DNA of 64,000 nt from Rhizophagus irregularis (Eukaryota; Glomeromycota; Glomeromycetes; Glomerales; Glomeraceae), in the NCBI RefSeq assembly GCF_026210795.1, contig NC_089455.1, positions 2,046,001 through 2,110,000 on the forward strand. The letters run 5' to 3'. Of this stretch, positions 1-64,000 are shown piece by piece (within the stretch, counting starts at the first letter, position 1; each line of letters begins with the position of its first letter). Position numbers and translations under genes: made by a program. A model generated the notes under the pieces. That model worked only from the letters and a program-made list of their open reading frames with translations. It did no database searches and was not told the DNA's origin.

Positions 1-1
1 A

Positions 2-56
2 TGATAATGCCAGTCGGTTACTATAATAGGAAATAAAATTCTGACTGGCATTATCA
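2..56. repeat. Short perfect hairpin
   Basis: Bases 2-15 and 43-56 are exact reverse complements (arm TGATAATGCCAGTC), separated by 27 bases; G-T and G-C pairs can extend the stem by two. It could be a foldback repeat or the end of a small inverted-repeat transposon cut by the window edge. No target duplication can be checked. Confidence 0.55.
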
Positions 57-139
57 AAAATTATCTAAAAAAGGAAAGATTTTCATGATTTTTTTAGTTC
101 AAAATACGCAAACTCAAACCTGACCCTTATATATATATT

Positions 140-700
140 TCTGGGTCCTACTAAGATCCTGTTACTTGGACAGATGATGATTTAAAACAATGGAAATTCT
201 TTACAATATTGTTTTAATTAGATTTAATTTATCCTTAGATTTATTAAAATATTATTTGGATTTTGACGAGAAATAATTTCTTAACCTCCTAGAAACGTAA
301 AATTTGGTTCAAAAATTGTTAATCTAAACATTATTTCTCTAATTTCAAAGTGGATTGATAAAACAGATGTTAATATTAATGTTGTTTATCAAATATGATT
401 GTATTTTTAAATTATTAGAGATGGATTCCCTCCTGTTAGGTTTCATTCTTTATATGATATTATACCTAAAACTGTTACATATATTAAAGAAACAGATGAA
501 ATTCTTGATGGATATAATCCTATATTATATGAGAAATTTATAATAGCTGGCGTGAAACAAAGATAGTTTATATTTTCTTTAAATATAAGAATGGTAAAGA
601 ATTAAATTGCGGTGGACCATCATTTAGTCGGGACATTATTTTATATGGGTCTGAGGAATTTATTGTCAGCAAAAATATTGTGATAAATGGGATATTAATT
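140..700 (+). pseudogene. BTB-BACK-TLDc pseudogene fragment
   Basis: Disconnected stretches match the BACK and TLDc part of the genes that follow: the segment around 160-235 matches the 'DPVTWTDDDFKTMENSLQYC' region, 315-360 matches the start of the TLDc part, and 495-535 matches 'ETDEILDGYNP'. The frame changes repeatedly, and the BTB exon is missing. The downstream flank (about 705-770) resembles the spacer after the second copy, so this is the decayed first member of the tandem array rather than a stray fragment. Host gene remnant, no product expected. Confidence 0.8.
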
Positions 701-792
701 AGTCTTAAAATAGCGTTATATTTTTGCGCATAAATTTTACGTCTAAATTCTATTTATATAAGATTCGCGCATCGAGTAGGTCATCCGTTTTT

Positions 793-840
793 TTGCGTTA
801 CGTTATACGATCTGTAACGATCATTTATATATATATATAT
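793..840 (+). promoter_or_regulatory. Promoter box of BTB-TLDc copy 1
   Basis: A TTGCGTTACGTTATAC-type box is followed by an alternating TA run at 827-840, 27 bases before the ATG at 867. The same order (box, ATCATTTAT, TATA run) occurs about 70 bases before the start of every copy in the array. A TATA-like role is inferred. Confidence 0.55.
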
Positions 841-866
841 TGCCACGTTCATTTTTACACACGAAA

Positions 867-2370
867 ATGTCTATCCAATTTTTTTCAAATTTGAGCAAAA
901 ATTACATTGAAATATTGGAAGATGATGAATATTATGATATTACAATTGAAGTTGGGGAAGATCCAAACGTAAAAATATTCCATGCGCATACAATTATTTT
1001 GTGTCACCGCTCCCCATACTTACGACGAGCTTTGGCTAATAAGAGGAATAATAATAATAGTGGTGTCTTATCTCATATAAAATTACCGAATATTTTACCA
1101 GAAATCTTTCAAATTATTTTAAAGTAAGGTTATAAATACTGTATAAATAATAACTTCAAATATATTTTTTTTTAATTTTAACTCTCACGTTTTTTAACGT
1201 AGGTATATTTATGGTGGAATTCTTTCATTGAATGAGCATGATACTTTAGAAATTCTCAAAGTTTTGATTGCTGCAAATGAATTATTACTTAACGAATTAG
1301 TTGATTATTTACAAACATATTTAATTGAGTACAAAGTGGATTGGATAGAACAACATTTTGAGCTTACTCATCGAACAAGCTTTCAATATAATAATTTATT
1401 AGAACTTCAAAAATTTTGTACGAGTTTTATGGCTAAATTTCCCGAAAAGATATTTAAATCACTTGACTTTACTTCACTCCCTGAAAAATCTTTAATTTCA
1501 CTTCTTAAAAGAGATGATTTACAAATGAAAGAAATCGAAGTTTGGGATCATGTATTAAAATGGGGACTTGCAAAAAATCCTACGTTTATTCCAGACCCTG
1601 TTACTTGGACAAACGATGATTTTAAAACAATGGAAAATTCTTTACAATATTGTTTACCTTTAATTAGATTTTATAATTTATCTTCTAAAGATTTTTTAGA
1701 AAAAATTCATCCATATAAAAAATTGTTAAAACATCAATTATATGAAGACTTATTAAAGTATTTTTTAGATTTTGAAAGTGAACCGAATAATAATTTCTTA
1801 CCTCCTAGAAATGGAAAACTTGATTCAAAAATTGTTAATTTAAATATCATTTCTCTAATTTCAAAATGGATTGATAAAGTGGAGATCGAAAGTAGATTTG
1901 CTAGTAGAAATGAATTATATTTACCATATGAATTTAAATTATTATTAAGAGGAAGTCGAGATGGATTCACTCCTGATAAGTTTCATTCTTTATGTGATAA
2001 TATGTCTAAAACTGTTACATTCATTAAAGTAAAAGGAACAGATGAAATTCTTGGTGGATATAATCCTATTATATGGGAAACTAATAAGGATTGGGGCGAA
2101 ACCAAAGATAGTTTTATATTTTCTTTTAAATATAACAATGGTATTTTTAAAGATGGAATTATGAGTAGTGTAAAAGTTATAAATCATGCGATAATTTATG
2201 GCCAACGTTATGGACCATCATTTGGTTCTGATCTTATTTTATATGGATCTAATAAAACAAAAGATTATGATGTAATTTATTTTAAATTAAAAGATTATGA
2301 AAAAGAGATAAGAGATAGAGAAGGTTTTTCAATAGAAGATTATGAAATATTTCAAGTTATAGATCTATAA
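867..2370 (+). CDS. BTB-BACK-TLDc domain protein, copy 1
   Basis: Two exons, 867-1123 and 1203-2370, joined over a 79-bp intron (GTAAGG...TAG) that restores frame and gives 474 residues. The ATG at 867 matches the MSTQFF start of the sister genes; upstream frame is open but lacks a conserved ATG. Domains in order: BTB/POZ (about residues 20-110, 'YDITIEVGEDPNVKIFHAHT'), BACK (about 130-230, 'LPEKSLISLLKRDDLQMKEI'), then TLDc (about 280-474, 'LLLRGSRDGFTPDKFHSLCD'). BTB-BACK proteins usually act as Cullin-3 substrate adaptors; TLDc is linked to oxidative-stress proteins and V-ATPase binding. The actual role here is unknown. It is the most diverged intact copy. Confidence 0.9.
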
Positions 2371-2604
2371 ATAAAATGGATAAGATTGAATTTAAAATGA
2401 ATTTAAATAAATCTTAAATAAAATAGCGTTTATGCGCAATGGATAATTAATTACTTGACGCGAAAAATTTTACGTCCTTATCATCAATATTATTTAAATC
2501 CCGTTTATATTGGATTCCTGCATTGTAAATTCTAGGTTCGAGTAAACAGGATAAGTTATTTAAATATTTCATTTTTTGTTGATCCACGCCGGAATAAAAT
2601 TTAT

Positions 2605-2648
2605 TTGCGTCACGTAATACAATCATCTATTTTATCGTTATATATATG
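2605..2648 (+). promoter_or_regulatory. Promoter box of BTB-TLDc copy 2
   Basis: Variant of the shared box (TTGCGTCACGTAATACAATC) followed by TATATATATG, about 70 bases before the ATG at 2675. It differs from the other copies at two or three positions. Confidence 0.5.
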
Positions 2649-2674
2649 CCCCGCACAACCTTTTTTACCACAAA

Positions 2675-4185
2675 ATGTCTACCCAATTTTTTTCAAATTT
2701 GAGTAGAAATTATATTGAAATATTAAAAGATAGTGAATATTATGATGTTACAATTGAAGTTGGAGAAGATCCAAATGTAAAAATATTCCGAGCACATATG
2801 AATATTTTATGTCACCGTTCTCCATATTTACGACGAGTTTTGGTTTCTAATAATAAAAAGAATAATAATGACGGTGTCTTGTCTCATACGAAATTACCAA
2901 ATATTTTACCAGAAACCTTTCAAATTGTATTAAAGTAAGCTATAAACACTATTTAACGTATTATACTTTTTACATTTTGCTTAGAATTAAAAATTTTATA
3001 TTTAGATATATTTATGGTGGAATTCTTTCATTAGATGAAGAGAACACTCCAGATATTCTTAAAGTGCTGGTTGCAGCAGATGAATTAATTCTTCATGAGT
3101 TAGTTGATTATTTACAAACATATTTAATTGAAAATAAAGCGGATTGGTTGGAAAAACATTTTGAACTTATTCATCGAACAAGCTTTCAATCCAATAATTT
3201 ATTAGAACTACAAAAATTTTGTACAGAATTTATGGCTAAATCACCTGACAAAATTTTTGAATCACTTGATTTTACCTCACTTCCAGAAAAATCTTTAGTT
3301 TCACTTCTTAAAAGAGATGATTTACGAATGAAAGAGATCGAAGTTTGGGAACATGTATTGAAATGGGGACTCGCACAAAATCCTACGCTCACTCCTGATC
3401 CTGTTACTTGTACAGATGATGATTTCAAAACAATGGAAAATTCTTTACAATATTGTTTACCTTTAATTAGATTTTATAGTTTATCTTCTAAGGATTTTTT
3501 GGGAAAAGTTCGTCCATATAAAAAATTATTAAAACATCAATTATATGAAGACTTATTAGGATATTATTTAGATCTTGAAAGTAAACCGAGTAATAATTTC
3601 TTACCTCCTAGAAATGGAAAGTTCGATTCCAAAATTGTCAATTTAAATATTATTTCCCAAATTTCAAAATGGATCGATAAAGTGGATAGCAATAGCAAAT
3701 TTGTTCATACGAGAGAATTATATTTACCATATGAATTAAAATTATTATTAAGAGGAAGCCGAGATGGATTCACTCCTAATAAGTTTCATTCTTTATGTGA
3801 TGATAAGCCTAAAACCGTTACATTCATTAAAGTAAAAGGAACAGATGAAATTCTTGGTGGATATAATCCTATTATATGGGAAACTAGTAACAACTGGGGT
3901 GAAACCAAAGATAGTTTTGTATTTTCTTTTAAATATAAGAATGGTCTTTTTAAGGATGGAATTTTAAGTAATGTAAAAGAAATAAATCGTGCATTATGTT
4001 ATGGTCAATCTTTCGGGCCATCATTTGGTAATGGCGATCTTATTTTATTTGGGGATAATAATACTGGTGATTATAACGAAATTTATTGTGAACAAGAATC
4101 TTACGAAAAAAAGATAAGAGATGCAGAAGGTATTTCTTTTTTTTCAATAGACGATTATGAAGTATTTCAAATTATAAAGTTATAA
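2675..4185 (+). CDS. BTB-BACK-TLDc domain protein, copy 2
   Basis: Exons 2675-2934 and 3006-4185 with a 71-bp intron (GTAAGC...TTTAG); 479 residues. The BTB exon is nearly identical to copies 4-6 (differences such as ILKDSEYY for ILEDSEYY and ETF for EIF), and the BACK block is almost unchanged. The TLDc half diverges more: the segment after 'SKWIDKV' reads DSNSKFVHTRELY and the C-terminal loop has its own sequence before 'YEVFQIIKL'. Likely a Cullin-3 adaptor-type protein with an unknown TLDc target. Same strand and spacing as its neighbours, so a recent tandem duplicate. Confidence 0.9.
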
Positions 4186-4347
4186 ATAAAATAATTAAGA
4201 TCGAACTTTAATTGAAATAAAAATGAGCTTAATAGTTTATGCAATTAATAATATAATTATTGGCGCATAAACCTTATGGCTTATTCCTAAATCCTGTTTA
4301 TAAAATTTCTCGCATCTTTTAGAACTGCATCCACCAGTAAAAATTAT

Positions 4348-4383
4348 TTGTGTTACGTTATACAATCATTTTATTATATATAT
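4348..4383 (+). promoter_or_regulatory. Promoter box of pseudogene copy 3
   Basis: TTGTGTTACGTTATACAATC followed by a TATATATAT run, placed as in the intact copies. It is kept although the gene behind it is broken, which fits recent loss. Confidence 0.45.
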
Positions 4384-4417
4384 GTACGTTTATTGCGCAC
4401 AATTTTTTATCGCAAAA

Positions 4418-5877
4418 AAGTCTACCCAATTTTTTTTAAATTTGAGTCGAAATTATATTAAAATATTGAATATTATGATGTTACAATTGAAGTTGGAGAA
4501 GATCCAAATGTAAAAATATTCCGAGCGCATATGAATATTTTATGTCACCGATCTCCATATTTACGACGAGCTTTGATAAAAAGAATAATAATGACGGCGT
4601 CTTGTCTTATACGAAATTACCAAATATTTTACCAGGAATCTTTCAAATTGTATTAAAGTAAGCTATAAACATTATTTAATGTATTACGCAACGCATACCT
4701 TCTACATTTTGCTTAGAATTAAAATTTTATGTTTAGATATATTTATGGTGGAATTCTTTCATTAGATGAGGAGAACACTTCAGATATTCTTAAAGTGCTG
4801 ATTGCAGCAGATGAATTAATTCTTCATAGTTAGTTGTTTATTTACAATCATATTTAATTGAAAATAAAGCGGAAAAACATTTTGAACTTATTCATCGAAC
4901 AAGCTTTCAATCCAAAATTTTGTACAGAATTTATGGCTAAATCACCTGACAAAATTTTTGAATCACTTGATTTTACCTCACTTCCAGAAAAATCTTTAGT
5001 CTCACTTCTTAAAAGAGATGATTTACGAATGAAAGAAATCGAAGTTTGGGAACATGTATTAAAATGGGGACTCGCACAAAATTCTACGCTTACTTCGGAT
5101 CCTGTTACTTGGACAGATGATGATTTCAAAATAATGGAAAATTCTTTACAATATTGTTTACCTTTAATTTGATTTTATAGTTTATCTTCTAAGGATTTTT
5201 TAGAAAAAGTTCGTCCATATAAAAAATTGTTAAAACATCAATTATATGAAGATTTAATAAAATATTATTTAGATTTTGAAAGTGAACCGATTAATAATTT
5301 TTTATCTCCTAGAAACGTAAAATTTGACTCGAAGATTATAAATCTAAATATCATTTCTCTAATTTCAAAGTGGGTTGATAAAGTAGAGGTCAAAAGTGGA
5401 TTTGCCTGTAGAAATTGTAGAAAAGAATACGAATTTAAATTATTATTAAGAGGAAGGCGAGATGGATTCACTCCAGATAAGTTTCATTCTTTATGTGATA
5501 ATAAACCTAAAACCGTTACTTTCATTAAAGTAAAAGGAACAAATGAAATTCTTGGTGGATATAATCCTCTTATATGGGAAACTAGTAAAAGCTATGGTGA
5601 AACTAAAGATAGTTTTATATTTTCTTTTAAATATAAGAATGGTCTTTTTAAAGATGGAATTCTAAGTAATGTAAAAGGAATAAATTGTGCATTATGTGAT
5701 GGTCAATCTTATGGGCCATCATTTGGTAATGGCGATCTTATTTTATATGGGGTTAATCAAACTAGTGATTATAATAGAATTTATTGTAAACAAATATCTT
5801 ACGAAAAAAAGATAAGAGATGCAGAAGATAAATTTTTAATAGACGATTATGAAGTATTTCAAATTATAAAATTATAA
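4418..5877 (+). pseudogene. BTB-BACK-TLDc pseudogene, copy 3
   Basis: It aligns end to end with copies 2 and 4 but is broken. The start codon position reads AAG (4418-4420). A piece of the BTB coding DNA after 'NYIKIL' is missing. Small deletions disturb exon 2 near 4825-4915, including loss of the segment for 'NNLLELQ'. An in-frame TGA follows 'QYCLPLI' (5170-5172). The intron borders (donor at 4658, acceptor ending at 4736) and the last part, 5227-5877, are still well kept, including TLDc and the 'YEVFQIIKL' end. Long open stretches remain, so the loss is recent. Confidence 0.85.
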
Positions 5878-6080
5878 ATAAAAATAATTAAGATCGAACT
5901 TCGTTCTTTAATTGAAATAACAATAAGCTTAATAGTTTATATATAGTTTATTTAATTCATGTATAAAATATATAATTATTGGCGCATAAACTTTATTCCC
6001 AAATCCTGTTTATAAGATTTTTCGCATCGAGGTAAAATAAAGATATTCATCTTTTAGAGCTGCATCCCAGTAAAAATTAT

Positions 6081-6117
6081 TTGCGTTACGTTATACAATC
6101 ATTTATTATATATATGT
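6081..6117 (+). promoter_or_regulatory. Promoter box of BTB-TLDc copy 4
   Basis: TTGCGTTACGTTATACAATC followed by ATTTATTATATATATG, 71 bases before the ATG at 6152. This matches the consensus of the array. Confidence 0.55.
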
Positions 6118-6151
6118 ACGTTTATTTCACAAAATTTTTTATCGCAAAAAA

Positions 6152-7664
6152 ATGTCTACCCAATTTTTTTCAAATTTAAGTAGAAATTATATTGAAATAT
6201 TGGAAGATAGTGAATATTATGATGTTACAATTGAGGTTGGAGAAGATCCAAATGTGAAAATATTCCGTGCACATATGAATATTTTATGCCACCGTTCTCC
6301 ATATTTACGACGAGCTTTGATTTCTAATAATAAAAAGAATAATAATGACGGTGTCTTGTCTCATACGAAATTACCAAATATTTTACCAGAAATCTTTCAA
6401 ATTGTATTAAAGTAAGCTATAAACACTATTTAATGTATTACACAACGCATACCTTTTACATTTTGCTTAGCATTAAAATTTTATGTTTAGATATATTTAT
6501 GGTGGAATTCTTTCATTGGATGAGGAGAACACTTCAGATATTCTTAAAATGCTGGTTGCAGCAGATGAATTAATTCTTCATGAGTTAGTTGATTATTTAC
6601 AAACATATTTAATTGAAAATAAAGCGGATTGGATGGAAAAACATTTTGAACTTATTCATCGAACAAGCTTTCAATCCAATAATTTATTAGAACTACAAAA
6701 ATTTTGTACAGAATTTATGGCTAAATCACCTGACAAAAGTTTTGAATCACTTGATTTTACCTCACTTCCAGAAAAATCTTTAGTTTCACTTCTTAAAAGA
6801 GATGATTTACGAATGAAAGAGATCGAAGTTTGGGAACATGTATTAAAATGGGGACTCGCACAAAATCCTACGGTCACTCCAGATCCTGTTACTTGGACAG
6901 ATGATGAATTCAAAACGATGGAAAATTCTTTACAATATTGTTTACCTTTAATTAGATTTTATAGTTTATCTTCTAAGGATTTTTTAGGAAAAGTTCGTCC
7001 ATATAAAAAATTATTAAAACATCAATTATATGAAGACTTATTAGGATATTATTTAGATTCTGAAAGTGAACCGAGTAATAATTTCTTACCTCCTAGAAAC
7101 GGTAAGTTTGATTCAAAAATTGTTAATCTAAATATCATTTCTCTAGTTTCAAAGTGGATTGATAAAATAGATGCTAGTAGTAATTTTGCTAATCAAAGAG
7201 AATTATATTTACCATATGAATTTAAATTATTATTAAGAGGAAGTCGAGATGGATTCACTCCAGATAAGTTTCATTCTTTATGTGATAATAAACCTAAAAC
7301 CGTTACATTCATTAAAGTAAAAGGAACAGATGAAATTCTTGGTGGATATAATCCTATTATATGGGAAACTAGTAACAACTGGGGTGAAACCAAAGATAGT
7401 TTTATATTTTCTTTTAAATATAAGAATGGTCTTTTTAAAGATGGAATGCTAAGTAATGTAAAAGAAATAGATTATGCGTTAAGTCATGGTCAGCGGTTTG
7501 GACCATCATTTGGTAAGAACGATCTTATTTTATATGGAGATAATCGAACTAGAGGTTATGATAATATTTATTGTAATCAAAGTTCTTACGAAAAAAAGAT
7601 AAGAGATACAGAAGATAATTTTTCAATAGACGATTATGAAGTATTTCAAATCATAAAGTTATAA
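6152..7664 (+). CDS. BTB-BACK-TLDc domain protein, copy 4
   Basis: Exons 6152-6411 and 6491-7664 with a 79-bp intron (GTAAGC...TTTAG); 477 residues. BTB exon as in copies 5 and 6; BACK 'LPEKSLVSLLKRDDLRMKEI' unchanged; TLDc has 'GTDEILGGYNPIIWET' and a private loop around 'YALSHGQRFGPSFGKN'. The 3' flank (AATAATTAAGATCGAACT) is shared with the other copies and serves as the unoccupied reference for the Helitron insertion site after copy 5. Confidence 0.92.
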
Positions 7665-7840
7665 ATAATAAAAATAATTAAGATCGAACTTTAATTGAAA
7701 CAATAGTTTATTTAATTAATAATATAAAGTATATAATTATATGCGCATATACCCTATTCCTAAATCCTGTTTATAAGATTTTTCACATCGAGTAGAATAA
7801 AGATAATCATCTTTTAGAGCTGCATCCCAGTAAAAATTAT

Positions 7841-7878
7841 TTGCGTTACGTTATACAATCATTTATTATATATATATG
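7841..7878 (+). promoter_or_regulatory. Promoter box of BTB-TLDc copy 5
   Basis: TTGCGTTACGTTATACAATC plus TTATATATATATG, 74 bases before the ATG at 7915. Identical to copy 4 apart from one extra TA in the run. Confidence 0.55.
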
Positions 7879-7914
7879 TATGTTTATTGCGAACAATTTT
7901 TTATCGCAAAAAAA

Positions 7915-9430
7915 ATGTCTACACAATTTTTTTCAAATTTAAGTAGAAATTATATTGAAATATTAGAAGATAGTGAATATTATGATGTTACAATTGAAGT
8001 TGGAGAAGATCCAAATGTAAAAATATTCCGAGCGCATATGAATATTTTATGTCACCGTTCTTCATATTTACGACGAGCTTTGATTTCTAATAATAAAAAG
8101 AATAATAATGACGGTGTCTTGTCTCATACGAAATTACCAAATATTTTACCAGAAATCTTTCAAATTGTATTAAAGTAAGCTATAAACACTATTTAATGTA
8201 TTACACAACGCATACCTTTTACATTTTGCTTAGCATTAAAATTTTATGTTTAGATATATCTATGGTGGAATTCTTTCATTAGATGAGGAGAACACTTCAG
8301 ATATTCTTAAAGTGCTGGTTGCAGCAGATGAATTAATACTTCATGAGTTAGTTGATTATTTGCAAACATATTTAATTAAAAATAAAGCGGATTGGTTGGA
8401 AAAACATTTTGAACTTATTCATCGAACAAGCTTTCAATCCAATAATTTATTAGAACTACAAAAATTTTGTACAGAATTTATGGCTAAATCACCTGACAAA
8501 ATTTTTGAATCACTTGATTTTACCTCACTTCCAGAAAAATCTTTAGTTTCACTTCTTAAAAGAGATGATTTACGAATGAAAGAAATCGAAGTTTGGGAAC
8601 ATGTATTAAAATGGGGACTTGCACAAAATCCTACGCTTACTCCTGATCCTGATACTTGGACAGATGATGATTTCAAAACAATGGAAAATTCTTTACAATA
8701 TTGTTTACCTTTAATTAGATTTTATAGTTTATCTTCTAAGGATTTCTTAGAAAAAGTTCGTCCATATAAAAAATTATTAAAGCATCAATTATATGAAGAT
8801 TTAATAAAATATTATTTAGATTTTGAAAGTGAACCAAGTAATAATTTTCTACCTCCTAGAAATGGAAAGTTCGATTCCAAAATTGTCAATTTAAATATTA
8901 TTTCTCAAATTTCAAAATGGATCGATAAAGTGAATAGTGATTGCAAATTAGTTTATACAAGAGAATTATATTTACCATATGAATTCAAATTATTATTAAG
9001 AGGAAGCCGAGATGGATTCACTCCTGATAAGTTTCATTCTTTATGTGATAATAAACCCAAAACCGTTACATTCATTAAAGTAAATGGAACAGATGAAATT
9101 CTTGGTGGATATAATCCTATTATATGGGAAACTAAATATAGTCATAATTATTGGTGTGAAACCAAAGATAGTTTTATATTTTCTTTTAAATATAAGAATG
9201 GTCTTTTTAAAGATGGAATTCTAAGTAATGTAAAAGAAATGAAGTATGCATTAAATTATGGCCAATATCGTGGACCATCATTTGGTTGGGATCTTTATTT
9301 ATATGGAAATAAAAATAGAGATTATGATGATATTTATTGTAAACAAAATTATTATGAAAAAAAGATAAGCGATACAGAAGATAATTTTTCAATAGAAGAT
9401 TATGAAGTATTTCAAATTATAAAGTTATAA
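7915..9430 (+). CDS. BTB-BACK-TLDc domain protein, copy 5
   Basis: Exons 7915-8174 and 8254-9430 with a 79-bp intron; 478 residues. The ATG at 7915 is chosen because it begins the conserved MSTQFFSNLSRNYIE; an upstream in-frame ATG at 7876 lies in the TATA/leader region. BTB, BACK and TLDc in the usual order. The TLDc part has an insertion (WETKYSHNYWCETKDSF) and a private loop (ALNYGQYRGPSFGWDL). The stop codon is followed within a few bases by the left edge of the Helitron. Confidence 0.92.
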
Positions 9431-9440
9431 ATAACTAGGG

Positions 9441-9469
9441 AAACGGTAAACCGTTACGTAGTCCGGAGC
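9441..9469. repeat. Helitron left subterminal repeats
   Basis: AACGGT and ACCGTT form a six-base hairpin just inside the left edge. TAGTCCGGAGC then follows at 9459-9469 and is complementary to the right end at 15008-15018. Such asymmetric complementary ends fit Helitron2-type termini (family knowledge). Confidence 0.6.
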
Positions 9470-9934
9470 TCGTCACGTGATTTGTAATTATCTAGACGCT
9501 GAGAGGATAATTAGCTAAGAAATGTCACAGTCAAAGGGGGAATCAATGTATCGAGAAAAGTTTAATTAAAATATAATTTATCTGAATACAGCATAGGGTA
9601 GAAAATAATAATAAATTTAGTTGAAATAATTAGATAATTGTGTTGGCTAGTGATAAAATAAATCAATTAATGTATGAAACAATCATATTTTAATAAATAA
9701 AGAACAATTAGAACAGAACAATTTGAACGTCAAAGCCACAAAATCACAATGTCCCAAATAACAATAAAATCACACACTAATTTTTATTTTCTCACTATAA
9801 AATAAAAGATAAAAACTAAATAAGATGAATAAATTTTACTAATACAGGTATTTTGATAAGGACAAAAAAAAATCCAAGACACCGGAACATCAAGAGGCTC
9901 ATCTGAGAAAAAAATATAAAATAAAAATATAAAA

Positions 9935-12900
9935 ATGAATGATTCCACTAATCCAGAAACTATACGAAAACGAAACAAAAAAAAACAAGAGACAAATGAA
10001 CAGCGATCAAAACGTCTTGCACGAGAACGAGAATTAAAATGGCAAAAAAGAGCAAGGGAAACAGAACAACAACATGAGGAGCGTCTTCAAAGTATTCGGG
10101 AAGGAAGAAAAAGGAAAAAGATGACGGAAACTAACAGTGATCGGGAAAATCGGAAAAATTGGGAAAACCAACGTAGACAAGCTGCGCGTAAACGAACCCG
10201 TAAATTAAAAAACCGAAATGTATTAAAAGGAAGAAACATCAACCAACAAACACGACAAGATCATGAAGGACGAGAAATAGAGGAAGCTTACGTGGAAAGT
10301 GATAACACGGATTCCGACTCTCATCCTACACGGAATTCAGCCACCACCATAAGCGAAGAAGAAATCAGTATGTTGCAGGATTTCCGCATAAAAATGGAGA
10401 ATATACGTTATAATCTTTGCAACGTATGTCAAGAGCGAATACCTTTATTAACGCTTGTCAAAGGGACATGTAAAAGGTGTTATTATGAAAAAAATACCGG
10501 GGGTACGCCGAAAAAGTTTTCTGGGGGTAATAATATGCATCCAGGTGACGTTCCCGACGAACTTAAAGGACTTAGTGAAATAGAAGAAATGCTTATTTCT
10601 CAGGTTTTCACTGTGATGACAGTATACCGGCTGCGTGGTGGACAAAACGGCTATAGAGGACACGTGATTAATTTTCCTCAGGATATCCAGGGCTTTACGA
10701 AACAACTTCCGCGTGATCCAAGATCTCTGGATGTTCTTGTTGTACGCCGGCAATCATCAAACAATTCAATGGTGTTCAGGGATTTTACTGTACGAAGGAG
10801 CAAAGTGTGCAAAGCACTATTATGGTTAAAGGAAAACAATCCTTACTATGAAGACATAATAATTGACACAAATATTCTTCAATCCTTACCCGAGAATGAT
10901 TCCATTTTCAACATGCTCCCACAACTTCAAGATGATGAATCGGGAGAAGATGACGGCGATAACATTGAAGACTTTGGAAGACGTATCGAACGTTTGTACC
11001 ACATGCCCCCAACACAACGAGAAGGTGAAGCCATAAACGCAACTCTCGATCGAATGCAAAATGACAATCCTCCGTCGCTATGGCCTGAAATCGAAGGCGT
11101 ACCTATAAACGAATTCCATACGCCTGGTTACATGGTTAGAGCTTTCCCCACGCTTTATCCATATGGAAAAGCTGACCTTCGTTCAGCACGTGTTAAAGAA
11201 GTAAAGCCTGCCGAATATTTCAGGCATCTTTTATGATACAAAGATGGAAGATTCGCGCGACATCCACGATGGAGATATTTTGCGCTAAATTCATCTATGA
11301 GGTGGAGGGCATTACAAGAAGGTCAAATATACGTTAAGCAGAATCTAAAAGAAGAACAGATTAACGTATCGGATATACAAGAAATGATAGCCAACGGAGA
11401 CAACAAAATAGCAGATCGCATAATGAGATATGGAGAAGGTTTAAGAGGAACCCGACAATTCTGGATAGCGAGAAGAAAGGAATTGTTAGATTTGATAAAA
11501 CAAATAGGAGCAGACGGGCTAATATTTTTTACCTTTAGCGCGCGGATATGCGATTGGCCCGAATTACACAAACTGATGGAAAATAATGATCATAATGGAG
11601 ATGAGGCTGAATCATCTAAACGTCGGCAACAGAACATAATTGATAATCTGCACATCGCAACGTGGTTTTTTAAACAAAGATTCGAAACATTCTTTAAAGA
11701 TGTATTGGTAAACCGATGGGAATTAGAGGATTATTGGTACCGATACGAGTGGCAGTACAGGGGAAGTGTACATGTACACAGAATCGGAAAGAAAAAAAAT
11801 GCACCTAAAATAGACTGGAGTGCAATGAAAGATAATGAGGATGTAATGAATAATGTAATTCAATATCTTGATTCGATAGTGACAACAATCAATCCAGATA
11901 TGCATGCTCCGATACCAGAAAGACATCCATGTCAGAAGAGAGCAGAAGAAATAAACGATGATTTACAGACTATGTTGAATTGATAAAAACGATTTACAAG
12001 ACAAGTACCAAATGTAGTCCATCATATTGTTTGCGTAGCAAACACGGACAACAGGTTTGTAGATTCGGATACCCAAAAGAGAGAAATGATCATTCGTTTA
12101 TACGCGAGGATAATCATGGACAACCTGAATTAGTGACATCAAGGAACGACCCATATCTAAACCCGCACAACAGGTTGCAATTGCAAGGTTGGCGAGCGAA
12201 TGTTGATATCAAACCCGTCCTCACCATACACGCAGCCTTGCAATATATCTCTAAATACGCGAGCAAATCCGAACCCAAATCAGTAGCTTTCACAGAAATA
12301 TTTAATCAAATTCTAAACAAAAGTAATTCGGACGATAATTCACTTGCATCAATCCAGAAACTCTTACTAAACAGTATTGCAGAAAGAGACATATCGGCAC
12401 AAGAAACGTGTCACCTACTTCTCAGCATACCACTTTATCATTCTAGTCGACAGAACGTATCATTAAATCTTAATGAGGAGGCTCCAAGGTGCGTTCGAGG
12501 TACAGGAAGTAGGGAAAATGACGAAGATATAATCATGGAGCGCGGACGAACAACAAGGTCACCCTTAAGAAAATATTGGGATCGGGATGATCAATTAGAA
12601 GATTTTTCACTATATAGGCTATATCTAACCCACAAATACACAAACGGGAAGTGGGTAAAATGCAAAAAAGAAAACATAGTTAGAATATTGCCTCGTCCAT
12701 CAGGATTGCGTAATGGAGATCAATGGGCGGAATTCTGCCGTGTCAAAGTCATACTTCACGTTCTACACCGAAGCATCGAACAATTAAACGGAAACAGCGA
12801 CATACCATGGTCAACAATTTACGAACGACACATCGATATAATCAATTCCGATCCAATCGACTTGCTAGGACAAGCATTTGACGAAGAAGCAGAAATTAGT

Positions 12901-14578
12901 GAAGAAGAAAGTTATGATGAAATTGAAGAGAAGGAACATGAAGAATACCGTTATGATTGGATGCATTTAGCAGAGATGGGTCCAAACGTGCACATACAAA
13001 GGGACGCCGACCTGGGATCACGAGATATGGACCGGAAATACAATTGGACCAACGATGCACAACCAATATTCGAGAGGAAGATATTGCAAATGCAAGCGAA
13101 TTTGTGCGACAATCCGCAAGCAACAACAATAACATAATTAGTGGAAGGGATAATGTGATAGAGTATCAGAATTTGAACGAAAAGCAAAAAAAAGTTTTCG
13201 AGAGAATTGAAAAACACTACAACGATACCATTTCGGGGCAACATGTTGAGCTGTTAAGGATAATGATTATGGGAACCGCGGGAACCAGGAAATCATATCT
13301 CATAAAGGCAATACGAGAACGACTTTTCACATTGGCAGGAAAAGACGCCAGTTCACCAGTGCTCGTGATCGCACCAACAGGAGTAGCCTCGTTTAATATC
13401 AACGGAGCGACCATTCATTCAACACTTTCTATACCGATAAAGAACAATAAGGACGAGTTAAGCGGCATCCGTCTAAAAAAATTACAAGAAAGAGTACAAG
13501 ACGTAAGGTACTTCATAATTGATGAAAAAAGCATGGTAGGACAAAGGATGCTAGGATTTATCGACATGAGGCTAAGAGAAGCATTTTCGGAAAACAAAAA
13601 TGAACCTTTCGGCGGACGATCGGTAATCTTGTTTGGTGACTTTGGTCAACTTGCTCCAGTACTCGACGTACCTATGTATGCAACTAACGCCGGATCATCA
13701 AGCAACGTAATAGCAGTCTACAGACAATTCAAAGAAGTGTACGAACTGGATATTATTTTACGGCAATCGGGTAATGATCAACAGGGATTTAGAGATATCC
13801 TTTTAAGATTATGAGATGGGGAAAGCACGTTAAACGATTGGAATATTCTCACAAGCAGGTTCGAAGAGAATCTAAATAGAGCTGAACGTGACAGATTTCA
13901 GGATGCCGTGTTTATACATACAACATGGCCCGAAGTATATAAAGTCAACATCGAAATGCTCAGGAGATTGAATCGGCCAATAGCAAAAATCTGCGCAGTA
14001 CATAGCGGTGGAAGAACAGCTAAACGTGCCAAATCAGACGTAGCAAAGGGACTTGAAGCGGAAATATTACTGGCGAAAGGCTGCCGTGTGATGCTAACTT
14101 CAAATATATGGACTGAAGCAGGGCTGGTAAACGGATCGATGGGAGTTGTAGAAGATATATTGTTCAAAGATCAGGGTCCACCAGCACTCCCTACTGCAGT
14201 GTTCATAAAATTCGAGAGATACGACGGACCAACTATAACTAGTCTGGAGGTAAAGAAGTTGTTCCGATAGTACCTATCAAACGCAGCTGGGATGACAAAA
14301 ATGGGCTGACGTGTTCCAGAACTCAGTTACCAATATGTCTCGCATGGTCAATAACCGCGCATAAAAGTCAAGGTCTGACATTGGATAAAGTTAATATCGA
14401 TATTGGTGTCAAGGAGTTTGCGGCAGGGTTAACGTTCGTAGCGTTGTCACGAGTTCGGACTCTAAATGATTTATGTCTTAAACAGTTCAGTTTTGATAGG
14501 CTTCAGCGTATAAAAGAAGGTATAAGACTTCAAGAAAGGAAAAAGGAAGAGGAAAGGTTGCGTTTATTTATACAATAA
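9935..14578 (+). pseudogene. Helitron Rep-helicase, broken
   Basis: RepHel-type transposase for rolling-circle transposition. The N-terminal part is charged and coiled-coil-like, followed by a helitron-like domain ending 'AFPTLYPYGKADL'. The Rep part keeps the HUH motif (GSVHVHR, near 11770) and the two-tyrosine motif (YISKYASK, near 12245). The PIF1-type helicase has Walker A written GTAGTRKS (normally GTAGTGKS, so one Gly is Arg), Walker B IIDEKSM, FGDFGQLAPV and, near the end, ITAHKSQGLTLDKV and FVALSRVRT. Breaks: in-frame TGA at 11234-11236 and 13812-13814, and frame changes near 11980, between 12950 and 13137, and near 14265. Not functional as read; it needs an active relative to move. 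Confidence 0.9.
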
Positions 14579-14994
14579 TTTATACAATAACACGAAAAAA
14601 ATCAAAAGAATTTCTAACACAATAACACGAAAAAAAACAAAACAAAAAATAATTTTTTATTTCAGTGTGCTTTATTTTGTATTGTTAGAATTATACAAAT
14701 ACGTTTATTTTTTAAAACAATAAATATAATAAAATAATCTATTTACAAAGAAATAAAATTAATAAAAAGTGGAACGAAAAACTGGTACAACTGATAAAAT
14801 TTTTTTTTCTAAATTCTATTTTTTGTTCGAAAGTATACAGGTTAAAAGTGTACAGGTTAAAATAAGGAGATCAACACATGCTCAATTAACCGATCGTGTA
14901 ATATAAGAACCAATAAGAACCAATTAAACGTCAACTCACAGATCAAGCAGGCGGACAACGGGATACATTGTACCACCGTGGCTAGAACATATAT
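14579..14994. other. Helitron 3' noncoding part
   Basis: AT-rich tail between the helicase gene and the terminal hairpin. The sequence AACACGAAAAAAA occurs twice at 14588-14635. No gene seen. Confidence 0.5.
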
Positions 14995-15019
14995 AGTCCT
15001 TCGCTACGCTCCGGACTAA
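14995..15019. repeat. Helitron 3' terminal hairpin and CTAA end
   Basis: AGTCC (14995-14999) pairs with GGACT (15013-15017), and the element ends CTAA just before T15020. A hairpin close to a CTRR end is the standard Helitron 3' signature. The neighbouring GCTCCGGACTA is complementary to the left subterminal repeat. Confidence 0.7.
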
Positions 15020-15215
15020 TAAATATAATTAAGATCGAACTTTAATTGAAATAAAAATGAGCTTGATAGTTTATGTAATTAATAATATAAAGTACATAAT
15101 TATTGGCAATAAAGTAAATAAACCTTATTCCTAAATCCCGATTATAAGATTTTTCGCATCGAGGTAAAATAAAATGATATTCATCTTTTTAGAGCTGCAT
15201 CCCAGTAAAAATTAT

Positions 15216-15255
15216 TTGCGTTACGTTATACAATCATTTATTATATATATATATG
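15216..15255 (+). promoter_or_regulatory. Promoter box of BTB-TLDc copy 6
   Basis: TTGCGTTACGTTATACAATC plus a TATATATATATAT run, 75 bases before the ATG at 15291. The Helitron ends about 200 bases upstream and leaves this box intact. Confidence 0.55.
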
Positions 15256-15290
15256 TTTACTGCGAACAATTTTTTTATCGCAAAAAAAAA

Positions 15291-16809
15291 ATGTCTACCC
15301 AATTTTTTTCAAATTTAAGTAGAAATTATATTGAAATATTAGAAGATAGTGAATATTATGATGTTACAATTGAAGTTGGAGAAGATCCAAATGTAAAAAT
15401 ATTCCGAGCGCATATGAATATTTTATGTCACCGTTCTCCATATTTACGACGAGCTTTGGTTTCTAATAATAAAAAGAATAATAATGACGGTGTCTTGTCT
15501 CATACGAAATTACCAAATATTTTACCAGAAATCTTTCAAATTGTATTAAAGTAAGCTATAAACACTATTTAATGTATTACGCAACGCATACCTTTTACAT
15601 TTTGCTTAGCATTAAAATTTTATTTTTAGATATATTTATGGTGGAATTCTTTCATTAGATGAGGAGAACACTTCAGATATTCTTAAAGTGCTGGTTGCAG
15701 CGGATGAATTAATTCTTCATGAGTTAGTTGATTATTTACAAACATATTTAATTGAAAATAAAGCGGATTGGTTGGAAAAACATTTTGAACTTATTCATCG
15801 AACAAGCTTTCAATCCAATAATTTATTAGAACTACAAAAATTTTGTACAGAATTTATGGCTAAATCGCCTGACAAAATTTTTGAATCACTTGATTTTACC
15901 TCACTTCCAGAAAAATCCCTAGTTTCACTTCTTAAAAGAGATGATTTACGAATGAAAGAAATCGAAGTTTGGGAACATGTATTAAAATGGGGACTCGCAC
16001 AAAATCCTACGGTCACTCCAGATCCTGTTACTTGGACAGATGATGATTTCAAAACAATGGAAAATTCTTTACAATATTGTTTACCTTTAATAAGATTTTA
16101 TAGTTTATCTTCTAAGGATTTTTTGGGAAAAGTTCGTCCATATAAAAAATTATTAAAACGTCAATTATATGAAGACTTATTAGGATATTATTTAGATTTT
16201 GAAAGTGAACCGAGTAATAATTTCTTACCTCCTAGAAACGTAAAATTTGACTCAAAAATTATTAATCCAAATATTATTTCTCTAGTTTCAAAGTGGATTG
16301 ATAAAATAGATGCTAGTAGTAATTTTGCTTATCAAAGAGAATTATATTTACCATATGAATTTAAATTATTATTAAGAGGAAGTCGAGATGGATTCAATCC
16401 TAATAAGTTCCATTCTTTATGTGATGATAAGCCTAAAACCGTTACATTCATTAAAGTAAAAGGAACAGATGAAATCCTTGGTGGATATAACCCTATTATA
16501 TGGGAAACTAGTAAAAGCTTTGGTGAAACTAAAGATAGTTTTATATTTTCTTTTAAATATAAGAATGGTCTTATTAAAGATGGAATTCTAAGTAATGTAG
16601 AATCAATAGAAGGTGCGTTAAATTATAGTCGAGCTTTTGGGCCATCATTTGGTGATTCCGATCTTTTTTTATTTGGGTATGATAATGGAACTAGTGATTA
16701 TACCGAAATTTCTTGTGAACAAGCATGTTACGAAAAAAAGATAAGAGATACAAAAGATGAATTTTTAATAGAAGATTATGAAGTATTTCAATTACAAAAA
16801 AAAGAATGA
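15291..16809 (+). CDS. BTB-BACK-TLDc domain protein, copy 6
   Basis: Exons 15291-15550 and 15630-16809 with a 79-bp intron (GTAAGC...TTTTTAG); 479 residues. The start is set by MSTQFFSNLSRNYIE; the open frame upstream of it is leader. BTB and BACK match copies 4 and 5 almost exactly. TLDc has private residues around 'VESIEGALNYSRAFGPSFGD'. The C-terminus ends FQLQKKE instead of the FQIIKL of copies 2, 4 and 5. It is separated from copy 5 only by the Helitron and normal spacer, so it belongs to the same array. Confidence 0.92.
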
Positions 16810-16890
16810 AAGTTTGATATGTATAATTTAATAAATTTAATAATAAAATCTTACAAATTTTTTTAAATTACATAAAAAGATAATAACTAA

Positions 16891-18912
16891 CTAATCTTCT
16901 ATTGGCATCATTTCCCTAATTTGATTAATATCCAAACTAATATTTTCTAATTTAGGATTTTCTATTTTTAAAAATTGGTTCGCTTTTGATAAAACATCAT
17001 AATCAACTTTAATAGAAGCATTAATTTTTAATCTTTTTAAATTACCATTATTATAATTAATTAACATATTTAAATGATCATTATCAAATAATTCACATCT
17101 TTTAAAATTCAAAACTTCTAAATTTAACTTATCTTTTATATTAATTAAAAATTCTTTAAAATTTTCAGGGGTAAAATATAAATTCATTTTCATGGTAAAT
17201 TTTTTTAATGAAAGAGGTAAAGTTAAACCAATTTTTGATAAATCAATATTAATTAAATTCCTTTGATCATAATTATTAAAAGAAATGAATTGTAATTTTT
17301 GACAAGAAGTAAATAATGAAGGAATATAATTAAAATATTTTTCTGTAATAGAAAGTTTAAGTAATTTTAAATTATTACAATTTGTTGATAATATTAATAA
17401 TAAATTAACATTTTTAGTAATTTCTAAAATTTCTTTTCCTCTAATATAAAGATAATTTAAATTTTGACCACAAATTGAAAATATTAAATAACAATTTTTT
17501 AATAAATGAATTTGATTACAATCTTCAAATTTAAGATATTTTAATTTTGATTCATTAATAATATTTTCATTTTCATCTTCATTATTATTTATAATGATAT
17601 TATTATTGTTGTCATTGTTGTTGTCATCATTATTATTGTTGTTATTATTATTGTTGTTGTTGTTGTTGTTGTTGTTAATAATAAAAATATTTCTGTTGTT
17701 GTTATTATTAAAACATCTTGAAATTTGTAATTCTTCCAAATTTTCACATCTTTTTGTAATTGTTGATAATAAATTAATTGATCTTAAATCATTTGATAAT
17801 AAATTAACGGATCTTAAATGATTTGAATCATTTTCTCTTACAATATGAAGACGTTTTAAACTTTTTCCAAAAATCAAAATAATTAAAGATTGATTATCAT
17901 AAAAACCGAATTGATTACAATTTTCAAATTTAAGAAAATTTAATTTTGATATAATATTATTATTAAATTGAAAATTAATATCAATATCAACAATATCTTC
18001 ATCTTCATCAGAATAATAATCATTCCTCTCATCTTGATTAATAATCTTATTATTTAAAGTATTACCATAAAAATTACAATTTAAAAATTGTAATTCCTCC
18101 AAATTTTTACATTTTATCAAATAACTTAAATTACAATGTCTATTAAAATCAATTGAATCAAATTTAATATTTTTTAAATAATGAGATTGAAATTTAATAG
18201 CTTCATATAAATATCTATTTTGTGAAATTGAAAAACCAAAAATATTTAAATTTTTTAAATTTTTTTGTGATTTAATTAAATTTTTTAAATTATAATATTT
18301 ATCAGAATCAGTATATCTTTCTGATATATCATAAAATGTAATTGTTTCAAGTTCATTACATATTTTACGACAATTATAAATTAAATTTGATAATGATAAA
18401 CCATTAAATTCTATTTCTTTAAGTGTTGATAAATTTCTTGAATTTGAATATAAGAATAAATCCGTATTATTATTAAATACGGAATGTTTTGATAAAATGA
18501 TTGTTGTTATGTTTTTTGAATTTGCTAAAAAATTAAAACATAATAATTTATAAATTTGTAAATGATTATTTACAGGATAAGTAAAAGTAATATAATTTAC
18601 AAGTTTATTTAAATCAATAACTTGTAAATATTTTGTATACATTAAATAAGGATTTTTATAATTTATATCATTATTATTAATTATGGATCTTTTTTCATTA
18701 ATTGTAAGACAATTAACAAATGTTTCAATTAATTTTTTTGTATTAATTTTACTTTCTAAATTTTCTTTAAAAGGATTTTTCCATAATTCAGGTAAAAAAT
18801 AATGATTCCAATGACGATTTAATAATGAACATTTTAATAATCCAGATGGATGATTTTTTAAATTTGTTAAAATTTCTTTCATACATAATTCAGGAAGGTA
18901 ATTTGCATCCAT
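16891..18912 (-). CDS. F-box / leucine-rich-repeat-like protein
   Basis: Intronless, 673 residues. The N-terminus (MDANYLPELCMKEILTNL, then CSLLNRHW and LPELWKNPF) is an F-box of the kind abundant in Rhizophagus. The rest is made of irregular leucine-rich repeats with phrases such as 'NLEELQ' and 'LKYLKFEDCNQ'. F-box proteins bind Skp1 and choose targets for SCF ubiquitin ligases; the target here is unknown. A poly-Asn/Asp tract at about residues 408-445 splits the repeat region and may be a disordered linker. The gene is convergent with BTB copy 6, with 81 bases between the two stops. Confidence 0.82.
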   Translation of the reverse strand: MDANYLPELCMKEILTNLKNHPSGLLKCSLLNRHWNHYFLPELWKNPFKENLESKINTKKLIETFVNCLTINEKRSIINNNDINYKNPYLMYTKYLQVIDLNKLVNYITFTYPVNNHLQIYKLLCFNFLANSKNITTIILSKHSVFNNNTDLFLYSNSRNLSTLKEIEFNGLSLSNLIYNCRKICNELETITFYDISERYTDSDKYYNLKNLIKSQKNLKNLNIFGFSISQNRYLYEAIKFQSHYLKNIKFDSIDFNRHCNLSYLIKCKNLEELQFLNCNFYGNTLNNKIINQDERNDYYSDEDEDIVDIDINFQFNNNIISKLNFLKFENCNQFGFYDNQSLIILIFGKSLKRLHIVRENDSNHLRSVNLLSNDLRSINLLSTITKRCENLEELQISRCFNNNNNRNIFIINNNNNNNNNNNNNNNNDDNNNDNNNNIIINNNEDENENIINESKLKYLKFEDCNQIHLLKNCYLIFSICGQNLNYLYIRGKEILEITKNVNLLLILSTNCNNLKLLKLSITEKYFNYIPSLFTSCQKLQFISFNNYDQRNLINIDLSKIGLTLPLSLKKFTMKMNLYFTPENFKEFLINIKDKLNLEVLNFKRCELFDNDHLNMLINYNNGNLKRLKINASIKVDYDVLSKANQFLKIENPKLENISLDINQIREMMPIED
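17581..17690 (-). repeat. Asn-codon microsatellite inside F-box gene
   Basis: Runs of AAT/AAC codons (read as ATT/GTT on the + strand) encode about 30 Asn with some Asp in the F-box/LRR protein. The purest stretch is a (GTT)n run near 17653-17676. Length variation between strains is expected for such tracts. Confidence 0.85.
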
Positions 18913-20089
18913 TTTTTTTTTAAAAAAAAAAATTTAGATTTTTTAAATGAAAAAAAAAAATAGAATTTTTTTTTTTATGTCGCAATATTTATTTATTTAT
19001 ATTTATCACGGGTTTGACGAAGATCATCTTAAACAATTATAAGATATAAGGAACAATCTATTTTTACGTCATCGAAATTATTCAAGCATGTGATGAGTCT
19101 AGACATCTAGATTCCCACCGAATCCAAGTATGTGCAAGCGATATGCAAGTTGATAATTTTTAAGATTTCAATGATAAACCTGATAATTTTATTGGGTTGT
19201 ATCAATGATAAACCTAATAATTTTATTGGGTTTATCATTTGATAAACCTGATATTTTTATTGGGTTGTATCAGTTGTATCATCCGATTTCAATGATAAAC
19301 TGATATATAATTTGTGTTATTGAAAAATGAAAAATAGAATTTTTTATGATAATTGTTATTTGTTATTTATTTATTTATTTATAAGTCCTCAAATTACGTT
19401 TCGTACAAATAATAAATTTCTTAATAACATTTCTTTTTTAAAAATTAGTATATTTTATTGACAATTACATATAAAATAATATAAAATAATTTTTTTTTTG
19501 GCTTTTTTTTTTTTTTTGTCTTTCAAAATTATCCTAGACTCCATAGAATACTTTTTTTAAAAAAAACGGAAAATCAAATGACCGATGTTCTTTTTTACGT
19601 TCCATTTTTTGATCATAGGTACAAACAATATGCATACTGTGCCCTTTTTGATCACCCAAATTGGGATAGTACATCTAAAATTGGGATGGACCAAACAATC
19701 AAAGATTAGTCAAAATATTTGGTTTTTGTAATATAAAATCATTACGCGTAAATCACAATTACGTATACTAAACGTATATTAGACGTTATTAATCAACTTT
19801 TTTGAACAATCGGGAAAATGTTTCCAACGAGTTTTTAAACAAGTCTTATTATCAATAAGTAATAATTAAAATTATGGACATGGGAATTGTTTAACCGAAA
19901 TCATGTTAAAACGCCAATTTGTTAAAAATTAAAAATTTAAAAAAATTTTTGGGCGTCTAAAAAGATGATCTGCGTTCCGCGTGTAACTTTAAAAAAATTC
20001 ATTTTGATTTAAATATCGCTTTTTATTTCTCAGGCCACTTTTTTTTCTCCAACTTTCCATCACCTTTCAAATTTTCCCTTTTAACAATT
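18913..20089. other. Intergenic region with short direct repeats
   Basis: AT-rich spacer between two divergent genes. It holds four copies of GATAAACCTGATAATTTTAT or close variants, starting at 19172, 19207, 19241 and 19294, mixed with TTGGGTTGTATCA. The last 100 bases before 20090 have pyrimidine-rich stretches typical of fungal core promoters. No gene seen. Confidence 0.6.
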
Positions 20090-20701
20090 ATGAAGAAAAT
20101 AATTTCATTATTAATTTTGATCGTACTTTTGATCTCTTCTTTATCTGTTATTGAATCAAGATTGGATCAAGATGAAGAACCCTTCATGGAATTTGATGAT
20201 AATATGATGTTACCTCTCATCATTTCAGCTGGAGAGAATATTAACGAATACACGATTTCTAGTGGTGGACATCATCATCATCCCAAATATCCTAAACATC
20301 CCAAACATCCCAAACATCCCAAATTTCCTGGACCAAAAAGGGCATTTGCATATTTCCCAAGTCCACCAGATATTACAAAAGGGGTAGTCGTATTTTGGGA
20401 AACGAGTAAAAATAATACTTTAGTTTATGGTCAATTCTCGAAAGGATTCGTTGAAGGAGAAGAAGATAATTATTCATTTAAAGTGTACAAGGGGGATCAA
20501 GAATTGGTTGATTTAAAACCTAAAGATGATGATTTAGATAGAATTCTTAAAATTAATCCGAATGGTTCTACGGATCTTTTCTTATTTGTTTTTAATGATA
20601 CTTTAATCTCCGGTGTAGGTATTCTTGATACAGATCTTGTTATTAGTACATCCGATAGTTTAATTGGGAAAGATAGGATTAAACCTTTAACTTGTTGGTA
20701 A
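20090..20701 (+). CDS. Small secreted His-rich protein
   Basis: 203 residues, single exon. A clear signal peptide (MKKIISLLILIVLLISSLS) is followed by an acidic stretch, then a metal-binding-like His run (GGHHHHP) with repeated Pro-Lys-His (about residues 59-76), then a beta-rich domain starting near KRAFAYF. In that domain, 'KGVVVFWET', 'TLVYGQFSKGF' and the late 'SDSLIGKDRI' recall strands of Cu/Zn superoxide dismutase-like folds. The SOD copper ligands are not evident, so this similarity is only a hint. Predicted to be exported; a candidate cell-wall or symbiosis-related secreted protein. The stop lies 211 bases from the convergent stop of the next gene. Confidence 0.75.
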   Translation: MKKIISLLILIVLLISSLSVIESRLDQDEEPFMEFDDNMMLPLIISAGENINEYTISSGGHHHHPKYPKHPKHPKHPKFPGPKRAFAYFPSPPDITKGVVVFWETSKNNTLVYGQFSKGFVEGEEDNYSFKVYKGDQELVDLKPKDDDLDRILKINPNGSTDLFLFVFNDTLISGVGILDTDLVISTSDSLIGKDRIKPLTCW

Positions 20702-20912
20702 AAAGATGTAAAGTAGTAGTAAATATTGTATAAAGTAAATAAATATTGTTAGTTTAGGTTTAATTTAGGTTTAACGAAATACTTATGTAACTCGTTTCTT
20801 GATATAATAAATATTGTAACATTCTTGAAATAATAATAAATATTGTGATATATATATATTTCCAATAAAAGAATTTATTATTTATAAAAAAATATATACA
20901 ACTTCAGTTGTG

Positions 20913-22250
20913 TTACACCATTTCATCATATAATTTCTTTGCATAATTTGAATAAATACTATCATCTATAGTAAATAATTTCACACTATTTGAAACTATA
21001 ATAGAATTAACCAAAGGTTCAAAAAATTTAAATAAAAAAGTTCCATCAATTGGATTATATAATTCAAGTAAAGGAAGTAAAATTTCATTAAAATCACTTA
21101 ATATTTTAACGCAAGGGAATTTTGATAAAAAAGATGCCAAGATTTTATCATTTCTACTTAAATCTGTAACTAAATAAATACATAAATCATCATCATTATT
21201 ATTATTTGAAGAAAAATAATCTTTTAATGTTAAAGTTAAATTTGAAAAAGTTTCTTTTATAAGTTTTCTTGAATGTAAAGTAGAAAGTAATCTTGCATGT
21301 ACACCAATATAATTTTTCTTCCCACCCAATTTTTCATTAATAATATTATTTGAAATATCCAATATTACAGGATTATTTAATTCAATAGATGAATTTAATT
21401 GATTCAAAAAAATCAAATGATCATTTTCAATGAAATCTAAACCTGATAAATAATCAAAAGATAAAAGTTTTTCATTTCTTGAACGAATAAAATTCAAATC
21501 TTTCAAAGTAGAAGATTTTGTTATATCATAAATATCATTAATAGGATTTGTAATATTTAACATTTCTTCAAGTTTAATTTGATCAAAATTTTTTCTATAT
21601 AATAAATGAATATTTTTTTTAATTAAATTCAAATTAAATAAAGAATCCCAACGTAATAAAGAATAAGAAACAAAATCATTTAAACAATTAATATCAATTT
21701 CATATTTTGTTTCTTTATGTTCAGGAATTATGGTTTTAATAAAACATTCTGATTGATTATGATTTGTACCAAGTGATGATAATTTTTTTCTTAATGATTT
21801 AGAATTAATAAATTCAATATTTAATCCTAATATAATTGGTGGAATTATTAAAGTTCTATTTAAAGAATAAGCCAAAATAACTGCATTTTCTAATTCATCT
21901 TTTTGTTGAAAAATATCCCCATGAGGAAGGTACGTCATAAATCTTTCATTTTTTGAATATGAAGGAAAATATTTATAATCTTCATCTTCTTCTATTATTA
22001 AAGAAGGATCATAAGATTCATTTGAATTGTTCGTATTTTTGTTATCATCATTTAAAATATGTTGTGAATTTAATAATACAATGAGACAAATAATAAATAA
22101 TATTATAATCAAAATATTCTTCTTTATTGAAGGTATAAAATGTCCTCGAAAATAATTTTTTAACCATCCTATATTTGTCGTTTTTGGCATATCATGATTT
22201 GGTAAAAGGAATTCTTGTAATTGACGTTGTTCTCGTTCATTATAAGGCAT
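20913..22250 (-). CDS. Type II membrane O-fucosyltransferase-like protein
   Basis: 445 residues, single exon. A short cytosolic N-terminus is followed by one hydrophobic anchor (about residues 45-61, 'NILIIILFIICLIVLL'), an Asn-rich stem, then a lumenal domain. 'ENAVILAYSLNRTLIIPP' and 'YIGVHARL' resemble the N-terminal block and HxR region of GDP-fucose protein O-fucosyltransferase-like proteins (PF10250). Topology suggests Golgi/ER glycosylation; donor and acceptor cannot be told from sequence. A fungal relative without proven activity is the main alternative. Confidence 0.7.
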   Translation of the reverse strand: MPYNEREQRQLQEFLLPNHDMPKTTNIGWLKNYFRGHFIPSIKKNILIIILFIICLIVLLNSQHILNDDNKNTNNSNESYDPSLIIEEDEDYKYFPSYSKNERFMTYLPHGDIFQQKDELENAVILAYSLNRTLIIPPIILGLNIEFINSKSLRKKLSSLGTNHNQSECFIKTIIPEHKETKYEIDINCLNDFVSYSLLRWDSLFNLNLIKKNIHLLYRKNFDQIKLEEMLNITNPINDIYDITKSSTLKDLNFIRSRNEKLLSFDYLSGLDFIENDHLIFLNQLNSSIELNNPVILDISNNIINEKLGGKKNYIGVHARLLSTLHSRKLIKETFSNLTLTLKDYFSSNNNNDDDLCIYLVTDLSRNDKILASFLSKFPCVKILSDFNEILLPLLELYNPIDGTFLFKFFEPLVNSIIVSNSVKLFTIDDSIYSNYAKKLYDEMV

Positions 22251-24244
22251 TATTTCTTTTGTGGATTTTTTTTTATTTTTATTTTTATTTTTATTTTTTT
22301 TTTATATTTTTTTTTTTAAAAAAAAAAATATATATATATATATAAAACAAACTTGTAATAAGTTTATTAAATCAAAAAAAAGATATTTTTTTAAAGCGCC
22401 ATTTTTATAATGAGATTTTTATTGGAATTATGTGGTGTTACCTTATTTATTTCCTGGAATTCTTCTATCTCTAAATCAAGAATATATATTCCATGATATT
22501 GTATCGTACATGCAGAAAGAGTAATTTATGTTGTAGATTATCCTGATTACATTGTTATTTATATATTTTTTTTTACAGCGTTACTCAAATGATAACGATA
22601 TATATTTTCATTGTATTGCTAAATGAACATAAACAATTGTAGAAATTTTTTGTAGCGCGTCATTTGACTTGTACCCCGGTAAGTCCGGTCTTTTTGTTTT
22701 TCTTTTTATAGTAATTTTTTTTTAAATAGAAGATTATTTTTATTTTTATTTTTTTTAAAAAACTTTCATATATTTTCTTATCGGGTTTAGTTACAACATT
22801 TAATGGTTTTAGTGTGATTGTTACAATTCAATGATAAAGCAAATAACCATCTTTTCTAGAAAATCTGTGCAACAAATTTCATAACGGTTAAATCTATATT
22901 CCGAAGAATATATAATATAGTGTATATATTTTATTATATTCATTATATTCATTATATTCGGTATAGTCGGTATAATCGGTTAATATATTATTTTGATAAG
23001 GATTAGAGTTTCATATTTTGTTTACAAAAAGGATCCATTGAAAAAATAGACATTTTTTATTTTCTTTTTCGTATTGGCTGATTTAATATAGCCTTAATTA
23101 ATGTAATCATACACACACGCAGGATGTTGATTTTTTTTGATTTTTGATTTATTTTGGTAATATCTTAATATTTATATCTTATTCACATGCATGTCGGATA
23201 TTTTCAAACAACCGATAAATGTTGTTTACTCTCTGTCTCTCTCTCTTATTATATTGTTAGTTCACTTTAATCATGAGATAATCATGAGATTAATTCGTCA
23301 TAATTCGTTATAAATTCTTTATTTTACATTTAATAATGCAAAAATAATAAAAAACTAGATGCTCAATGCATTAAGATTTAAGAACGGTTTACTTCATATA
23401 TAATACATGCAATAATATGTCAATTCAATGTATAATGGAGTTGATATGATAATTTACAAGAATCTTTCCATGATTATAAATCTCTTGATTGACATGATAT
23501 CACTCGTGTATTAAATTTGTACTTTGTACCCATTATTTTATAATCACGATATTCTTCATATACAATGACATCCTGGTTTAATGTAAGATTTGGTTAGATT
23601 GGCTTGTTTGATGTGATTGATTATTTCTTGAAATGTATATAAAATAAAATCATTATAATATATTTTCTCTTTAAACAATAAATTATTAATAAAAAATTTC
23701 AAATAGATTTACGACTTTACTAAATCACACCACTGGTTAAATCAAACAAGTTGCTCTAATTAAAATTGCTCAACGCCCTGCAAATATTGCAAAATAAAAA
23801 AAAATATTTGAAAAATTAGAAAAAATATAAATAAAGTATATACTACAGCATTAAGTACTGTAATGTTAAAAAAAAAATGCATAAATCATATAACTATGGT
23901 GTGATGTGAAATATAATAAAAAAATACATGACTTGTCATAACATTTAGTAAGACCAACCAATCAAGTAATAATTTTTCTTAAAAAAAAATGACATTTAAC
24001 GAATTGTTAGTGGTCAGGGATCGTCTACTGAATGAATATTACGTGTTCCAACAAAAAAGTCATTAAATCGTTATTTAAAAAAAAATTTCATCATCAATGT
24101 GAAAACTCCATTAATTTTCATTTTCTTCTGTATTTGACTCTCCATTATCATCACTCACAGGTATTACCGTTCTTGATCCTTAGGTATTTCTTCCAATGTT
24201 TCGAAAGAATTAAATATGAAGACTTTTGTTTAATATACTAGCTA
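22251..24244. other. AT-rich intergenic region
   Basis: About 2 kb with no supported gene. It holds poly-A/T and TA runs right upstream of the O-fucosyltransferase-like gene (22260-22345), a CATTATATT / GGTATA repeat near 22935-22985, and a CT-rich run near 23232-23250. Longer open frames here lack coding character. Confidence 0.6.
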
Positions 24245-24650
24245 CGGATGATGGATGATAGCACAACTTCTTTGAGATAAGTTACGTTCCAATACTTTTA
24301 TACTTTTCACATTTCTTTTACAAATAGGGCACTTTTGGTTTCATAACTAAAATTTCAATTATAATGGAATATGTGTCCACAACATAATGATAATGCGATC
24401 TAAATGGGTTTAAAAAAAATTTCTCGTTGCATAAATGGCATGGCTGATTTTCAATATTTTTCGGTGTTTGACTGATTATATTATAGAGCGTGCTTAACAA
24501 TAGACTCCCATAGGACCTCCATTTATTATTATTTCCGTATTTGGTGGGAATAGTAAAATACCATAATATCCCGTACATGTTACGTAATGACGTATTTGAT
24601 ATTTTACTTAACCATAATTGGAATAATAACCTTCTCATGTACCAAACATT
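24245..24650 (-). pseudogene. PEX2-like RING-finger pseudogene (fragment)
   Basis: On the minus strand an open piece (24318-24638) contains 'NQPCHLCNEKFF'. In the neighbouring frames just downstream lie CCGHIF and then CPICKRNVKSIKVLE, the remaining parts of a C3HC4 RING of the kind at the C-terminus of the peroxisomal import ligase PEX2. At least two frame changes separate the three pieces, and one Cys position reads His (CCGHIFHY). The upstream part is too short to be a full PEX2. So this is a broken copy of a host RING gene; PEX2 is the best guess from the RING spacing, and PEX10/12 or another RING family remains possible. Confidence 0.5.
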
Positions 24651-25761
24651 AAGAATTTAAGTATCAAATATTTATGTAATCCCATATATTCCTTGGAGCC
24701 CATCAAAAAATTCTACATTGATAAGTAATTTATTGATTATGAAATTTATACAATTTATACATAGAGAAATACATGAGTTGTTCATAAAGCTACAAAAGAA
24801 TGATGTAAAATTGTATAATATTTTGTCATCTAAATACATTCCTAATATCAATCAGTAAAAATTATTTATCAATATCAAGATGTGGACTGATAATACGTGC
24901 TTTTTTTTTTACCCTTAGGTTGTTTTGGTATGCATGTCTTGATATCACCAGTATAGCTTTTCAATTTTAAAGTTTTAGAACATGAAACTGAATAACAGCG
25001 ATTTGATTTCTTTATTTCTTCAAGAGTTCTAAAACAATAAGTTGTAATGAGATGTTTTTATTATAAAAATAAAGTCAAAAATATTTTTTTACATACTCTT
25101 AGATTCTGCAAGATTGGTATTGCATTCAGAAGTTCTCTAAACTAATTGAAGTTGAAATGCACCAAGTAAAAATATTCAATAAACAGGTCTTTACTTGAAC
25201 ATCTTGTCCTATTGTAAGGTAAATATATTTGAATATTTACTAAAACAAAGTTAAAAATCACAGTTCACTTACTATAAACATGAAAAAATCATGTATGCAA
25301 TTGTCTCATTATCTTAAAATCACCACACAAATTTTGCAGTTGCATCATTAAAGAAGGTCACGTTTGACTCCAAAATCCATGGATAATGATCCTTAAATAT
25401 TATGGCAAATCACATGTTAAATGTCAACCAGATAATTCAACCATTTTGAATTCAATATCAGAAGACTGAAAAATTCTATCAACTTTAACTTTATATTATC
25501 TTTAGGTTTTATATTACGTCGAATTAAGCGTTGGTTTGCATTTGAATTAAGATAAGCATCCCCTCTGTTTTGTAAATATGTACATTGTTATTAGAAAAGA
25601 AAAGAAAAAAAAACCATCAATTTGATAACTACAGTATATAAATGACATCATGATTACTTGCATTGGCAAAATACTGTAAGATAAAATAAACCAGGAGGGA
25701 ACCCAGATAAAAAGCACTTTGTAGGATTGAATACTATTTTCGCATTTAATTAAAATAATAA
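24651..25761. other. AT-rich region without recognisable genes
   Basis: No frame with convincing coding features. It may hold more of the decayed RING gene upstream of 24650, but I cannot recognise it. Confidence 0.5.
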
Positions 25762-26088
25762 TTAGTAACTATAAGAACAATAAATAATGCTTGAATTAAA
25801 ATATTTACAACTATAAAAGTACATCAATGATAAATACCAATTGCTTGTATTTCCTTTTCTGTATTCATTTAACATTTGTTCTAATGCATCACAGATTGGA
25901 AAAGAAGAAATAAAAGATTTGGAATTACTGAGATCTATTGGACTTTTTTCATTAGAATACTTTGTTACATCATTTAAAACAGATTCAGATACATTGGGAT
26001 ATCTGTATCTCAAAGTTCTGATCATAGAATTCTTTATATAATTCTTTACATTTTTGCAGAATAATAAGGTCTTTGAAGATATTATCAT
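25762..26088 (-). CDS. Unrecognised short ORF
   Basis: 108 codons on the minus strand, beginning MIISSKTLLF, with a moderately complex middle ('SPIDLSNSKSFISSFPICDALEQ') and a Tyr/Ser-rich end. No domain, signal peptide or membrane segment recognised. No neighbour suggests a role. It could be an exon, a remnant of a larger gene, or chance. Confidence 0.2.
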   Translation of the reverse strand: MIISSKTLLFCKNVKNYIKNSMIRTLRYRYPNVSESVLNDVTKYSNEKSPIDLSNSKSFISSFPICDALEQMLNEYRKGNTSNWYLSLMYFYSCKYFNSSIIYCSYSY

Positions 26089-29000
26089 TATCTTGTAGAT
26101 CAGTCACACACAATCTGGAATTTTTTTACCGTTCTTTATATTAAAGAATATTGAGTGACCTTTTAAATGTTCATCTAAGGGTGGACTTATCTTTTTTTAA
26201 ACAATAGTATAAATAATATTTGATTCGCCAGTTCTGAGCTTGACATTTTTAAATAAGAATGTACGTCTCTTGAATTAGCACGCAAAGTATTTATACGCAG
26301 TTGATCGAATGTTGCAGTAAACGTCAAAGCCATATAGAAGTAAAAAATATTCAATTGTCAACTTTTTTTTTTATAATAAAAATAAGAACAGAGGTACAAT
26401 AAATTCAAAATGATCAACTACAGTAATTTTATTTTTATAATATAGACAAGAACAGGAAAATAACAAGCACAATCAGTTACAAGTATTACAAATACGAGAC
26501 TAAACTAGATCCTGGTTAATTACTCTAATCTTGTCCTTTATTTACTCCAACTGAAAGCATCCGCCTATAGAATAAACTAAATTATAAAATCAGAAAATAA
26601 AATAACAGGTAAAAATAGGAAATTGAGAAAAATGTTATATTTTGATATAAATTGATTGATCACTGAATGTTGACTACTTTTATACAGATAATCACTAAGA
26701 TCATGTGGCAAAATGTGATTTCTATTACGTGATTTTTCTTATTTTTATTTTTATATTTTACTTAATTTCTCATCAAATATTAATCCTAAAATGCAATTTT
26801 ACTACCATTAGAGTCATCATATTGAAATGATTCTAATAAGTTATATTTTATTCTTTTCTGATTACTAGATTAAAAGTAAGTAAACTGCCAGATCGGTAAC
26901 AGTATTTGGTAAAAATACCAATTAGTTACTAATCAGTTACCAATCAACTACCTATTAGATATCTTATTGGTAACTGATTGATAACTGATTGATACCTGAT
27001 TTTTCACTTTTTGACTTATGTAGAATAGAATTAGTATTATATAAGATTAAAAATTATAGTAAAAATGTATAGAATAATAAGACAAATAAACTAGTAAAAC
27101 AAGCAATTTTCAATTTTTTTGTTAACTATATAAAACAATTCAATTAAAATTTTTATGATTTATCCTTTATATTAAAAATTGACAATATACTGATAGAATA
27201 GAAACTTAAGAAATTTATTAAATGAATAAAATGATAATAAACTTCTTTAATGATACTTATTGAAGTATATTAAATTGTAATTAAGATGTATTAATAAAAA
27301 AAATAATAGATTATAACTGGAATATTATTTGACTTACTTTTAAATAAATGAAGCACTTTAAGTGCATAAGCTTTAGATAAAATAAATTATAGTTTTTTGG
27401 ATAAGCCTTTTAAATTATCTTTTACTATTGGGTAAACTACTGAAGCTAAGAAGTCTAAATTTATATAGTAATTTTAGTAGTAATTTCACTTATTCAATAT
27501 ACAATACTAATAATGAAACTATTGAATATATTAGCAAATATAATAGTAAATAAATAATAAATATGAAGAAAAATATCTTTATTAAGTTTTGTATATATAT
27601 TTTAAAGTTATTAAAAACAATTTAAAGGAAAAATTAGCACTTAATGAAAGAAATTTAATAATGCCAATTTACACAAATTATTACCAAAAATGGCTAGTAT
27701 ACAGTTTTATTAAGGTAATGTCTTTTTAAATGATTATTAATTAAAATGCTAAATATGATAACAGATAATATCAATCCTAGTAATAAAGTTTAACGTCATC
27801 AAAGTTCAAACTCTTTAACTTTACTCTAAAAGAATACGGCATTCCAGTTGTAAATTTAATAGGTTTGTATATTAAGTAAAATATTTTAACCTGTATTTTA
27901 TTTTTATTTAGTTTTATTTAATTTATAAATTTTAGTTTAATTTATTTATTAGTAATTTTCTTATTTCTTAATAGTGAAAATATATTTATCTTCTCCATTT
28001 ATTTTAGTTATTTAGACTTATATTTAGGAGTTTTGGTAGTTTTAGTATGGCTTTAATAATATTCCTTTTATTTTTTTTTTGTAGATTTTATTTTTTTAGA
28101 TTTGAGTGTTTTGGAATTTTTGGAAAGATAAGTAAACATACTTTTTTTAGTGAAAATTGTTATTATTTACTAATATTCCTTTTATTTTTCTTGTAGATCT
28201 TGTTCCTATACATTTTAAATTTTGGATTATTTTAAAGTAACTATGTAACAAGATTTTTTTAAGGTTGTTAATAAAAATTTTTAGTTACTAATATGTTTGT
28301 TTTTTTTTCAGTAGATCTCAGTTTTAGGTATATTGAAACTCTGGCATGTAAATAATTTTTTATATTTAAGATATTAATAGATTATTTTTTTGTTAATTTG
28401 ATAGGTTTCAGTCTTTTTCTTTATAAATTATATAAAAAATAGTGTTTTTGAAAAAATTAAATAGTTTCTACTGGTATTTATATATATATACTATATTATT
28501 AATCTTGTAAATATTCTTTCAGCCAGAAAAATTATTTTATACTGTCTTTTTTTTGGTTTATTAAAAAAAATTTATAATAAAAAACACGGCATTTCAAAAA
28601 ATGGTTTTTTTTATTAATACAAAGCCCATAAATTTAATTATAGAATTTTGACTGATTTTATCCCACTGAATAGCGATCTTTCCCTTAACCATAAATAATT
28701 ATAATATAAATACTGTTATAAATAAAATAATAAGTACTTCAGAATTTTTAAATAATTGTATAAAAAAATAGCTATGATCATAATATCATATTTAATGAAA
28801 ATTTTAAAAATTACAAGAAAAAAATGTATTACAATAAGCACAAAATTACAATAATAATAACCTTAGTTTTACTTACTAAAACAGAATAAACTATACAGTA
28901 GAAGTACTTTAAAGGAATTTACACTTTTAATGAAAAGGATATATAGCAAAAGACATCATAAAAAACTTTAATTTAATATTAATATATTTAGAAACAATGA

Positions 29001-29448
29001 CATGACAACCTACTGGTAAATGAGCAATCCATTAAAAGAATCTTAATATCAGTAGTAAATGAGTTTATATATGCCATAAGTAATATTAAAGAGCAGATTT
29101 TCCTTTTTGTATAAAATATTTATAAATTAAGGGTTAAATGAGAAAATATATATTAAATAGTTAAATTAGTAATAGGTAAAGTAAAGATTAAATAAGCGGA
29201 GGTCACTAAGTTTTAGGTTTAAAAACTTAATTAAGGTAAGTACTGTATTTATAAGATTAAAGATTAACTATCTAAAATCGTGCTTTTAATCTCAAAAGTA
29301 AAGTTATACATGCATACAGGTCATACAAACATTTTTGAATAGTTAATATGATTCAGAAAATTCTGGTATAAAAAGCGGGGAAATTTTTTTTTGTTAACCG
29401 CGTCCTTAGGTGTTGCTGTGTTTCTAATTACAATGGTATAATAAAATC
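26089..29448. other. Gene-poor AT-rich region
   Basis: About 3.4 kb of A+T-dominated DNA with no supported gene. It contains one clear inverted repeat at about 26925-27000 and many poly-T stretches. The last 60 bases (GTTAACCGCGTCC..., then GTTGCTGTG) are more GC-rich and probably belong to the promoter and leader of the dynein-tail gene. Confidence 0.6.
26925..27000. repeat. Inverted repeat
   Basis: AATCAGTTACCAAT on the left arm is the exact reverse complement of ATTGGTAACTGATT on the right arm, with partial direct repeats (GTTACTAATCA, AACTGATTGATA) in both. It could form a foldback of about 70 bases. A remnant of a small inverted-repeat element is possible; no clear target duplication. 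Confidence 0.55.
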
Positions 29449-31806
29449 ATGGATGTCGACACAGAAACATCTCAAGGCGAAACTATAGCAGGTGGTCCAA
29501 CTACTACTTCGCTTGTTACACCTTGCGAACCAAATCAATTACAAGATTATTTTGATAAACTATTACCATTGGTCCTGGGGGCTGAATCTTCTGATTTAGC
29601 AAATTCACTGTGGTCTGTGAGTGATACCACAGATAAATTAAAGCGTTTTATAAATGACCCTCAGGTTAACGTTATATTTTTCACAAAGAGAAGAGACGAC
29701 AAGAAAGAAGAAGGTAAGTTTACATATTCATTCCGCAGTATACTTGTATTTACATGCGCTATGCAATGCGACAAAGGATATACATTGAAATTGCACAATT
29801 TGTGCGCAGGAAAGATTTATCGTGAACCTTTATATAGAGAATATTTCATTTTATCGAATCGATCCAACTTGAATGAATCAAATTATTGAATGATAGATTT
29901 GAATATATGCCATCACAACTCACATCAATGAAAATTTTACGCTTTAAATTCATTTCATTAACACAGATGAACAAGCAACTTTCACATATTCATACATATG
30001 TACACAAGAAATCACTTACAATTCAAATAACGTTGCTTCCGTCGCTTTCATAAAATACGTACCTACGTTGGATGGTTCTCGCGCAATACAAACACAGATT
30101 CAACTTATAAATTTACCGGGTCCTGCATCAAGCGATTCCGGTTCGACTGGTATAAGCCCATATGAAGCGTTACATTCTTACATTCACCTTGCTGTTGCTC
30201 CTTATTTCGATGCATATGCTAGAGCTAGAGAAAGAGATGCCAACGAAGGTCTTATCAACATTGGAGGTAAAAAACACGATGACTCTAAAATAGGTATGTA
30301 TAAGCTAATATTAATTAATAATTTTTCAATGTAAATTATAGTAAATTTATTAATATATATATTCGTATTTATTAATATTTTTATTATTTTTTTTAAAAAA
30401 AAGATATTCCGATGGTCAAAAAGAAAATTACCGAATTAGAATTATCACTTCTTCTTTCACAACAAAATGTTGAAATACCCGAGATATCACTTAATATACA
30501 TCCTGTAGTTCAAAAAACTGTGGAAGAGGTAAGTAATCTTTTCCGTGATTTTGAATAATCCCGTATTTTTTTTTTCTGAATCGTGTTTTGAATTTTTTTT
30601 CTAATCATTTTTTCTTCAACATATTAAATAGTGTAGGGAAAAAGGAAAGCGTGTAACCGTTGACATGATTGAAAATCAAGCACTTCTCACAGATTCAACA
30701 TTTTTGAATAAACTCCAAGCAGATGTAAACGGTTGGATTAAAGAAATTAAAAAGGTTACCAAGTTGTCACGTGATCCGGCAAGTGGCACGGCCATTCAAG
30801 AAATTAATTTCTGGCTAAGCATGGAAAAAGCTTTGGAAGGGATTGACGAACAGTTAAAAGGAGACCACATCGGTTTGAATATTTTTTTTTTTAAAAAAAA
30901 AGTGACAACTTCTTTATTTGTGATATTAAATATTTATTATTATTTTTAGAATTAACATTAGGCATTTTGCGACATGCTAAACGTTATCACACAACGGTAT
31001 CATTTATTGCCGATACTGGTTTGAAGGAATCAAAAGAAAAAGGTACATTGATTTATTTAATCCCACCAGTCTCTCATTAGAGTGTTATACTTACAAATCG
31101 CGTTTCTTCAATTATATTAGTTAATAAATACAACCAACTTATGAAGGATTTTCCTCTTGATGAACTTCTTTCTGCACCTGATGTGAATAAGATAAAAGAA
31201 TCATTAGACATTATTTTTACTCATTTGAAGAAATTAAGATTATCGTAAGTTTTATATATATTTATTTAATAATTGTAAATTTTTTCATCTTTTACTTATA
31301 ATTTCATAATTTTTAGCACATATCCAATCAAAAAAGCTCTCGTACTTGTTGAAGCTATATCACGTGATTTAAATGATCAGCTACTCAGAGTTTTGGGTAA
31401 CCGAGGATTAATGTATATGGAATATGAAGATTTCGAAAAAATTATGTCTGGTGCTGAAGATGTGTTTAAGACTTGGGACGAAAACATTAAAGAATTTAAA
31501 GATATAGCGCGTGATGTTACACGTAAACGTTCAGACAAGTTTATCCCAATTAAAATTAGCCCTGCACATGACAAATTACAAGAACGTGTTGCTTTTGTAA
31601 GGAATTTCAGAAAACAACATGAACAACTTCATCCAACAATTGTTAAAGTTATTAATTCAATGGAAGAAGTTAAATTGGCTTACGAAAGCGTGAAGGATAT
31701 TGATGTATTGGATGTATCAATTGAAGGTACCGAAATTTGGATGCAAGCGGAGAATGCTTATAACGAATGCGTTTCACGTGTCGAAAATCAGCGTTGTTTG
31801 TTCTAG
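29449..31806 (+). CDS. Cytoplasmic dynein heavy chain, N-terminal tail only
   Basis: Seven exons join in frame (29449-29713, 29967-30293, 30404-30528, 30632-30872, 30950-31042, 31121-31244, 31317-31806) to 554 residues. The product matches the start of fungal dynein heavy chain 1: '[20 protein letters not shown]', '[20 protein letters not shown]', '[20 protein letters not shown]', '[17 protein letters not shown]'. This is the DHC_N1 tail that dimerises and binds intermediate chains. A complete chain is over 4000 residues with six AAA domains; none of that follows here. Right after 'ECVSRVENQ' the frame stops (RCLF, stop) and the following DNA is unrelated. So it is a truncated gene copy, a broken locus, or an assembly join. 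All splice sites look intact. Confidence 0.85.
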
Positions 31807-33191
31807 TTTATTATTGGGTTGATAATGTTAAAGGTGGTGCAGAAAGAATTGTAGATAATGATGGTATAATCAATTATTTAATAATTTTATTAAAACATGG
31901 TCCTAATAGTAGTAATTATATTGGTAATAGTAGATATAGTAAATTAGCAGCGGCAAATGAATATTAAATTGATAGGTTAGTAATTGACTAATTGAAAGTT
32001 ATTAGATTAAATTAGCAGACCAGATCTAGAGATTTTAAACTTATAGGGTATATTTGCTAGCAAGTAAGGTGCAATTTATTTAGTATAGGTCTGATTTTTC
32101 ATAATTTTTTCTTTAAATAAGGAGCATAGAGTATTAACTAGAGTACTACTTCTTTTTGAATATAATAATAAAAAAAAAATTTATTAAAAAAAGCAAAAAA
32201 TAACAAAGTAATAAATTCTAATAATGGGGTTATTCTTTTTTTTTTTAAAGTAAAAAAGTATTTGAATAATATAAGATTTAACATTTTAATTCAATATTAA
32301 TATTTAAAAATAAGTAAAACTAGTTCTATATTTGCAAAAAAATCTTTAAAAATAAACTCTTACCTATTACTTATCCTTAAAATTTAAAAGTATATATAAA
32401 AAAATAAAATTTCATTTTTCAAAAATATAGTTATAAATATAACTGAAAAGGGTGTTTTGAAATTTAAATTTATCAATAATAAATATTATTACTTAATATA
32501 CTTTTAAACCAATTTTTATTAAACTCTAAATATTGCAGTTTCTAATTTTAGAATATGTAAAGGACAAATATAATTTTTATAATAATAATTCCTTTTTTTA
32601 AATTTAGCAATTAAATTATTTTGTTTTAGTAAATTACAATCTAATAATAAATTTAAATTAAGGGATTTTTTTTTCTGTTTCGTAAATATTAGAGACAAAG
32701 TTGCTTGTTTAAACCCCTAATTTCCACCCTGGGTCAACCGGTTACCCGACTTTCACCCGGGTGATCCGCGGGTCCATCTGCCAGGTGAGATTTTTTTAGA
32801 CGGGGTCCAATCTCTACCCCAGCAGCCTTAATATAAGAGAATATATATTAAAAAATTTTAGATTGCCATGTAAACAATTTTATTGGTCAAATTTTTCATC
32901 AGCTGGAAACATTACTACACAGAAATCGACCCTGCAGATTTTCTATTGTCTTTAAATGCATGTTTTCATTTTCGGATTATACACTCTCCAATAGTTCAAT
33001 CGTGAGCCATAATTAAAAGATATATGATGTACTAATATGGAACGTTTTATCCTTTTAAGAGTTATTGTGACGAATAATTGGATGCGTTTCAAATGTAAAT
33101 TAAATTTATAAATAAATCAATGCAAATTCGCACATTATACTCTGTCATAAATATTTACAAGTTTTCGAATATTTGATAATAGAAATAAAAA
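31807..33191. other. Intergenic region with a GC-rich island
   Basis: A mostly AT-rich spacer. At about 32695-32830 it holds an unusually GC-rich stretch with palindromic bits (CCGGTTACCCG, CACCCGGGTG, CCGCGGG), probably a remnant of a mobile repeat. A short open frame at 31767-31967 has no recognisable features. No gene seen. Confidence 0.55.
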
Positions 33192-34990
33192 ATGAAATCA
33201 ATTCCTGCTCTATTTATCATAACAATTTTATTCGCGTATAATTTTCTTTATGTATTCTCTTATGAAGATTGATTGATTTTGGTGGCATGTGGCACTGGTG
33301 AAAATAATATCGACATAATCGTAATTCTGATGCTGAGAAAATAATAATCTCTCTCAAAAATGTTGGTTCTTTAAAGGTAATAAATATCTTTTATTTATCA
33401 GTTATATTTATTATAATTTAAAATTTCAACGTCTCTCGCTCTCTCAATTATAAAAATCAAAATCTATGTACATAAATAGGTTAAATTTATTATTCCAGTT
33501 GAAAGTTCAGTTTCAGCTACTCCGGTGACTTTCAAAATAATGTATATTTTCCCGATTGGTCAGGATTTTTATATTCTACAAATGCAAGAACGGGAGAAAT
33601 AAATTGGAAAATTAATGTATCAAAAACATATCTTCCACAACCATCAGATCCAAAAGTGATAAATCTTGCGATTGCTCCACTTATAATATTTGGTACTCAA
33701 AATCCTTATTAGTATAAGTACTGTTTTTGTTGGTTTTGTTATAGAAATAGGTAATTTAATTGAAAAAATTAATTGACAATGACGTATATATTGGAGTTTC
33801 TTCAAGCGAAGAAGGAGCTGCGTTTTTGGTACCTGGTTATTCTTGTTGCACGGAAGTTTCGCTAAATTGGATTTAAAAATTGGAAAAGTTATATGGAAAA
33901 ATTTTATAGCGCCTGATAATTATGATAAACCTGGTCTGTATTCTGGAAATGCAGTATGGGGATCTGCTGATCCGATTAAAAAGTTAGTTTACATCTGGTA
34001 ACAATGATTATATTTTTATTGGTAATATGGTATCTCAATTATAATATTTAAGTTTTAATAATTTTATAAATTTGCTAACATGTCTAACAGATTCTAGAAA
34101 ATGTTGCAAATTGTATTACGATGCAACAACACCTGAAAAGAAATCAGCATGTCATGACCCAAATAATTTCCTTGACTCGATCCTTGCATTAGATATTGAA
34201 AAAGGAGATGTAAAATGGGTAACAAACTTACCTGGTTATGACAGTTGGACTGTAGCTTGTATAACTACATCTAACCCAGAAAATTGCCCTGTTCCTACAG
34301 GAACAGATTACAGTAAAATTATAAATCTTGATATAATTTTATATGTTACTAAGAATTTTATGTTTATTAATAGATTTCGCTCAAGCTCCTTTACTTATTA
34401 ACACATGATCTAAATCAAATGATTATATTTTACTTGCGATAGCAACCTCAATCTGGAATTACATGGTCATTGAATGCTGCCACAGGAGAAATAATTTGGC
34501 TCGTTGCATCTAGGCCTGGAAATCGTGACGGTAATAAATTTTCGATATTGCCCTGTACATAATTAATGAAAAATTTATTATTTTCTTTTTTTTATTAAAT
34601 CTTAATTACGGAAAAACTTTATTTTAGGAGGTTCAATATTCGGTTGTGCTACGTAAGTACCTTTTTATTTTTTTTTTGCCTTTTTAAATAAGTTAACTTG
34701 GCTTTAATAATAATTTTTCAGGGGTGGAAAACGATATTTCGTATCACAATCGAACAGTGGAAGAGAAGAGTAAAAGTCGATCAATAACATATGGAGGAGC
34801 AATAGTAGCAATTGATATTATAACAGGTGAAGCAAACAGCAAATCCAACCAACACAAGCTGGTGAGTTTTTTGGTATGGTAGTAATGGTCATTTACTGAT
34901 AATATTATTTGTATCGTTTATGCTGGTAGTAGTTAAGAAAGATTTGGTAAAGGAATTAACAATACTAAAGTATTTGCTTTTTCACATTAA
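33192..34990 (+). pseudogene. PQQ beta-propeller protein pseudogene, copy 1
   Basis: Aligned with the intact middle copy it keeps the start (MKSIPALFIT...), the exon order and the end (VFAFSH), but it is broken: the Trp codon after 'YED' is TGA near 33270, there are deletions and frame changes in several exons (for example around 33530, 33700-33790 and 34760-34930), and blocks are missing. Many splice borders remain visible. A host gene duplicate decaying in place, upstream of and in the same orientation as the intact copy. Confidence 0.85.
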
Positions 34991-36038
34991 TATACGAGTA
35001 AATATAATAGTGACCGGCTAGTCTTAAAGTTATTAAATTTCGTTTTTTTTTAAATTTAGCTCTTAGGAGGTACTTTTTTAATGTTTAATTCGTGACCCGT
35101 GAAATACAAAATTCACAAATTTATGTCGATCATGTCTTTATGTTAACACCTTACATACCGTACTGAAAGATCCCATTTCGGTATATCAAATATGCAATGT
35201 CAGATCTAGTTAATTTCCCGAATATTTAAAATTTCCATACATTAAATTCTTCTAGTACTGAAATATAGACCCGGGTACGAATCAATGTTTTAAATCGGGT
35301 AAATTTATTTATACCCGAAGTATTTCAGTCAGTGCTATACGGTAATATTTATCTCAAAGTATCAAATAATTTATTTTTTAAACAATTTTTTTCTCGATTT
35401 TTACCTTTATTTGACTCTACGCCGGATTCTCGCGTCATTTCGGGATATTATTACCTTGTGTAGGATATTATGGCGTAACGAATTAAAAACTTACCGGACT
35501 TTGGCAGTAAATAGTTAAATAGCATATTTTATACCTATTAATATTAGTTCGATATTATATTTTAATAATTTGTACGTTGCAATTTGGCGGAACTGCATAT
35601 AACATTTACTGGCGGATCACGAATTAAATTTTCGTGAAATTTAAAAATAAAGTAAGAAACAATATTAAGTTTAATGTTTAGAAAAGAAATTCGTCGGTTT
35701 AATTCAGGTTTAGCAGATTGCTATTTTTATGACAATGAATTAACGAAGGAAATCTCATTATAAAATAATCTGCATGTAAACATTTTGCGCTAGTACATAT
35801 TGTTAAATACAACCATAACAGGATAAGCTAAAATTATATCAACGATAATTATGCGGTAAATTTGATTTATTTATTTTGGAACATTCTATTTTCTATTTAC
35901 AATGCAAGCTAAAAATATCAAATGAATTCAAAAATAAAATCAACAATTTAAATTAATAAATTTTGTACACTGCAATTTTGTTATAAATATGAGGCTTCTA
36001 CAAGTTCTCGTCGTAATTTATAATAATAATAAAAAAAA
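34991..36038. other. Intergenic region between PQQ copies 1 and 2
   Basis: Spacer with a small imperfect inverted repeat at about 35253-35337 (TAGTACTGAAATAT... to ...CAGTCAGTGCTA, with GGGTA/TACCC inside) that resembles a miniature transposon but has no clear target duplication. A TATA-like TATAAATA lies at 35982-35989, about 50 bases before the next ATG, and recurs before copy 3. No gene seen. Confidence 0.55.
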
Positions 36039-38055
36039 ATGAAATCGACTTCTGCTCTATTTATCATAATTTTTTTCGCGTATAATTTTCTTAATGTATT
36101 CTCTTATGAAGATTGGTTGAGTTTTGGTGGCACTGGTGAAAATAATATCAATAATAATCGTAATTCCGATGCTGAGAAAATAATCTCTCCCAAAAATGTT
36201 GGTTCTTTAAAGGTAATAAATATCTTTTCTTTATATTATAATTTTAAATTTCAATGTCTCGTAATTATAAAAATCAAAATCTATGAATACAAATAGGTTA
36301 AATTTATTATTCCAGTTGAAAGTTCAGTTTCAGCTACTCCAGTGACTTTTCAAAATAATGTATATTTTCCCGATTGGGCAGGATTTTTATATTCTGCAAA
36401 TGCAAGAACGGGAGAAATAAATTGGAAAATTAATATAACAAAAACCTATCTTCCACAACCATCAGATCCAAGAGCGATAAGTCGTACTACACTTGCGATT
36501 GATCCAAAAGAAAAACTTATAGTATTCGGTACTCAAAATATTTCTGGTGGTAGTGGTTTTGTTATAGCAATAGATCTTTATGGTAAATTAGTCTGGCGTA
36601 CATTAATTGATGAACATCCATATGCTGTTATAACGCAATCTCCCACAATATTTGATAATGCCGTATATATTGGAGTTTCTTCAGCCGAAGAAGGAGCTGC
36701 TTCTACTGTACCTGGTTATGTTTGTTGCTCATTTCGAGGAAGTTTTGCTAAATTGGATTTAAAAACTGGAAAAGTCATATGGAGAACTTTTATGGTACCT
36801 GATAATTATGGTAGGCCTGATCTGTATTCTGGAAATGCAGTATGGGGTTCTGCGCCTGCGATTGATCCTATTAAAAAGTTAGTTTACATCGCTACTGGTA
36901 ACAATTATGAGGTAAACTTCTATATGTTTTATTAATAGGTATTTCAATTATAATATTTAAGTTTTGCCAACTTTACAAATTTACTCTAACAGATTCCAGA
37001 AAATGTTACAAATTGTATTACGAATGCAACAACACCTGAACAGAAATCAGCATGTCATGATCCAAATAATTTCCTTGACGCGATTCTTGCATTAGATATT
37101 GAAAAAGGAGATGTAAAATGGGTAACAAGATTATCTAGTTTTGATAGTTGGACTGTAGCTTGTCTTTCTGGGACTAACCCACAAAATTGTCCTGATCCTG
37201 CCGGACCAGATTATGGTAAAATTATAAATTATATATTAAACAATTATCGTGATATAATTTATGTATATGGTTATATGTATGATTTACTAAAAATTTTATG
37301 GTTTATTTGATAGATTTCGCTCAAGCTCCTTTACTTGTTAATGCATGTTCTAAATCAAATGATTGTATTTTACTTGCGATAGCAACTGCAAAATCTGGAA
37401 TTACATGGGCATTGAATGCTGCCACAGGAAAAATCATTTGGTTCGTTGAATCTGGACCTGGAGGTGTTGGCGGTAATGAATTTTTATTTACTTTGTACAG
37501 TTAATTGAAAAATTATTAATTATTAATCACTCCTGGAAAACTTAATCTTAGGAGGTTCAATGTTTGGTAGTGCTACGTAAGTATTTAATTTTATCTTGAT
37601 TTTTTTTTTACTTTTTTTTTGAAATAGTTGACTTAAATAATAATATTTTTAGAGATGGAAAACACTATTTCGTATCACAATCGAACAGTAGAGGAAAAGC
37701 GTACGTATTTACAAAGCCATCTCCTAAAAGTCAACCAGCAACATTTGGAGGAGCAATAGTATCAATTGATATATTAACAGGTGAAATATTATGGCAAACA
37801 GCAAATCCAACACAAGATAAGGGAGTGGCTCCAGTATCCTATTCAAATGGAGTTGTTTGGTATGGTAGTAATGATGATAATGGTCATTTATTTGCTTTAG
37901 ATGCTGAAAATGGAAATATTTTATTGGATTTTGTTACGGGTGGTACTGTTGCTTGTGGACCAAGTATTGTTAATGGTATCGTTTATGCTGGTAGTGGGTA
38001 TGTAAGATTTGGTGGAGGAGTTAACAATACTAAAGTATTTGCTCTTTCACATTAA
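36039..38055 (+). CDS. Secreted PQQ-type beta-propeller dehydrogenase-like protein
   Basis: Six exons join in frame (36039-36212, 36297-36911, 36993-37215, 37314-37472, 37552-37576, 37653-38055) to 532 residues; exon 5 is only 25 bases. A signal peptide (MKSTSALFIIIFFAYNFLNV) is followed by a propeller of PQQ-like repeats, e.g. 'ALDIEKGDVKWVTRL', 'ALNAATGKIIWFVESGPGG', 'ALDAENGNILLDFVTGG'. This pattern fits the polyvinyl-alcohol-dehydrogenase-like quinoprotein group of PQQ dehydrogenases. The enzyme activity is not provable here; a cofactor-free propeller is possible. It is the only intact member of a tandem triplet. Confidence 0.85.
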
Positions 38056-39073
38056 TGTATAAGTAAATAGAACGTTTGACACGTTACTTAATGATATTTA
38101 TACTACGATTAATGTATTAAGTGCCGATTGTCCGACTAGTTAGTCTACTGGTCTTAAAATTATTTAATTTCGGTTTTTTTTGATTTAAAATTTTCAACTC
38201 TTATAAAAGTATCTTTTAATGTTTAAAAAATTTACTGGACTTGATTTTTTATAAAACCATTTAAATATTGTATATTAAAAAATCAGCAGATGGAAACATT
38301 ATGATAGAATGGTGGTTAATTTTGGTATATAGTAAAAATGCTAAAAAATATTTCAAATTACAAAAATGCATATAGTTTATTCAAAATAAACCAATTTAAG
38401 TCATTTAAAATGCGAAATAAACTTGAATGAAAATTAAATACAAATGTTGATTTTAAATTTGTAAATTAAGAGTGGATGCAAATTTTCTCAAATATTATTA
38501 AAAATTATGACAATCTACAGTACTCTATGTAAAGAACACATATTCATTTTATTATAAGCTCGATGATAAAAAAAATTAAATTAAATTTCATCTTAAATTT
38601 ATCATTGATAATAAAATTCTACGGGTTTTCAGCTTTCAAATAAGCTAAATTTCACCTTTTTGTTAATAGTTAAATATCATATTTTTATACCTGTAATTTA
38701 ATTTTCGTAAATCTTAAAAAATTTTCTATAAATCAATTCTGCAGTTGTTTTAACAATAATTTAACGCAGGAAATTAATCTTACTTTGTAATTACTATAAG
38801 AAAGCTGCGTGTATGTATAAAAATATTTCATAGAACCTTCGCACGCTGGTGCATATTCCAGAAATTGCATACCATATTCGTTAATTTCTTTATTTAAAAA
38901 ACTAAAAATATAGATACTATGAATATCAAATGTAAATTAGAATTTAACGAATTCAAAAAATTATAAAATTATAAAATTATAAATTTATACATTGCAATTT
39001 TGTTATAAATATGACTTGGCTTATACGTTCCTTTCTATAAGTTCTCATCATAATTGATAATAGTAATAAAAAA
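38056..39073. other. Intergenic region between PQQ copies 2 and 3
   Basis: AT-rich spacer. The last 80 bases are nearly the same as those before copy 2 (GCAATTTTGTTATAAATATGA, here near 38993-39013), so the promoter was duplicated with the gene. No other feature seen. Confidence 0.6.
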
Positions 39074-41151
39074 ATGAAATCAATTCCTGCTCTATTAATC
39101 ATAATTTTATTCGCGTATAATTTTCTTAATGTATTCTCTTATGAAGATTGGTTGAGTTTTGGTGACACTGGTGAAAATAATATCAATAATAACGTAATTC
39201 CGATGCTATTTCTCTCAAAATGTTGGTTCTTCAAAGGTAATAAATATTTTTTCCAGTTGAAAGTAGTGTTTCAACCCGTTTATCCGCAATCCGTATCCGT
39301 GGACAGATATCCGCCATTTACGGTTACCCGGATAGGATTTTTTAAACGGATACGGATGAGGGATATCCGTAACGGATCATCCGAATTATCGGATTATCCG
39401 GATGTTATCATACGAACTTTTCTAATTTCGTTAGATCCTTAGACCTGGCTTCAGAGACAATAGGTAGGTTAACTTTTTTTATTTCTTTTTTTCGTTACTT
39501 TTTTAAATCTCCATATATTTAGATTATTAAAGGTATCCGGATGGATCCGTTAGGATATCCGGATAATCTTCAATCCATCACTACGGATATCCGGATTGTA
39601 TTTATTAGACGGATCGGATTGACGGGTGACGGATATTAAACGGATCGGATTGACGGATAACGGATTATCGGCGGGTTGAAACACTAGTTGAAAGTTTACT
39701 CCAGTGACTTTTCAAAAATTTCCGATTGGGCAGGATTTTATATTCTGCAATCGAAAAGTTAATATAACAAAAACATATCTTCCACAACCATCAGGTCCAA
39801 GAACGTTAAGCCGTACTACTACACTTGCGATTGATCCAAAAGAAAACTTAAAAGTATTCGGTACTCAAAATCTAGCGGTTTTGTTATTGTAATAGATTTT
39901 TATAGCAAATTAGTTTGAACATCCATATGCTATTATAACGCAATCTCCCACAATATTTGATAATGCCGCATATATTGGAGTTTCTTCAAACGAAGAAGGA
40001 GCTGTGGCTAATATACCTGATTATGTTTGTTGTACATTATATGGAGAACTTTTATGGTAGTCTGTCTGGAAATGCAGTATGGGGATCTGCGCCTGCGATT
40101 GATCCTATTAAAAAGTTAACATCGCTACTGGTAACAATTATGAGGTAAACTTTTATATTTTATTAATAGGCATTTCAATTATTATAATACTTAAATTTTA
40201 TTAACCTCATAAATTTAATTCATATTTACTCTAACAGATTCCAGAAAATGGTACAAATTGTATTACGAATGCAACAACACCTGAAAAGAAATCAGCATGT
40301 CATGATCCAAGTAATTTCCTTGACTTGATTCTTACATTAGACATTGAAAAAGGAGATGTAAAATGGGTAACAAGATTATCTAGTTTTGATAGTTGAACTG
40401 TAGCTTGTATTTCTGGAAAAGTATCCTGCCGGACCAGATTATGGTAAAATTATAATATCAGATCATATTGATATAATTTTACATGGTTATAGGTTTATGG
40501 TTTATTAATAGATTTCGTTCAAGCTCCTTTACTTGTTAATGCATGTTTTAAATCAAATGATTGGTATTTTACTTGCGATAGCAAATGCAAAATCTGGAAT
40601 TACATGGGCATTGAATGTTGCCACAGTAGAAATAATTTGGTTCGTTACATCTGGGCCTGGAAGTATTGACGGTAATAAAATTTCGATATTACCCTGTACT
40701 TTATTTATTAAAGCTCAATCACTCATGGAAAACTTTTTTTTAATTTTAGGAGGTAATGTTCGGTTGTGCTACGTAAGTATTTTTTTTTGCCTTTTTTTAA
40801 TGATAATATTTTTCAGAGAAGGAAAACGATATTTTATATCGTGGAAGAAAAGCGTATGTATTGCAAAGCCATCTCCTAAAAGTCAACCAGCAAACCAGCA
40901 ACATTTGGAGATGCAATAGTAGCAATTGATATATTAGAAATATTATGGCAAACAGCAAATCCAACACAAGCTGGTGGATGGGATCCAGTGTCCTATTCAA
41001 ATGGAGTTGTTTAGTCAAGATGATAATGGTCATTTATTTGCTTGCATACCAAGTTGTATTGTTAAATGGTATCGTTTATGCTGATAGTGGTTATGAAAGA
41101 TTTGGTAAAGGAGGTAACAATACTAAAGTATTTGCTCTTTCAATTGTTTAA
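39074..41151 (+). pseudogene. PQQ beta-propeller protein pseudogene, copy 3
   Basis: It starts like copy 2 (MKSIPALLIIILFAYNFLNV) and ends VFALSIV. The start of the exon 2 region is split by a 423-bp transposon (39264-39686). Elsewhere there are deletions (around 39730, 39885-39930 and 40030-40070), an in-frame TGA replacing Trp in 'SFDSWT' (near 40395), and loss of part of the last exon. Splice borders are partly kept. A non-functional host duplicate. Confidence 0.87.
39264..39686. mobile_element. hAT-like MITE in PQQ copy 3
   Basis: 423 bp with perfect 15-base terminal inverted repeats (TAGTGTTTCAACCCG at the left, CGGGTTGAAACACTA at the right), flanked by the 8-bp direct repeat GTTGAAAG (39256-39263 and 39687-39694). 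Copy 2 has the unoccupied site CCAGTTGAAAGTTCAG, which proves the insertion. The inside is rich in GGATATCCG and ATCCG motifs, with no ORF. 8-bp duplications and TAGNGTT-type ends fit hAT elements (family knowledge). Confidence 0.93.
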
Positions 41152-41289
41152 AGATCATAATATGGCATAATTATAAGGAATGGAAAGTCCGTTACAGTCC
41201 GGTTAAAGTCCCAAGACTTATAGGTCCTTGCATATGGATGGACTGGACTCAGTTTAGGGACCAAAACTAGGACTTGAATTGATTGAATA

Positions 41290-41476
41290 CACAGTGAAAT
41301 TCGATATGATGGAACCATCCGTTCCATTAGTAAAATTTGTCAAAAATCCGTTATATCGAGAAATCCGTTATATCGAGGGTAAATTAATTATAGATTATGA
41401 TAATCCGTTCCAGACCCTAATTCCGATATATCAAGACTTATGTTCCGATATATCAAGGTTCCGGTATATTAAATAA
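41290..41476. mobile_element. pogo/Tigger-type terminal repeat fragment
   Basis: It contains CAGTGAAATTCGATATGATG, two tandem AATCCGTTATATCGAG units (41345-41378 region) and two TTCCGATATATCAAG units. On the minus strand this reads CCCTCGATATAACGGA, typical of pogo/Tigger ends. No transposase remains. Flanking DNA (TGGAAAGTCC near 41180 and GGACTTTTCCA near 42010) may be the ends of another, larger element that hosts it. Confidence 0.4.
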
Positions 41477-41615
41477 AGAACGTTAATTATTATTAAGCCA
41501 CGCGATAAACATAAATTTATTATTACCCAAAAACTTGTCATCTTTCTTTCCTACTCCTTTTTCAAACTAACTTTTGAACACAATAAAGCACAAGACATAT
41601 CTGGATGCAATCTAT

Positions 41616-41923
41616 TCCCTATAAAAAAAGTAGATACGTTTTTATACTGAAAGATACGTTTTGTATACGTCTAGATACGTTTTGAGATACGGAAAAATGC
41701 ACAATTCCGCATCTCACATGATACGTTTTTTCAGTGTCTCCGTATACAAAACGTGTCTTGCAAGATACGGAATTGTGCATTTTTCCGTATCTCAAAACGT
41801 ATTTAGACGTATCTAGACGTATCTAGACGTATCTAGACGTATCTCTCAGTATACAAAACGTATCTTTCATTATAAAAAACGTATCTTTCATTATAAAAAA
41901 CGTATTTACTTTTTTTATAGGGA
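41616..41923. mobile_element. Palindromic foldback element
   Basis: 308 bp with inverted ends TCCCTATAAAAAAAGTA / TACTTTTTTTATAGGGA and a body made of ATACGTTTT and its complement, so most of it can fold back. The right arm has about four tandem GTATCTAGAC units near 41798-41840 and two CATTATAAAAAACGTATCTTT units. No coding capacity, and the target duplication is not clear. A non-autonomous inverted-repeat transposon is the likely class. Confidence 0.8.
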
Positions 41924-42326
41924 TTTCTTGTGAAAGATCTGCCTCTAATTTATATTGTATATTAAAGACCAAAATTGTGACCGTCCAAATTAAGTGTCCA
42001 AGACCTGGACTTTTCCAAACTCTACCGTATTTATTATTGAAGAAAAACTAATTTTTATTATATAAATTATAATATGTAAAATTAAAAAAAAAGTTGGTTT
42101 GACTTGGCCTGCATTATAGGTGCTCGTCCGGCATTAAGAATTAACCATGTGACGAATAAAAATCTATTTTGTAAGTTATTAACTTCGGTTTTACATAACA
42201 TTCGTCATGAACTACACAGTTTTAATCTCATTAATTCAAACTTTATTTTAATAATCCAATTCCCTTAACAATTTATGTAAAAATATATTGCCACCAATCG
42301 TGCCGCATTTATTAAACGCCACAAGG

Positions 42327-42560
42327 AAGTGATGTGCATTGGAAGATTGGAAGCCATTGGAAAATTCTTCCAATTCCAAGCCTTCCAATGCCAACAAATT
42401 TTTATTGGAAGCTTCCAGTGCACATAGAAATATATATACGTATATATAAAAACTAATATGTGTTGAAAATTATTGGAATATGGGAATCTTCCAATTCTTC
42501 AAATTTCAAGCCTTCCAATTCCAATAAAAAGTTATTGGACGCTTCCAATGCACATCACTG
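42327..42560. mobile_element. hAT-like MITE
   Basis: 234 bp. The right end, read outward in reverse complement, is CAGTGATGTGCATTGGAAG; the left end is the same except the first base (A for C). It is flanked by the 8-bp direct repeat CCACAAGG (42319-42326 and 42561-42568). The inside is built of CTTCCAAT/ATTGGAAG repeats on both strands. No ORF. The CAGTG-type ends and 8-bp duplications fit hAT. Confidence 0.93.
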
Positions 42561-42568
42561 CCACAAGG

Positions 42569-43257
42569 TTACACTGGAACAAGGGATGCCTTTAACTGTC
42601 AAATAAGTGATTTTTTAAGGCTATCTTATGGATAACTAAAAAGAATTTTACGCTTTGGTGTAACTGTGATAGAAATATTATTCGTCAAATACATCTTTGT
42701 AAGTTAATTTTTCTCAATGACGCCATCTCATCTGGTCCATTGACTGAATATTTCGAATCAATACTATCACTTTAATGCACAGTTGATTCTATTAAACATT
42801 AGCGACTCAAATAATTACTAATGAATATCAATTTTTATCAGATAATCATAGAATTTACGTGTTACTTACTAATCAGTCAGCTTGAATTAATAAGGATTGA
42901 TGTCGTACTAGTTTATTTTATTAGTTATCTTTTACCTCATTTATCACACTATGTGGATTAAATTTCATTTTTTTGAAATTAAGTTAATTGCTTACTAAAC
43001 TCGCTTAAATAATTAAAAATTCCGAATAATTGTGTATAAAGCCGATCATTGCTATAAATTTATTGGCGCTTTTTAGAGGCACTCGATTTGAGACTTAATA
43101 TTATTAATTAGGTTTTAATGATTACATATAAATGTGAATACATAATTTTTCTTTCGAAAAAAAAAAAATTAACAAGCAAATTGCTCGAAGCTCATATTTA
43201 TAGCAATTTAATTCCTGATCATATGTAAATCTAATTAAAAGTTTGTTAAATTTAAAA
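42569..43257. other. Upstream region of BRE4-like gene
   Basis: About 690 bases of AT-rich DNA between the MITE and the next ATG. No ORF or repeat of note. Confidence 0.5.
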
Positions 43258-46200
43258 ATGGCAATTCCGATAACCGAGAGTCCACCGCAAAATAATTCTT
43301 CCGGAATTCCTCCAGAATCAAATAAACCGACTCAAAATAAAATTTCAGTAATTCGTAAAAATATCACTATATTCCTAACATCAAACTTCAAAAAGGTTAT
43401 TAAGGGTGAATATAATAATAAATTCATATATTTATTTGACATGAGCCTGTGATTGACTAAAATATATTTTTTATAGGAACATTAGCTTATTGGTTAGCAT
43501 TTTTAATTATATTTATCGATGTATTTCGAAATCATTTTAAGAATCCACAAACGCTTTTTAATATTGTACTTCCTACAATAATCCTAAATCCGTAAGTAAA
43601 TTTCCGTAATACCTTTGAATTTTCTGTACATTTTTTTTTATATTCTTAAAAATTTTTCATTTTTTTTTATTTATTAGCGCAGCAACATTAGGAGAATTTG
43701 TGCAAACGGTAGCTTTTTTAATATTTGGTATATTGATAGGTCATTCGTTATTCATATTAGAAGCGGGAGCATTAGGAAATAGTGAAGTAGCAATGATAAT
43801 TTTATTATTTGTGACCACATATTTAACATCAATCATAAGAGCTATTAATATGAAATATTTTGGATTTGGTCTAATAATTTGTGTTGGAGCATTTCAAGGA
43901 ATTTTTACTAGGATTATATTTGGGACATTCAGAGAAAGTTTTTTAAGTGATGCTACAGTTACGTATTTTATAGGAATAACCATCGCATGGGTAAAGTATA
44001 TATATATGATATAATATTACGAAGTAATAATTGTGATTTTTTTTAACAATCTTATTTTTAATAATATTTTTCTTTTTTATTATATTATACTGTAGGTAGT
44101 TAATGTAATCATATGGCCAACAACAGCTGAACGTAATTTAATCTCACAAATCTGTATTTCGCTTACAAACTTAAGTTCGTTTCACACATTATTATTAAAA
44201 GATTATTTACTTTCTCTAAATGAGGATGAAATATCTCGACTTAAATCTTTTTCCACACAAATTCGATCCGATGCGTTTTCTCTGGTTCGCATAATAGATG
44301 CATTAGAAGCAGAATTAACGTATTCAAAATTTTCAATAAAAGAGTATAAAGACCAAGTACGTTGTATAAATTTAATGCAACTACATTTACTTGGTTTATA
44401 TAATAGTATGTCAAAAAGATGTAAGGAAAGATTTGATAAAGATTCATTACATTTACTTAAAGAAAATTCCATGGCATTAAATGAAGTATGTAGAAAATCT
44501 ATCATTTCATTTCAACAAACTATAGACCCTCAATATCATAAAAATAAAAAGATTGCTGAAATTGTTAGAGAGAATGAATTAGAAAAGGGTGAAATTAAAA
44601 ATGATGAAGTAGAAGAACTAGATGGAAAAATTTGGCAAGATAATCTACGAAGTAGTTTAAAAGAATATGAAGAAAAACAAAGTAATATTATGATAGAATT
44701 ACTTCACCTAGAAAATATTACCTTAGATGATGTTTATACTGAAAATATCACATCTACAAAAGATGACGAATCTATTATTACAATTGAAAGTGAGAATAAA
44801 GTAGAACTTGACGATAACATTATTTTGAAAGAATCGACATGGGAAGATATATTTTTCAGCTATTTTTTTACGTTTGGTTTTAGAGAATATGTTGAAGAAT
44901 TATTAAGACTTGGAAAGATTGTTAATATAAAAGGAGAGAAAAAATTGAGAATCAATTATAAATGGATGATACCTGATTTATTCAAAAAGAAAATTAAAAG
45001 CGATGATGGTACAAGTTACGACAAATATTCTAACCCCATTGTTACGATTAGAGTTAAATTAGCAAAGTTTTTGTATGCATTTAAAAGTAATATTAGTATA
45101 TCTGCGATTAAAACGGGCGTTGCTTTAATTATTTATATATTACCGTTATTAATTGGTGGAAGTGCAAAAGATTTCTTCGTAAGATGGAATATAAACACCG
45201 GTGTTGTTTCGGTAATTATAATAAAGAAAAGTTTAATTTATAATAAATTTGAGTTTTATTAATTTTTAAAAATTTATAAATTTAGGTGCTTGTTTTAATG
45301 ACTCCCGTTATTGGCCAAACTTATGTAAACTTATCCGTAAGTTTTGTTTAATTTTAATTATCAATTTTTTATTATTAATATCACTTTTAACCCTTCTGTC
45401 TTTATAGATTTTAATTGCTGGAACAATATTTGGATCAATTTGGGCTTACGTCTCTTTAATAGTATGGGAAACAAATCCGTAAGTATTATTTTATATTAAT
45501 TTTCCCTTTTATATTATTTAATTAAACAATTTCTCTCTTTTAATTTAGATATGGATTATCATTTTTCATAATATTATATGCAATATTAATGTACTATATA
45601 GCAAGTATACCTCGCTTGGCTCTTGTGAGTTTACTTTCAAGATTATCCTACGCAACCGTATTGATACCACAATTTGTAATAATGAAGAATAAAATACCAA
45701 ATGCTAATAGTCCGATAGTAGCAACATACAAAAATTTGGCTATTACAGCCATTGCAATTATATTAGCATTCATATTACAAATAGTCATTTATCCTAATTT
45801 GGCAAGGCACGAACTTCGAAGAAGCTTATCTAACATAAGTGTTAATTTGATACTTTATTTTGAGGAATTTTGTACAATCTTTAATAAGTTGCTTTCAAAT
45901 ACTTCGTTGACAAAAAAGCAACGCGAAGATGAATTACAAAAAATTGACGACGATTTAAGACATGTAGAACTTAAAATACAAAGATCTATAATTAAAATAC
46001 AACCATTATTTGCTTTCTCATCTGCTGAACCAAGATTAATTGCTCCATTTCCTATTCTAAAATATGATATTGTTTTAGTTCATTTACGACATATATTAGA
46101 CAGACTTTCTTGGGCTAGATTAGTTACAATGAGTAGGAAGGATTTTTCAGATAATTTCGTTCACAATTTGGTTATTCCACTTCATAAGGCTAGAACTCAA

Positions 46201-46524
46201 TTACAAAGTGTTGTAGTTGTATTAATGTATTTATTTGCTAATGCTTTAATTAGTAAACGTCCTTTACCTCATATTTTACCTAAATCTACAGAAATGAGAA
46301 ATAATTTATTTAATGAAGCATATAGGTTGGTCAAAGAATTAACAATCAATGAACAAAGAAATAGAAACAAAAATAGGGAAGATAATAATACTTTTATTTT
46401 AAAAGATCCTGAGTATATTAGATTTTATGCTGTTTCTTCGATTATGGGAGGTATTGCTAATCATGTCGACGCTATTGGTGATGTGCTTAAAGATTTATTT
46501 GGTGAAACAGTTGGTTATACTTAA
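43258..46524 (+). CDS. BRE4-like FUSC/ArAE-family membrane protein
   Basis: Seven exons join in frame (43258-43405, 43477-43591, 43678-43990, 44096-45211, 45286-45336, 45408-45478, 45549-46524) to 929 residues. The N-terminal hydrophobic bundle (starting 'TLAYWLAFLIIFIDVF', with 'TVAFLIFGILIGHSLFILEA' and 'YFGFGLIICVGAFQGIF') is followed by a long acidic cytosolic stretch, a second bundle ('TGVALIIYILPLLIG', 'ILIAGTIFGSIWAYVSLIVW') and a C-terminal soluble domain. This two-bundle plan fits the fungal BRE4 / aromatic acid exporter / fusaric acid resistance group (DUF2421/2422 type). A role in export of organic anions or brefeldin A sensitivity is family knowledge; the substrate is unknown. Confidence 0.82.
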
Positions 46525-47404
46525 AACTGTCTATGCCTAAATATATTTTATTATATTTATTATAATCAAAAAATACTGTAATTTGAAATTATATTAAAAA
46601 TAAGAACATAAAAAAAATTTTTCCCGAGTATGATACAAAGTACCTGATTGTTCGAAGAAAAGCGAAGGACAATATATTTATACGTACTATGAGAACTCTT
46701 CTGTTCATTCACGTGATATTGAGCCAATAAAATCGCAAATTTTAGGCTTGCTTCGGACCCGCAACGCTTGCCCAAACCTAGCCTAATGTCTATCACAATT
46801 AAGATTTTTAAGCCCGTATAATGTAACCGCTCATATTTAATTATTTAATTAAAATAATAAAGAATATTGTTATCTTTATTACTATTTAGCAATCTATTCC
46901 ATAATCTATTTTAACTCTTTGACTTAGTTCAATAAATCAATTAGAACAAAAACTCTTTATAGTAACCTTTAAATTAGAAATAGCGGATTACTATACGGTA
47001 ATAAATAGAATTAAACTTTATTCCCAAATATACTGTGTGCATACACTCATACTCCTTGAGAAAACGCACAATAAATCTCGAAAAATTGTCCCAGAATACT
47101 CAAAAGCGACACGTGATTTACGTGACAGATTGTTCGAATTTATTTTAATCCGTAATTTTTGATCGACAGTCAAAAAAATTTTTTATTTGTATATTTTTAG
47201 ATTTTTTTTTTTTAAAAAAAAAAATAAATAAAAAAAATAAATAAATTGATATAAATAGAAAATTCACAAAAAAAAAATGCCGTACCAAGATAACAAAAAA
47301 GAAATTTTTTTTTTGTGAATTATCTTAGTGTTTTTTTTTAGATTATAATAGTTTCTAAATAATTATTTTTGCAAAAAACATAATGCCTAATATATTATTA
47401 AAAC
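46525..47404. other. Convergent intergenic region
   Basis: 880 bases between two convergent genes. It contains a GC-richer patch near 46735-46795 with TTAGGC...GCCTAA inverted ends, possibly a small repeat remnant, and poly-A/T runs near 47200-47280. No gene seen. Confidence 0.5.
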
Positions 47405-49353
47405 TTAAACTTTTGATCTTTTCGAATCACGATCACGATCACGATCACGAGCACGATCTCTATCACGTTCACGATCTCTATCACGATCTCTGTTGCGATC
47501 TCTGTCACGATCTCTGTCACGATCTCTGTCACGATCTCGATCGCGTTCTCGTTCTCGTTCACGATCTCGATCTCGATCTCGACTATTTCTTCTAGTGTGC
47601 CTAGAACTTGTTGATGATGATGAAGATGAATGGTTTGTTTTAGAGGATGATGCTATTGCTTCTGGAGCGGGCACGTCCCATTTACTAGCACGCTTTCGAC
47701 CTATTAATTAAGAAATTAATTAAAAAACACAATAAATTAACAAAGCATATTCATATGTACATTACCTGATGTGCTAGTCGATGTCCTGGAAATCGATGTT
47801 CTTATGGATGATGATGTGGTGTTTATAGCGGATGTAGCAGATGTAATGGATGTGGATTTTGCAGTAACACTATTACCACTTGAACCTCTTTCAGCTCTAG
47901 CAGCCAAACTTTGCATAACATGACGGGCTTTTGATATATTTTGTGTATTTGAAGAACCAACAAATTGTATTTGACTCCGCTGTTGTTGTTGCTGTGCTAA
48001 TGTACGTTCCTCCGCGATTCTCTTTTGGACTTCCGCTTTGAAATAAAAATAAATAATATCATATTCTGATCTATATTAAAAATTAAAATAACGAGCAGTA
48101 TAAATGTGCATGAATTTACCGAGTTGGTCCGCAAAGGCCTCTGGTGGAAATCCATAAGGATCGTAAACTTCTCGATCAAAATTTGACCCAATTTCATCTA
48201 ACTCCACGAATTCTACTAACTTATTATATATGTGAGGATTACGAAAAGCCTTATTTTTCAAAAGATTTTTATTAAAATGAACGCCTCTTTCTTTTAATTG
48301 GTAAAAATGTACGATCTTTGCCTTTAAATTTAGAACATGTTAAAAGTAAATTCAAATATATTATTTTAAATGCAAAAAATTTTTCAATTATAATACCTGA
48401 AGATCTTGATCACACTCTTTTTCAGGTTCAGGTGGAATACCCCAATTATCTTTGCCTTCAATTGGTTTGGGTGTTAATAATTGACGCATAAGAACTTGTC
48501 TATTGGCATAATCTGATTCATCGAATTGTGTATCCGTCTCCATTGGAGTTGTAGATATATTATCTCCAGTATCACTTTTTTGCTGTTCTACAGGCTCCGC
48601 AGCTTTTTGGTGTGGTGATAATATATTTATAACTGGGGATGAAACAACCTGCTTCGGTGATGCGGATAAGCCATCACGTTTATGTGGAGTTGGATTATTG
48701 TCTTTTCGACGGACTAAATTGGAAAAATCTGGAGATTGCGCCAGTGCTTTTTTAGGAAGCAGTATTGTTGGAGGTGGTGGTTTGATTGATTCTTCCTTTG
48801 ATTGTTTACCGCCTAAAATTCAAATTTGGCAAAATTCGGTTAAACTTTATTATGGTTGAATATACAAGTATTCCAATAAAACAAAAACACACCCAATGAC
48901 ATCACAATTAAATACCTAAACGGTATGTCCTTTCAATTACCTGTATCATTATGTACTATAGCTTGAGAATTATACGCACTCTGTTAGGAACCAAATTGTA
49001 GTCTTTTGTCAACTAACAAACTCTGCTCAACAATTTTATATAAAAAACATGCTCTTTAAAGAAACCATACTACGTTTTTAAGCCCATTACTAGCTTCGTT
49101 TCCTTCCTCTTCTTCGTCGCCTTCCTGATCATCGTCTTTATAGCTAACCAGACTGGATAGCCCCGGAGCTGTTTCGAAAATAAAATCAATATAACTTTTT
49201 GAAACCGTTAATGTCTTTGCGAGCTCTTGTTTGTAAAAGACTTTTACCTGAGATAGCTTTAATTGGTTTGGCTGTATTACCGTCCTTTTCAGTTTTTTGT
49301 TGTTGTTCGTCGTCTTCGTCGTCATAATAGTTAAGACCTAATAGGCTGTTCAT
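47405..49353 (-). CDS. SAP30BP: SAP30BP/HCNGP-like nuclear protein with Arg-Asp tail
   Basis: Seven minus-strand exons join in frame (49353-49248, 49168-49074, 48980-48941, 48812-48397, 48321-48120, 48035-47766, 47700-47405) to 474 residues; exon 3 is only 40 bases. It starts MNSLLGLNYYDDED, as in fungal members. The HCNGP domain spans about residues 203-286 ('WGIPPEPEKECDQDLQ', 'FRNPHIYNKLVEFVELDEIG', 'DPYGFPPEAF'). A late 'KRASKWD' matches the conserved SKWD of animal SAP30BP. The last 60 residues (about 410-470) are Arg-Asp/Arg-Glu dipeptides, like tails of splicing proteins. Family members act in transcriptional repression and pre-mRNA splicing in the nucleus. The symbol is by family only. 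Confidence 0.85.
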
Positions 49354-49534
49354 GAGTGAAATTATGGTTTAAAAACCAAAATTTGTAGAAATTAAATTTA
49401 TATATAGTTTTTTTTTGTTTATTTTATTATGTGGGCTTGTAATATTATGTACGTCACGTTGTACAGCATTCGTTACTAATTTAAAATATATATATAGTGC
49501 GCAAAAATTAAAACTCAAATTTCATATTTCTACG
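49354..49534. promoter_or_regulatory. Divergent promoter, SAP30BP-like / GPI8
   Basis: Only 181 bases separate the two opposite ATGs. It contains TTTATATATAG (near 49398) and TATATATATAG (near 49487), possible TATA-like elements on the GPI8 side. A shared bidirectional promoter is inferred from spacing. Confidence 0.55.
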
Positions 49535-51081
49535 ATGACTTTTAATATTATACGATTTCTTACAATTTTGATAATATTATATACTATTATTTCTCAAATT
49601 TCTTTAGCCCAGGATACTGAAGCTATCGTAGACGGCTTCTTTAGTCGAGGAGGTCATACTAACAATTGGGCAGTTTTGGTAGAGTATCAACATACGCTAA
49701 TTAAGATCTATTTTGTTGTTTAAAAGATATAGCTAATAATTTTTTTTCAACAGGTATGCACTTCGAGATTTTGGTTTAATTACCGTCATATTGCGAATAC
49801 ATTATCAATATATCGTACAGTAAAGCGTTTAGGTATTCCGGATTCGAATATCATCTTAATGCTTGCCGACGACGTAGCCTGTAATCCACGTAATGCATTT
49901 CCTGCTACAGTGTTTAACAATGCTGGAAGATATTTGGACCTGTATGGAGATAATGTAGAAGTAGATTATAGGGGTTATGAGGTAACAGTGGAGAATTTTA
50001 TTCGAGTCTTAACAGGTGAGATATTGTTTAATATATTAATACGCAAGATAATTTTACACTAATCTCTGAATGTTATAGGCCGTGTTGCTCCGGATACACC
50101 TCGATCTAAGCGTTTACTGTCTGATGATCGGTCAAACATTTTAGTGTACATGACTGGTCATGGTGGTAATGAATTCTTGAAATTTCAAGATGCCGAAGAG
50201 ATTAGTAGTTTTGATTTGGCAGATGCGTTTGAGCAAATGTGGGAAAAGAGAAGGTTAGAAAATATGTATATTTTTATGCGTCTTTTTTTTTTAAAAAAAA
50301 AGAAAAAAATAAATTGTATTTTTATAATTCAGGTATCATGAAGTTTTATTCATGATTGATACATGTCAAGCGAATACAATGTATAGTCAAATATATTCAC
50401 CCAATATATTGGCTACTGGAAGTAGTGAACTTGGAGAGAATTCTTATTCAGTATGTTATCTTTCAACACTCAGAAAATATTTTTTGTTTTTTTTTTAAGC
50501 ACACAGGTTTACTTATTGTTCTACTATTATTAGCATCACATGGACACTGACATTGGTGTTGCGGTTATTGACCGTTTTACTTATTATAATTTGGAATTTT
50601 TGGAGAAAGTAGATATGCAAAGCAAGGCAACTTTGAAAGATTTATTTAATTCATATAACCCGAACTTTATACATTCAACTCCCGGTGTTCGGAGCGATCT
50701 GTTTTCTAGGCCATTAGATAAGGTCCTCGTGACTGATTTTTTTGGAAGTGTTCAAAATATAGAACTCACGGGACAACAATACAACATATCAAATTCGGAC
50801 ATTGTTAATGAGACCATTATCTCTGACGAATCAAATTTTAAGGTAAATTATGATTTTGCATACTTTTTTTAGACTTTCAAATGCGCTGATTATTATTATA
50901 ATATATTCAGATTACTGAATATCAATCAAACGAATCTCCGCGTGAATCCGAGAAATCTAATTCTAAAAATTTTCATTTGTTCAACGTCAATTCAAAGCAA
51001 TCATCACCTTCAATACCACAATTTTTAATTGCAAGTACTTTATTTGGAATATTGATTAAATTAGTATCGATCAAAATATGA
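49535..51081 (+). CDS. GPI8: GPI transamidase catalytic subunit GPI8/PIG-K
   Basis: Six exons join in frame (49535-49678, 49754-50015, 50079-50253, 50333-50450, 50534-50842, 50911-51081) to 392 residues, the usual length. The ATG at 49535 is chosen because it starts a signal peptide ([20 protein letters not shown]). Legumain-like C13 peptidase: '[18 protein letters not shown]', catalytic His163 in MTGHGG, catalytic Cys205 in [11 protein letters not shown], then '[20 protein letters not shown]'. One membrane segment at the C-terminus ('[19 protein letters not shown]'). It cleaves the C-terminal signal of proteins in the ER lumen and attaches the GPI anchor, within the Gaa1/Gpi16/Gpi17/Gab1 complex. 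Confidence 0.96.
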
Positions 51082-51753
51082 TATAATATAGATAAGTAAT
51101 TTTGTTGTTCTTTAAGATACCTAAAAAGAATAAGAAAAATTTAAGCATACAATTTTGTACTAGTACTGTTACATGAAATTTTTTTGTCTTCATTTAAAGA
51201 AAAAAATTATTTTAATTTAACTCTAATTTAGTAATTCACAAATGATTTATCAAAAATGTAATTATATAATAACCAACCGAATCATATTAAAAGAAGATAA
51301 TGCAATGCGATATACTGTAGCCTTATTACCAGAATTAGAATTCCCCCCCAGCAGACCCAGTTAAATTTCTGTCAAAAAAAAAAAAAGAAAAAAGAAAAGG
51401 ATAAGCATTAAATTCATTAAATTAATTTTTACATTTAAATATGTATATTTTTTCCGCTTATTAAAATAAAATTGGAGGGGAATGTCATCATTACATCAGC
51501 GATGAATGATTAAATGATTTACTTATCTCTAAAATCTAATCAACACTATCTTCGATGATGTTTATCCTTTGTTTTATTATTTCTTTATCTCACCTATCTG
51601 AACTGATTGATTAACCGCTTTTATCTTAAATGATGCAATTTTTTTTTCTGCCTGATTTAAAAGATACAGTTACCCGCGAATTTTATATTTATATAAATAC
51701 ACACGAACATTTCGCCCCATTCGATATTTTTCATTTTTTCATATTTCGCTACA
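51082..51753. promoter_or_regulatory. Upstream region of the Tps2-type gene
   Basis: 672 bases without a gene. A TATAAA lies at 51692-51697, 57 bases before the ATG, inside a 'TTATATTTATATAAATA' stretch. An AGGGG at 51476-51480 matches the core of the fungal stress-response element; a single five-base match may be chance. Both would fit a stress-induced trehalose gene. Confidence 0.45.
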
Positions 51754-54700
51754 ATGGTTTCTTCGGCAGTTACTTCGCATATTACGAATAATGTCTCCAA
51801 TGGAACTACTAAGCATACTCGCATAATCAACGTTACCCATATGATCCCTTATACACCAGTACTTGAATCCGTTGAAGAAAAGCCTTCCATTTCATATAAT
51901 TGGAGCTTGAAGCAAAGAAGGGGTCACTCTACTCTTTATTCTGGTCTAAAGTCTTTAAATTCTAAATGGGAAAATCACTATGTAGGTTACGTAGGAACAA
52001 TACTTGATAAGGAAGAAAAACCGGTTGAGTACAGCAGTATTTCAGAAGAGCTTAAACAATCTTTAAAAGAGCATTTATTGAAAGAAAGTATTTCTCCACT
52101 GTTTCTTGAAGATACAGAACATCATGGTCATTATGATGGATACTGCAAACATGGTAGGGTTTAAAATAAAGAATTAATATGCATGAAAAGTTTGTACCCT
52201 TTATTTATATATAATTCGCGTATTTTTTTCGCGACATAGTACTATGGCCATTGTTCCACTATATACTATGGGATACTGTTACTGATGGTCGCAAGGAAAA
52301 AACGTATTGGGAACAATATGTTAAAGTAAATCAAATATTTACTGACACAATTGTTAATATCTACAAGCCGGGAGATTTAGGTAGGTTGAATTCTTTTATT
52401 ATTATCGCAGCAAGTTGTAGATTTTGAAAAGTCGATCAACATTTATTTATTTGCATAAACATTTATAGTAATTAAGTTATTTAAATTATAGTATGGATCC
52501 ATGACTATCACCTTTTGCTTGTACCTCAAATGTTACGAGAAAGACTCCCCGATGCTGCGATTGGTTTGTTCATTCATGCACCATTTCCTAGCTCGGAAAT
52601 TTTTAGGTGTCTACCGAGTGAGTTGATTGATTTTCATATTTTTTATTTAAACTGCTGAGTTGATCTAATCGTAATCAATAATTGATCTATGATATAGAGA
52701 GAAAGGAAATTTTAAATGGAATGCTGGGTGCAAATCAAATCGGATTCCAGGTATTGTAAAAATGGTACATTTATTATTTAAGATTATAAAAAATTTACGA
52801 GCTTATTTATTTATATTAGACATATTCATACTCGAGGCACTTTATCAGCAACTGCACACGTATTTTGGGCTATGAAACAACACCAAATGGAGTTGATTTT
52901 GAGGGTTCACTCGTATCTATCGGTACTTTCCCTATTGGGATTGATGTTGAAAGAGTTGAAGCCCAAAGGTATATAATAAAACTTAATGATTATAATGATT
53001 AGTTATTATGGAATTATAATTATTTAATTAACTATTCTTTAGGAAACATTCTGATGTTGCACCAAAAATGGCAACGATCAGAGAAATGTATGCAGATAAA
53101 AAGATTATTGTTGGCAGAGACAAATTAGATTCGGTTAAAGGCGTTATTCAAAAGCTACATTCTTTCGAAAAGTTTTTAGAAGAATATCCTGAATGGCGGG
53201 GAAATGTAAATATGCTAAAACTTTTTATAATAGCAAAATAAAATTATTATAAAGTATTTATTTATTTGATTTTTTTTTCAAAAAAAAGGTTGTTTTAATA
53301 CAAGTTACTTCACCAGCTCAAATTGAATCACAAAAATTAGAGAAAAAATTGTCAGAACTTATTTCTCATATAAATGGCACGTATGGTTCTCTCGAGTTTA
53401 CACCCGTCCACCATTATCATAATCATATAGATCAAGATGAATATTTCGCACTTTTAAGTGTTGCAGATATTGGTCTTATTACTTCTATACGTGATGGGAT
53501 GAATACAACATCCCTTGAATATATTATGTGCCAGCAGGAAAATCATGGCCCACTTATATTGAGTGAGTTCACAGGAATGGCAGGATCTTTAGGTGCTGCT
53601 ATAATGGTAAACCCTTGGGATTACAGTGGAGTAGCAAAAGCCATCAATGATGCCCTGAATTTGCCTGCAGAAGAAAAAAAATTTAAGCATATGGTAAATA
53701 ATTATTTTGATATTATTTATTACACTATTATATATAAGTATTTCATTAAAAATAATTAATATTTATTACATTTTATAGCAATTATATAAACAAGTTACTA
53801 ATCACACAGCTCAATCTTGGGCAGATTCTTTTGTCAAAGAGCTAATTGTAAGTTTAAACAACAAAGATCAGTCGAATGTCACTCCATATCTCGATTTCAA
53901 ATACTTACAAAAGAAATACAAGGCTGCTAAAAAGCGATTATTATTATTCGATTACGATGTAAGCCTTTAAAGTAATTTCTCAATATATTCACTTTTTTTG
54001 AATTTTTTTTTTTTTAAACAATTAATTAATTATTTAGGGTACATTAACACCGATTGTAAAAATTCCAAGTGCAGCGGTTCCTCCATCTAACTTGCTTGAG
54101 GCATTAGGAGCACTTACTAGTGATCCTAATAATTCAGTTTGGATCGTTTCTGGGCGTGATCTAACTGCATTAGAAACTTGGCTTGGTTCTGTTAAGGGAC
54201 TTGGTTTCAGGTAAATATAAGGACTAATAATATTTTAAAATAATGAATACTAAATTAATCATGTTTGATCTATAGCGCAGAACATGGAAGTTTCCTTAAG
54301 AATCCAGACTCTGATAAATGGATTAATCTTACAGAAGATGTTGATATGAGCTGGAAGAATGATGTAACGGAGATTTTTACATATTACACTGAAAGAACAC
54401 AAGGGTCTTTCATTGAACACAAACGGTCCTCTATTACATGGCATTACCGGCAGGCAGATCCTGAGTATGGGTAAAGTATCATCATAATTTATAACTTAAT
54501 TAAATTTCGCAATACTGGCTGCTTACTTTTAAATTCTTTTCGCAATTAGTGCATTTCAAGCTAAAGAATGTCAAAACCATTTGCAAAGTGCAATTCTTCC
54601 AAAATTACCAGTAGAAGTCTTATTAGGAAAGAAAAACTTGGAGGTCAGACCAACATCATTTAATAAGGTTGGTTTAGTATTTTATTTGTTATATTTTTTC

Positions 54701-54976
54701 ATCAAGTAAAACATAGGAAAGTTTAATAAATTTTTATCCGACTAGGGAGAGATAGTAAAACGGTTATTGATATCTCATCCGGATGCAGATTTTGTATTCT
54801 GTGCTGGAGATGATCGAACCGATGAAGATATGTTTAGAGCATTGAGAAGATCAGAGTTATCAAGTGATACCTATTTCTGTACAACAATCGGTGCATCTAA
54901 TAAGAAGACGATGGCCGGATGGCATGTGAATTCACCTGAAGAACTAATTCGGTTTATGCAGAAGCTGAACGAATGA
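51754..54976 (+). CDS. TPS2: Trehalose-6-phosphate phosphatase, Tps2 type
   Basis: Twelve exons join in frame (51754-52153, 52240-52380, 52492-52617, 52698-52750, 52820-52968, 53043-53205, 53289-53693, 53779-53958, 54038-54210, 54276-54470, 54550-54667, 54746-54976) to 777 residues. The N-terminal two thirds is a GT20 fold ('WIHDYHLLLVPQMLRERLPD', 'ADIGLITSIRDGMNTTSLEY'). Its donor-site segment reads GRDKLDSVKG where active synthases have an RLD(Y) motif, so Lys replaces the usual Arg; this suggests a non-catalytic GT20, as in Tps2. The C-terminal HAD phosphatase has DYDGT (about residue 537), VSGRD and GDDRTDED (about 722). It removes phosphate from trehalose-6-P in the cytosolic Tps complex; trehalose is a main reserve and stress sugar of these fungi. 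Confidence 0.93.
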
Positions 54977-55849
54977 ATTAATGATTTTTATGGTAATCTA
55001 ATAACATTAATGCAGAAATGACAATTTAATATAGCACACAAATTTGTGTAATTATTTAACATTTTGTTAGAAAATAGTATTATAAATAATTATTTAAGAA
55101 TGAATGAATCAAATTAATTTGTATAGCAAATTAATTAATAATATTAAAAAATTAGTAATAAAACAAACTTAATTATTTTAAGTACGAAAGGGGCGCATTA
55201 AATACTGTACTTGGCCGGCATTAAGAAACTTATTGTGTAAATCGTGTAACAATAGGATTTTACAACACCATATATGATGTATCCGTCCACTCAAAATCCT
55301 GACCCCAAAATGTCATAATCCCAACATCCCATAATACTGATTTCTTTTAAGATTTTTCATTTCGGTATTTTGAATTTCGAGCTTATGAAGTGTCGGACTT
55401 ATGAAATGTCGGGATTATAATATCGATTTCGTACTAAACCTTTTAGGCATTAAAAATCTAAAATATTTTTTTAATCCTAAAAAAAAATATCCAAAATATC
55501 AAAATTCAAAATATTGTTCATTAACTAAATTAAAAATATTTAGCTAACTCCCTCAACAAACCAAAACCTATCCTATTTATATTTTTCTAAACTAAATAAT
55601 TCTTTAAATTTTCCACCTAAAATTTTCTACTGAACTATATAATAACCATTTTACCACCCGTTATTTCCTTCATTATTTTCTCGAGTTAAATACCCTCCAT
55701 CACTACTATATCCATTCTGCTCTTCTTTTTCTTTTAAACAAAATATCTTTTATTTTTTGCACAATTACTATAATTATTATATTCACAAACTTCATTACAA
55801 TAAATTTTCCCGTAATTACTGTAAACAAATTTTTATTTTCCTTATTTTT
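54977..55849. other. Intergenic region with a small inverted repeat
   Basis: AT-rich spacer. At about 55300-55425, CATAATCCCAACATC and ATGTCGGGATTATAATAT face each other with ATG(T/A)CGG/CCGACA motifs between, an imperfect inverted repeat. No gene seen. Confidence 0.5.
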
Positions 55850-56773
55850 TTGAAAAATTATAAACAAATCCTTTTTTGAATTCTTCTACTGTCGGATAAA
55901 GTTCTTTTCTCCAATTCTTATATTTTAATTCTAAATGTGATTTTCTAACATATTCATCAATTTCATCTTTTGATTCATCTTCGTATTGTTTTTCGATTCT
56001 TGGAAAATTATTAATATTATCTACCTTTTTTCGTTCTTCAAATATTTTAACATTTTCTTGATAATATTGATCATTTTAAATTTCTCGTTCACATGCCCAT
56101 TTTCTTTAACAATGTTATGTTGGTGTTTAAAGCAAATGACTTCTTTTCTTCCTGGGCTTATTTCACATCTACATTGTTGTAATATGTCTTCATTATCATT
56201 CTTCTTTTTTCCATTATTATTTTTTTCTCCATTGATTTCTTCAATTTTTATTTCAATTTTACATTCTAAACATTCTAAACTCTTTTTTTCTCATAAATAA
56301 ACATTTTTCACAGATTCTCATCCATTTCTTTTGTTTTAATAAACAACTTTGTTTCTTTATCTTTTATTCCAATTAATTCTTTAATCTTTAAAATTTCCCT
56401 ATCAATTTTTCAAATTTTCATTTTTATATAATTCTACCTTAACATAATTCTTTCTTACTTCCCATTGTATAAACTCCCCCAAGTTTTATAATAACAATTA
56501 ATATAATATTCTCTTTCTTCTCCTCCACATCCTTTACAAATAATTTTTTCACCCTCTTTTTTAACCTCTTCATTTTCTACTTCTTTTTCCTTTCTTTTAT
56601 TTAAACAATTTTTAAAATTTCTATTACATTTATTACATACAGTATTTCTCTAAATTTCTTGATTTCCAAATATTACCACTGGTACTCCATTACTGTCTTC
56701 TAATATTTTCTAAAGCATTTCTTTCAGCTAGAGTTGCAATCCATCAATCCATAAATAAATGTATTTCAGCCAT
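55850..56773 (-). pseudogene. Cys-rich (zinc-finger-like) gene remnant
   Basis: Read on the minus strand from an ATG at 56773 (MAEIHLFMD, then TGA), coding-like pieces in different frames contain paired cysteines: CNKCNRNFKNC, IICKGCGGEE with YYINCYYKTWG, and QQCRCEISPGRKEVICFKH, ending near 'RKELYPTVEEFKKGF'. The CxxC pairs suggest a zinc-binding protein. There are several stops and frame changes. I do not recognise the family; a lineage-specific host gene family is likely. Confidence 0.45.
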
Positions 56774-58704
56774 TTTATAAATATTAAGTCAATAAAAAGA
56801 ATTTTTTTTTTTTTGAAATATCTATCAATATATAATATAATAAAAAAATTTGTCTTCAAGAATAAAAGTAAAGAGAAAATTAAAATGGATTAAAATTTAT
56901 TCAAATCAAATGAAAAATCAATGTATTAAATGGTAATTTTTTAAATTACTAGATTGTACAGTTTTAGCATTTCTAACTAGTTTTTCTTGTTTAGATTTTT
57001 TTAGCTCCTTTTCTTTAAATCTTTTCAGCTTTTTTATTTCTTTTTCTTATTATTCTTCTTTTTCTCTTTTTTTTATACCTGTTCTTTTAATATTTTTGTA
57101 TTCTCTTATTATCTTATTATCTTTAAATTTCTTATTATTTTTTTACTTTTTTTCTTCATTTTTTCTTCTTATTTATTAGTTATTTTATTAGTTTCTTTAT
57201 TTCTTAATTCTTAATCCTACTTCTTTTTTTCTTTTTTTTCTTCTTTTATTATATTATATCCAGCTATTATAATTTAATGTATTTATTTCTTAATATAGCT
57301 TCAATTTTTTTTTGTAATATTCTTTTTAAATATATATTAACACTTAAAGTTTTAATACTTATATATAACTTTATTATTGTATTTTTTCTTATTCTAATAT
57401 CTATTACTAAATCTGTAAATCACTTGTTTTAATATCTAAATTATTCCTATCCTTTTAATTCCTTTTATCAAAATATATTCTATTAAAATTATATTAATAA
57501 TTCATTTATTATTTCCATTTTTATTAAATATTTAATTTAATTGTATAATTAATTTTGTCTATTTCTTTTCCTAACTTCATTATATTTACAGTATTACTTA
57601 TGTATATTCAATTCAGAAATTACTATCTTTTATTATTCTCTTTTAATATACTATTATAATATTTCCTATACTATTATTTAATATATACATAATATAAATT
57701 ATTATTCAAAAAATCTATTTGTTTTTTTACTCCAAATTTCCAATATCTATTATTAATTCTTTGATATTTCTTAAATTATTAATTATAGTATTTCAGTTAC
57801 TTTTATTAATTTTTTTACTATTATTATTAATTAATTCCTTTATTAATTTTTATTTAGTATATTCATTTAATTAGCTAATCATAAAAAAAAAATAATAATA
57901 ATTGGTTTATTTTAACAAGTATTAATAAAAAGAAAAAGTGATTTGTAAATGGATTTGTAGAAAATATAAAAGACCATTAAAAGTAGGATAAAAATTTTTA
58001 TATAAAAATTTTTTTGAAATAAAAAATAAAAAACTATTTGTAATTTATAGGAAAAAAAATCAGAAAAATATAATATATATAAAAAAGAAGATTATTTAAA
58101 AAACAGTATATTATATATTTGAAGAAAAAAATACATTATGTATAATAGAAATAGCAATAAAAAAAATATAATATTATAAAAAAAGAAAATATATAACAAA
58201 TTATTTATAGTGATAATGTATATTTTTTAAAAATTATAGTAAAAGTATATTAAAAAAAAAAAAAAAAAATTTAAAAAGTGTTTACAATAAAATTAATAGA
58301 CTAAAATATTGATAATATGATTATAATTATAGAAAAATTATATGAAAAAAAAGAAGAAATTAATAATCAATAGTAATAATAATAATAAAATATATTATGA
58401 TAGAATTTTTAGAAGAAATAAAATAAAAACTAATTTACTTCAAGAAAAAAAAATTTATCATTATAAAGTTTAGAATTGAAAATTTTTTCAAATTTTTGAA
58501 AAAAATAAAATAAGTATTATATAAAAATTATTATTATAAAAAAAAAATTTAATTGTAATATAAATATAAAAAAAATAAAAATAAAAAATATAATGTTTAT
58601 TATATTATAATAAATAATACATCAAAGAACTCTTTCCAATGATCCACATGTCCATTTTTTAGCAGAAAAATAATTTTGTTTTTTTTCATTTTATAGCCTA
58701 AAAT
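56774..58704. other. Low-complexity, strand-asymmetric AT region
   Basis: About 1.9 kb with almost no G or C. From about 56985 to 57880 the + strand is pyrimidine-rich (T with some C). From about 57890 to 58600 it turns purine-rich (A with some G), with an A-run near 58254-58270. No gene, and no exact inverted repeat between the halves that I can find. The last 100 bases before 58705 look normal. Confidence 0.6.
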
Positions 58705-59090
58705 ATGGCACACCTGGCCAAATACACTAATATTATTGACCTTGAACAGGTTACCAAACGTAATATTAATAAAAAGAATTTTTTTGACATCCTATGTATT
58801 GCCCTTCAGAAAGTAGAACTTACCAAACCAACCGCTATTCAAGGATATGTAGAGCGTATTTTACCAACTAAAGAATACAACAATACTGAAAACTTTGTTA
58901 AAGACTATAGATCCGTACTTAAGGAACTTGGTGTTAAGAATGAAGTTCAACTCACCTACTTGTTGTTTATTCTCGCCGCTGTTGCTAACGAGTATGAAGT
59001 CTCTTTGAAGAATTACATTGAGAAAACAATTCAAGAACAAGTAGTGCAGTTTGAGTCAACAGAATTAGCCAATGATACGCCAGTATCAAC

Positions 59091-60080
59091 TATACATGAA
59101 ACCGAAATTGGTTAATTTTGACCTCCGAAATGGTTGAAATGGTCAAAATGATTTCGACTTGAACCCCTCCAAAAATCAAAATGGTCGAAATTACGTCATA
59201 GTCATATGATTTTATAGTAAACAATAATATTAAAATTCAAAGTTAACGAACTCCGCATCCAGTGATTCGATTTTTATGATCTTTACACGGTTGGATTCAG
59301 CTCATCGAGAGGATTCCAATGATATGTATTTCATATTTGTAGCATCAATATTGACGGAGTTATTCACGTTTAAAATTTGGTATTAAATAGTCTTATAATT
59401 TTTATAGTAAACAATAATTTTAAAATTCAAAGTTAACGAACTCCGCATCCAGTGATTCGATTTTTATGATCTTTACGCGGTTGGATTCAGCTCATCGAGA
59501 GGATTCCAATGATATGTATTTCATATTTGTAGCATTAAGATTGACGGAGTTATTCACGTTTAAAATTTGGTATTAAATAGTCTTATAATTTTTATAGTAA
59601 ACAATAATTTTAAAATTCAAAGTTAACGAACTCCGCATCCAGTGATTCGATTTTTATGATCTTTACGCGGTTGGATTCAGCTCATCGAGAGGATTCCAAT
59701 GATATATATTTCATATTTGTAGCATTAAGATTGACGGAGTTATTCACGTTTAAAATTTGGTATTAAATAGTCTTATAATTTTTATAGTAAACAATAATTT
59801 TAAAATTCAAAGTTAACGAACTCCGCATCCAGTGATTCGATTTTTATGATCTTTATGCGGTTGGATTCAGCTCATCGAGAGGATTCCAATGATATGTATT
59901 TTATATCTGTAGCACCAATATTGGCGGAGTTATTCACATTTAGAATTTTATATTAAATTATAATTATAAAAATCATATAACTAGGATGTAATTTTGACCA
60001 TTTCGACTTTAATTTCGACTTTTGACCTTTCCAAGTCAAAATATTTATACTTTTGGGCTTTAATTTTGACTTCATATATA
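59091..60080. mobile_element. Inverted-repeat element A with four internal units
   Basis: 990 bp. The left end is TATACATGAAACCGAAATT; the right end in reverse complement is TATATATGAAGTCAAAATTA. It is flanked by the 8-bp direct repeat GTATCAAC (59083-59090 and 60081-60088). Subterminal regions repeat TCGAAATGG/CCATTTCGAC motifs. The middle is a tandem array of four 190-bp units. No ORF of its own. Its sister, element B (63566-63984), is the same structure in opposite orientation with one unit. 8-bp duplication suggests hAT-like or another 8-bp superfamily; the TATA-starting ends are unusual. Confidence 0.93.
59211..59970. repeat. Four tandem 190-bp units
   Basis: TTTATAGTAAACAATA starts a unit at 59211, 59401, 59591 and 59781, and AGTTAACGAA recurs at 59241, 59431, 59621 and 59811, so the period is exactly 190 bp. 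The units differ at few positions (e.g. TTTACACGG, TTTACGCGG, TTTACGCGG, TTTATGCGG). The second and third are most alike, as expected for recent unequal exchange. Confidence 0.95.
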
Positions 60081-61267
60081 GTATCAACAGAAGTACAGCC
60101 GATGGAAACAGAAATTTTTGATAATGTCAAACATCAATTAATGGATGTAGACTGTGACAATCAAAATAATGAACACCAATCAGAGAATGTGATTGCAGAA
60201 TCTTCAATAAAGAACTCTAAAGTCTAAACAGAGTTCCACAAAACTGAACGCCAAAGCCACTCCCTATATCCCAAAAGGAAAAGGACATACTGTTACATTT
60301 GCAGAAATGGCCTCCAGGAACCTAGATACAAGCAGTAACTGTGATACCTTTCTGACTCCACCTGGTAATAGGCAAAAAGTTAACATGACCAAGCATTCAG
60401 CGTCCAATAGCAAGACTCAACTAGCTAAGAATAAACAACAACACGCTCCTCCAAAAGAAATACAATCAGTAATAACTGGATATGATCCAGTACTTAAGGA
60501 CAATGTTCAGAAAATTACTTTATATAATATCCCCTCAACTTGAACTTCTCCAGCATCTTGAGAAATGGGATCACATGATTGCTTTCGAGACTAAACGTCA
60601 GAAGAAATATTTAACGATCACTGTCTTTATCGACTTCAATGAGTGGACTATAAGTCTATAAAATCAAGAAGTCTGGACCGCTCCTTTAGAAGGACTTCTT
60701 GTCCGATGGTATCCTGCTAACTGAAATCTTCAACAAAGAAAGGAAAGAGAACGATTTCAGGCTGTGGTGAAAGATTTACCTGGAACTGTCACCACTTTGA
60801 TGCTTTATTCATTGGATCCTTCTCAATCACCTATATTCCATTTGGGATGCAAAGCTTTTAAGGTGGTTCAAGAGAAACGTACCTGCAAGCTTATCACGTA
60901 TTATGAAAATTGGGCTGATTTGGATAAAATCATGAATACCAAGTTGAATTTGCAAGAATATAAAGGTGTTTGGACTAGGTATTTCTCGCTTCAACTATCT
61001 AAAGGTTGTAATCAATCACTAAGAAGTGGCCAAAATCAAAAACAGAATCGAAACAGCGGCACAAAGGTTGTAACAAATACTACAGATAATAAGATTAAGA
61101 TGAGCAATCCTATTGGAAAGAAACACATATTTTCAACTTTAAAGAATATGAAAAAAGGGTTGGATGGTAGTGAATCTGGCAAACTAACATTATTAGCAGA
61201 AATTAGATCATTCCTAAGAAGGCTTGAGAATGACGGGATAGTGCAGCGCCTTGGTGACTATATGTAG

Positions 61268-61494
61268 ATTTGTGGTTACTAGTCGAAATAGTCCAAATCG
61301 GCTAGAAATCAGATGTCCGATTTTAGGCTGAATTTGGTGATAAAGATGGCCGATTTATTAATTTTGGAAAAGTTCTGATTGGCAGGCCGATTGATGCCGA
61401 TCAGAATATCCAAATTGTATCTGAATTGCTTAGTATTTTTAATCCGAATTGTTTAAAAAAATATATTCATAAATTTACCGAATTTATTCTGAAT
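61268..61494. other. Short noncoding stretch after the transposon ORF
   Basis: Contains repeated GGCCGATT / GCCGAT motifs near 61300-61410 (related to the GCCGATTT motif of the tandem repeat further right). No ORF. Confidence 0.45.
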
Positions 61495-61805
61495 TATGGT
61501 AAATTTGTGGCAAAATTTTCTGAATTGCAGTAATATTTATTCCGAATTGTCATAAAATTTATTCCAAATTATAGTAGAATTTATTCCGAATTGTAGTAAA
61601 ATTTATTCTGAATTGCAATAAAAATTTATTCCGAATTATAGTAAAATTTATTCTGATTTGTAGTAAATTTATTCTGAATTGTAGTAAATTTATTCTGATT
61701 TGTAGTAAAATTTATTCTGATTTGTAGTAAAAATTTATTCTGATTTGTAGTAAAATTTATTCTGAATTATAGTAAAATTTATTCTGAATTGTATCACAAA
61801 TTACA
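61495..61805. repeat. Minisatellite, ~21-23 bp unit
   Basis: About 14 head-to-tail units of AAATTTATTCTGAATTGTAGT, with variants GATTTGTAGT and CCGAATTATAGT. Units on the left are more diverged than those in the middle. Confidence 0.85.
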
Positions 61806-62187
61806 GTAAATATTACATATACATATAAAACAATTTCACCAAAAATCATCCCAACTTTCTAACAAATCCGGTATACGTTAAATTCCTTAATTCCCATTCA
61901 TTTCTACAAATTGGAAACGATTTTCCTACAAAAAAAAAAGAAAAAACGTTAACGTTTTTTTTCAAGTTTCAAGTTTTGAAAATCAAAACATTACCTGTAG
62001 GATGACAAATCTGAGCCGATTTCCCTAATAAAATATAATAAAAAAAAATGTTAAATTAAACATTTTTTATTAAGTTTCGTCAAAAAGTTTTGAAAATCGA
62101 AACTTAACCTGCGGGATTCCGGTATCCAAATTGGAGCCGATTTTCCTGCAAAAAAAAAAATAATAACAAATTAAAAAACGTTAAAAT

Positions 62188-63384
62188 TAAAGCTCCGAAC
62201 GGGTCAGTTTGGTCCGGATTATAGACGGTTCGGATTAGAGCCGAAATCCGTAAGAACCGAACCGAAAAACCGGCGGTTCGGTTCAGTTTAATCCGATTTT
62301 CATAAAAATGCGAAAAATCGAATAGCCGGCCATCTAGTGATCGTATAAATTCGAGCCATATATCATTGGATTCGTCTCGACGAGACGCGTCGAATGGTGG
62401 TAAGATCAGGTCTCTAGCATCGATAGATCACACGTTAACCCACGCTAAATGATTTATAAATAATTGGAATTAGCAAGCTATCTATCAGTGCTATAGACAT
62501 GATCTTAGCACCATTCGACGCGTCTCAGTGAGACGAATCCAATGAATATAAATTCGTTCGTGTACGACCACTGGATGGCGAATAATATCAAGTTTCGCAT
62601 TTTTTTAAAATTTTCGAGCGTTAAAAATTAAAAATTCCGATACATGAATTTATTCGTCGCCCAATGGTCGTACAAATATGAAATAGGACTCATTGGATTC
62701 GTCTCAATGAGACGAGTCGAATGGTGGTGAGTTCATGTCTCTAGCATCAATAGATCGTAAGTTAATTCACGCTAAATGATTTATAAAAAATTGGCATTAG
62801 CAAGCTATCTATCGATGCTAGAGACGTGATCTTACCACCATTCGACTCGTCTCATTGAGACGAATCCAATGAGTCCTATTTCATATTTGTACGACCATTG
62901 GACGACGAATAAATTCATGTATCGGAATTTTTAATTTTTAACGCCGAAAATTTTAAAAAATGCGAAACTTGATATTATTCGCCATCCAGTGGTCGTACAC
63001 GAACGAATTTATATTCATTGGATTTGTCTCACTGAGACGCGTCGAATGGTGCTAAGATCATGTCTCTAGCACCGATAGATAGCTTGCTAATTCCAATTAT
63101 TTATAAATCATTTAGCGTGGGTTAACGTGTGATATATCGATGCTAGAGACCTGATCTTACCACCATTCGACGCGTCTCGTCGAGACGAATCCAATGATAT
63201 ATGGCTCGACTTTGTATGATTACTAGATGGCCGGCTATTCGATTTTTCGCATTTTTATAAAAAATCGGATTAAACCGAACCGAACCGCCGGTTTTTCGGT
63301 TCTAATACCTGAACCGAACCGAACCGAATTTTGAGCCGGTTTCGGATCGGTTCCCCAGTTTAGCCCGAACCATTCGGAGCTTTA
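62188..63384. mobile_element. 1.2-kb near-palindromic element C
   Basis: 1197 bp with ends TAAAGCTCCGAA / TTCGGAGCTTTA and the flanking 8-bp direct repeat GTTAAAAT (62180-62187 and 63385-63392). The two halves are long imperfect inverted repeats around about 62786, so almost the whole element can fold into one hairpin. Each half contains smaller palindromes (GTCTCGACGAGAC, GTCTCAGTGAGAC, GTCTCAATGAGAC). No ORF. The arms match closely, so the element looks young or is kept alike by copying. Confidence 0.93.
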
Positions 63385-63565
63385 GTTAAAATACACGTTT
63401 TTTTATTAAGTTTCGAAAATATGAAACTTTACCTATAGGATTGGCCAATTCAGAGCCGATTTCCTATAAAAAATATAAAAAACATTAAAAATAAACGTTT
63501 TTTATAAAAGTTTCAAAGTTCCAAAGAACTTTGAAACTTTACCTATAGAATTGGCCAATTCAGAG

Positions 63566-63984
63566 TATATATGAAGTTGAAATTAAAGCCCAAAAGTAGA
63601 AATATTTCGACTTTGAAGGTCAAAAGTCGAAATTAAAGTCGAAATGGTCGAAATTACATCATAGTCATGTGATTTTTATAATTATAATTTAATATAAAAT
63701 TTTAAACGTGAATAACTCCGTCAATATTGATGGTACAGATATGATATACATATCATTGGAATCCTCTCGATGAGCTGAATCCAACCGCATAAAGATCATA
63801 AAAATCGAATCACTGGATGCGGAGATCGTTAACTTTGAATTTTAATATTATTGTTTACTATAAAATCATATGACTATGACGTAATTTCGACCATTTTGAC
63901 TTTTGGAGGGGCTCAAGTCGAAATCATTTCGACCATTTCGACCATTTCGGAGGTCAAAATTAACCAATTTCGGTTTCATGTATA
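63566..63984. mobile_element. Inverted-repeat element B, single unit
   Basis: 419 bp, inverted relative to element A. The left end is TATATATGAAGTTGAAATTA; the right end in reverse complement is TATACATGAAACCGAAATT. It is flanked by the 8-bp direct repeat ATTCAGAG (63558-63565 and 63985-63992). It has one copy of the 190-bp unit. Length difference to element A is 571, that is three units plus one base. Confidence 0.93.
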
Positions 63985-64000
63985 ATTCAGAGCCGATTTC

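Follow-up and report, generated by a model that had tools for sequence, protein, structure and literature searches.

Introduction

A satellite-like monomer that occurs singly or in an array of variable number inside a miniature inverted-repeat transposable element (MITE) has been described as miDNA4 in Xenopus tropicalis (Scalvenzi and Pollet 2014), an element which the accounts cited here assign to Tc1/mariner and link to a satellite (PMC12628747, PMC9659126). For the Xenopus MITE Xstir (Hikosaka and Kawahara 2004) separate tandem arrays as well as composites are reported, according to the same account (PMC12628747). MITEs of the clam Donax trunculus (Satovic and Plohl 2013) contain internal tandem repeats, judging by the title of that work (PMC12628747). 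The foldback element Tetris of Drosophila virilis carries units of about 220 bp in its long terminal inverted repeats and forms satellite-like arrays of kilobase size; its target-site duplications (TSDs) measure 8-10 bp, and as far as the cited account goes a transposase-bearing copy was not found (PMC4079207).

Here we describe a transposon family from Rhizophagus irregularis, very probably strain DAOM197198, with internal 190-bp units, which we regard as a clear new case of this known kind of element, the tandem-repeat MITE. As these accounts describe them, it resembles miDNA4 in a monomer that is single or arrayed within a MITE, Xstir in tandem repeats that stem from internal sequence and are carried on the element, the Donax MITEs in having internal tandem repeats, and Tetris in variable numbers of tandem units within a non-autonomous element. 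Unlike the satellite-linked Tc1/mariner element miDNA4, the family has an 8-bp TSD and no free array of its unit was found; in contrast to Xstir, no arrays were found apart from those inside the element; and unlike Tetris, it holds one central array between short arms, again with no free arrays found. The family itself was not recognised by title or abstract opening among the works listed in the literature searches, which does not prove its absence from print.

Results

Two copies in one window

The window analysed is a stretch of 64,000 nucleotides (contig NC_089455.1, positions 2,046,001 to 2,110,000). Element A (copy L001) is a complete four-unit copy of 990 bp at 59091..60080 on the forward strand, with the termini TATACATGAA...TTCATATATA. 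By reading of the flanks it lies between two copies of the TSD GTATCAAC at 59083..59090 and 60081..60088 (both forward). On the same strand follow a left arm of 107 bp (59091..59197), unit 1 (59198..59387), which begins with ATAGTC, the stretch repeated by each later junction, unit 2 (59388..59577), unit 3 (59578..59767), unit 4, which is of the last type (59768..59957), and a right arm of 123 bp (59958..60080), whose inner part is the inverted complement of sequence on the inner left side. Tandem-repeat detection gave a period-190 array at 59198-59958 with 4.0 copies, 96% matches and a score of 1389. The initial annotation had singled out units 2 and 3 as most alike, and across columns 36-178 they are 99.3% identical compared to 93.0-97.9% for the remaining five pairs, as recent duplicates would be.

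Element B (copy L020) is a complete one-unit copy of 419 bp at 63566..63984 on the reverse strand. Its single unit (63688..63877, reverse) shows first-unit markers to column 32 and last-unit markers from column 53. The flanks read ATTCAGAG at 63558..63565 and 63985..63992 (forward), and this TSD is real, as an unoccupied paralogue of the target site, TTGGCCAATTCAGAGCCGATTTC, is present at 63441..63463 (forward). In inverted orientation A and B match over 301 nt at 96% (left end and unit 1), 250 nt at 95% (unit 4 and inner right arm) and 59 nt at 86% (right end). A and B are copies of one non-autonomous family, inserted independently, and the common ends, the separate 8-bp TSDs and the length difference of three units plus one base (990 − 419 = 571 = 3 × 190 + 1) that had been noted from the window alone all hold.

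Family size and unit number

With up to three mismatches the left-end pattern matched 107 times and the right-end pattern 118 times in the 146.7 Mb genome, while the reversed patterns gave 0 matches at the same tolerance. The positions used are the 100 left and 100 right matches listed, hence all counts derived from them are lower bounds. Unit cores gave 182 matches and the subterminal pattern 120, with 100 listed in each case, and 15 subterminal matches were added by eye to the left-end list. A 25-bp motif gave 317 matches, of which 100 were listed. The similarity searches for DNA, family and protein scored the best 40 of 206, 150 of 835 and 150 of 463 candidates, respectively.

At least 79 pairs of a left and a right end are closer than 8 kb, and 56 of the 79 lengths fall within 20 bp of 230 + 190n, a fit that random lengths would reach in approximately 22% of pairs; in five of the 56 (L047, L055, L061, L077, L104) it is coincidental owing to inserts or other changes. 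Unit numbers were read from the genome assembly in 46 intact arrays, that is, 63 element rows minus 17 whose length mismatched a near-full unit count; the copies read leave out 17 of the 79 end pairs and most lone ends on contigs C16-C32. One, two, three, four, five, six and seven units occur in 15, 19, 7, 1, 2, 1 and 1 arrays, and the seven-unit copy lies at C25:1140037-1141596. Four units are one rung of a ladder from one to seven, and the four-unit form of A is no isolated form and hardly a product of assembly error.

Classification

The 46 intact arrays measure about 0.4-1.6 kb each and are composed of arms and units, without a transposase gene. Together with the terminal inverted repeats TATAYATGAA, a direct TSD fixed at 8 bp and many dispersed copies (107 left-end and 118 right-end matches) this is the make-up of a MITE, and the variable number of internal units (1-7) between constant ends is that of a tandem-repeat MITE. 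The foldback arrangement of the Tetris kind is absent, as the units form a single central array, all in one orientation, between arms of 107 and 123 bp.

A perfect 8-bp TSD was read in 30 of 55 distinct copies (57 rows), in addition to A. Duplications of 8 bp are also those of hAT elements, which prefer the consensus nTnnnnAn and have termini of the YAnnG kind, e.g. CAGGG or TAGGG. Compared with this consensus both positions agree in 11 of 30 TSDs, T at position 2 in 19 and A at position 7 in 17. Nearly all copies end in TATAC or TATAT and not in YAnnG, and the family was therefore not filed as hAT. The range of 50 bp to 1 kb used for MITEs in a paper on R. irregularis transposable elements, in the part considered here (PMC11075540), is surpassed at its upper limit by the forms with at least five units.

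Junctions and the founding duplication

One 50-bp junction matched 97 times with up to three mismatches, 59 times exactly, compared to 0 matches for the control; such a search by nature selects similar junctions. From ATAGTC onward the junction can be aligned with the element's inner left side, and the derived junction bases are found in the middle and last units of the 31 multi-unit arrays read, with few exceptions. Units inside one two-unit copy are 93.3% identical (19 copies), and between two-unit copies unit 1 compares with unit 1 at 94.7% and unit 2 with unit 2 at 94.0%. As units differ as much within a copy as between copies, the duplication should be older than the spread, and all junctions seem to trace to a single founding event before the family dispersed.

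Of the 97 junctions, 94 lie within 2 kb of listed family ends. For two of the remaining three, other searches show a left arm or left end, and the third (C17:624143) is without an assigned end. The longest of the 68 junction runs comprises seven units. Long free head-to-tail arrays, the hallmark of satellite DNA, were not found by this junction-pattern search, which more diverged arrays would escape. The suggestion that the unit offers a route to satellite seeding is thus not supported, longer 190-bp arrays outside the element ends did not appear in the junction search, and no separate, unrelated satellite of the unit was found either.

Gains and losses of units

Unit types are specific to position in the array, and the first-type GG at columns 182-183 closes all 24 middle units. 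Pairs of middle units agree at 98.4% if taken from one array (23 pairs) and at 94.6% if taken from different arrays (253 pairs), and in arrays with at least four units the nearest unit lies in the own array for 16 of 17 middle units. Duplicates within arrays also come in blocks (columns 36-178): with a period of one unit in L070 (u2=u3), of two units in L095 (u2=u4, u3=u5) and L004 (u1=u3), and of three units in L006 (u2=u5, u3=u6). The greater likeness of middle units within arrays and the block duplicates indicate that later gains were specific to the copy. In L077 both junctions hold a 284-bp insert at the identical site, the two inserts being 98.2% alike, which argues that the rearrangement of this array came later than the arrival of another element in it. 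A three-unit form is present at two loci: L017 and L103, which lie on separate contigs and have unlike flanks, show 99.4% identity, so the gained form appears to be mobile. The three-unit copies L017, L102 and L103 have a rare base at column 121 in common.

The single unit of the one-unit copies, B among them, combines the beginning of a first unit with the end of a last unit, as expected from a deletion between units. In 14 of 15 single units column 183 has the last-type A. At the inner markers 13 of the 15 fit one switch from first to last type; as independent markers would lead one to expect about 11 such cases (hand calculation), the switch pattern is not significant, and it is the mixture of states that constitutes the evidence. 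The single units of L013 and L094 are incompatible with one switch, and L079 and L110 show odd states at the edge markers. By its markers B looks like a product of loss and not like an unexpanded ancestor. It is likely, not proven, that losses of units happened repeatedly. The multiplication of the unit inside the element, proposed in the initial annotation, stands; expansion alone does not, since the number most likely changes both ways.

Unit number and kinship of copies

On a tree of the arms (59 rows, 4 of 63 left out; poorly resolved, with stars on 2 of 56 inner branches) unit number does not track descent: it requires 28 changes compared to 27.6 for shuffled labels. Judged by the arms, a copy and its closest relative agree in unit number in 10.8 of 46 cases, with 13.3 expected by shuffling. 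For 14 of the 15 one-unit copies the nearest copy is a multi-unit one, a shortage of one-unit neighbours that is suggestive only (permutation, 0.063). The AU test does not reject one origin of the 15 clean one-unit copies (p = 0.063) or of the 16 copies with at least three units (p = 0.135), hence the losses are not proved to be independent. A mixing of arms and units could also stem from gene conversion between copies.

Discussion

We propose that A and B belong to a MITE-like family of non-autonomous cut-and-paste DNA transposons with short, near-identical termini (TATAYATGAA) and 8-bp TSDs, in which a single interior tandem duplication would have joined TATTAAAT to AGTC, with an overlap of about 2 bp at most, to give a two-unit form. 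This form may have spread by a putative transposase supplied in trans. Afterwards homology-dependent exchange between units would have raised and lowered the unit number in individual copies. Misaligned exchange could fuse a first-unit start to a last-unit end, yielding by loss one-unit copies such as B, or a last-unit start to a first-unit end, yielding by gain middle units such as those in A, and the gained forms would be able to move again. Most present one-unit copies would then be the result of recurrent losses, with exchange or replication-repair between units as the presumed cause, and the 190-bp units probably have no function of their own. That unit number goes up and down by exchange between units, whichever the route, we hold to be quite probable; this judgement covers exchange by any route.

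The closest rival concerns the timing of such exchange. Unit number could change during transposition, if the gap left by excision is repaired from the sister copy and annealing slips between units; the anatomy would be identical, with gains and losses tied to mobility and not to recombination at rest, and each excision would re-draw the length. In other systems, gap repair is a source of altered internal tandem repeats, and termini of the cut-and-paste kind flanked by 8-bp TSDs, the lack of correlation between unit number and arm relatedness and gains in blocks of one to three units all agree with such a timing. However, the rearrangement in L077, lodged second element included, is explained equally well by resting recombination, and no observation here links unit changes to excision; we consider this timing possible, if doubtful. 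A slightly bolder version, to which we give somewhat less credence, is that array length is re-drawn in each transposition round, so that a two-unit master keeps yielding longer forms and one-unit dead ends, the latter not easily re-expanded because homology is wanting. R. irregularis is a root-symbiotic fungus long thought clonal, and if length is indeed re-drawn at transposition the copies of the family would keep a natural record of how excisions were repaired in it.

The size classes might instead be old subfamilies, with one-, two- and three-unit masters transposed separately and little later change. Some three-unit copies do point to a three-unit parent (the rare base of L017, L102 and L103, the near-identity of L017 and L103), and a single clade for the one-unit copies survives the test at the 0.05 level; yet neither the changes on the arms tree nor the nearest neighbours cluster by unit number beyond shuffling, and the longer arrays hold their own internal duplicates, which makes this explanation unlikely. 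Capture of a pre-existing satellite, an idea proposed for miDNA4 in the account cited (PMC12628747), could appeal to a 25-bp motif that the unit has in common with a second repeat family of 327-bp units. The junction, however, copies the element's inner left side, as duplication from within would, and the junction search found no array of the unit outside the element, so that we regard capture as very improbable. Collapse or expansion of repeats in the assembly is hardly credible: 27 of 32 contigs (hand count) carry junctions of this kind, whose flanks differ and whose spacing within arrays is the same 190 bp, the arrays reach at most about 1.6 kb, and GCA_026210795.1 was, by the account consulted, built from Nanopore reads at a uniform 77-85x coverage (PMC10234402).

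Exchange between units remains our preferred reading. How a tandem array arises from a transposon is usually deduced only in retrospect; here the early stages seem to be assembled in one genome: the founding duplication, the spread of a two-unit form, gains, probable losses, duplicated blocks of one to three units and arrays of up to seven units. No escape of the unit into satellite DNA was found in the junction search.

Candidates for an autonomous partner

Two longer stretches were considered as autonomous forms and rejected. C18:73394-77878 (4,485 bp), which drew attention by the hAT domain it encloses, is really a three-unit copy with the TSD GTTCTTTG and a separate hAT element inside unit 1, which has its own terminal inverted repeat TAGGGATGGTATC and TSD TTTGTAGC and whose end and transposase match other places (among the best 150 of 463 protein candidates). 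The left end at C2:3401242 and the right end at C2:3423277 have the TSD ACCTGAAC in common and bracket about 21 kb with hAT-like frames; this stretch has borders like those of another transposon (GACTGGACCAA.../...TTGGTCCAGCC, TAA on both sides) and was read as an insertion.

A weak lead to an autonomous partner is the pair L051 (C2:4055586) and L052 (C3:3268649). L051, a right end, has a frame with a hAT-like RNase-H domain (E 2.2e-7) about 1.1 kb inside it, and both L051 and the left end L052 adjoin a tandem repeat of about 140 bp. The pattern for this repeat matched 32 times in about 12 clusters (hand count), only the L051 cluster lying near a listed family end; the repeat of L052 itself is too diverged for the pattern used. 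These may be a further two insertions within family copies, or what is left of an autonomous relative. Further hAT domains, in elements spanning C18:3172304-3175850 and C29:1016130-1020600, are located at C18:3173810 and C29:1017342.

Structure of elements A and B

Element A (59091-60080, + strand) is 990 bp long and consists of a 107-bp left arm, four internal 190-bp units and a 123-bp right arm, flanked by the target-site duplication (TSD) GTATCAAC. Element B (63566-63984, − strand, 419 bp) has the same arms around a single unit and a TSD of its own, ATTCAGAG; an empty paralogue of its target site lies at 63441. The initial annotation had described two same-ended elements with separate TSDs, differing by three 190-bp units plus one base, and had regarded units 2 and 3 of A as most alike. 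This description holds, as the lengths differ by 571 bp (3 × 190 + 1) and units 2 and 3 are the closest pair on unit comparison. The unit of B switches from the type found in first units to that found in last units between columns 32 and 53 of the unit alignment.

An open frame (58702-59115) enters A at its end, and a second one runs from 59985, inside the right end of A, to 60227. A may interrupt a gene; among the frames scanned around A (58702-60227), the Pfam scan gave zero matches above the cut-off.

Family size and unit numbers

In the genome searched (146,748,485 bases, 32 contigs; the window is C27:2046001-2110000), the left-end pattern gave 107 matches and the right-end pattern 118, each with up to 3 mismatches and with 0 in the reversed-pattern control. 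A published account of the R. irregularis DAOM197198 assembly GCA_026210795.1 gives a Nanopore coverage of 77-85x for all nuclear contigs (PMC10234402). Among the matches listed (100 left, 100 right), the ends pair into at least 79 elements shorter than 8 kb, and 56 of these 79, again among the matches listed, fit a length of 230 + 190n (n = 1 to 7) within 20 bp, five of the 56 being known to do so by coincidence. The sequence read covers 62 of the 79 end pairs, 17 lying outside. Both ends are present in 57 rows representing 55 distinct copies, of which 30 are flanked by a perfect 8-bp TSD. Exclusion of 17 of 63 element rows whose length did not match the unit count left 46 intact arrays: 15 with one unit, 19 with two (the commonest form), 7 with three, A as the only one with four, 2 with five, and one each with six and seven. 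A second four-unit run with a left end lies at C1:2767793-2768221; no right end was found near it.

For Xenopus (miDNA4, Xstir), clams and other animals, MITEs are described in which the number of internal tandem units varies, together with a path from such elements to satellites (PMC12628747, PMC9659126), and tandem units are described in Tetris, a foldback element of Drosophila (PMC4079207). The present family resembles miDNA4, Xstir and the clam MITEs in its variable number of internal tandem units. It is a new case of tandem-unit MITEs, its host being very probably a fungus, and its ladder of unit numbers is unusually complete.

Origin, gain and probable loss of units

A 50-bp junction pattern found 97 tandem junctions (up to 3 mismatches; 59 exact, control 0). 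The junction matches the element's inner left side from ATAGTC on, with derived bases (columns 6, 10, 12 and 32) that are present, with few exceptions, in the middle and last units of 31 multi-unit arrays. This suggests that the first duplication drew on the element's own interior, most simply in one event. In the 19 two-unit copies, likeness over columns 36-178 is 93.3% between units 1 and 2 of one copy, compared to 94.7% (unit 1 with unit 1) and 94.0% (unit 2 with unit 2) between different copies. As likeness is no higher within than between copies, the two-unit form appears to predate their dispersal.

Later gains left their traces within individual arrays. Likeness among middle units (arrays of at least three units) is 98.4% for the 23 pairs that share an array and 94.6% for the 253 pairs from different arrays, and for 16 of 17 middle units in arrays of at least four units the nearest unit lies in the same array. 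Identical units occur in blocks: u2=u3 in locus L070, u2=u4 and u3=u5 in L095, u1=u3 in L004, and u2=u5 and u3=u6 in L006. The three-unit copy L077 (C10:2076956-2078328) carries a 284-bp insert at the same point of both junctions, TTA-flanked and with inverted ends of its own (GGTCAAGTAAATAAAATTATTCGTTTCTCAT); the two inserts are 98.2% alike. Hence a unit and a foreign element lodged in the array were duplicated or converted as one.

Middle units have a last-type start and a first-type end, and single units a first-type start and a last-type end with one exception at column 183. The two types are the reciprocal products expected from misaligned exchange. The fixed ends of single units alone would also fit a single unit that was never duplicated. 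The inner columns bear on this point: among the 15 single units, columns 53, 90 and 140 show a mix of first- and last-unit states (13 A/2 T; 10 A/5 G; 7 T/7 C/1 A), the states in the 19 two-unit copies being 18 A/1 G, 14 A/5 G and 17 T/2 C in first units and 13 T/6 A, 18 G/1 A and 18 C/1 T in last units. Because of this mixture we read the one-unit copies, with caveats, as products of several separate losses.

Size classes breed true in part. L017 and L103, both with three units, are 99.4% identical and lie on different contigs with different flanks, so that a gained form can transpose. Unit number is unclustered on the tree of the arms (28 changes compared to 27.6 when labels are shuffled; 59 of 63 rows used), a weak tree with 2 of 56 inner branches starred. 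In 10.8 of 46 cases the copy nearest by arms has an equal unit number, compared to 13.3 by shuffling, and just one of the 15 one-unit copies is nearest to another one-unit copy (permutation 0.063). A single clade is not rejected by AU tests for the one-unit copies (p = 0.063), nor for those carrying at least three units (p = 0.135).

Most likely, a single tandem duplication with microhomology at most would have been followed by spread of the two-unit form through a transposase acting in trans, and resting copies would then gain or lose units by homology-dependent exchange or slippage between units. The main rival is a change of unit number by gap repair during transposition, which is inseparable from exchange or slippage with one genome.

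The initial annotation had further seen a possible route to satellite seeding, for which we find no support. The 97 junctions group into 68 runs: 52 contain two units, 10 three, 2 four, 2 five, and one each six and seven, seven being the longest. Of the 97 junctions, 94 are no more than 2 kb from a listed same-strand family end or left arm, 71 being flanked on both sides. One of the other three is in a match covering a left end, one lies 4.2 kb downstream of a left arm and one is at C17:624143. No satellite of the 190-bp unit was found with the junction pattern at up to 3 mismatches, which more diverged arrays could escape.

Mobility and nested elements

The family lacks genes and, judging also by its ends and 8-bp TSDs, consists of non-autonomous cut-and-paste elements. 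Our reading of the 30 perfect TSDs gives a tendency to a palindromic RTYnnRAY shape reminiscent of hAT elements. The termini TATAC/TATAT are unlike the usual hAT terminus, and because of this misfit we do not assign the family to hAT despite the TSD shape.

C18:73394-77878 was rejected as autonomous partner: its hAT (C18:73646-77323, loci L115 and L107; TIR TAGGGATGGTATC) is nested inside unit 1 of a three-unit copy. This hAT has a BED finger and a hAT dimerisation domain in separate frames, and a similar transposase with end matches occurs at C12:1166222-1170142 and C17:2168255-2171310. Another three-unit copy (C2:3401242-3423277, L048 and L049) has its ends 22 kb apart with the common TSD ACCTGAAC. 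The insert is bordered by GACTGGACCAA... and ...TTGGTCCAGCC with TAA on each side; frames in it match Dimer_Tnp_hAT (E 9.9e-8) and, with scores below the cut-off, DUF659 and DDE_3. It appears to be one very large insertion or several nested ones. A foreign insert of 1.48 kb (98% alike) is common to two family copies at different points (L065, 699-2180; L086, 748-2220).

A right end (L051) and a left end (L052) share a neighbouring tandem repeat of ~140 bp (L051 2461-3900, L052 480-1200) whose cores are palindromic (AACGGTTA..TAACCGTT) and which leads into a purine-rich stretch. Across the genome the repeat has 32 matches, which fall into about 12 clusters and mostly do not lie near a listed family end, and a frame in L051 gives a hAT-like RNase-H match (E 2.2e-7). 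The two loci are a possible lead to an autonomous partner. The repeat is another family with multiplied units, perhaps tied to a hAT-like element.

Other repeats in the window

Between A and B lies an inverted/tandem element (62187-63386) of 327-bp quasi-palindromic units, with arms (62297-62613 and 62947-63263) that are 97% complementary. A 25-bp motif, TCATTGGAWTCSTCTCRAYGAGMYG, occurs both in its units and in the 190-bp unit. Exact matches to this motif number 317 in the genome, MITE units included (control 0), many of the 100 listed being spaced at 158/327 bp. Both families that carry it have multiplied units. A tandem array of imperfect 22-bp repeats (TTCTGAATTGTAGTAAAATTTA, 12.5 copies) is also located between A and B (61518-61793), and a 12-bp tandem array (ATCTCGATCACG, 13.1 copies) at 47426-47582.
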